This document shows positions 1 through 64,000 of a stretch of 64,000 nt of DNA, in pieces (within the stretch, counting starts at the first letter, position 1; every line of letters starts with the position of its first letter). The stretch comes from Rothia terrae (lineage in GTDB: Bacteria; Actinomycetota; Actinomycetes; Actinomycetales; Micrococcaceae), in the NCBI RefSeq assembly GCF_012396615.1, contig NZ_JAAXPV010000002.1:186001-250000 (forward strand). Reading direction: 5' to 3'. The notes under the pieces are model-generated. The model searched no databases, was not told where the DNA came from, and saw nothing but the letters and a program-made list of their open reading frames with translations. The position numbers and the translations under genes were made by a program.

Positions 1-1050
1 CACATCGTCAGTAACAGGTTCAGTGTTGACCTTGCTACTAGCAGCCTGCTCACGACGCGTTTTTTGTTGATGCGATAAATCAATCACGCCGAATACTCGT
101 CCCATCGTCACCGACATTTCTCGCAGGCGGTCAAGCCAGTAGGTAAAAATATCGGCGTTCACGCGCATGCCAAAGAGCATGATTGATGCTGTCGCTGCAT
201 CGCCCCAGCTAGCCCAGCCCCGTTCGACGCAGATCGCACCCCAGATAATCGAAAGCAAGAGAGGCATGTACGAGTTGAATCCGTCAATCGCCCAATAGGT
301 AGCACGAAGCGACACCAGCTTGCGGGCAATGGAATATATGGAATCAACGCGGTTTTCTTGAACCTGCAAGCGGGCGCCCTCAATACCTAGCTCACGCATG
401 GTGCTTCCACCGCGAATATTCTCGTTTGCAACAACGGTAAAGTCAGACATTGCCTCAGCACGATAAAGGGTGAGTTTTCCAATGCGCGGCAGAAAAATAG
501 ACAGAAGAATCGCCATCAGCACAAACGTTGGAACAGCCACAAGCCCAATGAAGGGATTGACAAAGAACAAGGTTGTAGCCGTCAGAATCATATAGACCGT
601 GATATACAAGAATTCTGGGAGTCCCTGCGCAAGAACTTGTCTAATGGAGTCGACATCGTCGGTCAGCCGCGACAACAAGTCCCCAGAACCAGCGTCCTCT
701 ACGGTTTGAGCGTCAAGTTCGAGGGCAGCCCCCACCATGTCGATACCGAGGTCTCGATTCAGGCGAACGCCCAGGCGTTGCCCTTGAAAAGTCCACGCAC
801 GGGTGAGGAGTGCGCCTACCACCACCGCCAGAGCAATCAGAAGAATAAAACCCCACGGAAAGCCGGTCAAAGTACGGGACGACGCGGCATCTACCAGCCT
901 GCCAATTGCGATGGGAATCGCCAACGAGGTCAGTGAGCTCAACACGAAGAGCACTATCAACCAGAAAAACTGACCGGGAGTTCGCATGACGCTTGCCAGC
1001 AGCATCCGCCAGGTTTTACCGGTGGACGCGACAGGAAGAAGGTTAGCCAC
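1..1050 (-). CDS. ABC exporter subunit, transmembrane half (3' end outside window)
   Basis: A frame is open from a GTG at 1050 to the left edge, giving 350 residues of a type I ABC exporter transmembrane domain. Hydrophobic helices near residues 25-50 and 70-90 are followed by the intracellular-loop pattern GDLLSRLTDDVDSIRQ, which is typical of the family. The GTG overlaps the stop of the upstream gene by 8 bases (1043-1050), so the two are translationally coupled. The ATP-binding domain would lie beyond position 1. Because the partner encoded at 1043-2776 has lost its Walker A, I infer that this subunit carries the functional Walker A and B motifs. The substrate is unknown. Confidence 0.8.
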   Translation of the reverse strand, partial: MANLLPVASTGKTWRMLLASVMRTPGQFFWLIVLFVLSSLTSLAIPIAIGRLVDAASSRTLTGFPWGFILLIALAVVVGALLTRAWTFQGQRLGVRLNRDLGIDMVGAALELDAQTVEDAGSGDLLSRLTDDVDSIRQVLAQGLPEFLYITVYMILTATTLFFVNPFIGLVAVPTFVLMAILLSIFLPRIGKLTLYRAEAMSDFTVVANENIRGGSTMRELGIEGARLQVQENRVDSIYSIARKLVSLRATYWAIDGFNSYMPLLLSIIWGAICVERGWASWGDAATASIMLFGMRVNADIFTYWLDRLREMSVTMGRVFGVIDLSHQQKTRREQAASSKVNTEPVTDDV

Positions 1051-2776
1051 GGTGGTGCTCCTGTTCTATTTCGCGCTGGCTGGTCATCGGCGTCTGCTCA
1101 ATTTTCTGCAAAGAACTCGTGATGGCTTCTTCGTACTGTTCAACAACGTGGTGCACGGAGTGAGCGGCAACGTTGTGATGATCCGAGCGATGCTGGGTCG
1201 CGATCCGTCGTTCAGCTTCCATGGTGGTGCTGACAACATAGATTTTCCGAATGTTCTCTAGCGGATAATCGCGTGCACATTTTTGCTCTAAATGATCAAA
1301 AATATACTTTTGGCTAGGTTCATCGACAGAGTTCAACGGCTCCGTGAGCACCAATGTTGTAGCGTCCTGCGCGAGCGCACGAGCCAGCGCCAGACGCTGA
1401 CGCTGCCCGCCGGAGAGGTTTGCTCCTTCAGCGCTGATTGAAGCTTGCAGGTATTGAGCGGGGTCTTTTCCGCCAAGTCGGTAGGCGATCTCTAGTGAGT
1501 CGGTCAGCCGTAGCAGCTCGATAATATGCTGATCGTCCAACACATCGGTGCCAAGTTGTACGTGTTCTTGAAGAGTGCCGGCGAAGATCATCGGGTTGGG
1601 TTCTGAGAGCAGGACGCGTTCCCTGTCTTTTCCACCGCTACTTTGGCTTCGAAGCTGGTGGACGAGTGCCTCTGCACATTCTTGCGCCGTGAGATTCATA
1701 TCGCGCGGGTTCATAAACACCACGGTCTGCGTTGAATCAGGAATTTTTACCGATGCAACTGGGGAAGCTGCGCGGTGTGTGTCTACGGGTGCGGATTCGT
1801 TATCGTGAACCAGCTGATCTACGCGTTTGAAAGCAACACGCGCGTTACGCCAGGCGAACAGTAGCATTTCAACCGACCAAATGGGGCCAGTCATGACATT
1901 AATCAGACCGGCTATAGATACTAGCTGCCCTGCTGGGATGTCGGCGAGCCATGTGCCTTCAGCAAGGGTGCCGCGAAGTGCAAAGGCAATGGCCAGGAGA
2001 GTAACGGTTCCGACGAGAAAGTTGCGGGCCGCAAAAGACCAGGTCTGCACGCGTTCTAACCTCAGCTGAGATTCGTACAGGTCTTCAGCGCTGTGGGTGT
2101 AGCGCCGCATCATGCGCGGCCCCGCGCCCAACCCCAAAATGGTACGTATAGCCGAAGCAATATCACTTGCTTTAGAGGTATTGTCTCCGACTTTGTCACG
2201 GAAAATTTCTGAGTGCTTTTCGATGACTTTTGAGATGCGGGTGAGGGCAAAAAGAGTCACGATGAGGCCCACTAGCACAATGACAGCAACCACAGGGCTG
2301 ATTTTCCAGAGCTGATAGGTACCCATTGCGGCGGCACCGACTGCAGAAGATGCGAGAATCATCGGTTGCCACAGAGCGGCCATAGTGCGGCTGTCTTTAT
2401 TCATGAGTGCGATGAGGTTACCGATCTCTTGCCCCGATGATTTGAAGACGAGTCGGCCAACGTACGTGCGCCAGGCTCTTTCGAGGGCAGCAACCACCGT
2501 GAAAGTAATGCCCCAGGTGAATATTTCATTGAAACAGAAGTAGAGCACAATCAGCACTGCCCATTTCATCTGAGACCAAGCGCGCTGGGTTTCGCCAGCC
2601 GTGTGAAGGTCAATGATAGTGCCAATCAGCACCGGCAGATAAGCAACCAAGAGCACTGAAATGAGATCCGTGAAAAACGGGATAATGTGAATCGCTCGCC
2701 AGCGCCACCCGGGCGGTGCAAGACGAAATTTAACCGGCGCGTCATCGGGTGCCGGTTTCTTCTTCATCATTGCCAT
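1043..2776 (-). CDS. ABC exporter subunit with degenerate ATPase domain
   Basis: The product has 577 residues: a six-helix exporter membrane domain (about 25-320) and a C-terminal nucleotide-binding domain. I chose the ATG at 2776 because AGGAGA lies just upstream; a longer frame starts at 2878 without a comparable site. The signature LSGGQ is intact (residues 454-458). There is no Walker A P-loop, the Walker B aspartate is replaced (VLTEP at 476-480), the Q-loop glutamine is not evident and the H-switch histidine is a threonine (VVSTT). In heterodimeric exporters such a half can still donate LSGGQ to the partner's ATP site, and I infer that here. The gene lies between a stand-alone degenerate domain and the next exporter half in one operon. 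Confidence 0.85.
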   Translation of the reverse strand: MAMMKKKPAPDDAPVKFRLAPPGWRWRAIHIIPFFTDLISVLLVAYLPVLIGTIIDLHTAGETQRAWSQMKWAVLIVLYFCFNEIFTWGITFTVVAALERAWRTYVGRLVFKSSGQEIGNLIALMNKDSRTMAALWQPMILASSAVGAAAMGTYQLWKISPVVAVIVLVGLIVTLFALTRISKVIEKHSEIFRDKVGDNTSKASDIASAIRTILGLGAGPRMMRRYTHSAEDLYESQLRLERVQTWSFAARNFLVGTVTLLAIAFALRGTLAEGTWLADIPAGQLVSIAGLINVMTGPIWSVEMLLFAWRNARVAFKRVDQLVHDNESAPVDTHRAASPVASVKIPDSTQTVVFMNPRDMNLTAQECAEALVHQLRSQSSGGKDRERVLLSEPNPMIFAGTLQEHVQLGTDVLDDQHIIELLRLTDSLEIAYRLGGKDPAQYLQASISAEGANLSGGQRQRLALARALAQDATTLVLTEPLNSVDEPSQKYIFDHLEQKCARDYPLENIRKIYVVSTTMEAERRIATQHRSDHHNVAAHSVHHVVEQYEEAITSSLQKIEQTPMTSQREIEQEHHRG

Positions 2777-2903
2777 GTGCTCTCCTGCCGCGGCATGTGC
2801 CCTATGTGGTTTACGTGAATATGTGCTGTGTGAATTTATTCTAAGCGCAGTGAGCAGTGCATGCACCAGTTGATGCACAATTCATACTCACCGAGTTCCG
2901 ATG

Positions 2904-3452
2904 TTAGGCAGCAGATCGGTCACGCTGGATGCGTCGAGAAACTTCATCTGTTTCACTGACGATAAAAATTTTGCTCTTCTGAGCAAGCACCGGATGCTTT
3001 TTAACTCGCTTTTCAAGCTGCGTAAAGATGATTGACTGTGTTTGTGGATCAACAGCTTGCAAGGGTTCAACCAAGATTAGTACATCGGTGTGTTGTGCGT
3101 AAGCGTATGCAAGCTGAAGTTGTTCAGACAGAGCCCGCGAATCCGCATCAGGCTCAAGCCCTTGCTCAGCAAGACCAACAAGGCTGGGAAACTCGGCAGC
3201 GGCGTCCTCATCGAGGTTCCAGTTCTTACTCATCTCTGCAAGTTGCCGGTGGATATCAGCCACATTGTTGCACTTGATACCGTTGCTCTCAACGATTTTA
3301 ATGTTCAGCTGCGGATGCTGGCTGACCAGATAAGCGGCAAGGCCTCGCGCATAGTCCTGAGCGTTGACTGACTCTTCGCGAGGATCTTGATATACCACCC
3401 GGTGATGGGTTTCAAACGGTACATACAGTGAGGGCTGGGGTGACTCAGTCAA
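2904..3452 (-). CDS. stand-alone degenerate ABC ATPase-like domain
   Basis: This 182-residue protein starts at TTG 3452 and has no membrane segment. Its C-terminal half aligns by eye with the ATPase domain of the downstream exporter: ALSEQLQLAYAYAQ against LSGGQRQRLALARALAQ, LILVEPLQAVDPQTQ against LVLTEPLNSVDEPSQ, and KIFIVSETDEVSRRI against KIYVVSTTMEAERRI. The N-terminal part also matches (RVVYQDPRE against TVVFMNPRD). Walker A, the LSGGQ glycines, the Walker B aspartate and the H-loop histidine are all absent, so ATP hydrolysis is unlikely. It is the first gene of the exporter operon, 127 bases upstream of the next start. A regulatory or structural role is a guess. Confidence 0.7.
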   Translation of the reverse strand: MTESPQPSLYVPFETHHRVVYQDPREESVNAQDYARGLAAYLVSQHPQLNIKIVESNGIKCNNVADIHRQLAEMSKNWNLDEDAAAEFPSLVGLAEQGLEPDADSRALSEQLQLAYAYAQHTDVLILVEPLQAVDPQTQSIIFTQLEKRVKKHPVLAQKSKIFIVSETDEVSRRIQRDRSAA

Positions 3453-3622
3453 AAGGGAGTTCTCTTTTCACTACGGATAACGGCTGAAAAAGGAATGTCG
3501 CAACAGAAAGTGCACGTTGTTGGGGATCTTATGATAAACCTCAAGAAACAGTGTATTACCTCCCTTCCCTTCAGCTTAATCTTGCAGGCACGCATCTAGC
3601 GACCGGTAGAATTTGAAGCATC

Positions 3623-6220
3623 ATGAATATTCTTGAGCATCTTTCACCCAAACTCGCACAGCCGGAAAATCACTATTTCCGCGGTGATTTCGCGTCTAAT
3701 CCGCTGAGTCCCGACGAAATGTATGAGGGCTTCTTAGCGTGGATTTCATCGCGCGGTATGGAACTCTACCCCGCACAGGATGAAGCTGTACTTGAACTAG
3801 CTCAGGGCAACAACGTTATTTTGGCGACCCCCACGGGCTCGGGTAAATCTACCGTGGCAGTTGCAGCGCATTACGTGGGATTAGCCACGGGTCAGCGTTC
3901 TTATTACACGGCACCTATCAAGGCGCTGGTCTCCGAAAAGTTCTTTGACCTCGTTGCAATTTTTGGCGCTGAGAATGTTGGCATGATTACCGGCGATTCA
4001 TCGATCAACGCCGATGCTCCTATCATCTGTTGCACCGCCGAAATTCTAGCGAACGTGGTTCTACGCGAGGGCGAAAACGCTGATTTGTGCCAGGTGATCA
4101 TGGACGAGTTTCATTTCTACTCAGACCCGCAACGCGGCTGGGCGTGGCAGGTGCCGCTCCTTGATCTGCCCCAGGCACAGTTCTTGCTCATGAGCGCAAC
4201 TCTGGGTGATACCACCCGTTTTGAGCGGGAGATGACGGAGCTCACCGGCCGCACATCAACGTTGGTCACCAATGCCGAGCGTCCTATCCCCCTGCATTTT
4301 TACTATTCCAACAACACCGTACAAGAAACCGTTGAAGAGCTGGTATCTACCCGTCAAACTCCGGTGTATATTGTGCACTTTAGCCAGTTGCAAGCCATCG
4401 ATGCTGCCCAGGCGCTGATGAGCGTCAACATCGCGTCCAAAGAAGATAAAGAACGCATCAACGAACTTCTGGCGGACTTCCGTTTTATGCCCGGTTTCGG
4501 CAAGACTCTCCAGCGGCTGGTGAAAAACGGCATCGGCGTCCACCACGCAGGTATGCTACCGAAATACCGCCGCCTCGTTGAGCAGTTAGCTCAAGCAGGA
4601 CTGCTGAAAGTCATTTGCGGTACAGATACCTTGGGTGTGGGCATCAATGTGCCCATTCGCACCGTTCTCATTACTGCTTTATCTAAGTTCGATGGTGAAC
4701 GCACCCGCCGCCTCAAGGCCCGTGAATTCCACCAAATCGCCGGACGCGCCGGTCGAGCAGGTTTTGATACCGCAGGTACCGTAGTGGTTCAGGCACCGGA
4801 GCACGACATTGAAAACGCTCGTTTAGAAGCAAAGGCTCGCGAGAAGTTTGCCGGTGATGAAAAGAAGATGGCGCAGTCCCTTCGCGGTAAGAAAAAGAAG
4901 CCGCCGCAGGGGTTTGTGGCGTGGAGCGAAAAGACTTTCGATCAGCTGGTTGAAGCATCACCAGAGCCATTGACCAGCTCTTTCGGTGTATCGCACTCCA
5001 TGCTACTCAACATTTTGCAGCGCGAAGGCGACCCTTTTACCGCAGCCCGTAAGTTCTTGGAAAACAACCACGAACCGCGCATCAAGCAACGTCAACTAAT
5101 GCGCAAGGCACTGGGCATCTACCGCGAACTATTAGCTGGTGGCGTGGTTGAGCGTCTAGATGAGCCAGATGAATACGGCGCTCGCGTGCGCCTCACTGTA
5201 GATCTACAAGAGAATTTCGCGCTCAACCAGCCGCTTTCACCTTTCGCGCTCGCGTCCTTCTCGTTGCTCGATACAGAGTCTGAGACCTACGCACTCGATG
5301 CGGTATCGATTATCGAAGCCACACTCGAAAAACCGCGTCAAGTTTTGATGATGCAGGAGAAGAAAGCGAAGTCTGAGGCGCTCGCCGAGTTCAAAGCTGA
5401 GGGCATGGACTACAACGAGCGCATGAACGAGCTCGATAAGATTACCTACCCTAAACCGCTTGAAGACTTGCTGGAACAGGCTTTCGAAACCTACTCGTCT
5501 TCGGCAGCGTGGGTACGCGAATTCGAGCTTTCGCCCAAGTCAGTGGTGCGCGATATGTACGAACGCGCTATGGGATTTGGTGAGTACGTGCAGTATTATT
5601 CCTTGGATCGCTCCGAAGGCATTTTGTTGCGCTACCTATCCGATGCCTATAAGGCGCTGCGTCAGACCGTTCCGGTCTCTGCTCTCAACGATGATCTAAC
5701 CGACATCATCGAATGGTTGGGCGAAGTTATTAGACAGACTGACTCCTCACTGGTGGATGAGTGGGAGAAACTAGCTGCCGGTGAAGACTACCAGCCCAAG
5801 GAAGAAACCCTTGAAGAGTTGGTTGCAGAAAAAGCACCGTCAGTTACCGATAATCCTCGTGCTTTCAAGGTAATGGTGCGCAATGCTATGTTCCGTCGCG
5901 TGGAGCTTTTTGCCGATGAGCGTGACAAGATTTTGGGCAGCATGGATGAGGAATACGGTTGGGACGCTGACCGTTGGGCAGATGCCATGGACGATTATTT
6001 TGATGAGTACGATGACATCTACACCGACGCGGACGCTCGTGGCCCTCAACTACTGAGCATCGATGACGATGTGACCGAGCATCCTGGCATCTGGAAGGTT
6101 CGTCAGATTCTCTCTGACCCCGACGATAACCATGATTGGGCGTTTACCGCCGAGATTGATTTGGTTGCTTCTGATGCGGCCGGTACTCCCGTTGTTCGCA
6201 TGCTCAGCGTTGGCAACTAA
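3623..6220 (+). CDS. Ski2-like DEAD/DEAH RNA helicase with DUF3516-type C-terminus
   Basis: The product has 865 residues. Walker A TGSGKST is at 71-77, the DEFH box at 161-164, motif III SAT at 191-193, and motif VI QIAGRAGRAGFDT lies in the second RecA domain. This is the Ski2/Mtr4-like superfamily 2 arrangement. The region after about residue 440, rich in charged helices and ending in an acidic stretch, matches my memory of the actinobacterial DUF3516 tail (the Rv1179c type). The family is presumed to act on RNA; its function is not established. It is divergently oriented from the ABC operon and followed by a terminator. Confidence 0.85.
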   Translation: MNILEHLSPKLAQPENHYFRGDFASNPLSPDEMYEGFLAWISSRGMELYPAQDEAVLELAQGNNVILATPTGSGKSTVAVAAHYVGLATGQRSYYTAPIKALVSEKFFDLVAIFGAENVGMITGDSSINADAPIICCTAEILANVVLREGENADLCQVIMDEFHFYSDPQRGWAWQVPLLDLPQAQFLLMSATLGDTTRFEREMTELTGRTSTLVTNAERPIPLHFYYSNNTVQETVEELVSTRQTPVYIVHFSQLQAIDAAQALMSVNIASKEDKERINELLADFRFMPGFGKTLQRLVKNGIGVHHAGMLPKYRRLVEQLAQAGLLKVICGTDTLGVGINVPIRTVLITALSKFDGERTRRLKAREFHQIAGRAGRAGFDTAGTVVVQAPEHDIENARLEAKAREKFAGDEKKMAQSLRGKKKKPPQGFVAWSEKTFDQLVEASPEPLTSSFGVSHSMLLNILQREGDPFTAARKFLENNHEPRIKQRQLMRKALGIYRELLAGGVVERLDEPDEYGARVRLTVDLQENFALNQPLSPFALASFSLLDTESETYALDAVSIIEATLEKPRQVLMMQEKKAKSEALAEFKAEGMDYNERMNELDKITYPKPLEDLLEQAFETYSSSAAWVREFELSPKSVVRDMYERAMGFGEYVQYYSLDRSEGILLRYLSDAYKALRQTVPVSALNDDLTDIIEWLGEVIRQTDSSLVDEWEKLAAGEDYQPKEETLEELVAEKAPSVTDNPRAFKVMVRNAMFRRVELFADERDKILGSMDEEYGWDADRWADAMDDYFDEYDDIYTDADARGPQLLSIDDDVTEHPGIWKVRQILSDPDDNHDWAFTAEIDLVASDAAGTPVVRMLSVGN

Positions 6221-6240
6221 CCGCGTCTTGATGAGTACGT

Positions 6241-6290
6241 GCAATTCTGAAGAATGAATGTGTCAAAAGGCTTCAGAATTGCGCGTTTTC
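6241..6290 (+). terminator. Rho-independent terminator after the helicase
   Basis: A perfect 12-bp inverted repeat (6241-6252 with 6271-6282) is followed by GCGTTTTC, 20 bases after the helicase stop codon. Confidence 0.7.
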
Positions 6291-6315
6291 ATGGTCTACC
6301 GAAAGTTTTCACGAT

Positions 6316-6933
6316 ATGACTGAACACCAGGAGCTCAGCGCACGTAACCTGAATAATTCTGCCCGGCGCATTGTTGGGCTTGTCGCGCTCTTAAACGGTG
6401 CAGCTGCAGTTGTTGAGGCAACTATTGCAGCTTTCATCGGTTCTGTTTCGCTCTTTGCCGACTCAGCAGATTTTCTCGAAGACTTCTTGATCAATGGCCT
6501 GGTCTTTTGCGCCTTGAGCTGGTCGGTTACCAGCCGCCGGAAAGCGTCGTTCGGGTTGGCAGCACTTATTCTGATCCCGGCTATCGCAGCATTTGGTACA
6601 GCTCTTTATAAGGTGTTTTCAGCTTCAGTTCCGGAACCTACGGCTCTCACGGCAACATCCGTTGCAGCCCTTGCGGTAAATCTTCTCTGCGCGATGCTAT
6701 TGTTGCGCCTTCGCTCAGGTAATACTGCCCTCACTCGTGGCGCGTGGCTTGCAGCCCGTAATGATGCCGTGGCCAACGTTCTGATGATTCTCGCGGGAAT
6801 CAGCACCTTCTTCTGGTACTCCATGTGGCCCGATGTGATAACCGGGGTGCTGATGGGCATCATCAACTGCTTCGCGGCTAAAGAAGTTTATGAGCAGGCA
6901 CGAGCAGAAGATCCTGAACTTGAATTCGACTAA
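6316..6933 (+). CDS. cation-diffusion-facilitator-like membrane protein, short form
   Basis: This is a 205-residue protein with about six predicted membrane helices. The motif SLFADSADFLEDF (about 44-56) resembles the second-helix metal site of CDF zinc/cobalt exporters, and ARNDAVANVL (about 147-156) resembles the fifth-helix site. In that second site the usual histidine four residues before the aspartate is an alanine. The protein ends right after the membrane domain, without the cytoplasmic C-terminal domain of classical CDF exporters. It may be a divergent metal transporter or a member that has lost transport. It lies in a plus-strand run with the peptidase that follows, 51 bases apart. 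Confidence 0.65.
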   Translation: MTEHQELSARNLNNSARRIVGLVALLNGAAAVVEATIAAFIGSVSLFADSADFLEDFLINGLVFCALSWSVTSRRKASFGLAALILIPAIAAFGTALYKVFSASVPEPTALTATSVAALAVNLLCAMLLLRLRSGNTALTRGAWLAARNDAVANVLMILAGISTFFWYSMWPDVITGVLMGIINCFAAKEVYEQARAEDPELEFD

Positions 6934-6984
6934 CCCACCCAAGCATCAACCAACAGACCGGCTGCACAATACACAGGAGTAGCA

Positions 6985-8415
6985 ATGACCGCCCCGCACC
7001 TCATTAACGTTTCACTTCCGCAGCCTTCCCACAAGGTAGGCGCGTGTCACCGCATCGGAAATTTTGATCTCATCGATCACTGGTTCACGGTGCCTCTAAC
7101 ACACGGTCTGATTTTTGGGCACTCAGCTGAAGTTGCTCAAGACCACCCGTTAGCACAAGAAACCATCACAGTCTTTGCCCGCGAAGTCATCGATACATCA
7201 CCCCAGCCCACCACCGCAGTAGAGGCACGGCCCTTCATGGTCTATCTGCAGGGCGGCCCCGGCGGCGCATCCCCGCGTCCTGCATCCGATGCCGGCTGGG
7301 TAGCAAAGCTTGCTCAAACCCACCGCGTCATTCTGCTCGATCAACGAGGCACCGGCAATTCGACACCGCTGACTGCTCAGACTCTCACCGCTCTTGGCTC
7401 TGTTGAGAGCCAAGTACAGTACGCAGAACTCTTCCGGGCAGATTCAATCATTGCCGATGCCGAAGTTGTGCGCGACTTTCTGACCGTAGACAGGGCAGAT
7501 CTCCGGTGGTCCACAATGGGTCAGAGCTTTGGCGGATTCCTCACGCTGAGCTACCTCAGTTTTGCGCCGGGTTCCCTAAAAGACAGCCGTATGACGGCAG
7601 GCCTTGCACCAATTCGCGCGCACATCGATGGCGTTTACCGCTCAACTTATGCCCGTACACAGGCTCGTAACCAGGAATTCTTTGGCTGGTATCCAGAGGA
7701 TGCTGCGCTAGCCAATCGCATTGCAGAGCACCTAGCGAGTAAAACCGAGAAGCTTCCCACGGGTGAACGACTCACCCCTGAACGTTTTCAGATGCTCGGT
7801 TCATATTTGGGCGGTAACGCGCGCATCCACCAACTGCACTACATTCTGCAATCTGCTTTTGCCGAAGGCCACTCGCATCTTTCAGAGCAGTTTATTCGTG
7901 ATGTCGCAAGTTGCGTCAGCTTTATAGGTTCGCCGATCTACGCGCTACTTCACGAGGCGATTTACGCGGATGGTCCCGCTGTACCGGTTGGTGCGAACAA
8001 GCTTTCTCCCTCGCCCGCCCCCACTCGCTGGTCAGCGCAACGTATTTCTGCCGAACTGCCGCAGTTCGCGCCAGACGCCCATCAGCTCCTGTTCACCGGC
8101 GAGCACACTTTTGACTGGTACTTCGACCAAGATCCATCGTTGAGTCCTCTCGCAGAAGCCGCACATGCACTAGCAGAAAAGGACGACTGGGGTCGGCTCT
8201 ACGATCACGAGCAGCTGGCTCGCAATGAGGTTCCGCTGGTTGCCGCCGCTTACGTTCCCGATATCTATGTCGATTTCGAGCACTCCATGAACACCGCAAA
8301 CTTTGTGACCAATACCCGCGTGTGGACCTCTGCTACTCACCATCACGACGGCTTAGGCGCGGATGGTGCCATGATTTTAGGTCATCTCAAAAACTTATTG
8401 GCCGATATGCACTAA
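6985..8415 (+). CDS. S33 family alpha/beta hydrolase, proline iminopeptidase-like
   Basis: The product has 476 residues. The oxyanion-hole motif LQGGPGG is at about 88-94, RGTGNS at 121-126 and the nucleophile elbow GQSFGG at 179-184 with Ser181. The motif pair GGPGG and GxSxGG is characteristic of S33 prolyl aminopeptidases. The catalytic histidine is probably in the C-terminal VDFEHSMNTAN segment. Enzymes of the family release N-terminal proline or related residues from peptides. There is no signal peptide, so it is cytoplasmic. AGGAG lies 7 bases before the ATG. The substrate cannot be told from the sequence. Confidence 0.8.
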   Translation: MTAPHLINVSLPQPSHKVGACHRIGNFDLIDHWFTVPLTHGLIFGHSAEVAQDHPLAQETITVFAREVIDTSPQPTTAVEARPFMVYLQGGPGGASPRPASDAGWVAKLAQTHRVILLDQRGTGNSTPLTAQTLTALGSVESQVQYAELFRADSIIADAEVVRDFLTVDRADLRWSTMGQSFGGFLTLSYLSFAPGSLKDSRMTAGLAPIRAHIDGVYRSTYARTQARNQEFFGWYPEDAALANRIAEHLASKTEKLPTGERLTPERFQMLGSYLGGNARIHQLHYILQSAFAEGHSHLSEQFIRDVASCVSFIGSPIYALLHEAIYADGPAVPVGANKLSPSPAPTRWSAQRISAELPQFAPDAHQLLFTGEHTFDWYFDQDPSLSPLAEAAHALAEKDDWGRLYDHEQLARNEVPLVAAAYVPDIYVDFEHSMNTANFVTNTRVWTSATHHHDGLGADGAMILGHLKNLLADMH

Positions 8416-8472
8416 CCCGCCCCCAGACGCCACTGACCAAGTAGGGTAAACTCAACAGAGTCTATTGACGGT

Positions 8473-8497
8473 CCGGTAACTTTTGGGGAGTTACCGG
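8473..8497 (+). promoter_or_regulatory. 9-bp inverted repeat in leader of the beta-helix gene
   Basis: CCGGTAACT and AGTTACCGG are perfect arms around a 7-base loop, just downstream of a TTGACG element (8465-8470) and 48 bases before the start codon. It could be an operator or an mRNA hairpin. Confidence 0.4.
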
Positions 8498-8544
8498 CAC
8501 CGCTTTGGCGCATTCTTGCGCAACAACAATTGAGGGGAAGATTT

Positions 8545-9759
8545 TTGGTAACTCGCGCACAATTTTTAGGCGGTGGAGCGCTCGCTGTTCTTGCAGCGTC
8601 CATGGGCAGTACCACAGCACAGGCCGCTGACGGTTCACGCTTGCTCATTGCCACCGACGAGGGCATTTCAAACGACGGCTCCACCCCCGTCAACGGCAAA
8701 ATTAATCAGCTCTCAAAGTCTTTGGCTGATAACGGTGGCGGAGCGATTGTCTTCCCTCCCGGTATTTACGCGGTTGACGATGAAGGCGTTGAAGTTCGCA
8801 ACCAGGTCAGCTTTATCGGTTTGGGCGAGGCAACCCAGTTCATGCCCACCGGTACGTGGGGCGAGCTTGCCGGAGTTTTTCGCATCGGCACCGATAAAGA
8901 AAACAACTCTGACCCGGTCTACCGTTCTGGCCTGCATGATTTGAGCATCAAACCGGGCAAGGACGCCATCAAGCACGCTGAATCTATTGAAAACGTGGTT
9001 GGCGTTTTGTACAACACCAAGAACGGTGATTCGCCAGCTGACCCGGATGCCGCGCATCGAATTTCGGGGCTAACCCTGTGGGATTTGGATATGGGCATCA
9101 AGATCAAGGGCGCCGATGATCAAGGTATGACGGTGGAGCGCATCCGCGGACGTAAGTTCTTGCGGTCTGCTCTTGTGGTCGGTGAAGCTTTTAAATCAGG
9201 TGGCGCCGACAACATGTTCTCAATGATTGATTTATCATCTGCTAACCGCGCCAAGGTGGACGCTGCAACAGTTGAGCTCTACACCTCCAATACCAGCTGG
9301 TCACAGGTAAAAACCTGGTACTCCAAGCGTTCTGTAGCGTTAGACGGAGATAGCAAGGCAGGTGCTGGCTTCTACATCAAGGGCACCCGCAATACTTTCA
9401 GCCAGTGCGATGCGCAGGATAACGGCGGTCATGGCTTCCTCATTAAGTACGGCAACAATTCTTTTGTTAACTGTGTGGCTGACTCTAACGGTCACGCTGA
9501 TAATTTGGAGGGCTCGGCAAAGTTGGGTGAGGCTCACGGCTTCCACGTGTCGGTTGATGCGCCGGGCACTCAGCTGATTGGTTGCCAGGCCTTCAACCGC
9601 GATGTACCGAACCCCGGTCAGGGTGTTGGATTCTGGGTTGCTGAGGGCAATAAGAACATTATTCTTTCGGGCAACGCATTCGGCAATACTAGCGAGAACA
9701 GTGTCACCAAGGGACTGGATGCGCAGAAGAACCAGGTGATTGACGGCGGCGCCAAGTAA
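8545..9759 (+). CDS. secreted right-handed beta-helix (pectin-lyase-like) protein
   Basis: This 404-residue protein starts at TTG 8545, which follows GAGGGGAAG at a proper distance; another in-frame TTG at 8530 lacks such a site. The N-terminus VTRAQFLGGGALAVLAAS, with an AQA cleavage-like site near residue 27, looks like an export signal. TRAQFLGG recalls a Tat motif with only one arginine. The body has GGGAIVFPPGIY, a strand typical of pectate-lyase-superfamily proteins, followed by repeated Asn/Gly-rich turns (for example NTFSQCDAQDNGGHGFLIK). No catalytic site is recognisable. Surface polysaccharide binding or cleavage is possible but unproven. Confidence 0.7.
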   Translation: MVTRAQFLGGGALAVLAASMGSTTAQAADGSRLLIATDEGISNDGSTPVNGKINQLSKSLADNGGGAIVFPPGIYAVDDEGVEVRNQVSFIGLGEATQFMPTGTWGELAGVFRIGTDKENNSDPVYRSGLHDLSIKPGKDAIKHAESIENVVGVLYNTKNGDSPADPDAAHRISGLTLWDLDMGIKIKGADDQGMTVERIRGRKFLRSALVVGEAFKSGGADNMFSMIDLSSANRAKVDAATVELYTSNTSWSQVKTWYSKRSVALDGDSKAGAGFYIKGTRNTFSQCDAQDNGGHGFLIKYGNNSFVNCVADSNGHADNLEGSAKLGEAHGFHVSVDAPGTQLIGCQAFNRDVPNPGQGVGFWVAEGNKNIILSGNAFGNTSENSVTKGLDAQKNQVIDGGAK

Positions 9760-9789
9760 CCTCAGTTCTCCAGCGATGCGAAGATAAAA

Positions 9790-9830
9790 CGACCCCGCTG
9801 AACAGGTGTCCGGCGTGGGTCGCTTTTTGT
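9790..9830 (+). terminator. terminator after the beta-helix gene
   Basis: A GC-rich stem pairs CGACCC with GGGTCG and is followed by CTTTTTG. It lies between convergent genes. Confidence 0.7.
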
Positions 9831-9844
9831 TAAAAATTTAAGCG

Positions 9845-10198
9845 CTATAACTCGTTGTGAGCACGTTGTGCTGCGCGTTTGACACTGGTAAAAGTGGCGA
9901 TTAGAACAGGTAGGACGCCCGCGAGCAGGGCTAGTATGCCAGCAAGTGACGCCATATCGTCCCCATATAGATGGTAGGTGAGCAATACCGCCACGGTACC
10001 CACGATAAAAATCATCAGACCGAGACTGAGCGCGGGAACTGCCGCGCGATGACCTGCCTGCCAGGCCGCATCCGACTCCATGGTCGCCGAAGTTCTCACG
10101 CCAACCAGCCCGTTGCGCGTGAGGTTACCGGCCTTAATCATGGCAAGTAAAACTGCAAAGGTAATGGCAACTATTACAAGGGCTATAAGACTAATCAT
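9845..10198 (-). CDS. SdpI/YhfL-type membrane protein
   Basis: The product has 117 residues and starts at ATG 10198, where AGGAG sits 7 bases upstream; an extended frame to 10270 lacks support. There are about three membrane helices. The motif NGLVGVRTSATMESDAAW followed by a histidine-containing segment is the SdpI family signature. In Bacillus, SdpI gives immunity to the SdpC toxin and signals to SdpR; most actinobacterial homologues are uncharacterised, and no sdpABC-like genes are near. An immunity function is therefore not implied. Confidence 0.75.
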   Translation of the reverse strand: MISLIALVIVAITFAVLLAMIKAGNLTRNGLVGVRTSATMESDAAWQAGHRAAVPALSLGLMIFIVGTVAVLLTYHLYGDDMASLAGILALLAGVLPVLIATFTSVKRAAQRAHNEL

Positions 10199-10391
10199 GG
10201 GTGGCTCCTGAAATAAGGATTTGAAAGACTGCTTGATGGTGTGGCTAATAGTCCTGGTTCGCTCTTCCAAGCCGTCAAGGGCCCGCTTCCCTCAAACGCC
10301 AAACCCGAGCCAGCGGTCCCTCGACGCCCTGTAAGAGCAGAAATGGATCATTGTTCTTCATCATATCGCCCCCCTACCTACACAAGAGAAC

Positions 10392-10429
10392 AAAAATTCC
10401 CCCGCCGAAAACCCGGCGGGGGAATTTTT
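10392..10429 (-). terminator. bidirectional terminator downstream of terC
   Basis: AAAAATTCCCCCGCCG pairs with its complement around a 5-base loop. A/T runs on both sides allow termination in either direction. Confidence 0.85.
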
Positions 10430-10440
10430 AGGTTATGAAA

Positions 10441-11637
10441 CTAGTTCATATACGCCTGATGCGCGCCACGAGCGCGATCTACGAGATCCTGGTACTCTGC
10501 TTCAGACTCAATGAGTTCATCGCGGTATTTCTGCGGAACATTGCGTGACTTAGCGGTTGCCGCATCCAATTTGTCCTGAATCTTCTGACGTTCCTCAGTG
10601 GAGGCATTGTCGGGTAGGTTCAGGTACTGCTCTGAGAGTCTCTGAGTCTTCTGAATGGCTGCCAGCGCTTTGCCCTTGGGGGAAAGCAACGAGGCCAGAA
10701 CGGTAATAATCAGTACGCCAACGATAACTGCCAGTGAGACACCGATTGTCACTTCAACAACGTGGACGGGCTGACCGTCGTTGATGAAAGGCAAGGTGTT
10801 CTCATGCAATGCGTGCAGAATCAGCTTGACGCCAATGAAGGCGAGGATGATTGCAAGACCCCATGAAAGGTAGATGAGGCGATCCAGCAGACCGTCAATC
10901 AAGAAGTAGAGCTGGCGCAGACCCATCAGTGAGAACGCGGTTGCGGTGAAGACAATGTATGGTTCCTGGGTCAAACCGAAGATTGCGGGGATTGAGTCCA
11001 GTGCGAAGAGGATATCGGTACCGCCGATAGCTACCATTACCAGCAGCATCGGGGTCATTACCTTTTTACCGTTTTCTACGGTGAAGAGTTTATCCCCATC
11101 GTAGTAATCGGTGGTGTGCATGAACTTCGTCGCCAGGCGAATGATGAAGTTATTAGCTTCATCCTCTTCTTCTTTATCGGTGACCTCACCTTTGAGCAGG
11201 TTACCTGCGGTGAGCAGAAGAATGATGCCGAAGATGTAGAAAACACCGCTCCAACGGTCGATAGCTGCTGCACCCAAAAGAATGAACACGGTACGCGCAA
11301 TCAAAGCAAACACGATACCGAAAAGTAGAACCTTTTGCTGATCCTCACGCGGCACCTTGAAAGATGCCATGATAATCAAGAAGACAAAGAGGTTATCGAC
11401 ACTCAACGCCTTTTCGGTAATATAGCCGCCATAGTATTCAGCAGCGAACTGGCCGCCGTCCCACCAGAGGATAACGAGACCGAACAGGAGTGCGATACCC
11501 ACGTAGATAGCAGACCAAATCGCTGCTTCTTTGATGGTGGGTTCGTGCGGTTTACGCACGTGAAAAAAGAAATCGTATGCCAACAACGCGAGAATAAACA
11601 CGATGGTGACAGTCCACTGAAGCCCAGTAATATGCAT
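10441..11637 (-). CDS. TerC family integral membrane protein, probable Mn2+ exporter
   Basis: The 398-residue protein starts at ATG 11637, downstream of AAAGG; a longer frame to 11691 would begin inside the riboswitch and is rejected. About eight membrane helices are visible. The acidic motifs EKALSVDNLFVFLII and GGTDILFALDSIPAIFG are the paired TerC signatures thought to bind metal. The C-terminal 70 residues are charged and helical. The manganese riboswitch in the leader supports a role in metal efflux or in metalating secreted proteins, as shown for other TerC/Alx/YkoY proteins. The gene is monocistronic, with a terminator right after it. Confidence 0.9.
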   Translation of the reverse strand: MHITGLQWTVTIVFILALLAYDFFFHVRKPHEPTIKEAAIWSAIYVGIALLFGLVILWWDGGQFAAEYYGGYITEKALSVDNLFVFLIIMASFKVPREDQQKVLLFGIVFALIARTVFILLGAAAIDRWSGVFYIFGIILLLTAGNLLKGEVTDKEEEDEANNFIIRLATKFMHTTDYYDGDKLFTVENGKKVMTPMLLVMVAIGGTDILFALDSIPAIFGLTQEPYIVFTATAFSLMGLRQLYFLIDGLLDRLIYLSWGLAIILAFIGVKLILHALHENTLPFINDGQPVHVVEVTIGVSLAVIVGVLIITVLASLLSPKGKALAAIQKTQRLSEQYLNLPDNASTEERQKIQDKLDAATAKSRNVPQKYRDELIESEAEYQDLVDRARGAHQAYMN

Positions 11638-11669
11638 GGGAGCCTTTCTTGTGGGATTGATACTACAAT

Positions 11670-11782
11670 GACCACAAGTCTCTCCCACCACTATGTCTCA
11701 GTGGTTTGCCCCCCGGTTAGACGCCTTCGGCTAACGTGCTGACGAGAAAACAATTAGCGGGATACTCCCTTGCTCGTCACAC
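11670..11782 (-). promoter_or_regulatory. yybP-ykoY manganese riboswitch upstream of terC
   Basis: Read on the minus strand, the leader contains AAGGGAGTATCCCGC near its 5' end, then CGTCAGCAC, a GC-rich paired middle, and GGGAGAGACTTGTGG at its 3' end. These resemble the conserved GGGGAGUAG and GAGAGACCUUUG elements of the yybP-ykoY class, which binds Mn2+ and commonly controls terC/ykoY genes. The distance to the terC start (33 bases) suits control of translation or transcription. The call rests on motif match and gene context; no covariance search was run. Confidence 0.8.
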
Positions 11783-11881
11783 AACTCTACAGCATTGGGT
11801 GTAAATCTAGGTTTCAGGTGGGTAAATACTACCCGTGAACCTGCGCACGTGCGTCGTAAATTTCGCCGCGTTAAGAGAATT

Positions 11882-11924
11882 CGGTGGATTTTCCTTCCGC
11901 CACAAGCGGTTGAAAAATCCACCG
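11882..11924. repeat. 43-base nested inverted repeat between terC leader and NAD(P)-binding gene
   Basis: CGGTGGATTTT pairs with AAAATCCACCG, and an inner CCGC/GCGG stem gives a second arm. No T-run follows on the minus strand, so termination is uncertain for the gene at 11945. Confidence 0.5.
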
Positions 11925-11944
11925 AAAAATATTTTATTCAGCTT

Positions 11945-12580
11945 TTATTTGCCGGATGCGGCCTGTTCATCAACGCTTGCGGCGGTAAAGCGCTTGTTGA
12001 TGTGTTTGGGCTTTACGGTTTCATCCACGAGGGCGATTGCGAAGTCCTGCGTTGAGATGAAGTTGCCTGCGGGGCGGTCAAGGTCAAGCTTGATGTCACC
12101 GGTGCGGACGCCGGGGGCAATGACGGGAGCCGGTGACACCATGGTCCACTGCAGAGATGCCGGAGCTTCTTTGTACATAGCGTAGATTTCTCCGAAGAGA
12201 TCTGCCTCGCTCTTGTAGATAGCGGGGAAATCGGGGGCGTTACGTAGCTCGTTGCCGTTCTCATCCAAAAGTGAGCCTGCGCCTCCCACAAAGATGAAGC
12301 GCCCTGAAGGAGCTGCTGAAATCAGCGCGCGGTGCGCTGCCTGGATTTCGCGGTTAGCCTGCTCGCTTTCGCGGGCTACAACAGAGATGATGGTTGCATC
12401 GTGTTCATCGATAACTTCTACAACGTCGTCCACGTTGGTGAAGTCGATAACCTGAGCCTGAACTCCTTCAACGGGGTTGCCCGAGCGGTTGTAGGCATCA
12501 ACCTCAAGATTGCGGCTGAGAGCTTCTGCTACAGCTTCTTTACCAACGTTACCGGTTGCACCAATAATTGCGATTTTCAC
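11945..12580 (-). CDS. NAD(P)-binding NmrA/SDR-like oxidoreductase
   Basis: This 211-residue protein starts at GTG 12580, with AAAGGAAAA upstream. The N-terminal GATGNVG (residues 7-13) is the Rossmann dinucleotide-binding glycine motif. FVGGAGSLLDENG and a YKSEADLF segment match the atypical short-chain dehydrogenase group annotated as NAD(P)H-binding or YwnB-like. The substrate is unknown; redox sensing is as plausible as catalysis. It is a single gene between the terC riboswitch and uvrB. Confidence 0.75.
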   Translation of the reverse strand: MKIAIIGATGNVGKEAVAEALSRNLEVDAYNRSGNPVEGVQAQVIDFTNVDDVVEVIDEHDATIISVVARESEQANREIQAAHRALISAAPSGRFIFVGGAGSLLDENGNELRNAPDFPAIYKSEADLFGEIYAMYKEAPASLQWTMVSPAPVIAPGVRTGDIKLDLDRPAGNFISTQDFAIALVDETVKPKHINKRFTAASVDEQAASGK

Positions 12581-12681
12581 TGTTTTTCCTTTCGTGGTCG
12601 CATCGTCACTTCCAGAATTTATTTTACACGGAAATCTTTTGGGCGGGTGGATTTTCCGAAGAATTTACCCGCCCACAATCT

Positions 12682-14835
12682 TTAGGCGTGACCTACCGCC
12701 TGCATCTGTCGCAGCTCCTTTTTGAGATCTGCGATTTCGTCGCGCAGGCGTCCTGCAATCTCAAACTTCAGCTCTTCAGCCGCCTGCATCATCTGCGCGT
12801 GCATCTCTTCGATAAGATCCAGCAGTTCCTCAGCGCCTTCAGCCGCCAAACCGTCGGCGCGAACACGCTCACCGCGTGCCAACAATGCATCGGCCTCGGG
12901 TGAGGACGCTGCGGGCTCGGCGGAACCCTTCTTCTCAGATGAAACCGGTGCGGTTTTCTTACCGGCCGCCTTGCGCGTTTGAAGCAACTCGTGGGTGTCT
13001 TCAGATTCACGCGCCAGCTGATCGGTGATATCCGCAATCTTCTTGCGCAGAGGTTGCGGGTCAATTCCGTGGTCCTTGTTGTACTTCTGCTGAATCTCGC
13101 GACGACGGTTCGTCTCGTCGATAGCGGTTTGCATGGAGTCCGTGATCTTATCGGCGTACATATGCACCTGACCGGAGACGTTTCGAGCCGCACGGCCGAT
13201 AGTCTGAATCAACGAGGTGGTTGAGCGCAAGAAGCCCTGCTTATCAGCGTCCAAAATTGCCACCAGTGAGACCTCAGGCAAATCAAGACCCTCACGCAAA
13301 AGGTTGATGCCGACCAGCACGTCAAAAACACCCATGCGCAACTCACGTAGGAGCTCCACGCGTCGCAGGGTATCAACGTCCGAGTGCAGGTACTGAACCT
13401 TCACGCCGTGTTCGGTGAGATACTCCGTGAGGTCCTCAGCCATACGCTTAGTCAGCGTTGTGACGAGAACACGCTCATCTCGATTAGTACGCACGCGAAT
13501 CTCGTCCAGCAAATCATCAATCTGGCCTTGAGTGGGCTTGACGATAATCTCGGGATCAATCAAACCGGTGGGGCGAATAATCTGCTCAACTACCCCATCG
13601 GCCTGCGATAGCTCGTATTTGCCCGGAGTTGCCGAAAGATAGACGGTCTGACCAATACGCTCTAAAAACTCGCCCCATTTTAACGGGCGGTTGTCCATGG
13701 CAGAAGGCAGACGGAAGCCGTGCTCCACCAGGGTGCGCTTACGGCTCATATCGCCCTCATACATCGCGCCAATCTGCGGAATCGTTACGTGGGACTCATC
13801 GACGATTAGCATGAAGTCATCCGGAAAGTAGTCCAGCAAACAGTGCGGGGCACTACCGGCAGGGCGACCGTCGATGTGCCGCGAATAGTTCTCAATACCG
13901 TTGCAGTAGCCCATCTGCTCCATCATCTCGAGGTCGTACTGCGTGCGCATACGAAGACGCTGAGCTTCTAGTAGCTTATTCTGCGACTCGAGTTCCTGCA
14001 GACGTTCCTGAGTTTCTTGCTCGATGGATGCGATAGCTCGCTTCATGCGGTCAGCACCGGCAACGTAGTGCGAGGCAGGAAAAACGTACATCTCGTTTTC
14101 TTCACGAATCACGTTACCTGTCAGCGGATTCAGCGTATAAATGGCATCAATTTCATCGCCAAAGAATTCAATGCGAATCGCATGCTCTTCGTACATGGGA
14201 ATAATCTCGACAGTATCGCCGCGCACACGAAAGGTACCGCGGTGAAAGTCCATATCATTGCGCACGTACTGCATCTGCACGAACTGCTTGAGCAACTCGT
14301 CGCGGTCCATCTCTTGCCCGCGTTCAAGCGTCACCATCTGGTCAACGTATTCTTCAGGAGTACCCAGACCGTAAATACATGAGACGGTAGAAACCACCAC
14401 AACATCGCGTCTTGTCAGCAAAGCATTCGTTGCGGAGTGACGCAGTCGCTCAACTTCCTCGTTAATCGAAGAATCCTTCTCGATAAACGTATCGGTTTGA
14501 GGAACATAGGCTTCGGGCTGATAGTAGTCGTAGTAAGAGACAAAGTATTCAACAGCGTTGTTGGGTAACAGCTCTCGAAGTTCATTAGCCAGCTGCGCTG
14601 CCAACGTCTTGTTCTGCACCATCACCAAGGTGGGACGCTGCAGCTTTTCAATAAGCCACGCGGAGGTAGCCGACTTACCGGTACCCGTTGCGCCCATAAG
14701 CACAACATCTTTTTCACCGTTTTGGATGCGTTCAGTCAGCTCAGCAATTGCCTGCGGCTGGTCGCCTGCCGGTTTATATTCAGAAACAACTTCAAAGGGA
14801 GCAACTACACGCTTAATTTCCTTGGCAAGACTCAT
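12682..14835 (-). CDS. uvrB: excinuclease ABC subunit B
   Basis: The product has 717 residues, a normal length for actinobacteria. Walker A GATGTGKS is at 48-55; the beta-hairpin region [10 protein letters not shown], used to insert between DNA strands, is near 100; DESH lies in the second helicase motif; and QTIGRAARN is motif VI. A UVR domain at the C-terminus ([20 protein letters not shown]) recruits UvrC. UvrB checks damage handed over by UvrA and loads UvrC in nucleotide excision repair. An Ala/Ser-rich linker near 620-660 precedes the UVR domain. The gene stands in the conserved uvrB-coaE-rpsA-polA neighbourhood. Confidence 0.98.
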
Positions 14836-14910
14836 ACGCTCCAGCTTAGTCGTGCAACCTAGCAGACTGAACCACGTATGCTGAGAGCGTTCAAGACTGA
14901 ACTTTAAAAG

Positions 14911-14948
14911 AACTATGCCCCGCCCAAAATCTTGGGCGGGGCATAGTT
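14911..14948 (-). terminator. strong palindromic terminator between BCCT gene and uvrB
   Basis: A perfect 17-bp stem (AACTATGCCCCGCCCAA with its complement) surrounds a 4-base loop, 14 bases beyond the transporter stop codon. Confidence 0.8.
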
Positions 14949-14961
14949 CAGCTATAAAGCT

Positions 14962-16812
14962 CTATCCTTTAATCGATTTTCCGGTATTGGGATCAATTTT
15001 TTCTGACGGAGCTGCGTGATCACCTGACAACTCATGAGTTGCGAACTTTTCACCGGGAGCACCGGCGATAGACTTCTCTTTCGCATCATCAGCAATTTCT
15101 TCAGCAGTGACGGTGCGAATCTGACCGGTATTAGGTACCAGGCCTTCAAACTCAGGCTCGGTACCAACCTCATATTCAGGACGCATCACAACGTCATCCA
15201 CCGATGAGAAGTCCTCGCGAGCGCGACGACGGTACTCCTCGATGGGCAGCACCTGCTTCCACTGACGGGTACGCATCGGAGGTAGCTCACCGGCATCCTC
15301 ACGGAGCGCGCGCACAATCATCCACATTTGCAAATAGCCCAGTGCAAAGACAGGAAGACCAATCACAATAATGACGTTCTGCAAAGCCTTAAGACCGTTG
15401 TCTCCTGAAGCCAGCAGGATGATGGTACACACCAGACCGATTGCAATCGCCCAGAAAACACGCTGACGCTTAGGAGCTTCGTCTTCGTGACCATTAGCCA
15501 TCGCATCCATCACCAAAGCGGCAGAGTCGATAGAGGTAACGAAGAAAAGAGTAATAACAATCAGAGCTACCGCAGCTACCAGCTGGTACGCCGGGAAGTG
15601 AGCGAGAAACTCAAAGAGAGCAGCTGGAATGTCGCCCTCATCAACCACAGTCTCAATCAGATGGCCGCCTTCTTGCTCCTGAATATGGAACGCAGACAGA
15701 CCAAAGACGCCGATCCACACCATGGTGAACGCAGAAGGACCTGAAATAGCTGCAACGATAAACTGGCGAATAGTGCGGCCCTGTGAAATCTTGGCCACGA
15801 ACAATCCAACAAAGGGTGCCCAGGTTACGGTCCACGCCCAGTAGAAGACAGTCCAGGTACCAATCCAACCGGTGTCGTTCAACGCATCGTTGAAGAACAT
15901 CATGGCAGGAAGCTTCTGGAAGAAATAACCAGCAGATTCAATGGTGCCGGTAATGATGTAGCGCGAAGCACCTGTCATCAAGATGAAAAGCATGAGAGCG
16001 ATTGCCATCAGAATATTGACGTAAGAAATCATCTTGACGCCCTTATCCATGCCGGCAACCACCGAGGTGACGCCCGCTGCAGTAATCACAGCGATGATGC
16101 CTGCCTGAATCCAACCGCCGATAGGCACACCGTACATGATGTTGATACCGGAGTTAATCTGTAGCGCACCTAAGCCGACGGAGACCGCGATACCAAAAAC
16201 AGTTGAAATAATCGCGATGGAGTCAATTGCTTTGCCGATAGGTCCGTGGATGCCTTCGCCCAGCAGTGGCTGGAACACTGACGAAACTCGCGGAGGCAAC
16301 TTGCGCTTGTAGGTGAAATACCCGAATGCAAGACCGGGAACAATAAGAATAATCCAGACGCCCAACCCAATATGCCAGTTAGCGATTGAGAGAGCTTCCA
16401 TCATTGCCTGATGAGACTGGGGTTCCACACCCTCGTACGGCGGGTTAGCGTAGTGAGTGATGGGTTCGGCTGCGCCCCAGAACAACAGCACAGCGCCAAC
16501 GCCAGCGGCAAACATCATGCCAAACCAGGCTAGACCGGAGTATTCGGGCTCGGCATCATCATCACCAATTTTGATGCGGCCAAAGCGGCTAGCCGCCATG
16601 TACAGCAAGAAAATTGCAAAGATAGCTACGCCCAGTACATAAAACCAGCCGAGATATTTAATAATGAAGTCGGACATGACGCCAAAGGCATTTCCTACAG
16701 GTGTGGGGAAAATCGCCATGGCAACCGTAAACAGAATGACAAAACCAGCCGAAATAAAGAAAATTGACGGGCTGGTTCTGAGACCTAATTTATCGTGTAT
16801 CTTGTAGAGCAC
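14962..16812 (-). CDS. BCCT family betaine/choline/carnitine transporter
   Basis: The product has 616 residues and starts at GTG 16812. It has twelve membrane helices. The family signature WTVFYWAWTVTWAPFVG lies near residues 316-332, and the glycine-rich helix GVGAVLLFWGAAEP near 104-117. These define sodium- or proton-coupled uptake of trimethylammonium compounds such as glycine betaine, used in osmoprotection. A hydrophilic tail of about 110 residues follows the last helix, as in osmosensing members such as BetP, though this tail is more acidic. The exact substrate cannot be assigned from sequence. Confidence 0.92.
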   Translation of the reverse strand: MLYKIHDKLGLRTSPSIFFISAGFVILFTVAMAIFPTPVGNAFGVMSDFIIKYLGWFYVLGVAIFAIFLLYMAASRFGRIKIGDDDAEPEYSGLAWFGMMFAAGVGAVLLFWGAAEPITHYANPPYEGVEPQSHQAMMEALSIANWHIGLGVWIILIVPGLAFGYFTYKRKLPPRVSSVFQPLLGEGIHGPIGKAIDSIAIISTVFGIAVSVGLGALQINSGINIMYGVPIGGWIQAGIIAVITAAGVTSVVAGMDKGVKMISYVNILMAIALMLFILMTGASRYIITGTIESAGYFFQKLPAMMFFNDALNDTGWIGTWTVFYWAWTVTWAPFVGLFVAKISQGRTIRQFIVAAISGPSAFTMVWIGVFGLSAFHIQEQEGGHLIETVVDEGDIPAALFEFLAHFPAYQLVAAVALIVITLFFVTSIDSAALVMDAMANGHEDEAPKRQRVFWAIAIGLVCTIILLASGDNGLKALQNVIIVIGLPVFALGYLQMWMIVRALREDAGELPPMRTRQWKQVLPIEEYRRRAREDFSSVDDVVMRPEYEVGTEPEFEGLVPNTGQIRTVTAEEIADDAKEKSIAGAPGEKFATHELSGDHAAPSEKIDPNTGKSIKG

Positions 16813-16949
16813 GTTCAGACCTGGTGGTTACTTGTTTACTCAGCAACGGCACCTAACCACCGCCGTTGCGAATCCACCCAAAAAGGGCGACGTGCCATAA
16901 TAAGCAAACTTTAGCTTCTATATCCACCCTTTAGCCCTGCTCTAACGCA

Positions 16950-17579
16950 TTAGACCTGTGGTTTTGCACTCTTTGAAGCTAGCTTTTGTATATCTGCCCA
17001 GATTTTTTCAATCTGCTCTTCTGTTTCACTGCGGCTACCGGAGTTATCGACTACCCAGGTGGCAATAGCGCGGCGTTCTGCATCTGTGACCTGCGCGCGG
17101 ATGCGAGCTTGAGCGTCGGTTTCTTGCATACCTCGTTGATGCACCAAACGATGCAGTCGGACCTCTTCAGCAGTTTCCACAACGATAACGCCGTCAAAGG
17201 TTGAGGCTTGCCCGGTTTCGGTCAAAAGCGGAATGTCTTCAACAATAATTCCCGAAAAATTGTGGTCTGCGGCTGCACGCTCTGCGATTTCTTGAGAACG
17301 AGCCCTCACCGCAGGATGCACGATAGCATTGAGTTGCTGACGGGCAGCAGCATCATTGAAAACAATAGAAGCCAATGCTGCACGATTAAGCTCACCATCT
17401 TCGGTGAGCAGTTGAGGTCCAAAAGTTGAGATAACGTCTGCCAGAGTTTGCTCCCCCGGCTTCATGAGGTCGCGGGAAATCGCATCAGCGTCGATAAGAA
17501 GGGCGCCGCGATCTTTAAGAAGTTGTGCCACGAAAGACTTTCCAGAGCCTATTCCTCCCGTTAGTCCCAAACGAACCAT
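16950..17579 (-). CDS. coaE: dephospho-CoA kinase
   Basis: This 209-residue protein starts at ATG 17579, preceded by AAAGGA; a TTG at 17594 is less likely. The P-loop GGIGSGKS is at 8-15, and LIDADAISRDL and VEDIPLLTE are the conserved substrate and lid motifs of CoaE. It phosphorylates the 3' hydroxyl of dephospho-CoA, the last step of coenzyme A synthesis. It is close to rpsA, as in Mycobacterium, with yigZ on the other strand in between. Confidence 0.96.
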   Translation of the reverse strand: MVRLGLTGGIGSGKSFVAQLLKDRGALLIDADAISRDLMKPGEQTLADVISTFGPQLLTEDGELNRAALASIVFNDAAARQQLNAIVHPAVRARSQEIAERAAADHNFSGIIVEDIPLLTETGQASTFDGVIVVETAEEVRLHRLVHQRGMQETDAQARIRAQVTDAERRAIATWVVDNSGSRSETEEQIEKIWADIQKLASKSAKPQV

Positions 17580-17657
17580 AGCTTTTCCTTTCAATAACTA
17601 CCCCGTGATTTCCATTCCATCATTGCATACGCGATTCAAACACTAGAATAGATATCG

Positions 17658-18341
17658 ATGACTGAAGAAACGCGCGCTCATAAATACACTGTACTTTCCC
17701 ACTACAGCCCTGTTGAATCTCTACTTGAGATTAAAAGAAGTGAGTTCATTGGGCACGTCAAACGCGTTGAATCTGAGGCTGAAGCTCGAGAATTTATTGA
17801 GTCTTTGCGCAAGACATATCACGATGCCCGCCACGTTTGCTCCGCATTTGTCATCGGTGCCGACCGCGACATTCAACGCTCCTCTGACGATGGAGAACCT
17901 GCTGGTACCGCGGGCATTCCCATGTTACAAGCTCTTCTTGCTAGACGAGTAGAAACCGCCAACGGTGGTGAGTCAACTGATTTATCTGATATTTGCGCTG
18001 TCGTCGTTCGATACTTTGGCGGCATTAAGTTAGGTGCCGGCGGCCTCGTCAGGGCGTACACGGATGCTGTTGTTCAGGTGCTGGATGAGGCTGAACTTGT
18101 CCCCCGCCGCCGCCTTCGTCTGGGCGAGATCGCGGTGAGTCACGCAGATGCTGGACGCTTTGAAAATGACCTGCGCGCACAGGGGTTTACGGTGCTGAAC
18201 ACCGACTATTTGCCGGATCAAGCTGTGGTACGTATTGGCGTCATAGATGAGGACGATGCTAAACAGTACACCACAGAACAGGTGGCAGCTTTAACCGCTG
18301 GATCAGCATCCATTCAGTGGACAACCACTCAGTGGGTCTAA
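17658..18341 (+). CDS. YigZ/IMPACT family protein
   Basis: The product has 227 residues. The N-terminal domain carries IKRSEFIGHV, the DDGEPAGTAG loop (about 76-85) and VVRYFGGIKLGAGGL, all signatures of UPF0029/IMPACT. The C-terminal part fits the small DUF1949 domain usually fused to it. The yeast homologue YIH1 regulates Gcn2; the bacterial role is unclear, probably in RNA or translation contexts. It is divergent from coaE and convergent with rpsA, separated by a terminator. Confidence 0.92.
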   Translation: MTEETRAHKYTVLSHYSPVESLLEIKRSEFIGHVKRVESEAEAREFIESLRKTYHDARHVCSAFVIGADRDIQRSSDDGEPAGTAGIPMLQALLARRVETANGGESTDLSDICAVVVRYFGGIKLGAGGLVRAYTDAVVQVLDEAELVPRRRLRLGEIAVSHADAGRFENDLRAQGFTVLNTDYLPDQAVVRIGVIDEDDAKQYTTEQVAALTAGSASIQWTTTQWV

Positions 18342-18406
18342 GTTTCTCAACTAAAATTTCGGTCGATGACTAGCACCCGGGCAAAACTTGCAGCATCCAC
18401 CTACCG

Positions 18407-18444
18407 AAAAAGCCCCGCTCTCGTAAATGAGAGCGGGGCTTTTT
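18407..18444. terminator. bidirectional terminator between yigZ and rpsA
   Basis: AAAAAGCCCCGCTCTC pairs with GAGAGCGGGGCTTTTT around a short loop. It serves both convergent genes. Confidence 0.9.
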
Positions 18445-18476
18445 AGCTAAAAGCCAGAGCTACTAACCGTTATGGA

Positions 18477-19946
18477 TTAGTTGCCGGTCAGCTTCTTGCG
18501 CAGTTCAGCAAGTGCCTCGTCTGATGCGAGGGTACCTGACTCAGCAGCGTTATCGTCTGATGAGTATGAGGTGGGTGCTGCTTCTGCAGGAGCTGATGAT
18601 GTTGCAGGTGCTGAAGCTGCTGCTTCTGCGTCTGCTTCGATTGCCTTTGCAACCTGTACCTTGTGAGCTTCCCAGCGTGCCTGAGCGTCTGCGTACTGCT
18701 GCTCCCAAGTTGCGCGCTGTGCTTCGTAGCCTTCGAGCCATTCGTTGGTTTCGGGGTCGAAGCCCTCGGGGTACTTGTAGTTGCCTTCTTCGTCGTACTC
18801 TGCTGCCATGCCGTACAGAGCGGGATCGAATTCGGTTGACTCGGGGTCAACGCCTTCGTTTGCCTGCTTGAGTGACAGTGAGATGCGGCGGCGGTCAAGA
18901 TCGATGTCGATAACCTTCACGAAGAGCTCGTCGCCTACTGAGACAACCTGCTCTGCGAGATCCACGTGGCGAACTGCGAGTTCTGAGATGTGGACGAGAC
19001 CTTCGATGCCGTCTTCTACGCGTACGAACGCACCAAAGGGAACCAGCTTGGTAACCTTACCGGGTACAACCTGACCCAGTGCGTGGGTGCGTGCGAATGC
19101 CTGCCAAGGATCTTCCTGAGTTGCCTTGAGTGACAGTGATACGCGCTCACGGCCCAGGTCAACTTCGAGAACCTCTACGGTTACTTCCTGGCCAACTTCA
19201 ACAACCTCTGAAGGGTGGTCGATGTGCTTCCAGGACAGTTCTGATACGTGTACCAGACCGTCTACGCCGCCAAGGTCCACAAATGCACCGAAGTTGACGA
19301 TTGAGGATACAACGCCTGAGCGAACCTGGCCCTTTTCGAGCTGGTTGAGGAAGGTTGAGCGAACCTCTGACTGGGTCTGCTCAAGCCATGCACGGCGTGA
19401 AAGAACAACGTTGTTGCGGTTCTTGTCGAGCTCGATGATCTTAGCTTCGATTTCCTGGCCGATGTAGGGTGCGAGATCGCGTACACGGCGCATTTCAACG
19501 AGTGATGCGGGAAGGAAGCCGCGAAGACCGATGTCGAGGATGAGGCCGCCCTTGACAACCTCGATGACGGTACCGGTAACAACACCGTCGTTTTCCTTGA
19601 TTTGCTCGATGTCGCCCCATGCGCGCTCGTACTGTGCGCGCTTCTTGGAGAGAATCAGGCGACCTTCTTTGTCTTCCTTGGTCAAGACAAGAGCCTCAAC
19701 TTCGTCACCAACGGAAACAACTTCGTCGGGGTCGACGTCGTGCTTGATGGAGAGTTCACGTGAGGGAATAACGCCTTCGGTCTTGTAACCGATGTCGAGC
19801 AGAACCTCGTCGTGGTCTACCTTGACAACTTCACCTGAGACGAGGTCGCCGTCGTTGAAGTACTTGATGGTTGCGTCGACTGCTGCGAGGAACTCTTCTT
19901 CAGTTCCGATGTCGTTGATTGCAACCTGAGGAGTGTTGGTGCTCAT
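18477..19946 (-). CDS. rpsA: 30S ribosomal protein S1
   Basis: The product has 489 residues with four S1 RNA-binding repeats at about 35-105, 120-190, 207-277 and 294-363; the repeats carry patterns such as GAFVDLGGVDGLVHVSELSW. The four-repeat form is typical of actinobacteria. It brings mRNA to the ribosome. The C-terminal tail after 365 is acidic, then Ala/Ser-rich and probably disordered. It lies in the conserved coaE-rpsA-polA region. Confidence 0.97.
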   Translation of the reverse strand: MSTNTPQVAINDIGTEEEFLAAVDATIKYFNDGDLVSGEVVKVDHDEVLLDIGYKTEGVIPSRELSIKHDVDPDEVVSVGDEVEALVLTKEDKEGRLILSKKRAQYERAWGDIEQIKENDGVVTGTVIEVVKGGLILDIGLRGFLPASLVEMRRVRDLAPYIGQEIEAKIIELDKNRNNVVLSRRAWLEQTQSEVRSTFLNQLEKGQVRSGVVSSIVNFGAFVDLGGVDGLVHVSELSWKHIDHPSEVVEVGQEVTVEVLEVDLGRERVSLSLKATQEDPWQAFARTHALGQVVPGKVTKLVPFGAFVRVEDGIEGLVHISELAVRHVDLAEQVVSVGDELFVKVIDIDLDRRRISLSLKQANEGVDPESTEFDPALYGMAAEYDEEGNYKYPEGFDPETNEWLEGYEAQRATWEQQYADAQARWEAHKVQVAKAIEADAEAAASAPATSSAPAEAAPTSYSSDDNAAESGTLASDEALAELRKKLTGN

Positions 19947-20213
19947 TGAGTAAAGGGCTCCAATATGGATAGTTAATGGTTAGTCGATACAGCCGGTTCG
20001 TTCCCCCGTATTTTCTGGCGCACGCTTGTGAAGCGTTTGCAGTCCATAACGGGTTTGTTCGCCGAGTGGTTCACTCTGTACCGAGATTTATTCGGACAAT
20101 GTGCGGGCAAAATACACGCACCTCTTAATACTAGGGGCGGGCTTTGCATCAGGTCAACGGTCTGTACGGGTGTTTTTGCCGTGTTGTAGCGCGGATGCGT
20201 GATTTGTGGCTCT

Positions 20214-20852
20214 TTAACCTGCACTCGGGTGTGTCTCATCACTTAAATTGGAGTGAGGAGCAGTCGCAAACATCGCCTGCCAGGATCCCAAAGACTCAGC
20301 GGGTAGGCACACGTTTTCAGTTGACGAACCATAGCTGGTAAGCCCGCGGGCTTCGTAGTTGGCAAGAGCGTAAGGTCCATCCAGCGTGCAGGTATGAACC
20401 CACACGCGTCCTATGCTTGGCAGAGGGTGACGTTCAGCCAATGTCCACGCATTAACAATCATCTGCTGCAAAAAGATCTTTCCCAGCCCCTTGCCCTGAG
20501 CAAATTCCATGAGCCCAAAGTAAAGAATTTCGGTTTCAGCTGAAATTCGGCCGCTGCTTGACTCAATATGCGCGGCAAGCTGGCAGTAACCGGCGGGAGT
20601 CCCATCTACAGTGAGTAGCCATATTTCGCTCCCCACTTCATCAAGTTCCTCTTGCCATTTCTCGCGGTCCCACCCTAGACGTTCATACCAATACCAAGGC
20701 CCGCCTACTGTCGCATAGAGCCATCGGGCAAGTTCGGGTGATGCGTGAGCAGCGCGTTCAATCTTTACCCCTGCTGGCAGTGAAGAAGGAACTTGAGCTT
20801 CATCTCGCTCCAGCATCTGCAGATAGGTAATAGTGACTTCGGTTGCCTGCAT
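20214..20852 (-). CDS. GNAT family N-acetyltransferase
   Basis: The product has about 212 residues from the ATG at 20852 (an in-frame start at 20876 is also possible). The acetyl-CoA binding stretch FAQGKGLGKIFLQQMI fits the GNAT motif A pattern (Q/R-x-x-G-x-G/A), and the strand IWLLTVDGTPAGYCQL precedes it. The WYWYERLGWDREKW segment occurs in a group of uncharacterised actinobacterial GNAT proteins. The acceptor is unknown. It follows polA on the same strand after a terminator-like hairpin. Confidence 0.85.
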   Translation of the reverse strand: MQATEVTITYLQMLERDEAQVPSSLPAGVKIERAAHASPELARWLYATVGGPWYWYERLGWDREKWQEELDEVGSEIWLLTVDGTPAGYCQLAAHIESSSGRISAETEILYFGLMEFAQGKGLGKIFLQQMIVNAWTLAERHPLPSIGRVWVHTCTLDGPYALANYEARGLTSYGSSTENVCLPAESLGSWQAMFATAPHSNLSDETHPSAG

Positions 20853-20890
20853 TCTCTCACAATCTTTCGCTCTCAAGACAACTAAGACGA

Positions 20891-20928
20891 AAGCGCCGCC
20901 TCATGGTGTAATCCGTGAGGCGACGCTT
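20891..20928 (-). terminator. terminator downstream of polA
   Basis: AAGCG plus CGCCTCA pairs with TGAGGCG plus CGCTT, with one internal mismatch, 10 bases after the polA stop. The T-run on the minus strand is weak. Confidence 0.6.
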
Positions 20929-20938
20929 GCAGCAAAGA

Positions 20939-23770
20939 TTAGTGGCCAGCTGCGTGCCACGAATTACCGGTACCGGCCTGAACATCCATGGGCACGAGAA
21001 GCTCAACTGCGCCACTCATCTCCTGCTCAAGAATTTCGCGAGCGCGTTCCTCTTCGCCGGGAGCTACTTCGAGAATCAGTTCGTCATGAATCTGAAGAAG
21101 TATGCGGGTTTTGAGTTTTTCGCTTTCCAGCCGTTCATGAACATTGATCATTGCAATTTTCATGATGTCTGCTGCGGTGCCCTGAATAGGTGCGTTGAGT
21201 GCGGCACGTTCGGCAGCCTCACGGCGCTGACGGTTTGAGCTTCCCAAATCTGCAAGGACGCGTCGGCGTCCAAACATGGTTTCGGTATAGCCGGCCTTGT
21301 TGGCGTGTTTGACGGTATTGCGTAAGAATCGCCCGACTTTACCGAAGCGCTGGAAGTAGTTGACGGTCAGCTTAGATGCTTCTTCAACGCTGACGCCAAG
21401 TTGCTTGGAAAGACCAAATTTAGTCAGACCGTACGCAAGACCGTACGACATTGCTTTGACCTTGGCACGCATCTCGCTCGTGACGTCTTCTGGCTCAACG
21501 CCGAAGACCTGCGAACCCACAAATCGGTGAAGATCTTCACCGTCGCGGTAGGCCTGAATCAGTTTTTCATCCTGCGACAGGTGCACCATGATGCGCATTT
21601 CAATCTGCGAGTAATCAGCAGTCAGTAGCGAAACATACTCGGTGCCGTCCACAGGTTTGGGATCGACCACGAAGGCCGCGCGAATTTTTCGACCTTCTTC
21701 GGTACGAATCGGAATGTTCTGCAGGTTGGGTTCAATAGACGAAAGGCGACCAGTTGACGTTGCGTTTTGCTGGAAGGTGGTGTGCACGCGTCCGTCTGCT
21801 GCTGTGGCCTTGCCCAGGCCTTCAACGGTTTGTTTGAGCTTGGTGTAATCGCGGTAAGTGCCCAGCGCCTGCAAGAATTGTGCGCCGTCAGAATCAGGGT
21901 TGATTCGGGTAAGCAAATCAGCCATTGATTCAGCGTCTGTTGAGTAGCCGCTCTTGAGCTTACGGGTGGTTGGCAACTCCAGTTCTTCAAAGAGAACGGC
22001 CTGCAACTGCTTGGGTGATCCCAAATTAACTTCGTGACCAATGATGGAGTAGGCAGTTTCGGTTGCCTGTTTGATATGCGAATCGTAGTGAGACTTCAGG
22101 TCAGCCAACGCATCGGCATCCAGTGCAATACCGGCCAGTTCCATCTGCGCAAGGACGCGCGCTACGGGTAGCTCCATCGTTTCCAGGAGGGCTAGCTGCT
22201 CTTGATTCTCAAGCTCTTGGTGAAGAGCGTAAGAGAGCTCTTGAATATAACGTGTCACAAGTGCGGTGTATTCAAGGTTAATGACCGGTTCTGTAGCGAA
22301 TAGGTCACCTTGCACTGCTGTCTCTGCAGAAGGTTCTGCGGGGAAAGCATCGCGCAAATACTGCTCGCTCAAATCTTCCATCATGGCGGTAAAGGTGCGA
22401 CGGCGGGCAGTGGGAATATAGCCCAAGACGTACGAAGACAGCATCGGGTCTTCTAGAACCCCGGCAAGCTCAAATCCTCGCGCATGAAAGTTTTTGTACT
22501 GCTGCTTGACATCAAAGACGGTCTTGGCTGATGAGGGATCCGACAACCATTCCCCCACCACCTTTTCAGTGTCAGGCTGAATATCAACAAGGTCAATCCA
22601 TGCTGAACCGCTACCGGCACCGAGCATCATACCCAGCAGCTGCTTCTCCCGCGCGTTACCGGCCTCTGGAGCGTCTGTATCAGCAACAGGGAAAACGGTA
22701 ATGGCATCTTCTAATCGGGTGGGCACAGCGGTGGCACGCTCAACACTTTCAATAGCTGAGGATGCTACCTCCAACCACGCGGTGAATTCGGCAGCAGTTT
22801 CGATGCTCTGCGTTTGGCCCATTGTCATATCAACTTGGGCAGCCGCCTCAGCCTCGCGATCAGCGAACGTTTCAGATACACGTTTACGAATAGTATTGAA
22901 TTCAAGCTCGTCGAAGAGTGCGTTGAGTTCATCATGATTAGGACCGTAATCGTCCATATCGTCCAGAGTTATCGGCAACTCGAGGTCATCGACCAGGCGG
23001 TTAAGCTTGCGGTTACGCAATACGGCATCGACGTTTTCACGCAGAGCCTCGCCCTTTTTGCCCTTGATTTTGTCTTGGTTTTCAAGGACGCCCGCCAGAT
23101 CGCCGTACTCGTTTAACCACTTAGCGGCAAAGCCGGGACCAACACCGGGAACGCCAGGCAAGTTATCAGCTTGCTCGCCAGTAAGTGCAGCTAAATCGGG
23201 ATACAGGTGCGGCGGTACCTTATACTTCTCTTCAATCTCAGCCGGACCCATCCGTCTAATACCCTTGGACGGGCCAGAAGTTACGGGATACAGCAAAGTT
23301 ACGCCATCCCCCACCAGCTGGAAGGAATCGCGGTCGCCAGAAATAATCAAAACTTCAAAACCGGCGTCCTTACCGCGGGCGGTCATCGTTGCAACAATAT
23401 CGTCCGCCTCATACGACTCCACCGTTACCCACGGAATGTTAAGAGCGTGCAACAAACGCTTAATCAGATCAATTTGACCGGCAAATTCTGCGGGGGTTTC
23501 AGCGCGGCCGCCTTTGTATTCTTGATACTGTTCGGTGCGGAAGGTGGGACCGGACAAATCGAACGCCACCACGATATGAGTAGGTTTCTCCGCACGAATC
23601 TGCCCCAGCAAAGTATTCGTAAAACTGTAAACAGCGTTGGTGTGTTGGCCGGATGCGGTTACAAAGTTCTCCGGTGGCACACCGTAAAACGAGCGGAACG
23701 CAAGTGAATGCCCGTCAATCAGAAGCAGGCGTCCAGCAGGATCTTGAGTCTTAGAGTCAGCAGTTGTCAT
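20939..23770 (-). CDS. polA: DNA polymerase I
   Basis: The product has 943 residues, starting at ATG 23770 after GGAGG. It contains an N-terminal 5'-3' exonuclease (about 14-310), a middle region, and a family A polymerase domain with SIEPNLQNIP, TADYSQIEMRIMVHLS, the finger helix KAMSYGLAYGLTKFG and QIHDELILE. The middle domain lacks an evident DxE motif, so proofreading is probably lost, as in other actinobacterial PolI. It fills gaps in repair and replaces RNA primers. The gene is divergent from the thioesterase gene upstream. Confidence 0.97.
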   Translation of the reverse strand: MTTADSKTQDPAGRLLLIDGHSLAFRSFYGVPPENFVTASGQHTNAVYSFTNTLLGQIRAEKPTHIVVAFDLSGPTFRTEQYQEYKGGRAETPAEFAGQIDLIKRLLHALNIPWVTVESYEADDIVATMTARGKDAGFEVLIISGDRDSFQLVGDGVTLLYPVTSGPSKGIRRMGPAEIEEKYKVPPHLYPDLAALTGEQADNLPGVPGVGPGFAAKWLNEYGDLAGVLENQDKIKGKKGEALRENVDAVLRNRKLNRLVDDLELPITLDDMDDYGPNHDELNALFDELEFNTIRKRVSETFADREAEAAAQVDMTMGQTQSIETAAEFTAWLEVASSAIESVERATAVPTRLEDAITVFPVADTDAPEAGNAREKQLLGMMLGAGSGSAWIDLVDIQPDTEKVVGEWLSDPSSAKTVFDVKQQYKNFHARGFELAGVLEDPMLSSYVLGYIPTARRRTFTAMMEDLSEQYLRDAFPAEPSAETAVQGDLFATEPVINLEYTALVTRYIQELSYALHQELENQEQLALLETMELPVARVLAQMELAGIALDADALADLKSHYDSHIKQATETAYSIIGHEVNLGSPKQLQAVLFEELELPTTRKLKSGYSTDAESMADLLTRINPDSDGAQFLQALGTYRDYTKLKQTVEGLGKATAADGRVHTTFQQNATSTGRLSSIEPNLQNIPIRTEEGRKIRAAFVVDPKPVDGTEYVSLLTADYSQIEMRIMVHLSQDEKLIQAYRDGEDLHRFVGSQVFGVEPEDVTSEMRAKVKAMSYGLAYGLTKFGLSKQLGVSVEEASKLTVNYFQRFGKVGRFLRNTVKHANKAGYTETMFGRRRVLADLGSSNRQRREAAERAALNAPIQGTAADIMKIAMINVHERLESEKLKTRILLQIHDELILEVAPGEEERAREILEQEMSGAVELLVPMDVQAGTGNSWHAAGH

Positions 23771-23915
23771 CACTCCTCCATCCTACCGGGCATTGCTAGC
23801 ACGGTCATCCTTCATGCATTAGGCGGTCACCGCTTCACTGCGCCGGGGTGTTACTGCCCCAGGAGCTTACTTAATCGTCTTAGAATAGGCTCAGATTTTT
23901 CGAGAGGACACAACA

Positions 23916-24341
23916 ATGAACGCACTACCTAACTCCCCTGCATCTGACGCTACAAACTTCACCTACGGCGGGCTGATTGAAAAATTAGGTATCGAGTTTT
24001 CAGAAATTTCAGCTGAACGCGCAGTGGCAACGATGCCGGTGGTCGGCAATACTCAGCCCTATGGCTTACTGCACGGTGGGGCGTCAGCCGCTCTCGCAGA
24101 ATCTCTGGGCTCTATGGCTGCTAATGCCTATGCACCGGAAGGTCAGGCGGCGTCCGGCGTTGATTTAAATATCACCCACCTGCGCCCCACCTTCAGCGGA
24201 ATAGTTACCGGCATCTGCACAGCTGTCAGGTTGGGTAAAACGATGTGCGTGCACACCGTTGAAATTTTCGATGCCAACAAAAAAATGGTGGCAACTGCCC
24301 GCATTACGAACGCGATTGTGAACGTTCCAAGCCGGCCCTAG
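23916..24341 (+). CDS. PaaI-type hotdog thioesterase
   Basis: This 141-residue protein has a GAGAGGA ribosome binding site. The motif YGLLHGGASAALAESLGSMAA (shown to residue 71) is the hotdog active-site helix with the conserved HGG. DLNITHLRPTFSG follows on the strand typical of PaaI and menaquinone-pathway (MenI-like) thioesterases. It hydrolyses an acyl- or aryl-CoA. An aspartate or glutamate on the helix (Glu65) would be the base. It sits next to polA, as in several actinobacteria. Confidence 0.88.
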   Translation: MNALPNSPASDATNFTYGGLIEKLGIEFSEISAERAVATMPVVGNTQPYGLLHGGASAALAESLGSMAANAYAPEGQAASGVDLNITHLRPTFSGIVTGICTAVRLGKTMCVHTVEIFDANKKMVATARITNAIVNVPSRP

Positions 24342-24460
24342 CCACCTTTTATGGTGCGTTTTTTCACATAATGACAGGTGAGTGCTCCCTCAGCCCCGTA
24401 TCACTACTAGGATTGATTCTTCACATATTCCATTTTTAAAAAACCAGTGAGGTAATCCCT

Positions 24461-25729
24461 GTGAAGAAAATCCCATTGCTAGTGTGGATTATCCTAGCAA
24501 TCATCACCGGTGTCCTCTTGGGCTCTTTCACTCCCGGAGCCATTGAGACACTCAACAGCGTGACAGGATGGTCGCTCCCCACCGATCTCGTTGTTCAGCT
24601 TTTCGTCTCGTTCTCTACGATATTCAGCGCTTTCCTCAGCTTTGCGATTCCGCTGATTATTATTGGATTTATCGTCCCGGGCATTGGTTCTCTCGCAAAA
24701 GGCGCGGGAAAACTCTTGGGAACCACCGTCGGTCTTGCGTATTTCTCCAGCGTCTGCGCAGGCTTTTTGGCTCTGCTCACCGCGTTGCTGGTGTACCCAG
24801 TTATCCTCAAGGGACAGCGCTTGACAGCTTTTGAAAACCCCGAAGAATCCCTCTCCGCAGGCTACTTGGAGTTCACGTTAGACCCGATTATGCCTGTGAT
24901 GAGCGCGCTCATTCTTTCCTTCATCCTCGGTTTAGGTCTGACTGCTCTGCCCACCAAAAACTTGCTGGGCATCTTTCAGGACTTTCAAATTATTGTTGAG
25001 AAGCTCCTCAAAACAGTAATCATTCCCCTTCTGCCCATTCATATCATCGGCATTTTCGCCAATATGACGCTGGCAGGAGAGGTCGCTATGATTCTCTCCG
25101 TTTTCGGCAAGGTCTTCATCATGGTGCTCCTGTTGCATTGGGCTACCCTGTTGATTCAGTACACCGTTTCGGGTGTGGCATCTGGCCGCAATCCTTTTAC
25201 CATGCTCAAGACCATGCTTCCTGCCTACTTCACCGCATTGGGCACTCAGTCATCTGCCGCAACCATTCCGGTCACAGTACAGTCCGCTAAAAAGGTCGGC
25301 ATTAAAAATCGCATCGTAGATTTTGCGGTCCCCTTGTGCGCAAACATTCACCTCTCGGGCTCCATGATCACCATTACTTCCTGTGCAGTCGCCGTTATCT
25401 TTATGACAAACGGTGATCTCTCGTTCGGCAAGATGGTGCCTGTCATCCTCCTGTTGGGCGTCATGATGGTGGCAGCTCCCGGCGTTCCCGGCGGTGGCGT
25501 GATGAGTGCTATTGGTCTACTTCAGTCCATGCTGGGATTCGATGAATCTATGGTTGCTCTGATGATTGCGCTGTACCTTGCTCAAGATTCTTTCGGCACC
25601 GCCACTAACGTCACCGGCGATGCGACGATTGCTGCACTCATCGAACGCGTTAGTAAAATTCTCAAAATTGATGTTGATGAGCCAGCTCCTCAACACAGAG
25701 ACTCAGCATCTACAGCCGTCTCTGCATAA
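24461..25729 (+). CDS. dicarboxylate/amino acid:cation symporter (DAACS family)
   Basis: The product has 422 residues and starts at GTG 24461 after GAGG. Eight membrane helices and two re-entrant loops are expected. The serine-rich loop ALGTQSSAATIPVTVQSAKK is the substrate-binding hairpin HP1, and GSMITITSCAVAV and QDSFGTATNVTGDATIAALI contain the transport-domain residues of GltP/SstT-type carriers. It takes up glutamate, aspartate, serine or a dicarboxylate with Na+ or H+. The arginine that marks dicarboxylate or acidic substrates in the last helix is not obvious, so a neutral amino acid is possible. Confidence 0.88.
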   Translation: MKKIPLLVWIILAIITGVLLGSFTPGAIETLNSVTGWSLPTDLVVQLFVSFSTIFSAFLSFAIPLIIIGFIVPGIGSLAKGAGKLLGTTVGLAYFSSVCAGFLALLTALLVYPVILKGQRLTAFENPEESLSAGYLEFTLDPIMPVMSALILSFILGLGLTALPTKNLLGIFQDFQIIVEKLLKTVIIPLLPIHIIGIFANMTLAGEVAMILSVFGKVFIMVLLLHWATLLIQYTVSGVASGRNPFTMLKTMLPAYFTALGTQSSAATIPVTVQSAKKVGIKNRIVDFAVPLCANIHLSGSMITITSCAVAVIFMTNGDLSFGKMVPVILLLGVMMVAAPGVPGGGVMSAIGLLQSMLGFDESMVALMIALYLAQDSFGTATNVTGDATIAALIERVSKILKIDVDEPAPQHRDSASTAVSA

Positions 25730-25847
25730 GGCAAGGTAAGCGGCGTCCTGACTACACTAGAAGATAGTTAGGACGCTGGTTGTTGTAGTACTACGTGTAA
25801 AGGCAACTCGAAGCCCACCAGCGAAGTCACTAATAGAGAAAGACGTC

Positions 25848-26000
25848 ATGAATAAAGTTTTGATAGGGCGCATTGCCCTGGTACTTACTATATTGTTCGC
25901 TGTTACCGCGCTTTCTCAGGGCGGCTGGTGGTGGGCGTGCGTGGCTGTAGCCACCGCTGTAACACTATGGGCGACAGCTAAACCCCAAGACAACGGGTAA
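25848..26000 (+). CDS. small hypothetical membrane protein, 50 residues
   Basis: The frame starts ATG 25848 and ends TAA 25998-26000. Two hydrophobic stretches (about 4-20 and 26-42) are separated by SQGGWWW, and the end KPQDNG is polar. A GAGAAAGA sequence before the ATG could be a weak ribosome binding site. The composition and the terminator right after it support a real gene. No family is recognised. Confidence 0.6.
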   Translation: MNKVLIGRIALVLTILFAVTALSQGGWWWACVAVATAVTLWATAKPQDNG

Positions 26001-26060
26001 GGCTCCCGTCCTCTGGCTGCTTTTACAGCTATAAGCCCAGCCCGGGCGACCTCGAAAAAA

Positions 26061-26096
26061 TATCGCCCGCATCCTGAATCTTGGATGCGGGCGATA
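26061..26096. terminator. bidirectional terminator downstream of the pdtaR-like gene
   Basis: TATCGCCCGCATCC pairs with GGATGCGGGCGATA around 8 bases, flanked by A and T runs. Confidence 0.9.
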
Positions 26097-26107
26097 ATTT
26101 TTAACTC

Positions 26108-26719
26108 TTATGAAACCTGAGCGACGATGGTCTCTGCGACCTCTCGCATGGACAGTCGACGGTCCATTGACGTTTTTTGAATCCACCGGAAAGCTTCAGG
26201 CTCTGTGAGTCCCATCTTGGTAATCAGTAGTGACTTTGCGCGGTCAACAACCTTGCGCGTCTCAAACTGTTCCTTAATCGAAGAAACTTCGCTCTGCAGG
26301 GCTTTAATCTGCTCGTAGCGGCTGATAGCTACCTCGATAGCCGGGATAAGATCATTCGGTGTAAACGGCTTCACCACGTACGCCATAGCGCCAGCTTCTG
26401 TCGCACGATCAACCAGCTCTTTCTGGCTGAAAGCAGTGAGCAAAACGACGGGAGCGAGTTGCTCCTTGGAAATCAGCTCAGCTGCTGAAATACCGTCCAT
26501 CACCGGCATTTTAACGTCCATCAGCACAAGATCTGGGCGGTGTTCACGCGCCAGCTCAACTGCGCGTTCGCCGTTATCAGCTTCTGCAACGACAGTAAAT
26601 CCCTGGTCTTTAAGGATTTCCACAATGTCCAGTCGAATCAGCGCTTCATCTTCTGCTACGACTACGGTGCGCTGTTGCGGCTCAGCTTCCAGGTTCTCTT
26701 GAGTTGTCTTCTCTGACAT
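26108..26719 (-). CDS. pdtaR: ANTAR-domain response regulator, PdtaR type
   Basis: The product has 203 residues from ATG 26719, which has AGGAG 7 bases upstream. A receiver domain (about 17-135) has VAEDEALIR, phospho-acceptor Asp68 in LVLMDVKMP and the conserved lysine in VVKPF. The C-terminal ANTAR domain (about 145-200) has LLITKMGLTEPEAFRWIQK. ANTAR proteins bind paired hexaloop RNA hairpins and prevent termination; PdtaR in Mycobacterium is activated by the kinase PdtaS. No kinase gene is adjacent. Its position between polA and pyk matches Rv1626 in Mycobacterium tuberculosis. Confidence 0.93.
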   Translation of the reverse strand: MSEKTTQENLEAEPQQRTVVVAEDEALIRLDIVEILKDQGFTVVAEADNGERAVELAREHRPDLVLMDVKMPVMDGISAAELISKEQLAPVVLLTAFSQKELVDRATEAGAMAYVVKPFTPNDLIPAIEVAISRYEQIKALQSEVSSIKEQFETRKVVDRAKSLLITKMGLTEPEAFRWIQKTSMDRRLSMREVAETIVAQVS

Positions 26720-26915
26720 CACTCACACTCCTGACAAGTAAAAGTCTTATTTGGTTTTATACCAACACTATTTTATTTTGACACGCTAACCCGCTCATCA
26801 GGGGGAATTTCAGCTGTTTGTTCAGGGTAAGTTCAGACACCGTCTCAGGCTTTTTCGTCTCGATTTCACTTTTGAGAAAAACGTGTGTACAGTAGTGGAT
26901 GCACGTTGTGTAGGA

Positions 26916-26997
26916 GCCCAAGTGGCGGAATTGGCAGACGCGCTGCACTCAAAATGCAGTATGGAAACATGTGTGGGTTCGAGTCCCACCTTGGGCA
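26916..26997 (+). tRNA. tRNA-Leu (anticodon CAA)
   Basis: A 7-bp acceptor stem GCCCAAG/CTTGGGC, D-arm GGCGGAATTGGCAGACGC, anticodon loop CTCAAAA within a CTGCA/TGCAG stem, a long variable arm and T-arm GTGGGTTCGAGTCCCAC are all present. CCA is not encoded. Confidence 0.97.
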
Positions 26998-27003
26998 CAA
27001 CTA

Positions 27004-27040
27004 ACCCGGTCAGATTGAAGAATCTGACCGGGTTTTTCTT
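27004..27040 (+). terminator. terminator after tRNA-Leu(CAA)
   Basis: ACCCGGTCAGATT pairs with AATCTGACCGGGT around GAAG, followed by TTTTCTT. Confidence 0.93.
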
Positions 27041-27143
27041 TATCCTCATCCCGGTGATGACGTACTTTCTCCTCGCTCTCCGTTGAGAGTTATTGGCGAG
27101 AGAAAATACGCAATCCCGGTAGATGCATCGACTAGCAGTTCTA

Positions 27144-28146
27144 CTAGCTGGTGAGCTTAATGGGTTGTTCAGGAATTTCAACCAGAGGATGCGGCGCAAA
27201 CTTTTCGCGGAGCTTACGCAAGGTCAAAGCGTGCTCTGAGAGTTTCTTGTCTTCTGCTGTCACCGGAACAAACTGGCGCGCGTTCAGGGGAACACCGTCC
27301 AGATCAACAGCGATGTAGGTGAAGGACGCGTGAATCGCCAGCGGCAACTTTTCTTGGGGTTTGCGGGGATCGCCCGCGCGTAAATGCACCATGCCGCTCA
27401 TCGAACGCGCATCCGTACGAACCAGACGGGTGTTTACCTCAACCAAATCGCCAATATGAATGGGCTGGTAAAAACGGATGCCTCCGATGTAAACAGCGAC
27501 CGTTCGCTCGCTGGAGAACGACATAGTCACGTTTGTTGCCGCCTCGTCGATCCACTCCATAGCGGTGCCGCTGTGAACGTTACCGCCCCAATTGACATCG
27601 GTGGGTTTAGCGAGAAAACGGTGGGTGATTTCTGGAGCTGTGGAATCCCTGGTGTAGGTTTGTCGAAGCATCTCCGCTTCAATTTCTTTGCGAAGCTCAA
27701 TACGAGAGAGTGCCGCCTGCTCCACGCGCTTTTCTTCAGCGGTCTCAGGTTCAAACGGGGTAACGGGCGTTGGCTTGTGATCCTCCCCCTATCGCCGCAA
27801 AAATAACCGGACAATCACACGCCAGCGTGAAGATGCCTTCGCGGGGGTCTGCTGAGTACACCTCGTTGACAATATGCATGGTAGAACGTCCGGTGTAAAC
27901 GATGCGAGAACGCACCTCTACGATATGGCCGGACGGGATAGGACCCGTGAAATGGATGTGGCCAACGTAGGCAGTCACGCAGTAAGTTTTAGCCCAGCCA
28001 GCCGCACAAGCGTATGCGTCCTTGTCAATCCACTCCAGCACGCGTCCGCCGTGCACGCCCATGGCACCTGCCATCAGAACATCGGTGGGTGCAGCTAAAA
28101 ATCTCAGGGTTACCGAGGGTTGCGGCTCAATAGTCTCTGTGCTCAT
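27144..28146 (-). pseudogene. double-hotdog acyl-CoA thioesterase, split by a frameshift
   Basis: Two minus-strand frames, 28146 to 27751 (131 codons) and the frame ending at 27144, each encode a hotdog domain: LEWIDKDAYACAAGWAK in the first and MEWIDEAATNVTMSFSS in the second. In the first frame, translation passes IFAAIGGGSQANARYPV and stops. If one G of the run of five (plus-strand C at 27785-27789) is removed, it continues as IGEDHKPTPVTPFEPETAEE and joins the second domain without a break. The internal start of the second frame (27725) has no convincing ribosome site. The intact form would be about 333 residues, normal for tandem-hotdog acyl-CoA hydrolases. It may be a true mutation, phase variation or a sequencing error. 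Confidence 0.85.
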
Positions 28147-28254
28147 GGCGCTCTTTCAGCTCAGGGTCTTTAGAGTGGTCCGCTTTCAAGTAGCATACCC
28201 TCACAGCGAGCCTTAAAATTTCACACAGCGTTTCAGAGTCCTTCAAAGACATAT

Positions 28255-28298
28255 AAAAAGCCCGCCGCTTCCCCACGATGAGAGGGAAAGCGGCGGGC
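28255..28298 (-). terminator. terminator downstream of pyk
   Basis: GCCCGCCGCTT pairs with AAGCGGCGGGC. CTTTTTAT follows on the minus strand. Confidence 0.9.
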
Positions 28299-28322
28299 GA
28301 TCTATCACGAGTTTCTCAAGTT

Positions 28323-29792
28323 TTACTCGTGGAAAGGACCAACCTTATCGCGCTGCTGGGGCAATACCGCACCAGCATCGTCAAGGTCACCCACACGGTG
28401 AACCTTAACCAAGTTGGTTGAGCCTGAGTGTCCGGGAGGTGATCCGGCAGTGATAACTACCAGATCGTTGACCTCAGCACGGTTGGTATCAAGCAGGTGA
28501 CGATCCACAAACGCGGTGACTTCGTCGGTGTTCTTAGCGCCCGGTGCGTCAGCTGCCTGTACACCCCACAGTAGGCTCATGAATGCACGAACCTCGGGAT
28601 TAGGCGAGTAAGCAACCACAGGCTTCGACGGACGCAGACGAGCCAAACGGCGAGCGGTATCGCCTGATTCGGTGAAAGCAACAATGTGATCAACGTTGAG
28701 CTGATCTGCAATGTTGACAGCTGCGCGGGTGATTGCACCACCACGGGTCTTAGGTGAGGTGCCCAGCTCAGGAACGCGCAAGAGACCGCCCTCTTCGGTG
28801 GAGCGGATGATGCGTGCCATGGTCTGAATGGTGATGATGGGGTACTTACCCACTGAGGTTTCACCGGAGAGCATGACAGCGTCTGCACCATCGAGAATTG
28901 CGTTTGCGCAGTCAGATGCTTCTGCACGGGTAGGAGTCGGGTTCTGAATCATGGTCTCAAGAACCTGGGTAGCCACGATGACAGGCTTAGCCCAGCGACG
29001 AGCCATCTCGATAGCGCGCTTCTGCACCAGCGGAACTTCTTCAAGCGGGAACTCAACACCGAGGTCGCCACGAGCGACCATGATGCCATCGAACTTATCA
29101 ACGATATCCTGCAGGTTATCAACTGCCTGAGGCTTCTCTATCTTAGCGATAACGGGACGGCGAACGCCTTCTTCGTCCATAATCTCATGGACGCGGGTGA
29201 TGTCGTCACCAGAGCGAACGAAGGAAAGAGCAATCAGGTCAACACCAAGACGCAGTGCGAAGCGAAGGTCGTTTTCATCCTTTTCAGAAAGCGCGGGAAT
29301 TGAAACTGCAACACCGGGCAGGTTGAGGCCCTTATTGTTGGAGACAGGGCCACCAACAATAACCTTGGTGGTTACGGTGCGGTCGTCAACAGAAACAGCT
29401 TCAAGGCGAATCTTACCATCATCAACCAGCAAAGTATCGCCGGGCTTTACGTCGCCGGGAAGACCTTTAAAAGTGGTACCAACGATTTCTTTGGTGCCGG
29501 GAACATCGTCAATGGTGATCTTGAAAGTATCACCGGGCTCAAGAATTTCTGAGCCGTTTTCGAAGGTTGCAAGACGAATCTTAGGACCTTGAAGATCAGC
29601 AAGGATTGCAACGTCCTTACCAAGCTTTTCGCTCTGCTCACGGATTGTCTTGTAAGAGTTCTCGTGAACCGAGTGGTCGCCGTGGCTCATGTTAAGGCGT
29701 GATACGTTCATGCCTGCTTCAAGAGCTTCTGCGATCTTCTCGGGTGCCGAGATTGCAGGACCAATGGTTACAACAATTTTTGCGCGTCTCAT
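28323..29792 (-). CDS. pyk: pyruvate kinase
   Basis: The product has 489 residues from ATG 29792. MRRAKIVVTIGPA at the start, RLNMSHGDH, ADLQGPKIRLATF, the metal and phosphoenolpyruvate site IAKIEKPQAV, and MVARGDLGVEFP plus TQVLETMI are classic pyruvate kinase motifs. It converts phosphoenolpyruvate and ADP to pyruvate and ATP, the last step of glycolysis. The C-terminal allosteric domain is complete. It is adjacent to the thioesterase and to gltBD, a common actinobacterial order. Confidence 0.98.
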   Translation of the reverse strand: MRRAKIVVTIGPAISAPEKIAEALEAGMNVSRLNMSHGDHSVHENSYKTIREQSEKLGKDVAILADLQGPKIRLATFENGSEILEPGDTFKITIDDVPGTKEIVGTTFKGLPGDVKPGDTLLVDDGKIRLEAVSVDDRTVTTKVIVGGPVSNNKGLNLPGVAVSIPALSEKDENDLRFALRLGVDLIALSFVRSGDDITRVHEIMDEEGVRRPVIAKIEKPQAVDNLQDIVDKFDGIMVARGDLGVEFPLEEVPLVQKRAIEMARRWAKPVIVATQVLETMIQNPTPTRAEASDCANAILDGADAVMLSGETSVGKYPIITIQTMARIIRSTEEGGLLRVPELGTSPKTRGGAITRAAVNIADQLNVDHIVAFTESGDTARRLARLRPSKPVVAYSPNPEVRAFMSLLWGVQAADAPGAKNTDEVTAFVDRHLLDTNRAEVNDLVVITAGSPPGHSGSTNLVKVHRVGDLDDAGAVLPQQRDKVGPFHE

Positions 29793-30122
29793 GTATTCAA
29801 CCTTAGTAAGTTTGGATGTTCTACAACAGAGTCAAAGAGGTAATCAGGGGATGTTCCGCATTGGGGAAAACAGAAAAATCCCACAAAATCACATACAGTC
29901 AATAATGACCCAACATTGTTACTACCATTATATGAGGATTTGGGGAGGTAAAGCGAGAGCATTCGCAACTTTTTTACGCGTAATTCGCAAAAAATCCCAC
30001 AAAACCAACATTTTTTACAACATTACAAGTAGCTTCCCTTGAGGTGCTATTTCTGCCTAAGCTACTTCACAACAATACAATTACGTTGTGACCTACCTTT
30101 TTACCGAAAAATGAGGAATCAA
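29793..30122. other. divergent promoter region between pyk and flavodoxin gene
   Basis: This 330-base AT-rich gap holds no convincing gene. Features seen are an inverted repeat near the flavodoxin start (30027-30067) and a TTACGCGTAA palindrome near 29975. The region should contain promoters for both genes, but I cannot place them with confidence. Confidence 0.4.
30027..30067. repeat. 9-bp inverted repeat in flavodoxin leader
   Basis: AAGTAGCTT (30027-30035) and AAGCTACTT (30059-30067) are perfect arms 23 bases apart, ending 55 bases before the flavodoxin ATG. Confidence 0.4.
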
Positions 30123-30692
30123 ATGGCTAACTCATCGACACTTATCATCTACGGCTCAACTTACGGATATACCGAACGCTATACCGAGTGGACCAAAGAG
30201 CAGCTAGAAGCCGAAGGGTACTCAGTTGTAACCGCGCCCATCACCGAAGTAACCGATGAGCAAATCGAAGCAGCACAAACCGTTGTCATCGGCGCATCCT
30301 ACTACGGCGGGCTCTTCCTCACCGGCGCACCCTCACTGCGCAAAAAGGCAGAACTTCTCAAGAACAAGAACCTGGTGTTCTTCACCGTCTCTTTCAACGG
30401 CACCGTAGCGAACAACGGCAAGATGCTTGACGGCAAGGTCCTCAAGAGCTTCACCGAAGACCTCGCATCCGGTAAGCCCACCTTCCACCTGCGCGGCGGC
30501 ATCAACCACGATGTTCTCTCAGCAACCCACAAAACTGTTCTGCAGGGTGTGCGCATGGCAATGAAGATGAAGCCGAACAAGAACGAAGCTAATCAGCAGA
30601 TTTTGGATAGCTACGCCACTCATTCAGCTGACTTTATGGACCGAGCAAACGTTGAGCCTATCGTCGCGGCGGTCAAAGCATACGACGCATAA
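30123..30692 (+). CDS. flavodoxin-domain protein
   Basis: The product has 189 residues from ATG 30123, preceded by GAGGAATC; an upstream in-frame start at 30039 is unlikely. The N-terminal strand LIIYGSTYGYTERYTEW is the FMN phosphate loop of flavodoxins, and IGASYYGGLFL matches the second FMN loop. This domain is found in menaquinone-dependent protoporphyrinogen oxidase (HemG) and related proteins. No haem genes are near, so the specific role is open. Confidence 0.82.
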   Translation: MANSSTLIIYGSTYGYTERYTEWTKEQLEAEGYSVVTAPITEVTDEQIEAAQTVVIGASYYGGLFLTGAPSLRKKAELLKNKNLVFFTVSFNGTVANNGKMLDGKVLKSFTEDLASGKPTFHLRGGINHDVLSATHKTVLQGVRMAMKMKPNKNEANQQILDSYATHSADFMDRANVEPIVAAVKAYDA

Positions 30693-30720
30693 GGCTATCC
30701 CACGCAAACCCACATTGTAA

Positions 30721-30765
30721 GAAATCCCCGGTGAATATGTTCATCACATATTCACCGGGGATTTC
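30721..30765. terminator. bidirectional terminator between flavodoxin gene and gltD
   Basis: A perfect 19-bp stem has arms at 30721-30739 and 30747-30765 around a 7-base loop. Confidence 0.88.
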
Positions 30766-30787
30766 TTATCGGTAATAGGACGGTACC

Positions 30788-32243
30788 CTAGACAGCCAAA
30801 TCAATCGAGTGATCGAACGGACCAACAGGCTCAGGCATCTGAGTTGAGCCGGTGAGGTAACGCTCCACCGCCGCCGCGCACGCGCGTCCCTCAGCAATAG
30901 CCCAAACCACCAGTGACTGACCGCGTCCAGCGTCACCCACCGAGAACACAGAGGGAACGTTTGTCATGTACTGCTCATCGCGAGCCACATTGGTGCGCGC
31001 ATCCAGCTCCGCACCCAGCTGTTGCGTAATAGAGTCATCCTCTTGACCGGTAAAGCCCAAAGCAAGGAAGACAAGATCTGCAGGAATAACGTGCTCAGTA
31101 CCGGCCTTAGGCACACGACGCCCATCCTCAAGGTACTCGGTTTCAGCTACCTTTAACCCGGTCAGCTTACCGTTCTCCCCCACAAATTCAACGGTTGACG
31201 CTAAGTACTTGCGCTCACCGCCCTCTTCGTGAGATGAAGACACCTCAAAAATCTTGGGGTACATGGGCCACGGCTCATGATCAGCTCGTTCAAGGCCGGG
31301 CTTAACACCAATAGCTAACGTAGTTACCGACTGAGCGCCCTGGCGCAATGCTGTACCGATGCAGTCAGAACCGGTATCGCCGCCACCAAGAACAATCACG
31401 TTCTTACCTTTGGCATCAATGGACGCAGCATACAGGTCACCGGCAACTACACGGTTAGACTCGCTCAAGTACGGCATCGCAAAATGGATGCCCTCCAGCT
31501 CACGCCCCGGAATATTCAGGTCGCGAGGCTTAGTAGAACCGGTAGCTACAACAACGGCGTCATAACGCTTCTTCAGGTTGTCCCAGCTAATGTCCTTACC
31601 AATTTCAACGCCGGTGCGGAAGCGGGTGCCTTCTTCTTCCATAACGCGAAGACGACGGTCCACTACGTCCTTCTCTAGCTTGAAGTCAGGAATACCGTAG
31701 CGAAGCAGACCACCAATACGGTCATCACGCTCAAAAACCGCCACAGTGAAACCATTTTGAGTCAACTGCTGAGCAGCCGCCAAACCAGCAGGGCCTGAGC
31801 CCACCACAGCAACCGTCTTATCAAGCATTCGAGCAGGCATAATCGGCTTCACAAGGTCATTCTCAAACGCTGCCTCGCCAATCGAGTACTCAATCTGCTT
31901 AATGGTCACTGCCGGCTGGTTAATACCCAGCACACAGGACGATTCACAGGGAGCCGGGCACACGCGTCCGGTAAATTCCGGAAAATTATTGGTTGCGTGC
32001 ATACGCTCCACTGCCTGAGCCGTCTGACCACGCCAGGTCAAATCATTCCACTCGGGGATGAGATTTCCCAGCGGGCAGCCGACATGGCAGAACGGCACAC
32101 CGCAGTCCATACAGCGCGATGCCTGATTCTTCAAAGTAGCGCTATCCTGCTCTACTTGAACTTCTTTCCAATCCAAAATACGCACCGGAACCGGACGCTT
32201 AGGACGGTCAACACGTTCAGTTACCTTCAAAAAACCGCGGGGA

Positions 32244-32251
<8 letters not shown>
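30788..32251 (-). CDS. gltD: glutamate synthase small subunit
   Basis: The product has 487 residues from GTG 32251, overlapping the end of gltB by 8 bases. An N-terminal iron-sulfur domain has [17 protein letters not shown] and a second cysteine cluster CPAPCESSC. The FAD motif [13 protein letters not shown] and the NADPH motif [13 protein letters not shown] follow. It transfers electrons from NADPH to the large subunit. GGAGGTGA lies just before the GTG, within gltB. Confidence 0.97.
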
Positions 32252-36902
<4,651 letters not shown>

Positions 36903-36989
36903 GCGAAAGGCTCGTTTCTCTCGACAATTCAAAGAAGAGCTTGATGCGAATATCAAACTCTCTAGATTTCTTGTGAGATCTCGTCTCAT

Positions 36990-37195
36990 ACGCGCTCCCT
37001 ACCTAAAGCAGGTACGCATGGTCGCAAGACGGTGTCTTATCGAGCACTTAGCTTCCCAGCTAGGTGAGGTTGCGCTATTGCAACGTGTGGGGGCTTCGTT
37101 TCCAACTAACGGGGTGGTTAGCCGGTGCGAAATCCGTGGTGTGTGATGCCTTGGTTGCCTACCCACATGAAGTTACCGGGGCTGTTTTCCCGGCG
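36990..37195 (-). promoter_or_regulatory. hairpin-rich leader upstream of gltB
   Basis: The 485-base gap from 36903 to 37388 has no convincing gene. Within it, six short stems follow one another: 37000-37014 (TACCT/AGGTA), 37023-37042 (AAGAC/GTCTT), 37045-37066, 37069-37084 (GTTGC/GCAAC), 37106-37121 (CTAAC/GTTAG) and 37176-37193 (CCGGG/CCCGG). Two of them, 37069-37084 and 37045-37066, have 6-base loops and are only 2 bases apart. The stems are short, so chance is possible; no known riboswitch was recognised. Confidence 0.35.
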
Positions 37196-37336
37196 AGTAG
37201 TACTATTTTGCACGAGCTACGTTACAGCGGGGTAAAAAATTACGCGCGTGTCTTATATTTTGGGAATTATGACGGCACTAAGTGAGACATCATTTTTCAG
37301 TGTTCGCTGCGTCAGCGGAACAGCTTAAAACACGAA

Positions 37337-37372
37337 GGGAGCCGTGAATTCTCTCATGAATTCACGGCTCCC
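37337..37372 (-). terminator. hairpin downstream of the CPWC thiol protein gene
   Basis: A 15-bp perfect stem GGGAGCCGTGAATTC is followed on the minus strand by TTCGTGTTTT. It is a likely terminator with an imperfect T-run. Confidence 0.65.
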
Positions 37373-37388
37373 CCGCCCACCGGCAGTC

Positions 37389-38009
37389 TTATTTTTCGGT
37401 GTTAAAAATCGGGCCAACGTTACGAGAACGCTTCAGCTCGAAGAAACCCGGGTAGGACGCCAAAGCTACAGCAGCATCGAAAACCTTACCTGCTTCTTCT
37501 CCCTGCGGCGCAGGCGAGAAAACAGGACCGAAGAAAGCAGTTCCATTGAACGCTACAACCGGTACGCCTACATCGTCGCCTACGAGCTTCTGTGCATCCT
37601 TGATGGATTCCTCCAGCTTGGCATCGTACTGATCATTCTCACCGTATTCAGCAAGTTCAGCAGGCAAATCAACGTTCTTCAACGCAATTGCAATCGCGTC
37701 TTTATGATCATTGCTCTTATTGTCATTGTGGTGAATCTCTTCACCAATAGCAGTGTAGAACTCCCCCAGCTTCTCAGGATGCTTGTCAGCAACAGCCATT
37801 GCTACGCGGGCAGGAGCCCATGACTCATCCATGTGCTTCTGGTAGCTTTTGGGAAGGTCACGGCCCTTGTTCAAAAGAGGGAGCGAGAAGGGGCGCCAGT
37901 TCACCTCGATATCACGGATTTTCTCAACATCGAGAATCCAGCGTGAAGTCATCCAGCACCAGGGGCAGATGGGGTCAAACCAGAAATCTACAGTATTCTT
38001 TTCAGCCAT
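37389..38009 (-). CDS. DsbA-like thiol protein, mycothiol-dependent reductase type
   Basis: The product has 206 residues. The active site CPWC is at 15-18 in FWFDPICPWCWMTSRWIL, followed by a helical insertion and a conserved cis-proline loop VGVPVVAF. Length and motif match Rv2466c of Mycobacterium tuberculosis, a mycothiol-dependent reductase; actinobacteria use mycothiol instead of glutathione. There is no signal peptide, so it is cytoplasmic. It is a single gene between gltB and clpX. A strong AGGAG precedes the ATG. Confidence 0.85.
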   Translation of the reverse strand: MAEKNTVDFWFDPICPWCWMTSRWILDVEKIRDIEVNWRPFSLPLLNKGRDLPKSYQKHMDESWAPARVAMAVADKHPEKLGEFYTAIGEEIHHNDNKSNDHKDAIAIALKNVDLPAELAEYGENDQYDAKLEESIKDAQKLVGDDVGVPVVAFNGTAFFGPVFSPAPQGEEAGKVFDAAVALASYPGFFELKRSRNVGPIFNTEK

Positions 38010-38107
38010 TGCATCTCCTTTTGATAAGTGTGAAGCGGGTTCACACGATCACTAAAAACTATCTAAAGGAACGCTCTCCCCCACGCTTTTATTCCTGATT
38101 CATAAGG

Positions 38108-39388
38108 CTAAGCACTTTTCAGTTGCTTACGCTCGGTAATCAGGGTTGCTTCTTTCACTCCACGCACGGTGTCAGCATCTATAACAATCGCGGTTACGTC
38201 ATCGCGGCTAGGGACATCAAACATCACGGGCTGCAACAGGTTTTCCATGATTGAGCGTAGTCCTCGCGCACCGGTATCACGCTCAATGGCAAGTCGAGCA
38301 ATCTCAGAAATCGCGTCCTTCTCAAAAATTAGCTCAACATTGTCAATCGCAAACATGCGCTTGTACTGCTTAATCAAAGCATTCTTTGGCTCAACCAGTA
38401 CCCGCTCAAGATCTAACTGGGTCAGTTTCTCCAGCGAAGTGACAACGGGTAAACGTCCGATAAATTCAGGAATGAGACCAAATTTCAGCAAGTCTTCAGG
38501 CAACAGTTGCGTGAGAATATCGGCACTTTGAGATGCTTGCTCGATTGAGGCGCCAAAGCCGATGCCTTTGCGGCCTACACGAGCACCGACGATTTCTTCA
38601 ATACCGGCAAATGCACCTGCCGCAATGAACAAAATTTTAGAGGTGTCAATATGTAAAAACTCAGACTGAGGATGCTTGCGCCCGCCCTGCGGAGGAACAG
38701 CTGCAACTGTGCCCTCCAGAATTTTGAGCAAAGCCTGCTGAACGCCTTCACCAGAAACATCGCGAGTAATTGAAGGATTCTCTGCTTTACGGGAAATCTT
38801 GTCGATTTCATCTATATAAATGATGCCGTTTTCTGCTTTTTTCACATCACCATCAGCGGCTTGGATCAGCTTAAGCAGGATATTCTCAACGTCTTCACCG
38901 ACGTAACCTGCTTCGGTGAGAGAGGTAGCATCGGCTACGGCAAAAGGTACGTTGAGTTTTTTCGCGAGGGTTTGAGCAAGATAGGTTTTGCCAGATCCCG
39001 TAGGACCAACCAGCAAAATGTTTGACTTGGCGAGCTCAACGTCCTCACCATCAGTGGCCATGAGCGTCGCGGCATCAACGATGGGATTAGTAGCTGCTTT
39101 GATGCGCTTATAGTGATTGTAGACAGCAACAGATAGTGCGCGTTTCGACGCTTCTTGGCCAATCACAAAGCTTTGCAGGTGATCAAAAATCTCGCGGGGC
39201 TTAGGTAGTTCATCAAGAACGGGTGCTGTATTTTCTTCCAGCTCCTCCAGCAAAATTTCGTTGCACAATTCAATGCACTCATCGCAAATATAGATATTTG
39301 GACCAGCGATGAGCTTTCTTACCTGTTTCTGATTTTTGCCACAGAAGTTGCACTTCAGCAGATCCGCGCTATCACCGATTCGCGCCAT
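38108..39388 (-). CDS. clpX: ATP-dependent Clp protease ATP-binding subunit ClpX
   Basis: The product has 426 residues from ATG 39388, preceded by AAGGTGG; the frame is open further upstream but lacks conserved sequence. A zinc-binding domain has Cys13, Cys16, Cys35 and Cys38. Walker A GPTGSGKT is at 128-135, and [10 protein letters not shown] is Walker B. Pore and IGF-like loops ([10 protein letters not shown]) contact ClpP. It unfolds substrates and feeds them to ClpP1P2. A strong hairpin separates it from clpP2 upstream. Confidence 0.97.
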
Positions 39389-39525
39389 GGATTCCACCTT
39401 TCGTTCGCACGCTAAGCCTGTTAATAGGCTACCCGCATTAATAGTCAGACCCAATTCATTGAGCGGTCTAACCGATTTGTTGCATCTATTACGCAACCTT
39501 GTAAAACGTTGGCGCACAGCATGAA

Positions 39526-39553
39526 GGCGACGCATCTTCAAGGATGCGTCGCC
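39526..39553 (-). promoter_or_regulatory. stem-loop between clpP2 and clpX
   Basis: A perfect 11-bp stem GGCGACGCATC/GATGCGTCGCC has a 6-base loop, 22 bases after the clpP2 stop. There is no T-run on the minus strand, so it could be an mRNA-stabilising or partial termination element. Confidence 0.6.
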
Positions 39554-39574
39554 CTCACGGTTCAGTATCGTAGC

Positions 39575-40252
39575 TTAGCTGTAGTCATCTGCCTTGTTGA
39601 TGACAGGCTGCTTAGCCTTACGTGATTCAAGAACCTGGTCAACCAGACCGTATTCAAGAGCCTGCTGAGCAGTCATAATCTTGTCACGCTCGATATCGTT
39701 ATCGATCTCTTCTGCAGTCTTGCCTGAGTGCAGTGCAAGAGTCTGAGCGGTCCACTCACGCATACGCATTACCTCGTTAGCATGGATTTCGATATCCGAT
39801 GCCTGACCCCCCTGCTGACCACCGAGTGCCGGCTGGTGGATCAGGACGCGTGCATTCGGCAGCGCCAGACGCTTACCGGGGGTGCCTGCTGCGAGCAAAG
39901 TTGCAGCCGCAGATGCTGCCTGACCCAAGCAAACAGTCTGAATCTCGGGGCGAATGTACTGCATGGTGTCGTAAATTGCAGTCATCGCGGTGAATGAACC
40001 ACCGGGTGAGTTAATGTACAGGGTAATGTCGCGGTCGGGATCCTGAGATTCCAGAACCAACAACTGAGCCATAATGTCGTCAGCTGATGCGTCATCAACC
40101 TGAGTGCCCAAGAAGATAATGCGATCTTCAAACAGTTTTGCGTAGGGATCCTGACGCTTGTAACCGTAAGGAGTGCGCTCTTCAAAGCTAGGCAGCACAT
40201 AGCGGTCAGTCGGCATATCCGCGGGAGCTGATGAGTAAGGATTAAAAATCAT
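39575..40252 (-). CDS. clpP2: ATP-dependent Clp protease proteolytic subunit 2
   Basis: The product has 225 residues. Ser114 in GQAASAAA and His139 in LIHQPA form the catalytic centre, and the aspartate is in the ERDKIM region. YINSPGGS is conserved. It pairs with ClpP1 in actinobacteria to make the mixed tetradecamer. The gene follows clpP1 after 37 bases, so they are co-transcribed. The N-terminal 15 residues may be a propeptide. Confidence 0.96.
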
Positions 40253-40289
40253 GAATAAAATCTTTCGCTAGTGAACGTTCGAACCGTTA

Positions 40290-40928
40290 TTACTTTTCTT
40301 CGGTTGACGCGCTCTGCGGGTCACGTGAAGTCATGATGTGGTCGAAGAAACCGTATTCGAGGCCTTCTTCAGCGGTGAACCAGTTGTCGCGGTCATTGTC
40401 GCGCAAAATGGTTTCGAGGCTCTGACCGGTGCGATCAGCAGTAATCTGGCTCAAACGCTTCTTCATATCCAAAATGAGTTCAGCCTGAGTACGAATATCA
40501 GATGCGGTACCGCCGATACCACCGGAGGGCTGGTGCATGAGGATGCGGGCGTTGGGGGTAGCGTAACGCTTGCCCGGTGCGCCAGCAGTCAACAGGAACT
40601 GGCCCATTGATGCTGCCATGCCGGTCACGACAGTTACTACGTCGTTGGGAATCAACTGCATGGTGTCGTAAATCGCCATGCCCGCAGTCACTGATCCACC
40701 GGGTGAGTTGATGTACAGGTAGATATCCGCATCGGGGTCTTCAGCGGAGAGAAGGAGCATCTGTGAGCAGATGCGGTTAGCGTTAGTATCGCGAACCTCT
40801 GAACCCAGCCAAATGATGCGCTCTTTGAGCAGACGGTTGTAGACGTAATCGTCCTGGCTACCCATGGGTGTTTCCATAGCGGGTGCAGTTGAGGTGTTTG
40901 ACGCCTTTGTCGGCAAGAAATTGGACAT
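40290..40928 (-). CDS. clpP1: ATP-dependent Clp protease proteolytic subunit 1
   Basis: The product has 212 residues. Ser107 in GMAASMG, His132 in LMHQPSGG and an aspartate in DNDRDNWF are the catalytic triad. It starts the clpP1-clpP2 unit. In many actinobacteria clpP1 directly follows tig; here a siderophore operon and a non-coding gap of 192 bases intervene. The leader has CGC/GCG half-sites, but with a spacing of 7 rather than the 5 of a ClgR site, so I do not claim one. Confidence 0.96.
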
Positions 40929-41120
40929 TAATCCGTACCTCTCTTGTAGGTGAATTTGCGCCTTTCTTTGCGGCCACTTACTGCCAAAAGAACGCGCAAA
41001 TATTCTTCATTGCTTAGTACATTAGTGCACGAGGCACGCTCGCGTCAGGTCAAATAACGATAGTTCGCTGTTGGCTCAGATTCCTTGCCGACGGCTGAAT
41101 GAGATCAGCGCGTTTGCGCG

Positions 41121-41876
41121 CTAGTGATAACACGCAATAGCTCCATCTGGGCCGTCAATCACTGTGATAGGCGTATTGAATATCTCGGTGAGCAACTCAT
41201 CGTGCATAACGTTCTCGACAGTATCAAGTACGGCGATTTTTCCGTCTTTCACAGCGCAGATGTAATCAGCGTACCGAGCTGCAAAATTGATATCGTGCAA
41301 TACCACAACAATCGTTCGTCCAAGTGCTGTTGCTGCTTCCTTCAGGTGCTTCATCATCTGAACGGAGTGCGCAATGTCTAGGTTATTAAGCGGCTCATCT
41401 AGCAAAACATAATCTGTTTCTTGGGCAAGCACCATAGCTACATAAGCACGCTGACGCTGGCCACCTGAGAGTTGATCTAGGTAACGGTTTTCCAGCTCCC
41501 CCAAATTCAAAAAATCGATATAGCGGGAAATGATGGTTTCATCCTCTGCGGTGAGTCTTCCCTTCGAATAAGGAAAACGCCCAAAACCTACGAGCTGACG
41601 CACCGTCAGCTTAGTTACGAAGTGGTTTTCCTGACGCAGGATAGAAACAATTTTTGCTAAATCCTCAGATTTAGTGGATGCAACATCAAAGTTGGCGATG
41701 TGAATGGCACCCTCATCGATATCGAGCAGACGCCCGATCATGGTCAGCAGAGTCGATTTACCCGCTCCGTTAGGTCCCACCAGAGCCGTAATACCGCCAG
41801 CCGGGATCTGAAGATTAACCGGACCAATCGAAACATCTGACCCGTAGCGCTTGGCTACATTGTCTAACCTAATCAC
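41121..41876 (-). CDS. iron-siderophore ABC importer ATPase
   Basis: The product has 251 residues. Walker A GPNGAGKST is at 34-42, the signature LSGGQRQRAYVAMVLAQ near 136, Walker B YVLLDEPLNNLD and the H-loop VVVLHDINFAA are all intact. It belongs to the FepC/FhuC/YclP group. It is the last gene of a four-gene minus-strand operon and overlaps the upstream permease by 4 bases. It powers uptake of an iron chelate. Confidence 0.93.
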   Translation of the reverse strand: MIRLDNVAKRYGSDVSIGPVNLQIPAGGITALVGPNGAGKSTLLTMIGRLLDIDEGAIHIANFDVASTKSEDLAKIVSILRQENHFVTKLTVRQLVGFGRFPYSKGRLTAEDETIISRYIDFLNLGELENRYLDQLSGGQRQRAYVAMVLAQETDYVLLDEPLNNLDIAHSVQMMKHLKEAATALGRTIVVVLHDINFAARYADYICAVKDGKIAVLDTVENVMHDELLTEIFNTPITVIDGPDGAIACYH

Positions 41877-42940
41877 AGGCGTCCCTTCTTCAAAATCATC
41901 ATCAAAAACACGATGCCGCCCACTAACTCAATCACGATGCTGACAACCCCCTGAGCATAGAAAACGTGTTGCATCAGGAAGTAGGCCACCGTCAAAACCA
42001 TGTAAGCAATCAGCGCTGCCATGGGCATAATGTATCGGTGATCGAAAGTATCTGCCCACTGATAAGCCAATACCGCCACTAAAAAGCCCAGAAAAGTCAT
42101 CGGACCCACGAGAGCGGTTGACACAGCCATCAGCACAGCAACCAGCACCAGCACTATTAAGGAATGGCGACGATGGTTCACACCGAGGTTCTGTGAGACT
42201 TCACGGCCTAAGCCCAAAACATTCAGGTTGCGAGAATTCAGGTAGATAAGCGCGGTGGACGCTACAACCAGCGGAATAGCGATGGGGTAATATTCGGCTT
42301 CAGCGTTATTAACCGACCCAAAGAGTCTGGCCGTCAAAATATCAAACTCACTGGGGGTCAGCATCCTTTGCATAAAAGTTGATACAGACCCCAGTCCGCC
42401 GCCAACAATGATGCCTATCAGCAACATGGCATGCATATTCGCATTCTTGCCGGTTAGCAACCATGAATACAAAGCTAGTGACAGCAAAATCATGAGAACA
42501 AGCTGGATAATAAACATCTCAAGATTTCGTGATGCAATCAGACCAGAAGCACCAAAGAAATAAATAGTCGCGGTATGTATGGCCGTATAGAGCGACTGAA
42601 AGCCCATAATCGAGGGGGTAATGATGCGATTGTTCGTTACCGTCTGAAAAGCGACTGTTGCTACCGCCTGACTCACTGCAACGATTCCCATTGCAGTCAC
42701 CGCAGACGTCCTGCGCTGAGCTACAATCCAAAACCGTTCAGAGCCAAACGGCATAGGGTTTTTATAGGCAAGTAAACCCAAGGTTGCAAGAGCGCTTAAC
42801 AGCAGTAGGATCGCCATAATAATCCAGTATGATCGACGCGAGGAACGCGAAACGAAAGCACCAGAAACACGATCAGACGAGATAGCTGCAGGTGTATTAG
42901 CAACAGGCGAGTGCTGATGGGTCAAGAAATTAGCGGACAT
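41873..42940 (-). CDS. iron-siderophore ABC importer permease (FecCD family), second
   Basis: The product has 355 residues with nine to ten membrane helices. VGPMTFLGFLVAVLAYQ is a FecCD-family signature near the coupling region, and SIMGFQSLYTAIHTATIYFF resembles YclO-type permeases. The first 35 residues are polar and cytoplasmic. It overlaps the first permease gene by 11 bases and the ATPase by 4. With the other permease it forms the heterodimeric channel. Confidence 0.9.
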   Translation of the reverse strand: MSANFLTHQHSPVANTPAAISSDRVSGAFVSRSSRRSYWIIMAILLLLSALATLGLLAYKNPMPFGSERFWIVAQRRTSAVTAMGIVAVSQAVATVAFQTVTNNRIITPSIMGFQSLYTAIHTATIYFFGASGLIASRNLEMFIIQLVLMILLSLALYSWLLTGKNANMHAMLLIGIIVGGGLGSVSTFMQRMLTPSEFDILTARLFGSVNNAEAEYYPIAIPLVVASTALIYLNSRNLNVLGLGREVSQNLGVNHRRHSLIVLVLVAVLMAVSTALVGPMTFLGFLVAVLAYQWADTFDHRYIMPMAALIAYMVLTVAYFLMQHVFYAQGVVSIVIELVGGIVFLMMILKKGRL

Positions 42941-43916
42941 TCTGACGCTGCCTCACAATCAGAGTAATGAACACCAGTGCCCCGATAATGCCGAGAACAA
43001 CCGATACGGGCATTTCGAACGGGGAAATAATGGTTCGTGCCAACAAGTCGCATACGGTGACGATAGCGATGCCCGTCAGGCAAACCCACGGCAGATTTGA
43101 GCGCAAATCATCACCGCGAAACATACTTACGATATTCGGAACAATCAGCCCCACAAAGGGCAAAAATCCCACTACTACAGTCACAACACCCGTGGCGATA
43201 GCAATGAGGGCAGTGCCGATAAGCATCAGACGTTGGTAATTGAGACCAACGTTGGTAGCGATTTCTTCACCCAACCCGGCAACAGTCAGCCGGTCAGCGT
43301 AGAAAAATACGGCAAATACTACCAGTAAAACAATCCACAGAACTTCATACTGGCCAACGATGACAGAGGTAAAGCTACCAGCAAACCAAACCCCCAAATT
43401 CTGCAAAAGGTCAGTCTGCAGTGCGAAAAAAGTAGACAGAGAACTCACTACCGCGCCGAGCATGATACCCACAATCGGAACAATGAGAGATGAACGCAGC
43501 GAAACTTTTCGCAAGAAAGCAAAAAAGACCATCGCACCGATAAAAGAAAATAAAACCGCGGATGACATCTTAAGCAAAATACTGGAGTTAGGCGCAATCC
43601 ACAGAATAAAAAGCAAGCCTAGGCCGGCCCACTCGGTAGTGCCTGTTGTCGATGGCTCAACAAACTTATTTTGTGTCAATAGCTGCATAACAAGACCGGA
43701 CATCGCCATAGCAGCACCGGCTAAGATGAGCGCAATGGTGCGAGGAACTCGAGTTTGAGCGAACATCTGAGCACCATCATCAGCACTCAAAATACTGTAC
43801 TCTCCCGTGAACATCGAGATCGTCAGAAGTCCAAGGACGGCAACTATACCTATCAGAAGCTTGGCGTCGAATAACTTTTTACGAGTGTGGGATTTTCTCG
43901 TTACTGTGTGTGTCAC
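42930..43916 (-). CDS. iron-siderophore ABC importer permease (FecCD family), first
   Basis: The product has 328 residues with nine to ten membrane helices. ARVPRT is replaced by TRVPRTIALILAGAAMA, the usual entry motif of FecCD proteins, and VGFLPFVGLIVPNIVSMFRG is the coupling-helix signature. It is YclN-like. An 84-base gap with a perfect stem-loop separates it from the binding-protein gene upstream; downstream it overlaps the second permease. Confidence 0.92.
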   Translation of the reverse strand: MTHTVTRKSHTRKKLFDAKLLIGIVAVLGLLTISMFTGEYSILSADDGAQMFAQTRVPRTIALILAGAAMAMSGLVMQLLTQNKFVEPSTTGTTEWAGLGLLFILWIAPNSSILLKMSSAVLFSFIGAMVFFAFLRKVSLRSSLIVPIVGIMLGAVVSSLSTFFALQTDLLQNLGVWFAGSFTSVIVGQYEVLWIVLLVVFAVFFYADRLTVAGLGEEIATNVGLNYQRLMLIGTALIAIATGVVTVVVGFLPFVGLIVPNIVSMFRGDDLRSNLPWVCLTGIAIVTVCDLLARTIISPFEMPVSVVLGIIGALVFITLIVRQRQNVR

Positions 43917-43934
43917 TGTGCTTACCTCTTATGC

Positions 43935-43978
43935 GCGTCAAGGAGCTTCACCTCGTGCGGCGTGAAGCTCCTTGACGC
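43935..43978 (-). promoter_or_regulatory. 17-bp perfect stem-loop between binding-protein and permease genes
   Basis: GCGTCAAGGAGCTTCAC and its exact complement surround a 10-base loop. There is no T-run. Such intercistronic hairpins stabilise the upstream message and raise binding protein over permease, as in mal operons; that role is inferred here. Confidence 0.7.
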
Positions 43979-44000
43979 AACATCTCAAGCTAGAGATTGA

Positions 44001-44996
44001 TTATTTAGCTTTTTCGAATTCGTCTGCCATTGAATTCAATGTTTCGGTGTATGTAATGATGTTTTCGTTGGTGTAGGTATCACCGGGCGCGAACACTAAA
44101 TGGTTGTCCTTGAAAGCTGAAACGTTCTGCAAAGCAGCGTTATCTTTAAGAACCTGTTCAGCAGGAGTAGCATCAGACTTCACCGCAGCATCACGGTCAA
44201 GCACCAGAACCCAGTCGGGGTTGGATTCTGCAATAGCCTCAACGCTAATGTCATCGCCTTGGTGGTCGTCAGAAGCATTTTCAACTTCTAACGCCGGCTT
44301 CATGCCAATCCATTCAAAAATCGGGCCAAAGAAACGTCCCTTTTCGGGAGCGACATAACCAATTTCACCGCCGGAGACATTGACAGCCATCACGGTCTGC
44401 TCGGAATCGTATGCCTCTTTTGCACGCGCCTTTGCCTTGTCAAAATCATCGACGAGCTTCTGCGCCTCGTCCTGCTTCTCAAAGACCTCGCCCAAAGCCA
44501 GCGTCTGACGCTTCAGTTCCTCATCCACTGGTTCACCATCGCGAGGTTCAAACTCAAGCAAGGTTGCATCGGGGTTTAGTTTTTTAATGTCTTCGTAGTA
44601 TTGGGAGAAACGTTGCCCATTGATAATAAGATCCGGATTAACAGCGGCCATTGCCTCAAGATCCGGTTCTTTATGGTTGCCGATGTCTACAATCTCGTCG
44701 TTGTTTTTGTAGTTCTCGATAGTGGAGGGAATAAGTTGTTTTGGCGCTGCCGCGAGATCAACACCCCACGCATCCAAAATCTCAAAACTGCGGTTATCGG
44801 TGACGACAATACTTTCAGCAGGTGTTTTAACCTCGTGTGAGCCGAAGTTATCTTCGATGGTTTTAATAGCGGATGCAGACTGTGAGGAAGTTTCTGATTC
44901 AGGGTGAGATGACGCGGTTTCTTGCGCACTGGTGCAACCAGCCAAAGCCAGGATTGCTGAAGCGGCAATGACGGAAAGAGTCTTACGAGATTTCAC
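44001..44996 (-). CDS. iron-siderophore binding lipoprotein
   Basis: The product has 331 residues from GTG 44996, with GGAG upstream. A lipoprotein signal ends with LALAG-C, with Cys21 as the lipidated residue, followed by a Ser/Glu-rich linker. The body is a class III solute-binding protein: IVVTDNRSFEILDAWGV, EPDLEAMAAVNPDLIIN and an inter-domain helix around 170-190. It resembles YclQ/CeuE/FatB-type catecholate receptors, but the ligand is not proven. DtxR-like boxes lie upstream. Confidence 0.92.
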   Translation of the reverse strand: MKSRKTLSVIAASAILALAGCTSAQETASSHPESETSSQSASAIKTIEDNFGSHEVKTPAESIVVTDNRSFEILDAWGVDLAAAPKQLIPSTIENYKNNDEIVDIGNHKEPDLEAMAAVNPDLIINGQRFSQYYEDIKKLNPDATLLEFEPRDGEPVDEELKRQTLALGEVFEKQDEAQKLVDDFDKAKARAKEAYDSEQTVMAVNVSGGEIGYVAPEKGRFFGPIFEWIGMKPALEVENASDDHQGDDISVEAIAESNPDWVLVLDRDAAVKSDATPAEQVLKDNAALQNVSAFKDNHLVFAPGDTYTNENIITYTETLNSMADEFEKAK

Positions 44997-45036
44997 TATT
45001 CGCTCCGAGAGTCGTGTGTCAATTAGCGGATGGTTT

Positions 45037-45089
45037 TTAGGTCAACCTAACTTCCAAGTTACTAAGACCTTTAGCCGCTCTCAACCTAA
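45037..45089 (-). promoter_or_regulatory. two DtxR/IdeR-like iron boxes
   Basis: TTAGGTCAACCTAACTTCC (45037-45055) matches the 19-base DtxR consensus TTAGGTTAGCCTAACCTAA at 14 positions. TTAGCCGCTCTCAACCTAA (45071-45089) matches at 12. They are 34 bases apart, start to start, and lie 41-93 bases upstream of the binding-protein start, as expected for iron repression. Confidence 0.65.
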
Positions 45090-45198
45090 CAGGGCGCCTC
45101 AAAACATAATTACGTTATATTTCCCTTACGTACTATTTTTTATTTAAAAATTTGACATACCGATCTAAAAACCACCTCGAAATTCTCTTAAACACAAA

Positions 45199-45227
45199 CG
45201 GCGCCCCTCCACTAAGGAGAGGCGCCG
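45199..45227 (-). terminator. terminator downstream of tig
   Basis: CGGCGCC and CCTCC pair with GGAG and GGCGCCG with one mismatch. TTTGTGTTT follows on the minus strand. Confidence 0.85.
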
Positions 45228-45249
45228 CTAATGTAAACCGAGTTAGAAA

Positions 45250-46557
45250 TTACTCAGCCGATTCTTCTTCACCTGCAGGGTTCAGGTACTTAGACAGGTC
45301 AACTGCCTTGCCCTCTGAATCCTTAACTTCAGCCTTTTCCAGTGCTGATGCGAGTGCCTTTGAGCGGCGAACTTCGCCAACCAGCATACCTGCCTGGCCT
45401 GAGCCGTCCAGCATCTGTGCGAACTGGTTGGGGTCCATGCCGTACTGTGATGACATGGTGATAATGTAGTCAATCAGTTCAGCCTGCTCAACACCGATTT
45501 CTTCCTTTTCAGCGATTGCGTCAAGAATCATTTCGTTCTTGAACGCACGCTCGGTGTTCTCACGAACCTCTGCGCGGTGCTCTTCGGTGTCGTGGTCAGC
45601 GTCAGCCTGGGGGTTGTCGAAGTGCTGTGAAATCTGCTCTTCAATAACCTTTTCGGGAACGGGGATTTCAACCATTTCGACCAGTGCGTCAAGCACCTTG
45701 TCGCGAGCCTCTGCACCCTGCTCAGCTACCTTAGCGTCTGCAGCCTGCTTTGCGAGGTCTTCCTTGAGTTCGTCAATGGTGTCGAACTCTGATGCCAGCT
45801 GTGCGAAATCGTCGTCAGCCTCGGGCAACTCGCGTTCCTTAACAGCGGTGACCTTAACCTTGACAGTTGCAGCCTCACCTGAGTGCTCGCCACCTGCAAG
45901 CTTGGTTTCGAAGGTTGCGTCTTCGCCAGCTGAAAGACCGGTCAGAGCCTCATCAAGACCTTCAAGCATGGTGCCTGCACCAACCTGGTATGACAGGTCG
46001 TTTGCACCGTCTACCTCTTCGCCGTCGATGGACGCGGTGAGGTCGATGGTTACAAAGTCTTCGTTGGCCGCGGGGCGGTCAACAGTCTTCAGGGTGCCGA
46101 AGCGGCTACGCAGGTTATCCAGCGCGGTCTGCTTGTCTTCGTCGGTTACCTCTGCTGCTGCAACCTCAACCTTGATACCTGAGTAATCAGGCAGTTCAAT
46201 TTCGGGGCGAACAGTTACCTCGATGCTGAGCTTTACGTCAGCTTCGCGGTTGCCTTCTTCAGGCTTTGAGATGATATCCAGCTCGGGCTGAGCCAAGGGG
46301 GTGAGATCATTCTCTGCAAGAGCCTGTGAGTAGAACTCATTCAAGCCTTCGTTGAGAGCGTTTTCAACGATGAAATCGAAACCCGCACGCTGCTCGATGA
46401 GCTGCTTAGGAGTCTTACCCTTACGGAAGCCGGGAACCTGGATCTGCTGAGCCAGTGACTTGTAGGTGCGATCAAGGTAAGTCTTGAACTCTGAGAACGG
46501 TACCTCTACCTCAATTTTTGCGAGGGTCGGATTGAGCTTCTCGACGGCAGTCTTCAC
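45250..46557 (-). CDS. tig: trigger factor, ribosome-associated chaperone
   Basis: The product has 435 residues from GTG 46557, with AGGAG upstream; the frame reaches 46602 but that start is inside the tRNA-flanking region. The ribosome-binding motif PGFRKGKTP is at about 41-49. A peptidyl-prolyl isomerase domain (about 155-245) and a helical C-terminal domain follow, with an acidic end. It meets nascent chains at the exit tunnel. tRNA-Pro lies upstream on the same strand. Confidence 0.97.
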
Positions 46558-46646
46558 GTCCGTAGATCTCCTGATAGTAGTTTGACGAACCCGGAGGCGC
46601 ATACAACGTCGCCGGATATATTGAAAATTTGTGCTGATGTAAGAAA

Positions 46647-46667
46647 ACCCGCACCTTTAGTGCGGGT
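46647..46667 (-). terminator. terminator after tRNA-Pro
   Basis: ACCCGCAC pairs with GTGCGGGT. TTTTCTT follows on the minus strand, just after the tRNA. Confidence 0.85.
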
Positions 46668-46683
46668 CTTCTTGCATTTCACG

Positions 46684-46758
46684 TCGGGGTGACAGGATTC
46701 GAACCTGCGATCTCCTGCTCCCAAAGCAGGCGCGTTAGCCAAGCTACGCCACACCCCG
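46684..46758 (-). tRNA. tRNA-Pro (anticodon UGG)
   Basis: Acceptor CGGGGTG/CACCCCG, anticodon loop TTTGGGA within a CCTGC/GCAGG stem, and T-arm GCAGGTTCGAATCCTGT. CCA is not encoded (the sequence continues C-G-T). Confidence 0.96.
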
Positions 46759-47072
46759 TACTGCACAAGGCGTTATCCAGTGTAACTGTTTTTTCAAGAA
46801 ATTCCTACTTGAGAGGATGCGAGTCCCCGGCTTTTACCCAGCGCTTGAGAGAGTTGGGCATCTCAACCACCCTCCAGCATCCGCAAGTAGATTCATGGCA
46901 GCAACTTTTTAGCTGCTTTTCAGCCCATTCTTGAGATGCCAACTTACGTACCGCCCTCCCCTTGTGAATAATCCCTCCACACACAAGTTTCAACACACAG
47001 GGCATTCCGATTTGACAGAGAGGCAGAAAGTTGTGTTTACTAGATAAGTCCCATGCGGATAAAACTAAATAC
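46759..47072. other. intergenic region between tRNA-Pro and tRNA-Gly
   Basis: No convincing gene in 314 bases. A long-range inverted repeat (46854-46866 with 46931-46942, one bulge) encloses a second one (GCAGC/GCTGC near 46900-46914). Promoters for both tRNAs should lie here. Confidence 0.4.
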
Positions 47073-47146
47073 GGGGATGTAGCTTAATGGTAAAGCCTCA
47101 GTCTTCCAAACTGATTACGCGGGTTCGATTCCCGTCATCCCCTCCA
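47073..47146 (+). tRNA. tRNA-Gly (anticodon UCC), CCA encoded
   Basis: Acceptor GGGGATG/CATCCCC, anticodon loop CTTCCAA within a TCAGT/ACTGA stem, T-arm GCGGGTTCGATTCCCGT, then T and CCA. Confidence 0.96.
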
Positions 47147-47149
47147 CTA

Positions 47150-47183
47150 AAAATCCCGACTCGATCGAGTCGGGATTTTTTCT
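47150..47183 (+). terminator. terminator after tRNA-Gly
   Basis: AAAATCCCGACTCGA is part of a perfect palindrome ending in TTTTTT. Confidence 0.92.
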
Positions 47184-47309
47184 ACCCCTTCACAAGCCAC
47201 TGAAAAACCGATGCGAACATCACATACTGCTGAAATTTGCAAAGATGCCAAGCACCGTGTAAGTTATTACCTGTTGCTTACAGAGCTTCACGGCTCTGAT
47301 TCATCACCT

Positions 47310-47395
47310 GCGCGGGTGGCGGAATAGGCAGACGCGCTAGCTTGAGGTGCTAGTCCTCGTATTAGAGGGTGGGGGTTCAAGTCCCCCTCCGCGCA
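47310..47395 (+). tRNA. tRNA-Leu (anticodon GAG)
   Basis: Acceptor GCGCGGG/TCCGCGC with one G-U pair, anticodon loop TTGAGGT within a CTAGC/GCTAG stem, a long variable arm and T-arm GGGGGTTCAAGTCCCCC. CCA is not encoded. Confidence 0.96.
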
Positions 47396-47398
47396 CAG

Positions 47399-47434
47399 AA
47401 TAATCCCCGGATGCTTCAGCATCCGGGGATTATT
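47399..47434 (+). terminator. terminator after tRNA-Leu(GAG)
   Basis: AATAATCCCCGGATGC pairs with GCATCCGGGGATTATT around a 4-base loop. Confidence 0.88.
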
Positions 47435-47573
47435 GTATATATTCCCCTTTACTCACGACACGCAGATATAGAGATTTAGAAACCCACCACAACTTGTTAA
47501 AATTCTAAGTTTTTAAACACAAAATACCGCACCCTTGAAAGTCAGCATACTTTTTATAGGTAGAGTGATTTTC

Positions 47574-48944
47574 ATGTCCCCAAGCAGTACAAAGATCTTT
47601 GAGTTCCTCTTCGATGCGGGAGAAGGCTTACTCAGAAGCGGCGCAAGTGCCGCTTCCACCACAAAAACACTGTTGGCTATCTGCGCTCAAGCCGGCCTCA
47701 AAAACGTCACGGTGAGCATTATCGTCGGTCAGCTCACCGTCAGCTACCAACCAGAAGACGGCTCCTACCCTATCTCCCGCGTCCACAACATCACCCCCGG
47801 TATCTTAGATATCTGGTGGAGGTCACGCTCTGAAAACACTATTGAGCGATTTTTATTGGGCGAAATAGACATAGATCAGGCTGATCGAGAATTTAAACAG
47901 TTCTACCAGCGTCAGAAAAACCGCTCAACCTGGTGGTGGACTACCAGCGGCTACGGCATCTTGGGCATGGGCTTCAGCATCCTCTTGGGCGGAGACTTTG
48001 TTACAACGCTTGGCGCGGTTCTCGTATCGATGTGCGTTTCGATGCTGTTCCGCTGGCTGTCACGCGTTGGTGCACCGGGAATTTTCAGCTACGCAGCAGG
48101 CGGATTTATAGCGGTTTTACTCGCTGCGGGCTTTATGATGCTCACCAACACCAATCAGGCCACCATCTGCGTCGTGTCTACTTTGGCCGCTAGGCTAGCC
48201 GGCGTGACCGCATATGCAGTCATTCAAGACTCTATTACAGGTTGGTATCTCTCAGCGGCGGGACGCTTTGTTGATATTGCGGTGTGCACGGCAGGTCTTA
48301 TATCCGGTGTAGCTGCAGCAATTGCGGCAGCAAATCCCTTTATTGGCGATGATGTGCAATTAGTTGAGCTCGTGACCGCTGATACCGGCTCTTGGTTCTA
48401 CTCAATATTGGGGGCGGCTCTTGTAGCAGGTGGTTTTGCGTTAGCCTCGGGCGGGCTCAAAATTCGATTGGTAGCCATGACAGTGCTCGGTAGCCTAGCT
48501 CAAGCTCTCTACCTTGTAATGACGAAACTCTACAATGTAGAAACCTTTTTCGCGATTTTTGCCGTCGGAACAATTATTGGCGGAATCTGCGTCATGGTCT
48601 CTCGCAAAGTCAGCCTAACCTCAAACGCTCTGATGCTCGTAGCCTTGCTTCCTTTGTTCCCCGGTCTTATGATCTATCAAGGTGCACTGAGCTATTTCTT
48701 TGGTATCGGAGATTCAGGTACCTCGCTGATGGAAGCTCTGGTGACCACGTATTGTCTCTCCATGGGCGGAACACTCGGCCAGTACTTGGTGTCCCAAGCC
48801 ATGTGGCAGGCACGCAAACAGCAGTTCCGTCGACGCTACCCCGACGGTAACTTCGACACAGACCAAGCCCACGAATACCAAGCTCAAGACATCATGTTGC
48901 CGATCTTCAGCAAACCTTTCAACAGTGCTGAACCTCGCGAATAA
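47574..48944 (+). CDS. ThrE-type threonine/serine exporter
   Basis: The product has 456 residues from ATG 47574; an in-frame start at 47535 is possible. The soluble N-terminal part (about 1-115) fits the ThrE domain (RSGASAASTTKTLLAICAQAG), and ten membrane helices follow (DUF1212/DUF3815 arrangement) with ALLPLFPGLMIYQGAL. Corynebacterium ThrE exports threonine and serine with the proton gradient. An N-terminal amphipathic segment of this kind is needed there. The substrate here is inferred from family only. Confidence 0.9.
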   Translation: MSPSSTKIFEFLFDAGEGLLRSGASAASTTKTLLAICAQAGLKNVTVSIIVGQLTVSYQPEDGSYPISRVHNITPGILDIWWRSRSENTIERFLLGEIDIDQADREFKQFYQRQKNRSTWWWTTSGYGILGMGFSILLGGDFVTTLGAVLVSMCVSMLFRWLSRVGAPGIFSYAAGGFIAVLLAAGFMMLTNTNQATICVVSTLAARLAGVTAYAVIQDSITGWYLSAAGRFVDIAVCTAGLISGVAAAIAAANPFIGDDVQLVELVTADTGSWFYSILGAALVAGGFALASGGLKIRLVAMTVLGSLAQALYLVMTKLYNVETFFAIFAVGTIIGGICVMVSRKVSLTSNALMLVALLPLFPGLMIYQGALSYFFGIGDSGTSLMEALVTTYCLSMGGTLGQYLVSQAMWQARKQQFRRRYPDGNFDTDQAHEYQAQDIMLPIFSKPFNSAEPRE

Positions 48945-48995
48945 AAACCAAAAAGTGGCCTGTTCCTTTACAAGGAACAGGCCACTTTTTGGTTT
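48945..48995. terminator. bidirectional terminator between thrE-like gene and lgt
   Basis: AAACCAAAAAGTGGCCTG and the following bases pair over 24 positions around a 3-base loop. It overlaps the lgt stop codon. Confidence 0.9.
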
Positions 48996-49884
48996 ACGCG
49001 ACTATTGACCCGCGTTCTTCTTTACCCTGCCGGTAAGAAAGTTGTCCAAGATTCTCTCGGTCTCTACGACGCCCACGAGCACCGGCGACAATGAAGCCTA
49101 CGATGCCCAAAAGCAACAACGCACCAGACGTCAGAACGTGAATACGAACGCCGAATAAATGCTGTGAAGCATCGATGCGCAAGAACAACTCAATCATCAG
49201 ACGACCAAAGCTGTAATAAGCAACGTACGCCCAGAATGTCTGCCCCAACTTCCACTGCAACTTAGCTGCCAGCCACATGACGCCCAAGGCACCCACGATA
49301 TTCCAGATTGACTCATACAAAAAAGTCGGGTGAAACAGCGTCCCGGCAGGATACTGATCAGGGAAGTTATAGGAGTTCGGGCTAATCTCCAACCCCCAGG
49401 GAAGCGTTGTGGGCTTACCGAAAAGTTCCTGATTGAACCAGTTGCCCCAGCGTCCGATACCCTGAGCGATCAGAATTCCGGGGGCAACCGCATCCGCGAA
49501 CTGAGCGAAAGAGACCTTATACCGACGGCAGGCAATGTAAGCACCAAGAGCACCGAGTGAAATAGCACCCATGATGCCGATGCCGCCCTCCCAAATCTTC
49601 AAAGCATCAATCGGATGAGCGCCCTCACCGAAATAGGACTCCGGGTCAGTGATGAACACGTGGTACATACGCGCACCCACTAGACCAAACGGAATCGCCC
49701 ACATGGCAATATCCCACACATTATCGGGATCGTTGCCCCAGCTCTTCCACCGCTTAGAACCCAGTAACAAGCAGATAACAATGCCTGTCAGAATGCACAG
49801 CGCGTAGAAATGCACCGTAAGAGGACCAATATTGAAGGATGAGACGGAGGGTGACGGAATGGACGCGAGGATCACTTGGTTCAT
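48994..49884 (-). CDS. lgt: phosphatidylglycerol-prolipoprotein diacylglyceryl transferase
   Basis: The product has 296 residues with seven membrane helices. The Lgt signature GRWGNWFNQELFG is at about 144-156, and IWEGGIGIMGA resembles the conserved HGGL region. It transfers diacylglycerol to the lipobox cysteine of prelipoproteins, such as the siderophore binding protein in this window. It overlaps trpA by 4 bases (ATGA), so the trp operon carries it as the last gene, as in Mycobacterium. Confidence 0.96.
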   Translation of the reverse strand: MNQVILASIPSPSVSSFNIGPLTVHFYALCILTGIVICLLLGSKRWKSWGNDPDNVWDIAMWAIPFGLVGARMYHVFITDPESYFGEGAHPIDALKIWEGGIGIMGAISLGALGAYIACRRYKVSFAQFADAVAPGILIAQGIGRWGNWFNQELFGKPTTLPWGLEISPNSYNFPDQYPAGTLFHPTFLYESIWNIVGALGVMWLAAKLQWKLGQTFWAYVAYYSFGRLMIELFLRIDASQHLFGVRIHVLTSGALLLLGIVGFIVAGARGRRRDRENLGQLSYRQGKEERGSIVA

Positions 49885-50732
49885 GCGCGTCCTGCCAGTT
49901 CGCGAGTCAGCTGCGCCACTCCTTCAACGCCGCTCTCCCCCAGTGCTTTAACAAGTGCCGTACCAACAATCACACCGTCAGCGTAAGCACCGATTTCTTC
50001 AACATGCTCTCGACGAGACACGCCAAGACCAACACACACGTTTTCAACACCTGCCTGACGAATATCAGCAACCAGCTTCTGCGCGGCAGATGAAACGGAG
50101 GAACGAGCACCCGTCACACCCATCACTGAAACCGCGTACACAAAGCCGCTAGATGCCTGAGCCACAGTATGCAAACGCTCGGTAGACGATGAAATCGCCG
50201 CCAAGAAAATGCGATCAAGCCCGTTCTCTTCAGAAGCTTTAAGCCATGCGCTCGCCTCGTCAGGCACAAGGTCAGGAGTAATGATGCCGGCGCCACCAGC
50301 CTGCGCAAGATCAGCAGCGAACTTTTCAACACCGCGACGCAGAACCGGGTTCCAGTAAGTCATTACTACAACAACCGCATCGGTTGCGGCAGTAATCTCA
50401 CGGACCGCCCGAAACAAATCATCCAAACGGAAGCCATTATCTAGAGCCTCAGCTGTGGCTTTTTGAATCACAGGACCGTCCATGACGGGGTCAGAGTATG
50501 GCACGCCAAGCTCAATAATGTCAGCACCGTTATTTCCCAGTGCAATCGCCGCTGCAATGGAATCATCAACCGTTGGGTAACCCACCGGCAAATAACCAAT
50601 CAACGCGGCGCGGCCTTCTTTTTTGCACTGCTCCAAACGAGCTGACAACTTTGAGTCAGCGTTTGCCTGAGGATAAGAACGCTCCGCAACAGAATATTTC
50701 GCGGCTCCGGGGGTGAAATCTTCGTAGCTCAT
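49881..50732 (-). CDS. trpA: tryptophan synthase alpha chain
   Basis: The product has 283 residues. IELGVPYSDPVMDGPVIQ has the catalytic aspartate, and GLGVSRREHVEEI is the phosphate-binding end of the barrel. It cleaves indole-3-glycerol phosphate to indole. The first 30 residues form an extension over the usual length. It overlaps trpB by one base (TAATG). Confidence 0.97.
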   Translation of the reverse strand: MSYEDFTPGAAKYSVAERSYPQANADSKLSARLEQCKKEGRAALIGYLPVGYPTVDDSIAAAIALGNNGADIIELGVPYSDPVMDGPVIQKATAEALDNGFRLDDLFRAVREITAATDAVVVVMTYWNPVLRRGVEKFAADLAQAGGAGIITPDLVPDEASAWLKASEENGLDRIFLAAISSSTERLHTVAQASSGFVYAVSVMGVTGARSSVSSAAQKLVADIRQAGVENVCVGLGVSRREHVEEIGAYADGVIVGTALVKALGESGVEGVAQLTRELAGRA

Positions 50733-52051
50733 TACTTCTTCTCGCTTTCTGCTTCAGCAGTTGCCTCAGAATTACCGGTCTGCAACGTGGACGAGGGAAT
50801 CGCCTTACCCAGACCAAACCACTCAAGCGCGGTGCTCATATCCTTATCACCGCGTCCTGACAAGCACACCACCATAATCTTCTCGGCTGCACCCTCAGGA
50901 TCCTTCGCTGCCCACTCGCGTCCAACACGCAAAGCACCAGCAAGGGCATGAGCAGACTCAATAGCGGGAATGATGCCCTCTGTCTGGCACAGCAGGCGCA
51001 AAGCGTCCATTGCCTCTGTATCGGTCACAGGCTGGTAGCTCACACGACCAATATCAGAAAGATATGCGTGCTCAGGGCCAACGCCAGGGTAATCAAGACC
51101 GGCAGAAATTGAATGCGAATCGATGGTCTGCCCGTCTTCATCCTGCATCAAGTACGTCATCGCACCGTGCAGAACACCGGGGCGTCCAAGATTAATAGTT
51201 GCCGCGTGACGATTAGTTTCTACACCGTCACCGCCGGCTTCAAAGCCATAAATCTCAACGTCTTTATCGTCCAAGAAAGCATGGAAAATGCCGATAGCGT
51301 TCGAACCGCCACCAACGCACGCTGCAACACCATCGGGCAAACGACCGGTGCGTTCTAACAGTTCCTCGCGGGTTTCAGTGCCGATAGCGTCGTGGAAGTA
51401 TCGAACCATAGCGGGGAAAGGATGCGCACCAGCAGCGGTGCCCAACAGATAGTGGGTGGTCTCAACGTTAGCTACCCAGTCACGAAGAGCCTCGTTAATA
51501 GCGTCCTTAAGAGTGCGCGATCCGTTCTGAACAGCAATAACTTTTGCACCCAAAAGCTGCATACGAGCAACGTTTAATGCCTGACGTTCAGTATCTTCTT
51601 CGCCCATGTACACCACGCACTCCATGCCGAACAAAGCGGCAGCAGTCGCGGTAGCCACACCGTGCTGACCCGCACCGGTTTCGGCAATCAAACGAGTCTT
51701 ACCCATGCGCTGAGCAAGCAAAGCCTGACCGACCACATTATTGATCTTATGGCTACCGGTGTGATTGAGATCCTCACGCTTGAGGAACATACGAACACCG
51801 GCATGAGCCGCAAAACGGGGAACCTCAGTCAGCAAGGACGGACGATTTGAGTACTCACGTGAAAGACGCTTGAACTCATCCAAGAACTCCGGGTCTTCCT
51901 TCGCCTTATTGAAGGTATCTTCAAGTTCATCAATGGCACGCATCAAGGATTCAGGCATCCAACGGCCACCGTACTTACCAAAGTAAGGGCCGGGAGCATT
52001 TTTCAGGGACTTACCCTGGCTCAAAAATTGTTCTGCCAAGTTCTCAGTCAT
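50732..52051 (-). CDS. trpB: tryptophan synthase beta chain
   Basis: The product has 439 residues. Lys102 in [10 protein letters not shown] binds pyridoxal phosphate, and [12 protein letters not shown] holds the phosphate. It joins indole and serine. [11 protein letters not shown]-like [15 protein letters not shown] is typical of TrpB1. A 20-residue C-terminal extension is rich in Ser, Glu and Ala. It is 55 bases downstream of trpC. Confidence 0.98.
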
Positions 52052-52106
52052 GTTATTCCTCGTATCCGTGACTTTGTGAAATGAGTTATCTCTAGCAATA
52101 GCAGAT

Positions 52107-52928
52107 TTAGGACGCTGCCAGAAATTCTTTTCGCGCTGTGAGACCAGCTGCGCGGAAGGCTTTAACAGCTTCAGTGGGTTGGCCTGACTTCACCAGCGCC
52201 TCACCCACCAGTACAGCGCCTGCACCGTGAGACGCGTAATCTGCAACATCTTGTGCCTCAGAAACGCCTGACTCGGCAACCAGCACAGCATCCTGGGGCA
52301 GGTACTGGGCTAAACGTGCAAAGTTAGCGTTATCGACCTCTAAAGTTTTCAGATTACGAACGTTTACGCCGATAATCTTCGCACCAAGTGCAACAGCGCG
52401 CTCAATTTCTTCGGGAGTGTGGGTCTCAACCAAAGCATTCATGCCGAGCTCATGGGTAAGGTCAAAAAAGCGTTTGAGAGTCTCATCATCTAAAGCAGCA
52501 ACAATGAGCAGAACCAGATCCGCTCCGTGCGCACGAGCTTCCCAAAACTGGTACTCATCAACCATGAAGTCTTTACGCAAGACGGGAATGTTCACCGCTG
52601 CACGTACGGCATCCAGATCGTCGAGCGAACCTTTGAAACGGCGCTGCTCAGTGAGTACGGAAATAGCTGCAGCTCCCCCGGCCTCGTACGCAGCGGCCAA
52701 AGTGGCAGGCTCAGGGATATCAGAAAGAGCCCCCTTAGAAGGGCTAGCACGCTTGACCTCTGAGATCACCTCTACGCTTTCTTTACTCGCCCCGCGCAAG
52801 CCAGCCAAAGCATCGCGCGCAGGCGCAACTTCAGCGACCTTAGCCTTCAATTCATTTAAAGACACATAGCGCTGGCGCTCCTGCAGATCCTCTCGAACAC
52901 CAACAATGATTTCATCCAGAACGGTCAT
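52107..52928 (-). CDS. trpC: indole-3-glycerol phosphate synthase
   Basis: The product has 273 residues from ATG 52928 (GGTGGGGC upstream); an upstream ATG at 52946 would add six residues. [11 protein letters not shown] is the substrate-binding motif, [12 protein letters not shown] contains a catalytic lysine, and [13 protein letters not shown] and VAESGV are conserved in the barrel. It makes indole-3-glycerol phosphate. trpD and trpF are not in this window. Confidence 0.97.
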
Positions 52929-53036
52929 CTTGCCCCACCCATTCACTCTTGTACAACCCCTGCGGTTTTCATGACCGCTACTAAAACATAAGCGCCCCGC
53001 ACCGATGCGAGACGCTTAATGTATAAACACTAAAAA

Positions 53037-53315
53037 TTAGTGGTGAGCTCGAGTTGAAGCCTTTGCGCGCTCACGCTCGATGGTGCGGTGACCACCCTGA
53101 CCGTGACCTGACTTCTTCAACGCGAAACCAGCAATAGCACCAATGAGCATCAGCGCAATACCGACGATTAGAAGGAAGGTGTTAGCAATCGAGAAACCAA
53201 TTGCACCAATAATCATGCCCACGGTCATCAAGACGGTGAGCGTCCATGCTGCGACAGTGTTGCCGTGGTTGTTGGGCACAACACCCGGTACCAGGCGGAC
53301 CTGCTGATCAGACAT
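53037..53315 (-). CDS. HGxxPAAW-type small membrane protein of the trp operon
   Basis: The product has 92 residues from ATG 53315, with GAGGAG upstream. Two membrane helices (about 22-44 and 46-66) follow NHGNTVAAW, which fits the HGxxPAAW motif except Val for Pro. A charged His/Arg-rich tail ends the protein. Homologues lie between trpE and trpC in many Micrococcales. The function is unknown. Confidence 0.85.
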   Translation of the reverse strand: MSDQQVRLVPGVVPNNHGNTVAAWTLTVLMTVGMIIGAIGFSIANTFLLIVGIALMLIGAIAGFALKKSGHGQGGHRTIERERAKASTRAHH

Positions 53316-53443
53316 TATTCTCCTCAAAGTATGTGACAAAGCGCGTGTGTGCTTAGCGCAAAGTTCTTCACGGTCAATTCTAGTGGGTTAACAGCAATTC
53401 TTTGCAATGAAAAGGCATCATGTTACTGCACTTTTTGTTGAAT

Positions 53444-54067
53444 CTACCGGTTATCAGTCGGGTCAACTCCCCGAGTCAAAGAATCCCACGTATCAATTTC
53501 ATCGAGATCCTCATGCGAGTTAGCAGGCACTGCAACACCGTGGTTACGGTCGTATTTAGCTTTACGCTGCTTCCATGACCGAGATGCGATACCAATAAGT
53601 ACCGCTGAAACGATAATCATCAAAGCCGCGACCATAGCGCCCCATGGCCAGGCTGAGAGCGTGTAGTCCGCATCCATACCCACAACGCCGGTTGCCTCAC
53701 CCACGTTGGTGCGAGCAGCACTAGCGGGATCTGCCATCGTCGACCAGATAGAGAACATCATGCCCACCCCCGATAACGCCATAATTGCAGTAATCACATA
53801 CCGGATCTTCTGGCTGGCAAGCCGGGCTACCAAGGTGCCCACCAAAGCAACTAAAGCGAGCGCGCTGACACCGGGCGCCGCGTCCGACCCCGGCACATTA
53901 ACAGTGGCGTGCTGCAACGCATCTTTAACGTTGACGGTAATCCACGGGGGCAAAGTTGTGCCGAAAGCACCACCGGCAGAAACCAGCCCCAGCAGTGTAA
54001 GAAGCCCGGGTGACTTCCACCGAGGCAAGCGTTGCTCGGTTGTTTTCTCCAGGTGTGCTTTACTCAC
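53444..54067 (-). CDS. Trp biosynthesis-associated membrane protein (TIGR02234)
   Basis: The product has 207 residues with four membrane helices. The first loop has PPWITV, and the end EIDTWDSLTRGVDPT is the family hallmark. It overlaps trpE by 8 bases. The Mycobacterium homologue is Rv1610, in the same position. A role in tryptophan synthesis or transport is assumed from context only. Confidence 0.92.
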   Translation of the reverse strand: MSKAHLEKTTEQRLPRWKSPGLLTLLGLVSAGGAFGTTLPPWITVNVKDALQHATVNVPGSDAAPGVSALALVALVGTLVARLASQKIRYVITAIMALSGVGMMFSIWSTMADPASAARTNVGEATGVVGMDADYTLSAWPWGAMVAALMIIVSAVLIGIASRSWKQRKAKYDRNHGVAVPANSHEDLDEIDTWDSLTRGVDPTDNR

Positions 54068-55652
54068 TGACGCCTCCTTGAGCGGTTGATGCGACGGTGT
54101 TCAGATTGGACGCGGCAATAACAGCACGCAAGGGAGCAGCTGACTTGTTGACAGTCTCAAGGGCTTCTGAGGCAGGTACAGAGTCCATAACGATGCCCGC
54201 GCCTGCCTGCACATAAGCCTTGTTCTGCTTGAGTACAGCCGTTCTGATGGCGATTGCCATATCCATATTCCCCGCAAAATCGAAATAGCCACACACTCCG
54301 CCGTAGACGCCGCGTGCTACGGGCTCGTACTCATCGAGGAGTTGCATAGCGCGAGGCTTAGGTGCACCTGACAAAGTGCCCGCGGGAAAGGCAACGCGCA
54401 ACACATCGTAGGCGTTGAAGTCATCAGCCAACTCAGCGTTGACCGTCGATGAGATGTGCATGATATGGCTGAAACGTTCGATTTCCATGAACTGCGTGAC
54501 CTCAACGGTCCCCGGTTTAGCAATGCGCGAGAGATCGTTGCGCGCCAAATCAATCAGCATTAAGTGCTCAGACCGTTCTTTTTCATCGGCCAAAAGTTCT
54601 TCTGCCAGTGAAGCATCCTGGGCAGCAGTTGCCCCGCGCGGACGCGATCCAGCAATAGGATGCGTAGTAGCGATACCCTCGCGCAAAGTCACCAACGCCT
54701 CGGGCGAAGACCCAACGATCTGGAACGGCTCACCCTCAGTATCTTCAAAATTAAAGAGGTACATGTACGGCGACGGATTACTCTGACGCAAAGTGCGGTA
54801 GATATCTAGCGCGTTAGCATGATTTTCTACTTCGAAACGTCGCGAGATAACAATCTGGAAAACATCACCATCAAGGATATTCTTCTTCGACTTATCGATA
54901 GCATCCAAGAATCCTTGCTCTTCCCACGTATGGGTTACCTCTCGGGAAATAACCTGTTCAACATCGCGAGTACCGTTCATGAAAGACACTGTTGATGCCT
55001 GCGGCGGCGAAGCAAGTTTATTGAGCATCTGCTGGATGCGAGCAACAGCATCCTCGTAAGCCTCATCAACGTTCTCATCGGTGCCATTGAAGTTAATAGC
55101 GTTCGCCACCAAAAGCACCGAGCCGTCTTTACTGTCATGAATCGCCATATCAGAGACCAGATTCAGAGCAAATTCCGGTAGCTTCACATCATCAGCAGGG
55201 CGGTTGGGAAGCTTCTCCCAATGACGCACAACGTCCCACCCCATATAACCCACCAGGCCAGAAGTCAGCGGCGGCAAACCCTCCAACGGCTCGGTGTGCA
55301 ACATCTCCAAAGTTTGAGCGATAGCTTCCACAGGGTCACCCTCAACAGGCGCACCCGATGGAGTAATACCCTGCCAGTGCACTTTTCCATCACGCGTCGT
55401 CAGCGTTGATTTCGAATGCGCACCAATAAATGAATACCTATCCCAGCGACCGCCCTCATGAGCAGACTCCAGCAAAAAAGTGCCCGGCTGCGCCACGCCA
55501 TTCTCAGTAGCCAACGCCCGAAACAAGCCAATAGGAGTCAAAGCATCAGCAACCACGCGCACACGCACGGGAATCACACGACGGCTACGCGCCAACTCAC
55601 GAAATTCCTCCAGCGACGGTGAAATCAAATTCTCGGTTTGTACAACGCTCAC
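54060..55652 (-). CDS. trpE: anthranilate synthase component I
   Basis: The product has 530 residues. The chorismate-utilising domain has HPIAGSRPRG, DLARNDLSRI, and FPAGTLSGAPKPRAMQLLDE. The N-terminal domain has LLESAHEGGRWDRYSFIG, which contains the tryptophan feedback pocket. It converts chorismate to anthranilate with ammonia from TrpG, which is not here. It is 4 bases downstream of hisI. Confidence 0.97.
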   Translation of the reverse strand: MSVVQTENLISPSLEEFRELARSRRVIPVRVRVVADALTPIGLFRALATENGVAQPGTFLLESAHEGGRWDRYSFIGAHSKSTLTTRDGKVHWQGITPSGAPVEGDPVEAIAQTLEMLHTEPLEGLPPLTSGLVGYMGWDVVRHWEKLPNRPADDVKLPEFALNLVSDMAIHDSKDGSVLLVANAINFNGTDENVDEAYEDAVARIQQMLNKLASPPQASTVSFMNGTRDVEQVISREVTHTWEEQGFLDAIDKSKKNILDGDVFQIVISRRFEVENHANALDIYRTLRQSNPSPYMYLFNFEDTEGEPFQIVGSSPEALVTLREGIATTHPIAGSRPRGATAAQDASLAEELLADEKERSEHLMLIDLARNDLSRIAKPGTVEVTQFMEIERFSHIMHISSTVNAELADDFNAYDVLRVAFPAGTLSGAPKPRAMQLLDEYEPVARGVYGGVCGYFDFAGNMDMAIAIRTAVLKQNKAYVQAGAGIVMDSVPASEALETVNKSAAPLRAVIAASNLNTVASTAQGGVSE

Positions 55653-55656
55653 GTAA

Positions 55657-56040
55657 CTACCCGTCTTCCTTTACGCCGGCAACAGCCTCAAGCTCGCCAC
55701 CCGCCTCAAAACACGTCCTTGTACCCGTATGACAGGCGGCACCCACCTGATCAATCTGAATCAGCAAGGCATCACCATCACAATCCAACGCAACACTTTT
55801 AACGTACTGACGGTGACCGCTGGTATCTCCCTTACGCCAAAACTCCTGCCGTGAACGCGACCAAAAGGTCACACGTCCTTCAGTTAGCGTGCGCTGTAGG
55901 GCTTCATCGTTCATCCACCCCAGCATCAAAACTTCGCAGGTGTCGAACTGCTGAATAATAGCGGCAAATAGACCGTTATCATCTCGTTTTAAACGAGCCG
56001 CAAGGGCGGGATCTAAAGAATGGGTTTGTGCAGTAGTCAT
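55657..56040 (-). CDS. hisI: phosphoribosyl-AMP cyclohydrolase
   Basis: The product has 127 residues from ATG 56040. [18 protein letters not shown] and the metal-binding [10 protein letters not shown] and [12 protein letters not shown] motifs define HisI. It opens the purine ring in histidine synthesis. It heads the trp operon, as hisI does in several actinobacteria, where other his genes lie further upstream; here the TIGR03085 gene is divergent instead. Confidence 0.96.
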
Positions 56041-56162
56041 CAAAAATCATTGTACGCGTCAGCTTTAACGATTACGAAGCGGCACTTTATTACATGAAAC
56101 GCCGCTTTATGTGTGACAGGGTGTGGCTGAAAATAAATGGATATAAGTGACAAAATAGAAGT

Positions 56163-56822
56163 ATGAGTAAAACTAATACCCCGGTTGAGTCCCAACCGAT
56201 GGACGCCGGTTCAATGGTGACAGCCGAGCGTCATGTTCTTGCGGACGCCCTTTTCAACGCTGGCCCCGATGCACCTACCTTGTGCGAAGGCTGGCAGACC
56301 CGCCACCTGTTGGCTCACCTGATTTTGCGTGAGTCAAAGCCCGATGCTGTCGCTGGTATCGCGTTGCCTTTTCTCGCCGACCGCACGGATCGGCTGACGA
56401 ACGAGTATGCCGATAAGCTCCGGGACGAAGATGTGTATGAAGATGCGATTAACACTTTTGTTGAGCTTCTAGGCTACTTCAAGATGCGCGAAAACCGCCC
56501 GCAGCTCGACGCCAATATGAACCTCATTGAGTATTTTGTACACATTGAAGATATTCGCCGTGCGGATGGTCAGTGGGAGCCTCGCAAGCTTCAGCCTGAG
56601 ATTCAACAGAAAATGTGGGCGGCGCTCACCAAGCGTGCCCGTTTGATGGCCGGCAAGAAGTACAAGGATGGGCTGGTGCTTGCGGCCCCCGGCTATTCAC
56701 CAGATTCTGTAACTGTTATCTCGCCCAAGCCGGGCACGCGCGCAACAGTGCTTACCGGTGAGCCGGGCGAGCTCGTCCTCTACCTGTTCGGACGCGAGCA
56801 GGCGAGAGTCACAGTTTCTTAA
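56163..56822 (+). CDS. TIGR03085 family protein (DinB/mycothiol-transferase-like)
   Basis: The product has 219 residues. An N-terminal four-helix region has AERHVLADALFNAGPDAPTL, then CEGWQTRHLLAHLILRE, and EYFVHIEDIRRADGQW contains the second histidine of a metal site. It is related to mycothiol-dependent maleylpyruvate isomerase N-domains. The function is unknown. It is divergent from hisI. Confidence 0.9.
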   Translation: MSKTNTPVESQPMDAGSMVTAERHVLADALFNAGPDAPTLCEGWQTRHLLAHLILRESKPDAVAGIALPFLADRTDRLTNEYADKLRDEDVYEDAINTFVELLGYFKMRENRPQLDANMNLIEYFVHIEDIRRADGQWEPRKLQPEIQQKMWAALTKRARLMAGKKYKDGLVLAAPGYSPDSVTVISPKPGTRATVLTGEPGELVLYLFGREQARVTVS

Positions 56823-56854
56823 ACGTACTTGTAGGCTGATTCTTTGACGTAACA

Positions 56855-56901
56855 AATTTCCCACCCGCTCAGAGTTTTTACTGAGGCGGTGGGAAATTTT
56901 T
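56855..56901 (+). terminator. terminator after the TIGR03085 gene
   Basis: AAATTTCCCACCCGCTCAG pairs with CTGAGGCGGTGGGAAATTT with one mismatch, followed by TTTTGTG. Confidence 0.9.
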
Positions 56902-57160
56902 TGTGTTCCTGGGGAACTGTACGCGTTGAGTTTCAGCCTAAATTTTCGAGCTGTTATCTAGTCAGGTCCCTTTGATGATTCACATTTGATTTTGAGTTAG
57001 GGCAGGAAAGTCTCACAGATGCTCATCAAAAATTTTTGTTCATGGTGTAATTGAGTTAATCGCTACTTTCAGATTTTGCCGATTGCAATAACCTTATACC
57101 TCCACAAGGTTCTCATTCACACTAAAACGCCTCAACGAGTTATCGAGGGAGCACAACAAA
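56902..57160. other. intergenic region at the edge of the accessory region
   Basis: These 259 bases are AT-rich with no convincing gene or RNA. A promoter for the membrane protein gene is expected near 57060-57110, but I see no strong boxes. Confidence 0.4.
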
Positions 57161-58546
57161 TTGAGTAATGCACATGCTCAGACTGAGGAAACAACCTGCC
57201 CCCAAGAAATACTGATGCAAAAATTCATCAAGCCCCTAATTTTCCAGAGAGACTGGGTGCACCGCGTTGTTGTTAGTATCAAGTACGATGCCGGCGAACT
57301 TGAAAATTCTCAATCAATTTCGCTCGATTGCACTGTTCCCGATTTTCCGTCTTGGAGAGCAACTAATATTTGTTTGAGCGGTGATGGCTCAACAGAACTT
57401 ACTTGGGCTGCTTCACGGACAAAAGATGATGATCAGGTGATTGTTCCTGTTGCTATGTTGAAAAAAGGCATTATTAACAAGTTAGACGTGACTTTTGAGG
57501 GTAAGAGTCTTTCAGTTCTCACGACGTCGCAGAACAGATCACTTACTTTCGAAATTATTAGAAGTTCGTTAAGTCGCTTGAGCTTGGACGCCACTCAGAT
57601 TGAACAAGCAATGGCAGATGTAACGTGTATTTACGAGCAAAGACCTGAGGGTTCAGTTGATCAAGGTTCTGCGGATGCCACCCAAAATATTTTAGAAATA
57701 ATTGAGAGCTCTCAAATTATTGATGAGGAACGAAGTCGTACACTTTCAGACTTTATATTGCTGTTACAGACGCACTATCTGTTGTTTGTTTTGGTTCCCA
57801 AATCTTGTGTTAAGAAGAGAGTGATTCTGAAATATAAAATTTCAGGCGATGCTTCTAATAAGGTTACTGACCCTGCGCGCAAGCGATTGTTTACACCTCT
57901 AGTTGCTGACTATGAACTTGATTTATGGTGGAATAAGTCTAATCACCATGTAGATGTTTCTTACCCAACTGAGCTCATGATTTCATCTGTTGTTCTTAGC
58001 AGTGAATCTGAGAACTTTGTGGTTGAACGTCCTCAAGTGCACAGATACCATACGAATGTTCCTGCTGAACTGGTTGATCAGTTTTTAGGAAAAAAGCTTT
58101 ATTTTAAGGTTGTTCCAGCCGTTCAATCTCTGCGGCGTTGGAATGCTTGGTTATCAATATTATTTGCGTTGGGTTATTCCGCTGGTCTGTTCATTCAGAT
58201 TTGTGCCACCAAAAATTTTGGATTAGATGATGCTTCGTTGAGATCAGCTGCAACTGTTGTATTGTTGTTGCCTGCTTTGTTGGTTTCTTGGTTGGCACGT
58301 TCAAATGAGCATCCATTCGTGGCAGCTGCGTTTAGTCAACTCCGCTTGGTGTTTCTACTTCAAGCTTTGATTTTGTATTTTAGTTCTGCGACTTTGGTGT
58401 TGCACGTCGGTGGCTGGCTGTGGACACTTTCTTGGTATGCCATTTATTGTGCTGCTGCTGTAGTTTCAATCTATGCAGCTATTTTGCATTGGGTCGTTTT
58501 GAAAGAAAAGCAATCTAGAACAAAGCACTATTTTTCTCGCTGTTAA
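57161..58546 (+). CDS. hypothetical membrane protein, four C-terminal helices
   Basis: The product has 461 residues from TTG 57161, preceded by GAGGGAG. Residues 1-320 are soluble and look beta-rich, with alternating hydrophobic strands. Four membrane helices lie at about 329-346, 364-378, 395-415 and 420-446, and the basic tail KEKQSRTKHYFSRC is probably cytoplasmic. No family is recognised. The base composition is more AT-rich than the core genes. It precedes the restriction-modification genes; a role as sensor or effector is speculation. Confidence 0.75.
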   Translation: MSNAHAQTEETTCPQEILMQKFIKPLIFQRDWVHRVVVSIKYDAGELENSQSISLDCTVPDFPSWRATNICLSGDGSTELTWAASRTKDDDQVIVPVAMLKKGIINKLDVTFEGKSLSVLTTSQNRSLTFEIIRSSLSRLSLDATQIEQAMADVTCIYEQRPEGSVDQGSADATQNILEIIESSQIIDEERSRTLSDFILLLQTHYLLFVLVPKSCVKKRVILKYKISGDASNKVTDPARKRLFTPLVADYELDLWWNKSNHHVDVSYPTELMISSVVLSSESENFVVERPQVHRYHTNVPAELVDQFLGKKLYFKVVPAVQSLRRWNAWLSILFALGYSAGLFIQICATKNFGLDDASLRSAATVVLLLPALLVSWLARSNEHPFVAAAFSQLRLVFLLQALILYFSSATLVLHVGGWLWTLSWYAIYCAAAVVSIYAAILHWVVLKEKQSRTKHYFSRC

Positions 58547-58588
58547 GCGCTGTATAAGTTACACTGTAACCATAGAAAGGAGTTGAAG

Positions 58589-58759
58589 ATGCGTTTACCT
58601 ACTCTTGAAGAAGCCAAAAAGAACGGTGCAAGGTCTGTTCCGCAGCCGAAAGCAACTTTCAGAATTTGGACTGGTTCGGCAACGAGTTCTGCGGTTCGCG
58701 AGGCACGTGAAGCTTTGAAGAAGTCTTCAGCTTCGTCTACCAAAGCCAAAACTGCATAG
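58589..58759 (+). CDS. small basic hypothetical protein, 56 residues
   Basis: ATG 58589 follows AGAAAGGAG at an ideal distance, and the frame ends TAG 58757-58759. The product is rich in Lys, Arg, Ser and Ala, with helix-forming AVREAREALKKSS in its second half. It has its own terminator-like hairpin and sits between the membrane protein and hsdM. A DNA- or RNA-binding role is possible. No family is recognised. Confidence 0.7.
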   Translation: MRLPTLEEAKKNGARSVPQPKATFRIWTGSATSSAVREAREALKKSSASSTKAKTA

Positions 58760-58770
58760 GTTTTTGTTGA

Positions 58771-58808
58771 GAGGCTCCCATCATTGGTGATGGGGGCCTC
58801 TTACTTTT
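58771..58808 (+). terminator. terminator after the 56-residue gene
   Basis: GAGGCTCCCATCA pairs with TGATGGGGGCCTC (one G-T pair) around TTGG, then TTACTTTT. Confidence 0.75.
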
Positions 58809-58896
58809 AAGACAGAGTGGGACTCTATGCACTCTGGCGCGGGATTCCTCGCATAAGATGAGTATTGAGTGTTTTTTCTAGCAGGAGTGTTCTGCC

Positions 58897-60885
58897 TTGG
58901 GCATTAATTATTCGCAGTTCATTTGGAACGTGGCCGATGTGTTGCGTGGTACGTATAAGCAGCATCAGTATGGGCAGATTATTTTGCCGTTTACGGTGTT
59001 GGCGCGTATTGATGCGGTGCTTGAGCCGACCAAGCAGGCAGTGCTCAAGGCAGCTGAGGGCTACGAGCTGGACGCCGTCCCCACGGCAATGCTCGCAGCA
59101 AGGGCTGACCACCATTACAGCTTCTATAACCTGTCTCAGCACAACCTGAAGACGGTTGCGAATGATCCGGATACTCTTGAGCAGAATTTGCGCTCTTACA
59201 TCAATAAGTTCAGCGAGAACGTGCGCGATATTTTTGAGAAGTATAAGTTCGAAGACACTATCGCAGATCTAGCAGCGAACAATCTGCTCTTTCAGGTGAT
59301 TCAGCATTTTGCCAAGGTGAATTTGCACCCTGATAACGTCAGCAATGAGCAGATGGGCAACATCTTTGAGGAGCTGATTCGTAAGTTCGCTGAGGCTTCA
59401 AATGAGACTGCCGGTGAGCACTTTACTCCGCGTGAGGTCATAGAACTCATGGTGAACCTCTTGCTGGCTGATGATGAAGATCTACGCACTGATTACATTG
59501 CACGTTCCGTATATGATCCGACGGCGGGCACAGGCGGCATGCTTTCGGTAGCTGACGATAAGATTCACCAGCTCAATCCCACGGCTGATGTGAGCTTGCT
59601 TGGTCAGGAATTGAATCCTGAGTCTTATGCGATTTGTAAGGCGGACATGGTGGTAAAGGGCCAGGACGTCGATAACATCGCGCTCGGCAACACCCTCACC
59701 GATCCTGCGTTTGAGAACCGTACTTTCCACTATGGTTTGAGCAACCCGCCCTTTGGTGTTGATTGGAAGGGCTCCAAGGCGGTGGTTGAGGCTGAGCATA
59801 AGAACCAGGGTTTTACGGGTCGTTTTGGTGCGGGACTCCCCCGCGTTTCTGATGGTTCTTTGCTCTTCTTGCAGCACCTGATTTCGAAGCTGAATGAACC
59901 GACAGTTTCAGCGAACGGTGTGGCTCAGGTGGGTGGCCGTGGTGCGATTGTTTTGAATGGCTCTCCCCTGTTTACGGGTGGTGCTGGTTCGGGTGAGTCG
60001 AATATCCGTAAGTGGGTTTTGGATAACGATTATCTTGAGGCGATTATTGGTTTGCCGACTGACATGTTTTATAACACGGGTATTTCGACCTATATCTGGG
60101 TTTTGAATAAGCAGAAGAAGGCTGATCGTAGGGGTAAGGTTCAGCTGATTGATGCGACGAATATGTTTGAGAAGATGCGTAAGTCGGTGGGTTCTAAGCG
60201 TAAGCGTCTAAGTGAGAGTCAGATTGTTGAGATTACTCGTTTGTATGCTGCGTTTGATGCTGCGGATGATAAGCGTTCGAAGGTGTTTGATCGTGAGGAG
60301 TTTATGTACCGCACGATTACGGTGGAACGTCCTTTGCGTTTGACGTGGGGTTTTACGGCTGAGCGTGTTGAGGCTTTGTTGGCTTCAAAGGAGTTTGGCA
60401 AGTTGAAGTTGTCTGATTCTGAGGACGCCGCTGTGCGGGCTGGCCTTGCTGAGCTGGTGGAGAGCAAGGCGGGTGTTTTGGGCACCGGTCAGGCTGAGGT
60501 TAAGGACGAATTACTCAAGGTATTTGTGGACGCCGGCACGGTGGTTAAGCCTGCTGCATTGACTAAGTTGGTGGATGAGTTGGCGGTGCGCGATGAGTCT
60601 GCTGATGTGGTGATGAAGTCGAAGAAACCGGTGGCTGATGCGACTCTGCGAGACACAGAGAATGTGCCCTGGGATGAAGACATTCACGAGTATTTGGAGC
60701 GCGAGGTAAAGCCTTTTGTTCCGGATGCTTGGATTGATGAGTCCAAGACTAAGGAAGGTGCAGAGATTCCCTTTACCCGCCACTTCTATGAGTATGTGCC
60801 GCCACGCTCTCTGGAAGAGATTGACCGCGACCTCAACGAAGTGCTCGGCAGAATCAAGAAGCGACTGGAAGAGGTGCAGGCGTAA
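58897..60885 (+). CDS. hsdM: type I restriction-modification DNA methyltransferase subunit
   Basis: The product has 662 residues from TTG 58897, with AGGAG upstream. An N-terminal helical domain is followed by EHFTPREV at 174-181, motif I DPTAGTGGM at 207-215 and the catalytic N6-adenine motif NPPF at 283-286. The C-terminal 200 residues are charged and helical and should bind the specificity subunit. It methylates adenine in the site chosen by HsdS, protecting host DNA. Its stop overlaps the hsdS start by one base. GC content resembles the core genome. Confidence 0.95.
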   Translation: MGINYSQFIWNVADVLRGTYKQHQYGQIILPFTVLARIDAVLEPTKQAVLKAAEGYELDAVPTAMLAARADHHYSFYNLSQHNLKTVANDPDTLEQNLRSYINKFSENVRDIFEKYKFEDTIADLAANNLLFQVIQHFAKVNLHPDNVSNEQMGNIFEELIRKFAEASNETAGEHFTPREVIELMVNLLLADDEDLRTDYIARSVYDPTAGTGGMLSVADDKIHQLNPTADVSLLGQELNPESYAICKADMVVKGQDVDNIALGNTLTDPAFENRTFHYGLSNPPFGVDWKGSKAVVEAEHKNQGFTGRFGAGLPRVSDGSLLFLQHLISKLNEPTVSANGVAQVGGRGAIVLNGSPLFTGGAGSGESNIRKWVLDNDYLEAIIGLPTDMFYNTGISTYIWVLNKQKKADRRGKVQLIDATNMFEKMRKSVGSKRKRLSESQIVEITRLYAAFDAADDKRSKVFDREEFMYRTITVERPLRLTWGFTAERVEALLASKEFGKLKLSDSEDAAVRAGLAELVESKAGVLGTGQAEVKDELLKVFVDAGTVVKPAALTKLVDELAVRDESADVVMKSKKPVADATLRDTENVPWDEDIHEYLEREVKPFVPDAWIDESKTKEGAEIPFTRHFYEYVPPRSLEEIDRDLNEVLGRIKKRLEEVQA

Positions 60886-62165
60886 TGAGTGAAGTACCTT
60901 TCAAAATTCGCTGGCTTTCAGGTGGCGTACCGGACCATTGGCAGATTGTCGAGCCTCGTAGAATCTTCAAGCTAGTTAAAGAACCTGAACGCCCTGGCGA
61001 TGTACATTTGACTCCTTCCCAGAAATACGGTGTCCTTCCGCAGGAAGAGTACATGAAGATTACTGGTGCTAGGGTTGTTCAAAATTTATCTGGTACTCAG
61101 ATGCAACATGTCGAGCCTGGTGACTTTATTAGTCACCTTCGTACGTTTCAGGGTGGTCTTGAGCTTGCAACGATACCCGGCAAAGTTAGCCCTGCGTACA
61201 CGGTGCTTCGCCCAACCGAAGCAGTTTATCCGGGCTTCTTCAAGCATGTTTTGAAGTCACCTGGCTATGTTTCTCAGATTGCTTCTGTGACTGACCAGCT
61301 TCGTGATGGTCAAACTATGCGTTTTAACGAATTCAATCTAACGTGGTTACCGCTCCCTCCACTCGAAGAACAAAAGCGAATTGCGGATGAGCTTGACCGT
61401 GAGCTGGCGGAGATTGATGAGTTTATTGCTGACCAACGAAGGCTCCAAGACTTACTTCAAGAGCGCTTAGTATCTTTGACTTTTGATTTGGCTACTGACG
61501 CTTCAAATCCAGATAGATACGAAACTGGACACCTATTTTGGAAGACTCTCCCTAAGGGGTGGACTCTCCAAAAACTCGGCTGGCATTTCAGAATTGGTAA
61601 TGGCTCTACTCCCTCAACTGAAAATCCAGATTTTTGGACTGATGAAGATACAGGATTTCCTTGGTTCAATAGTTCCATCGTCAATTCGGATGTTGCTCTT
61701 GAACCTGCAAGATTTGTAACTGACAAGGCAATTCGGGAATGCCATCTTCCATTTGTTTCTAAAGATAGCCTTCTAGTTGGTCTAACTGGTCAAGGCAAAA
61801 ACCGCGGAATGGTTACAAAAACTGGAATCGATGCAACTATCAATCAACACATGGCCTTTTTGACTCCGAGAAAAAATAGCCAGTTAGATGTTGATTTTAC
61901 GAATCTCACTCTCACAGCTGCATACCCAGAACTACGACTTTTGAGTGATGGCAATGGTGGAACCAAGGGTGCATTGACCTGTGATGAACTAAAACATTTT
62001 ATGATTCCTACCCTACCCAAAAATATACAATTACAAAAAAATGATTACTACTTCAAATCAGCGATGAAAATAAATAAAATACAAAATGAAATTGGAAAAT
62101 CAATAATTTATTTGAATCAGAAACAAAAATCCTTCACTTTAACATTAATTAATCAATATCGTTAG
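60885..62165 (+). CDS. hsdS: type I restriction-modification specificity subunit
   Basis: The product has 426 residues. Two target-recognition domains (about 1-160 and 215-370) each end in a coiled region; the first has PLEEQKRIADELDRELAEIDEF. The second spacer helix, at about 385-420 (NKIQNEIGKSIIYLNQKQKSF), is more divergent. Each half reads one part of a bipartite target; the target cannot be predicted. From about 61980 the DNA turns sharply AT-rich and stays so into the next gene, so the 3' end of hsdS may have been replaced by recombination. Confidence 0.93.
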   Translation: MSEVPFKIRWLSGGVPDHWQIVEPRRIFKLVKEPERPGDVHLTPSQKYGVLPQEEYMKITGARVVQNLSGTQMQHVEPGDFISHLRTFQGGLELATIPGKVSPAYTVLRPTEAVYPGFFKHVLKSPGYVSQIASVTDQLRDGQTMRFNEFNLTWLPLPPLEEQKRIADELDRELAEIDEFIADQRRLQDLLQERLVSLTFDLATDASNPDRYETGHLFWKTLPKGWTLQKLGWHFRIGNGSTPSTENPDFWTDEDTGFPWFNSSIVNSDVALEPARFVTDKAIRECHLPFVSKDSLLVGLTGQGKNRGMVTKTGIDATINQHMAFLTPRKNSQLDVDFTNLTLTAAYPELRLLSDGNGGTKGALTCDELKHFMIPTLPKNIQLQKNDYYFKSAMKINKIQNEIGKSIIYLNQKQKSFTLTLINQYR

Positions 62166-62179
62166 TAGATTGCATAAAC

Positions 62180-64000
62180 ATGGTCACACAAATTACTGCA
62201 AAAAATCAAATTATCGACACCTGTTCATCGATTGATTTATTGCTAGACTTAGGATTATCCAGGGGAAATTTGTCCCAGCTCATTTCAAGCTTTCTAAGAA
62301 ATCTCTCAGAAGGAATATTAGTCGCAGCAGATCTCGGGATAAATGAGCCTATGAATTGGGAGAACATTCAATCTTCCTCAAATACAGGTAAAAATAATAA
62401 AGAAATAAAATATCTAAAAAAAGTACACGAAGATCTTCAAATATCATTTTCACACTACACAAGAGATGAACAAAACTCAGAAAGATTACTCCTCAAATAC
62501 ATTGAATTTTTAAGTTGGTCAAAAGATTATTTATTAAATAAATTACACATCGACACACTTCAAAATCTGAATAAGTTTCCCTTAAATTCAGACCCAGGGC
62601 TCCAGCCATATTATAAAAAAATTAGTGATAAATTGGCGGAGCTAAGATTATCTGCAGCACCATCGATTAGATATGGATATCGATATTATATCCATTCCTG
62701 CACCGCTGTCTTCTACGATAATAAAATTATTTACGAAGTTACTTACTATGACGCTACGGATTTTTCTTCACCCCAAGATCGTAAAGTATGTTACTTTGAT
62801 AAACAGGTTCCGGCAAATACATCAATCCAATTTAACTTTTACACTGAAGAAATTGAAATTGAAGGCAATCGGATTCCTATACAATTCATCGATTATTTCA
62901 CTATTTCAATTAGACCCAGTGAATTAAGAAATATTGCCCAGTTAGTTAATTTAAAATATTCAGGTGGTTCAAATAACCTTCAATATAAAGCGCTTTCAGA
63001 ATATTTAACACTCCATAATACCGATTTATATCATGTAATTAATTCTGAAGATGACAAATTTGATGAGTTAATGGAGGAACTGTCTAATCTAAGGGTAAGA
63101 AATAAACAAATTTCTGAGATATTAACTAAATCTAAAGAAATACTATCAAACTCTATGCCTGGGCACCGCACATTATCTTACTTACTACTCAAACCGCGGA
63201 ATAAAATAATAAAAACTCAGATTGCCTACGAAAAAAAATTACAAGCCAAATATGTGCACAATTTTTCATCTCGCTGTTATCCCTTTGAAAAAGATCCGCT
63301 TACATCAAGTTTAATTGCACATAATCCGAAGCTCTCAGATGTATTAGAGTTTGAAAATATTGATTCAAATCAAGAGAAATATCTTTACCGGTTAATTGAA
63401 TCAAATATTATTAACACAGGTTCAATATATTTAAGCCGTAAAGATATATTGACTGATCATCTTGATGATAGTCAGCTAAACATATTGATAGAAAAGTTTA
63501 ATTCCTCTCTGGATAAATATACGGAAAATAAAAAAATTATCAAATATGGCAAAAATGTAACTATAAAGAAATACGAGGATGATATTGCTGAAATAATTAA
63601 TATCATTCAACAGAACAATCCAATATCTGGATACAGAAGATGGGCTACCGACTGGATTAGTACCCAGAATTCAGAATTTCTTAGCAATTTTAACGAGGAG
63701 AAAATAGAAATTCTACCGAAATTATTTGATAAGAATTCTATTGCATTCGTGTACGGACCAGCAGGTACCGGTAAATCTACGATGATTAATTTTCTCTCGA
63801 ATTTGTTTTCAGGCAAGAAAAAAATATTTTTAGCTCAAACACATACAGCTGTCAATAATTTAATTGATCGAGTAGATAAAGAAAATTCAAATACTTTCTC
63901 AACCGTTCAAAAATTCCTCAGCAATAGAAAGATTAATTCTGAAAAATATGAATTAGTGATAATTGATGAATCGAGCACGATTGATAATAATCATATTTTA
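62180..64000 (+). CDS. AT-rich superfamily 1 helicase-type ATPase with novel N-terminus (3' end outside window)
   Basis: One frame is open from ATG 62180 to the right edge, 607 codons. Residues 1-510 match no family I know; they contain helical segments and a beta-rich part near 170-260. Walker A GPAGTGKST is at 526-534, followed by QTHTAVNNLIDRV, which resembles SF1 motif Ia, and Walker B VIIDESS at 593-599. This is the pattern of SF1B and Upf1-like helicases. GC in two lines I counted is about 25%, far below the genome. It is 14 bases after hsdS and probably co-transcribed, so a defence function is likely; hsdR itself has a different motif arrangement. Confidence 0.85.
   Translation, partial: MVTQITAKNQIIDTCSSIDLLLDLGLSRGNLSQLISSFLRNLSEGILVAADLGINEPMNWENIQSSSNTGKNNKEIKYLKKVHEDLQISFSHYTRDEQNSERLLLKYIEFLSWSKDYLLNKLHIDTLQNLNKFPLNSDPGLQPYYKKISDKLAELRLSAAPSIRYGYRYYIHSCTAVFYDNKIIYEVTYYDATDFSSPQDRKVCYFDKQVPANTSIQFNFYTEEIEIEGNRIPIQFIDYFTISIRPSELRNIAQLVNLKYSGGSNNLQYKALSEYLTLHNTDLYHVINSEDDKFDELMEELSNLRVRNKQISEILTKSKEILSNSMPGHRTLSYLLLKPRNKIIKTQIAYEKKLQAKYVHNFSSRCYPFEKDPLTSSLIAHNPKLSDVLEFENIDSNQEKYLYRLIESNIINTGSIYLSRKDILTDHLDDSQLNILIEKFNSSLDKYTENKKIIKYGKNVTIKKYEDDIAEIINIIQQNNPISGYRRWATDWISTQNSEFLSNFNEEKIEILPKLFDKNSIAFVYGPAGTGKSTMINFLSNLFSGKKKIFLAQTHTAVNNLIDRVDKENSNTFSTVQKFLSNRKINSEKYELVIIDESSTIDNNHIL

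Follow-up and report, generated by a model that had tools for sequence, protein, structure and literature searches.

A truncated PDC-S53-type helicase gene inside a type I restriction-modification operon of Rothia terrae

Introduction

The right end of the DNA analysed here, a stretch of 64,000 nucleotides of the Rothia terrae genome (positions 186001-250000 of contig C12, NZ_JAAXPV010000002.1; hereafter the window), raises the question of which protein is encoded by the long AT-rich frame behind the hsdM and hsdS genes of a type I restriction-modification (RM) operon, and whether it still functions. A preceding sequence-only reading had regarded it as an unrecognised, acquired SF1-type helicase. 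Genes carried as cargo in type I hsd operons are known from other bacteria: DarTG2 lies between hsdS and hsdR in E. coli EPEC, at a site called a potential recombination hotspot (PMC12255303), the rlo genes lie between hsdR and hsdS in C. jejuni (PMC5183652), and PrrC belongs to the ecoprrI type I hsd locus (PMC12707154). The cargo described here shares this kind of location, but it is a helicase gene, resides in an actinobacterial host and is broken. The PDC families, to one of which it belongs, are described in PMC10855318 as systems of PADLOC-DB 2.0.0 that came from 'guilt-by-embedding' and were not experimentally validated. Both the family (PDC-S53) and the kind of site (a gene inside an hsd operon) are already known, and the name PDC-S53 was not found in a full-text search of 5.39 million papers. 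To our knowledge, no activity has been assigned to any PDC-S53 protein.

The helicase gene and its operon

The helicase frame comprises 607 codons inside the window, reaches the right edge without a stop and starts 14 bases after the end of hsdS at 62165, exactly as the sequence-only reading had described it. It contains no stop between 62180 and 64000, compared with 42 to 106 in each of the other five frames, which together with a nearly full-length HMM match identifies it as a real coding frame. The proposed Walker A and B motifs were both found in the translation at their expected residues (Table 1). G526, A528, G529, G531 and K532 of Walker A are invariant among 24 aligned rows, and in a larger alignment G526, G529, G531 and K532 are identical in 36 of 36 rows, as are D596, E597 and S599 of Walker B. 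Of the columns of this alignment, 97 hold a polar residue or Gly in at least 33 of the 36 rows. The window copy has a different residue in 21 of these, so that its biology may differ from that of the family, but K532, T534, D596 and E597 of motifs I and II are retained.

The native part of the gene has a GC content of 31.1%, compared with 50.8% for hsdM and 55.6% for hsdR. This agrees with the earlier notion of an acquired AT-rich gene, although the value of roughly 25% given for it was too low. The AT-rich zone begins upstream of the helicase, within the last codons of hsdS.

Table 1. Features of the locus and of related loci (window positions unless a locus handle is given)
Feature	Position	Strand	Remarks
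hisI-like gene	55657..56043	-	adjoins trpE, MDMPI gene and hisF in congeners
MDMPI_N-domain gene, left island border	56163..56822	+	near hisF in congeners without island
461-aa protein	57161..58546	+	no family above cut-off
hsdM (HsdM_N, N6_Mtase)	58897..60885	+	domain and PADLOC matches
hsdS (Methylase_S)	60885..62165	+	last ~60 codons AT-rich (22.8% GC)
PDC-S53-like SF1B helicase gene	62180..64000	+	607 codons in the window; native frame extends on C12 as far as codon 795
Motif I (Walker A) GPAGTGKST	63755..63781	+	residues 526-534, from translation
Motif II (Walker B) VIIDESS	63956..63976	+	residues 593-599, from translation
hsdS-hsdR slots, unrelated, mostly AT-rich genes	L088 8872-13804 (G017); L089 11670-13372; L093 9281-11416; L094 10602-12759 (G029)		
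Further hsdS-hsdR slots	L091 3118-4995; L144 3521-7921; L145 3984-4895		set includes second hsd locus of the same genome
Loci with partner gene	L042-L045, L109-L111, L114, L116-L120, L123, L127, L128		phage and viral contigs

The hsdM and hsdS genes directly upstream are open frames which match their PADLOC models over the full length (5-661) and over residues 8-414 of 426, respectively. An hsdR gene (listed with 1055 aa; L012 304 is the likely start codon) lies at the start of contig C18; it is preceded by the end of another insertion sequence (IS), 93-94% identical to two Rothia terrae plasmids, and then by 158 bases of 30.4% GC, and is followed by a 215-aa ORF and a gene which we take to be hisF. 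The genes presumed to be trpE and hisI, together with the MDMPI gene, flank the island on the left on C12. In the genus, trpE, hisI, the MDMPI gene and hisF occur together within about 3.7 kb at 7 of 26 hisF loci of other genomes, and at a further 5 of the 26 the MDMPI gene lies within about 1.2 kb of hisF. Since the flanks split between C12 and C18 are adjacent in these congeners, the island appears to sit between the MDMPI gene and hisF, and we infer by synteny, not by sequence, that C12 is joined to C18 and that the hsdR there belongs to this operon. The proposed embedding in a type I RM operon therefore holds, with the helicase immediately behind hsdS and hsdR linked by synteny only. The helicase itself is not an HsdR protein, as had been argued before: a search of the whole genome for HSDR_N (E 0.001) yielded three loci, on C7, C18 and C3, and none on C12. 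The 461-aa protein of the island has a 37% identical homologue beside the MDMPI gene in congener G002, where no type I operon was found in the region fetched.

Truncation at an IS256 border

Contig C12 ends 691 bases past the window, and the helicase frame runs on to a stop, giving an 802-aa product. Native sequence ends after codon 795, and the last seven residues plus the stop are IS256 sequence, which begins where window position 64565 would lie. The final 127 bases of C12 (L002 10565-10691; 565-691 bases past the window) represent an IS256 end, identical at 127 of 127 bp in all three aligned plasmid copies. A loss of the frame just past the window, which the sequence-only reading had named as evidence against itself, was thus found in part, the cut by IS256 lying 188 codons beyond the edge. 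A 152-bp query matches 786 plasmid records, mostly of Enterococcus and Staphylococcus. An IS256 end typical of staphylococcal and enterococcal plasmids is located here within an actinobacterial genome, and in two of the three plasmid records fetched an aminoglycoside-resistance gene adjoins it.

With the PDC-S53 model, this genome gives a single strong match, and its end lies at profile position 777 of 900. Of the four other matches, all of them weak (E 0.013 to 0.13), not one spans the missing end, so the missing C-terminus was not found elsewhere in the 41 contigs by this model search. Motifs V and VI, needed for a complete SF1 motor, are absent from the window copy and present in 10 of 10 relatives. 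The gene is a truncated PDC-S53 member, cut at the IS256 border; because its second RecA domain is incomplete, this copy probably does not work, and the helicase is probably inactive in this strain. We regard it as very unlikely that the truncation is an assembly artefact caused by wrong extension of the contig end into the IS256 repeat. C12 indeed ends inside the repeat, and the IS256 end occurs in only this one of 35 genus genomes, but the junction lies exactly at the IS256 terminus common to three plasmid records, and no piece of a C-terminal gene part turned up elsewhere among the 41 contigs.

Family identity and predicted domain layout

The protein had been described as unrecognised, yet nearly its whole length matches the PADLOC model PDC-S53 (PDLC05035; residues 7-788, profile 4-774 of 900, E 4.6e-220, 731 bits; the library shows no curated cut-off for this model), including the N-terminal half. 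Together with its embedding in an RM operon, which fits the guilt-by-embedding origin of the PDC families, this assigns it to PDC-S53. The phage family phrog_325 'Dda-like helicase' matches residues 77-779, more weakly than PDC-S53. Significant Pfam matches are confined to P-loop families within about residues 504-681, with AAA_30 as the best, and the NCBIfam model of RecD2 (TIGR01448), an SF1B helicase (PDB 3gp8), matches residues 400-794 at 78.1 bits, compared with a curated cut-off of 500. The earlier assignment to SF1 is borne out. In a structure model of a relative, the motor and the preceding helical domain adopt the RecD2 fold, which points to a RecD2-like SF1B motor. The N-terminal domain of 500 residues assumed before has to be shortened accordingly: about 170 of these residues fall in the RecD2-like part of that model, and about 330 extra residues lie outside the RecD2 alignment. 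The T4 Dda chain is shorter, with 459 residues, and aligns only from model residue 490 on.

The N-terminal region had been called unrecognisable, which stands insofar as no credible Pfam domain was found, but not with respect to PDC-S53 and phrog_325, both of which cover it. A match of this region to a described defence family, the other finding named beforehand as contrary evidence, does exist, with the qualification that the PDC families are uncharacterised candidates. The earlier interpretation as a whole is therefore partly supported. No recurrent N-terminal Pfam domain is apparent, as a search of 14 N-terminal halves at E values up to 10 returned ten families, each in only one of the 14 (best E 0.0029). 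An N-terminal profile searched against solved structures gave a best E of 0.044, taken as chance, and the structure comparison yielded no row confined to residues 1-328; no new fold is claimed for this part. HEPN ribonucleases contain a conserved R-x4-6-H motif. An N-terminus of this type was considered and rejected, as neither the candidate residue R40 nor any following histidine is conserved in the 36 rows.

Relatives and distribution of PDC-S53

Ten unbroken relatives have about 900 residues or somewhat more, are 27-34% identical to the window copy and all contain the blocks of motifs V and VI (consensus SIHKAQGLE and FYTAITRA). The window copy is divergent: in a tree of 36 proteins, from which the broken or split copies L026, L027 and L030 were left out, its branch is long (2.79) and lies apart from the main group, its best identity is 35%, and the program warns of its possible false attraction to a row from a Clostridia MAG. 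Among 396 genomes of the order, seven besides its own contained a match, the best one of 36% over residues 26-782, and none exceeded this value. No closer relative was found in viral_contigs (single-protein query), and genome_contigs gave one match of 27%. Short partial matches from other searches reach higher values, namely 38.5 to 50.6% over 10 to 33% of the query, and a partial match in G715 shows 42% over 277 residues.

In overlapping genome samples, and always including the own genome, matches were found in 2 of 35 genomes of the genus (PDC-S53 model, E 1e-30), 6 of 395 of the taxonomic family and 3 of 396 of the phylum (same model, 1e-40), and 8 of 396 of the order (protein query, 1e-20). 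Further matches come from 13 plasmid records (five over at least 80% of the query), from 2 of 50,697 phage records and from viral contigs, with 17 loci in one search (six matching over most of the query) and 25 in another, the two sets overlapping. Such a scattered presence in chromosomes, plasmids and phages agrees with an accessory gene that is mobile.

A distinct branch is carried by phages. In 16 of 38 surveyed loci, these 16 all being phage or viral-contig loci (Table 1), the helicase gene is preceded by a gene for a 278-464-aa protein of one family, on the same strand and at a distance of 6-56 bp; all four partner proteins scanned match phrog_6948 (function unknown). The survey omitted repeats of one contig (L106, L112, L113, L121, L122, L124) and the short frames L115 and L125, and six loci found later lie outside it. 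Within it, the partner family was absent (blastp, 1e-3) from the cellular and plasmid copies with a same-strand upstream ORF within 400 bp. As judged from sequence, phage PDC-S53 and its phrog_6948-like partner may constitute a two-gene phage cassette without an assigned role, and the conserved partner in 16 members from phage or viral contigs would also fit a role in phage replication or counter-defence. One could thus argue that PDC-S53 is a phage gene in origin, a Dda-like replication-fork or recombination helicase kept by bacteria in islands only by chance. The phrog_325 match, the presence of the family in two phage records and the fixed partner of the phage copies agree with this. However, in chromosomes the family is enriched next to hsdR, and phage copies can themselves adjoin restriction genes, as prophage-carried defence genes do: the phi1605 helicase lies beside a type IIS enzyme and a methylase, and the L045 copy beside an LlaJI-like restriction gene. 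We therefore consider an origin as a phage gene retained by chance to be rather improbable.

Linkage of PDC-S53 to type I RM genes

The PDC-S53 family is enriched next to type I RM genes in chromosomes. Type I genes adjoin 5 of 13 chromosomal relatives (blastp with hsd queries), four with the helicase behind hsdM-S-R (G012, G096, G1016, G1000) and one, G560, with a helicase remnant beside an hsdR remnant. In all five the helicase follows hsdR, unlike the window copy, which by synteny lies between hsdS and hsdR. An HSDR_N match within 8 kb was observed in 4 of the 13, compared with 0.076 expected from HSDR_N counts and rounded genome sizes (P 5e-7, with the distance chosen after seeing the loci). 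The L023, L027 and L029 loci had first been found with the hsd proteins of the own genome, and the queries of the neighbour survey included their hsd proteins, giving self-matches of 96-100%. Linkage also occurs on viral contigs: L105 contains hsdS- and hsdR-like genes with the helicase 18 bp after the latter, and L041 has hsdS- and hsdM-like genes downstream of the helicase.

Additional genes were observed at some of these loci. An 839-aa protein partly similar to HsdM is encoded between hsdR and the PDC-S53 gene of G1016 (L138 11468-13987), and related 508- and 468-aa proteins of an unknown family occupy the same position in two genera (L027 10530-12056 and L029 7182-8588).

The hsd linkage in chromosomes and on the two viral contigs, together with the PrrC precedent (PMC12707154), would suit a functional accessory of the type I enzyme, either processing HsdR-made ends or acting as a PrrC-like guardian which responds to RM inhibition. 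On the other hand, no close hsd neighbour was found in the fetched flanks of 8 of the 13 chromosomal relatives (G043, G467, G619, G715, G944, G962, G1035, G1074; G619 has an HsdM-like piece about 8 kb from the helicase) and of five near-full-length plasmid copies (blastp, hsd queries), and the same slot is filled by unrelated genes in congeners. These copies and slot genes suggest co-location rather than a joint mechanism, so that an accessory function for the RM enzyme appears unlikely.

The hsdS-hsdR slot in congeners

The site between the MDMPI gene and hisF is a defence hotspot in congeners, and the hsd operons in it contain a cargo slot between hsdS and hsdR. Examination of 17 of the 26 hisF loci from other genomes showed hsdR sequences related to that of the window genome in ten regions (about 80-93% in aligned parts), seven of which also contain hsdM relatives (84-92%). 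Both genes are full frames in G017, G005 and G020; G029 has a full hsdM and an hsdR listed with only 732 aa despite an alignment over its length, and the remaining hsd loci are broken or cut by a contig end. Genus-wide, 13 of 35 genomes, the own one included, encode HsdM relatives (E 1e-50). The HsdS proteins of these loci are only 24-53% alike, and DNA similarity between the loci stops at the hsdS start, returns in a block inside hsdS and sets in again 0-15 bp ahead of the hsdR start codon. The hsdS-hsdR stretch has a GC content of 32-38% in G005, G017, G020 and G029 (32.6% in G029, 10602-12759), and the slot gene of G008 one of 36%. On C3, the own genome carries another hsd locus (hsdM 86%, hsdR 76%) with a 303-aa cargo of 35% GC and an IS-like element, and an hsd locus of G033 at another site (hsdM 78%, hsdR 66%) holds a 596-aa cargo of 31% GC as well as an AAA_14/DUF4143/TIR protein of 48% GC.

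An all-against-all comparison of 14 proteins, the window's and mostly slot cargo, yielded no pair at E 0.01, and the two G033 proteins match none of these 14 at 1e-4. PADLOC matches were obtained for two of ten slot-region proteins, a NucC-like PD-DExK protein (G017) and a GajA/AriA-like ATPase (G008). The other eight, one probably no gene and one from a broken locus, had none, so that genes other than defence genes may also occupy the slot. The one that is probably no gene, a 410-aa ORF at L094 12714-13946, was rejected as cargo of G029, since it is another frame over the 5' part of hsdR. The slot genes of congeners, mostly without a family match, represent further candidates. A description of this genus-wide slot was not found in non-exhaustive literature searches, and none of the 8 titles listed out of 131 papers on Rothia with defence or RM terms concerned this site.

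In the G017 slot, L088 11565-11855 resembles the beginning of hsdR in the window genome (about 76% identity), which would suit an entry of cargo accompanied by duplication of the hsdR 5' end. Elsewhere the hotspot contains a GmrSD_C-domain protein, RM proteins of type IIG and a SIR2 protein that comes close to the Aga_SIR2 models. G021 encodes a 1625-aa type IIG restriction-methylase and the SIR2 protein at L090 9285-15840, and no hsdM or hsdR relatives were found in the region fetched.

Discussion

The explanation we favour, and regard on balance as probable, begins with the gene itself, which comprises the first 795 codons of a divergent PDC-S53 member. It is AT-rich cargo that follows hsdS and, as placed by synteny, precedes hsdR; its type I RM operon apparently occupies the defence hotspot between the MDMPI gene and hisF, and an IS256 insertion has cut the gene, removing helicase motifs V and VI. 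The family protein is predicted to be an SF1B motor which is driven by ATP and acts on DNA, of the same kind as RecD2, Pif1 and Dda. Its N-terminal part of about 330 residues, peculiar to the family, may select the substrate, which could be a phage protein, a replication intermediate or the DNA of a phage. The motor would then unwind or remodel invading DNA, either on its own or subsequent to the RM enzyme, in defence against phage; the window copy, with its incomplete second RecA domain, probably stands idle. The 8 of 13 chromosomal relatives which do not lie beside hsd genes count against this explanation.

A more far-reaching proposal, which we put forward only tentatively, regards the type I RM operon of the genus as a loading dock. 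The hsdM and hsdR genes would be orthologous, and the block from inside hsdS to 0-15 bp before hsdR would be swapped as an AT-rich unit, each new DNA specificity bringing an unrelated second gene, such as the PDC-S53 helicase, an OLD/GajA-like ATPase, a NucC-like nuclease or members of unknown families. PDC-S53 might then be a helicase that confers immunity by itself, has a sensor domain of a new kind at its N-terminus and moves back and forth between prophages and docks.

PDC-S53, so far catalogued without a function, gains from this analysis a predicted fold, consisting of a RecD2-like motor and an undescribed N-terminal region, as well as a type I RM linkage that has been measured and a branch in phages in which the partner gene is constant, all of them open to testing. 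The hsdS-hsdR slots of one genus, eight of which can be read at least in part, differ in content although the hsdM and hsdR genes around them are related; they make the idea of an 'embedding site' testable, and the list of slots supplies further uncharacterised candidates.
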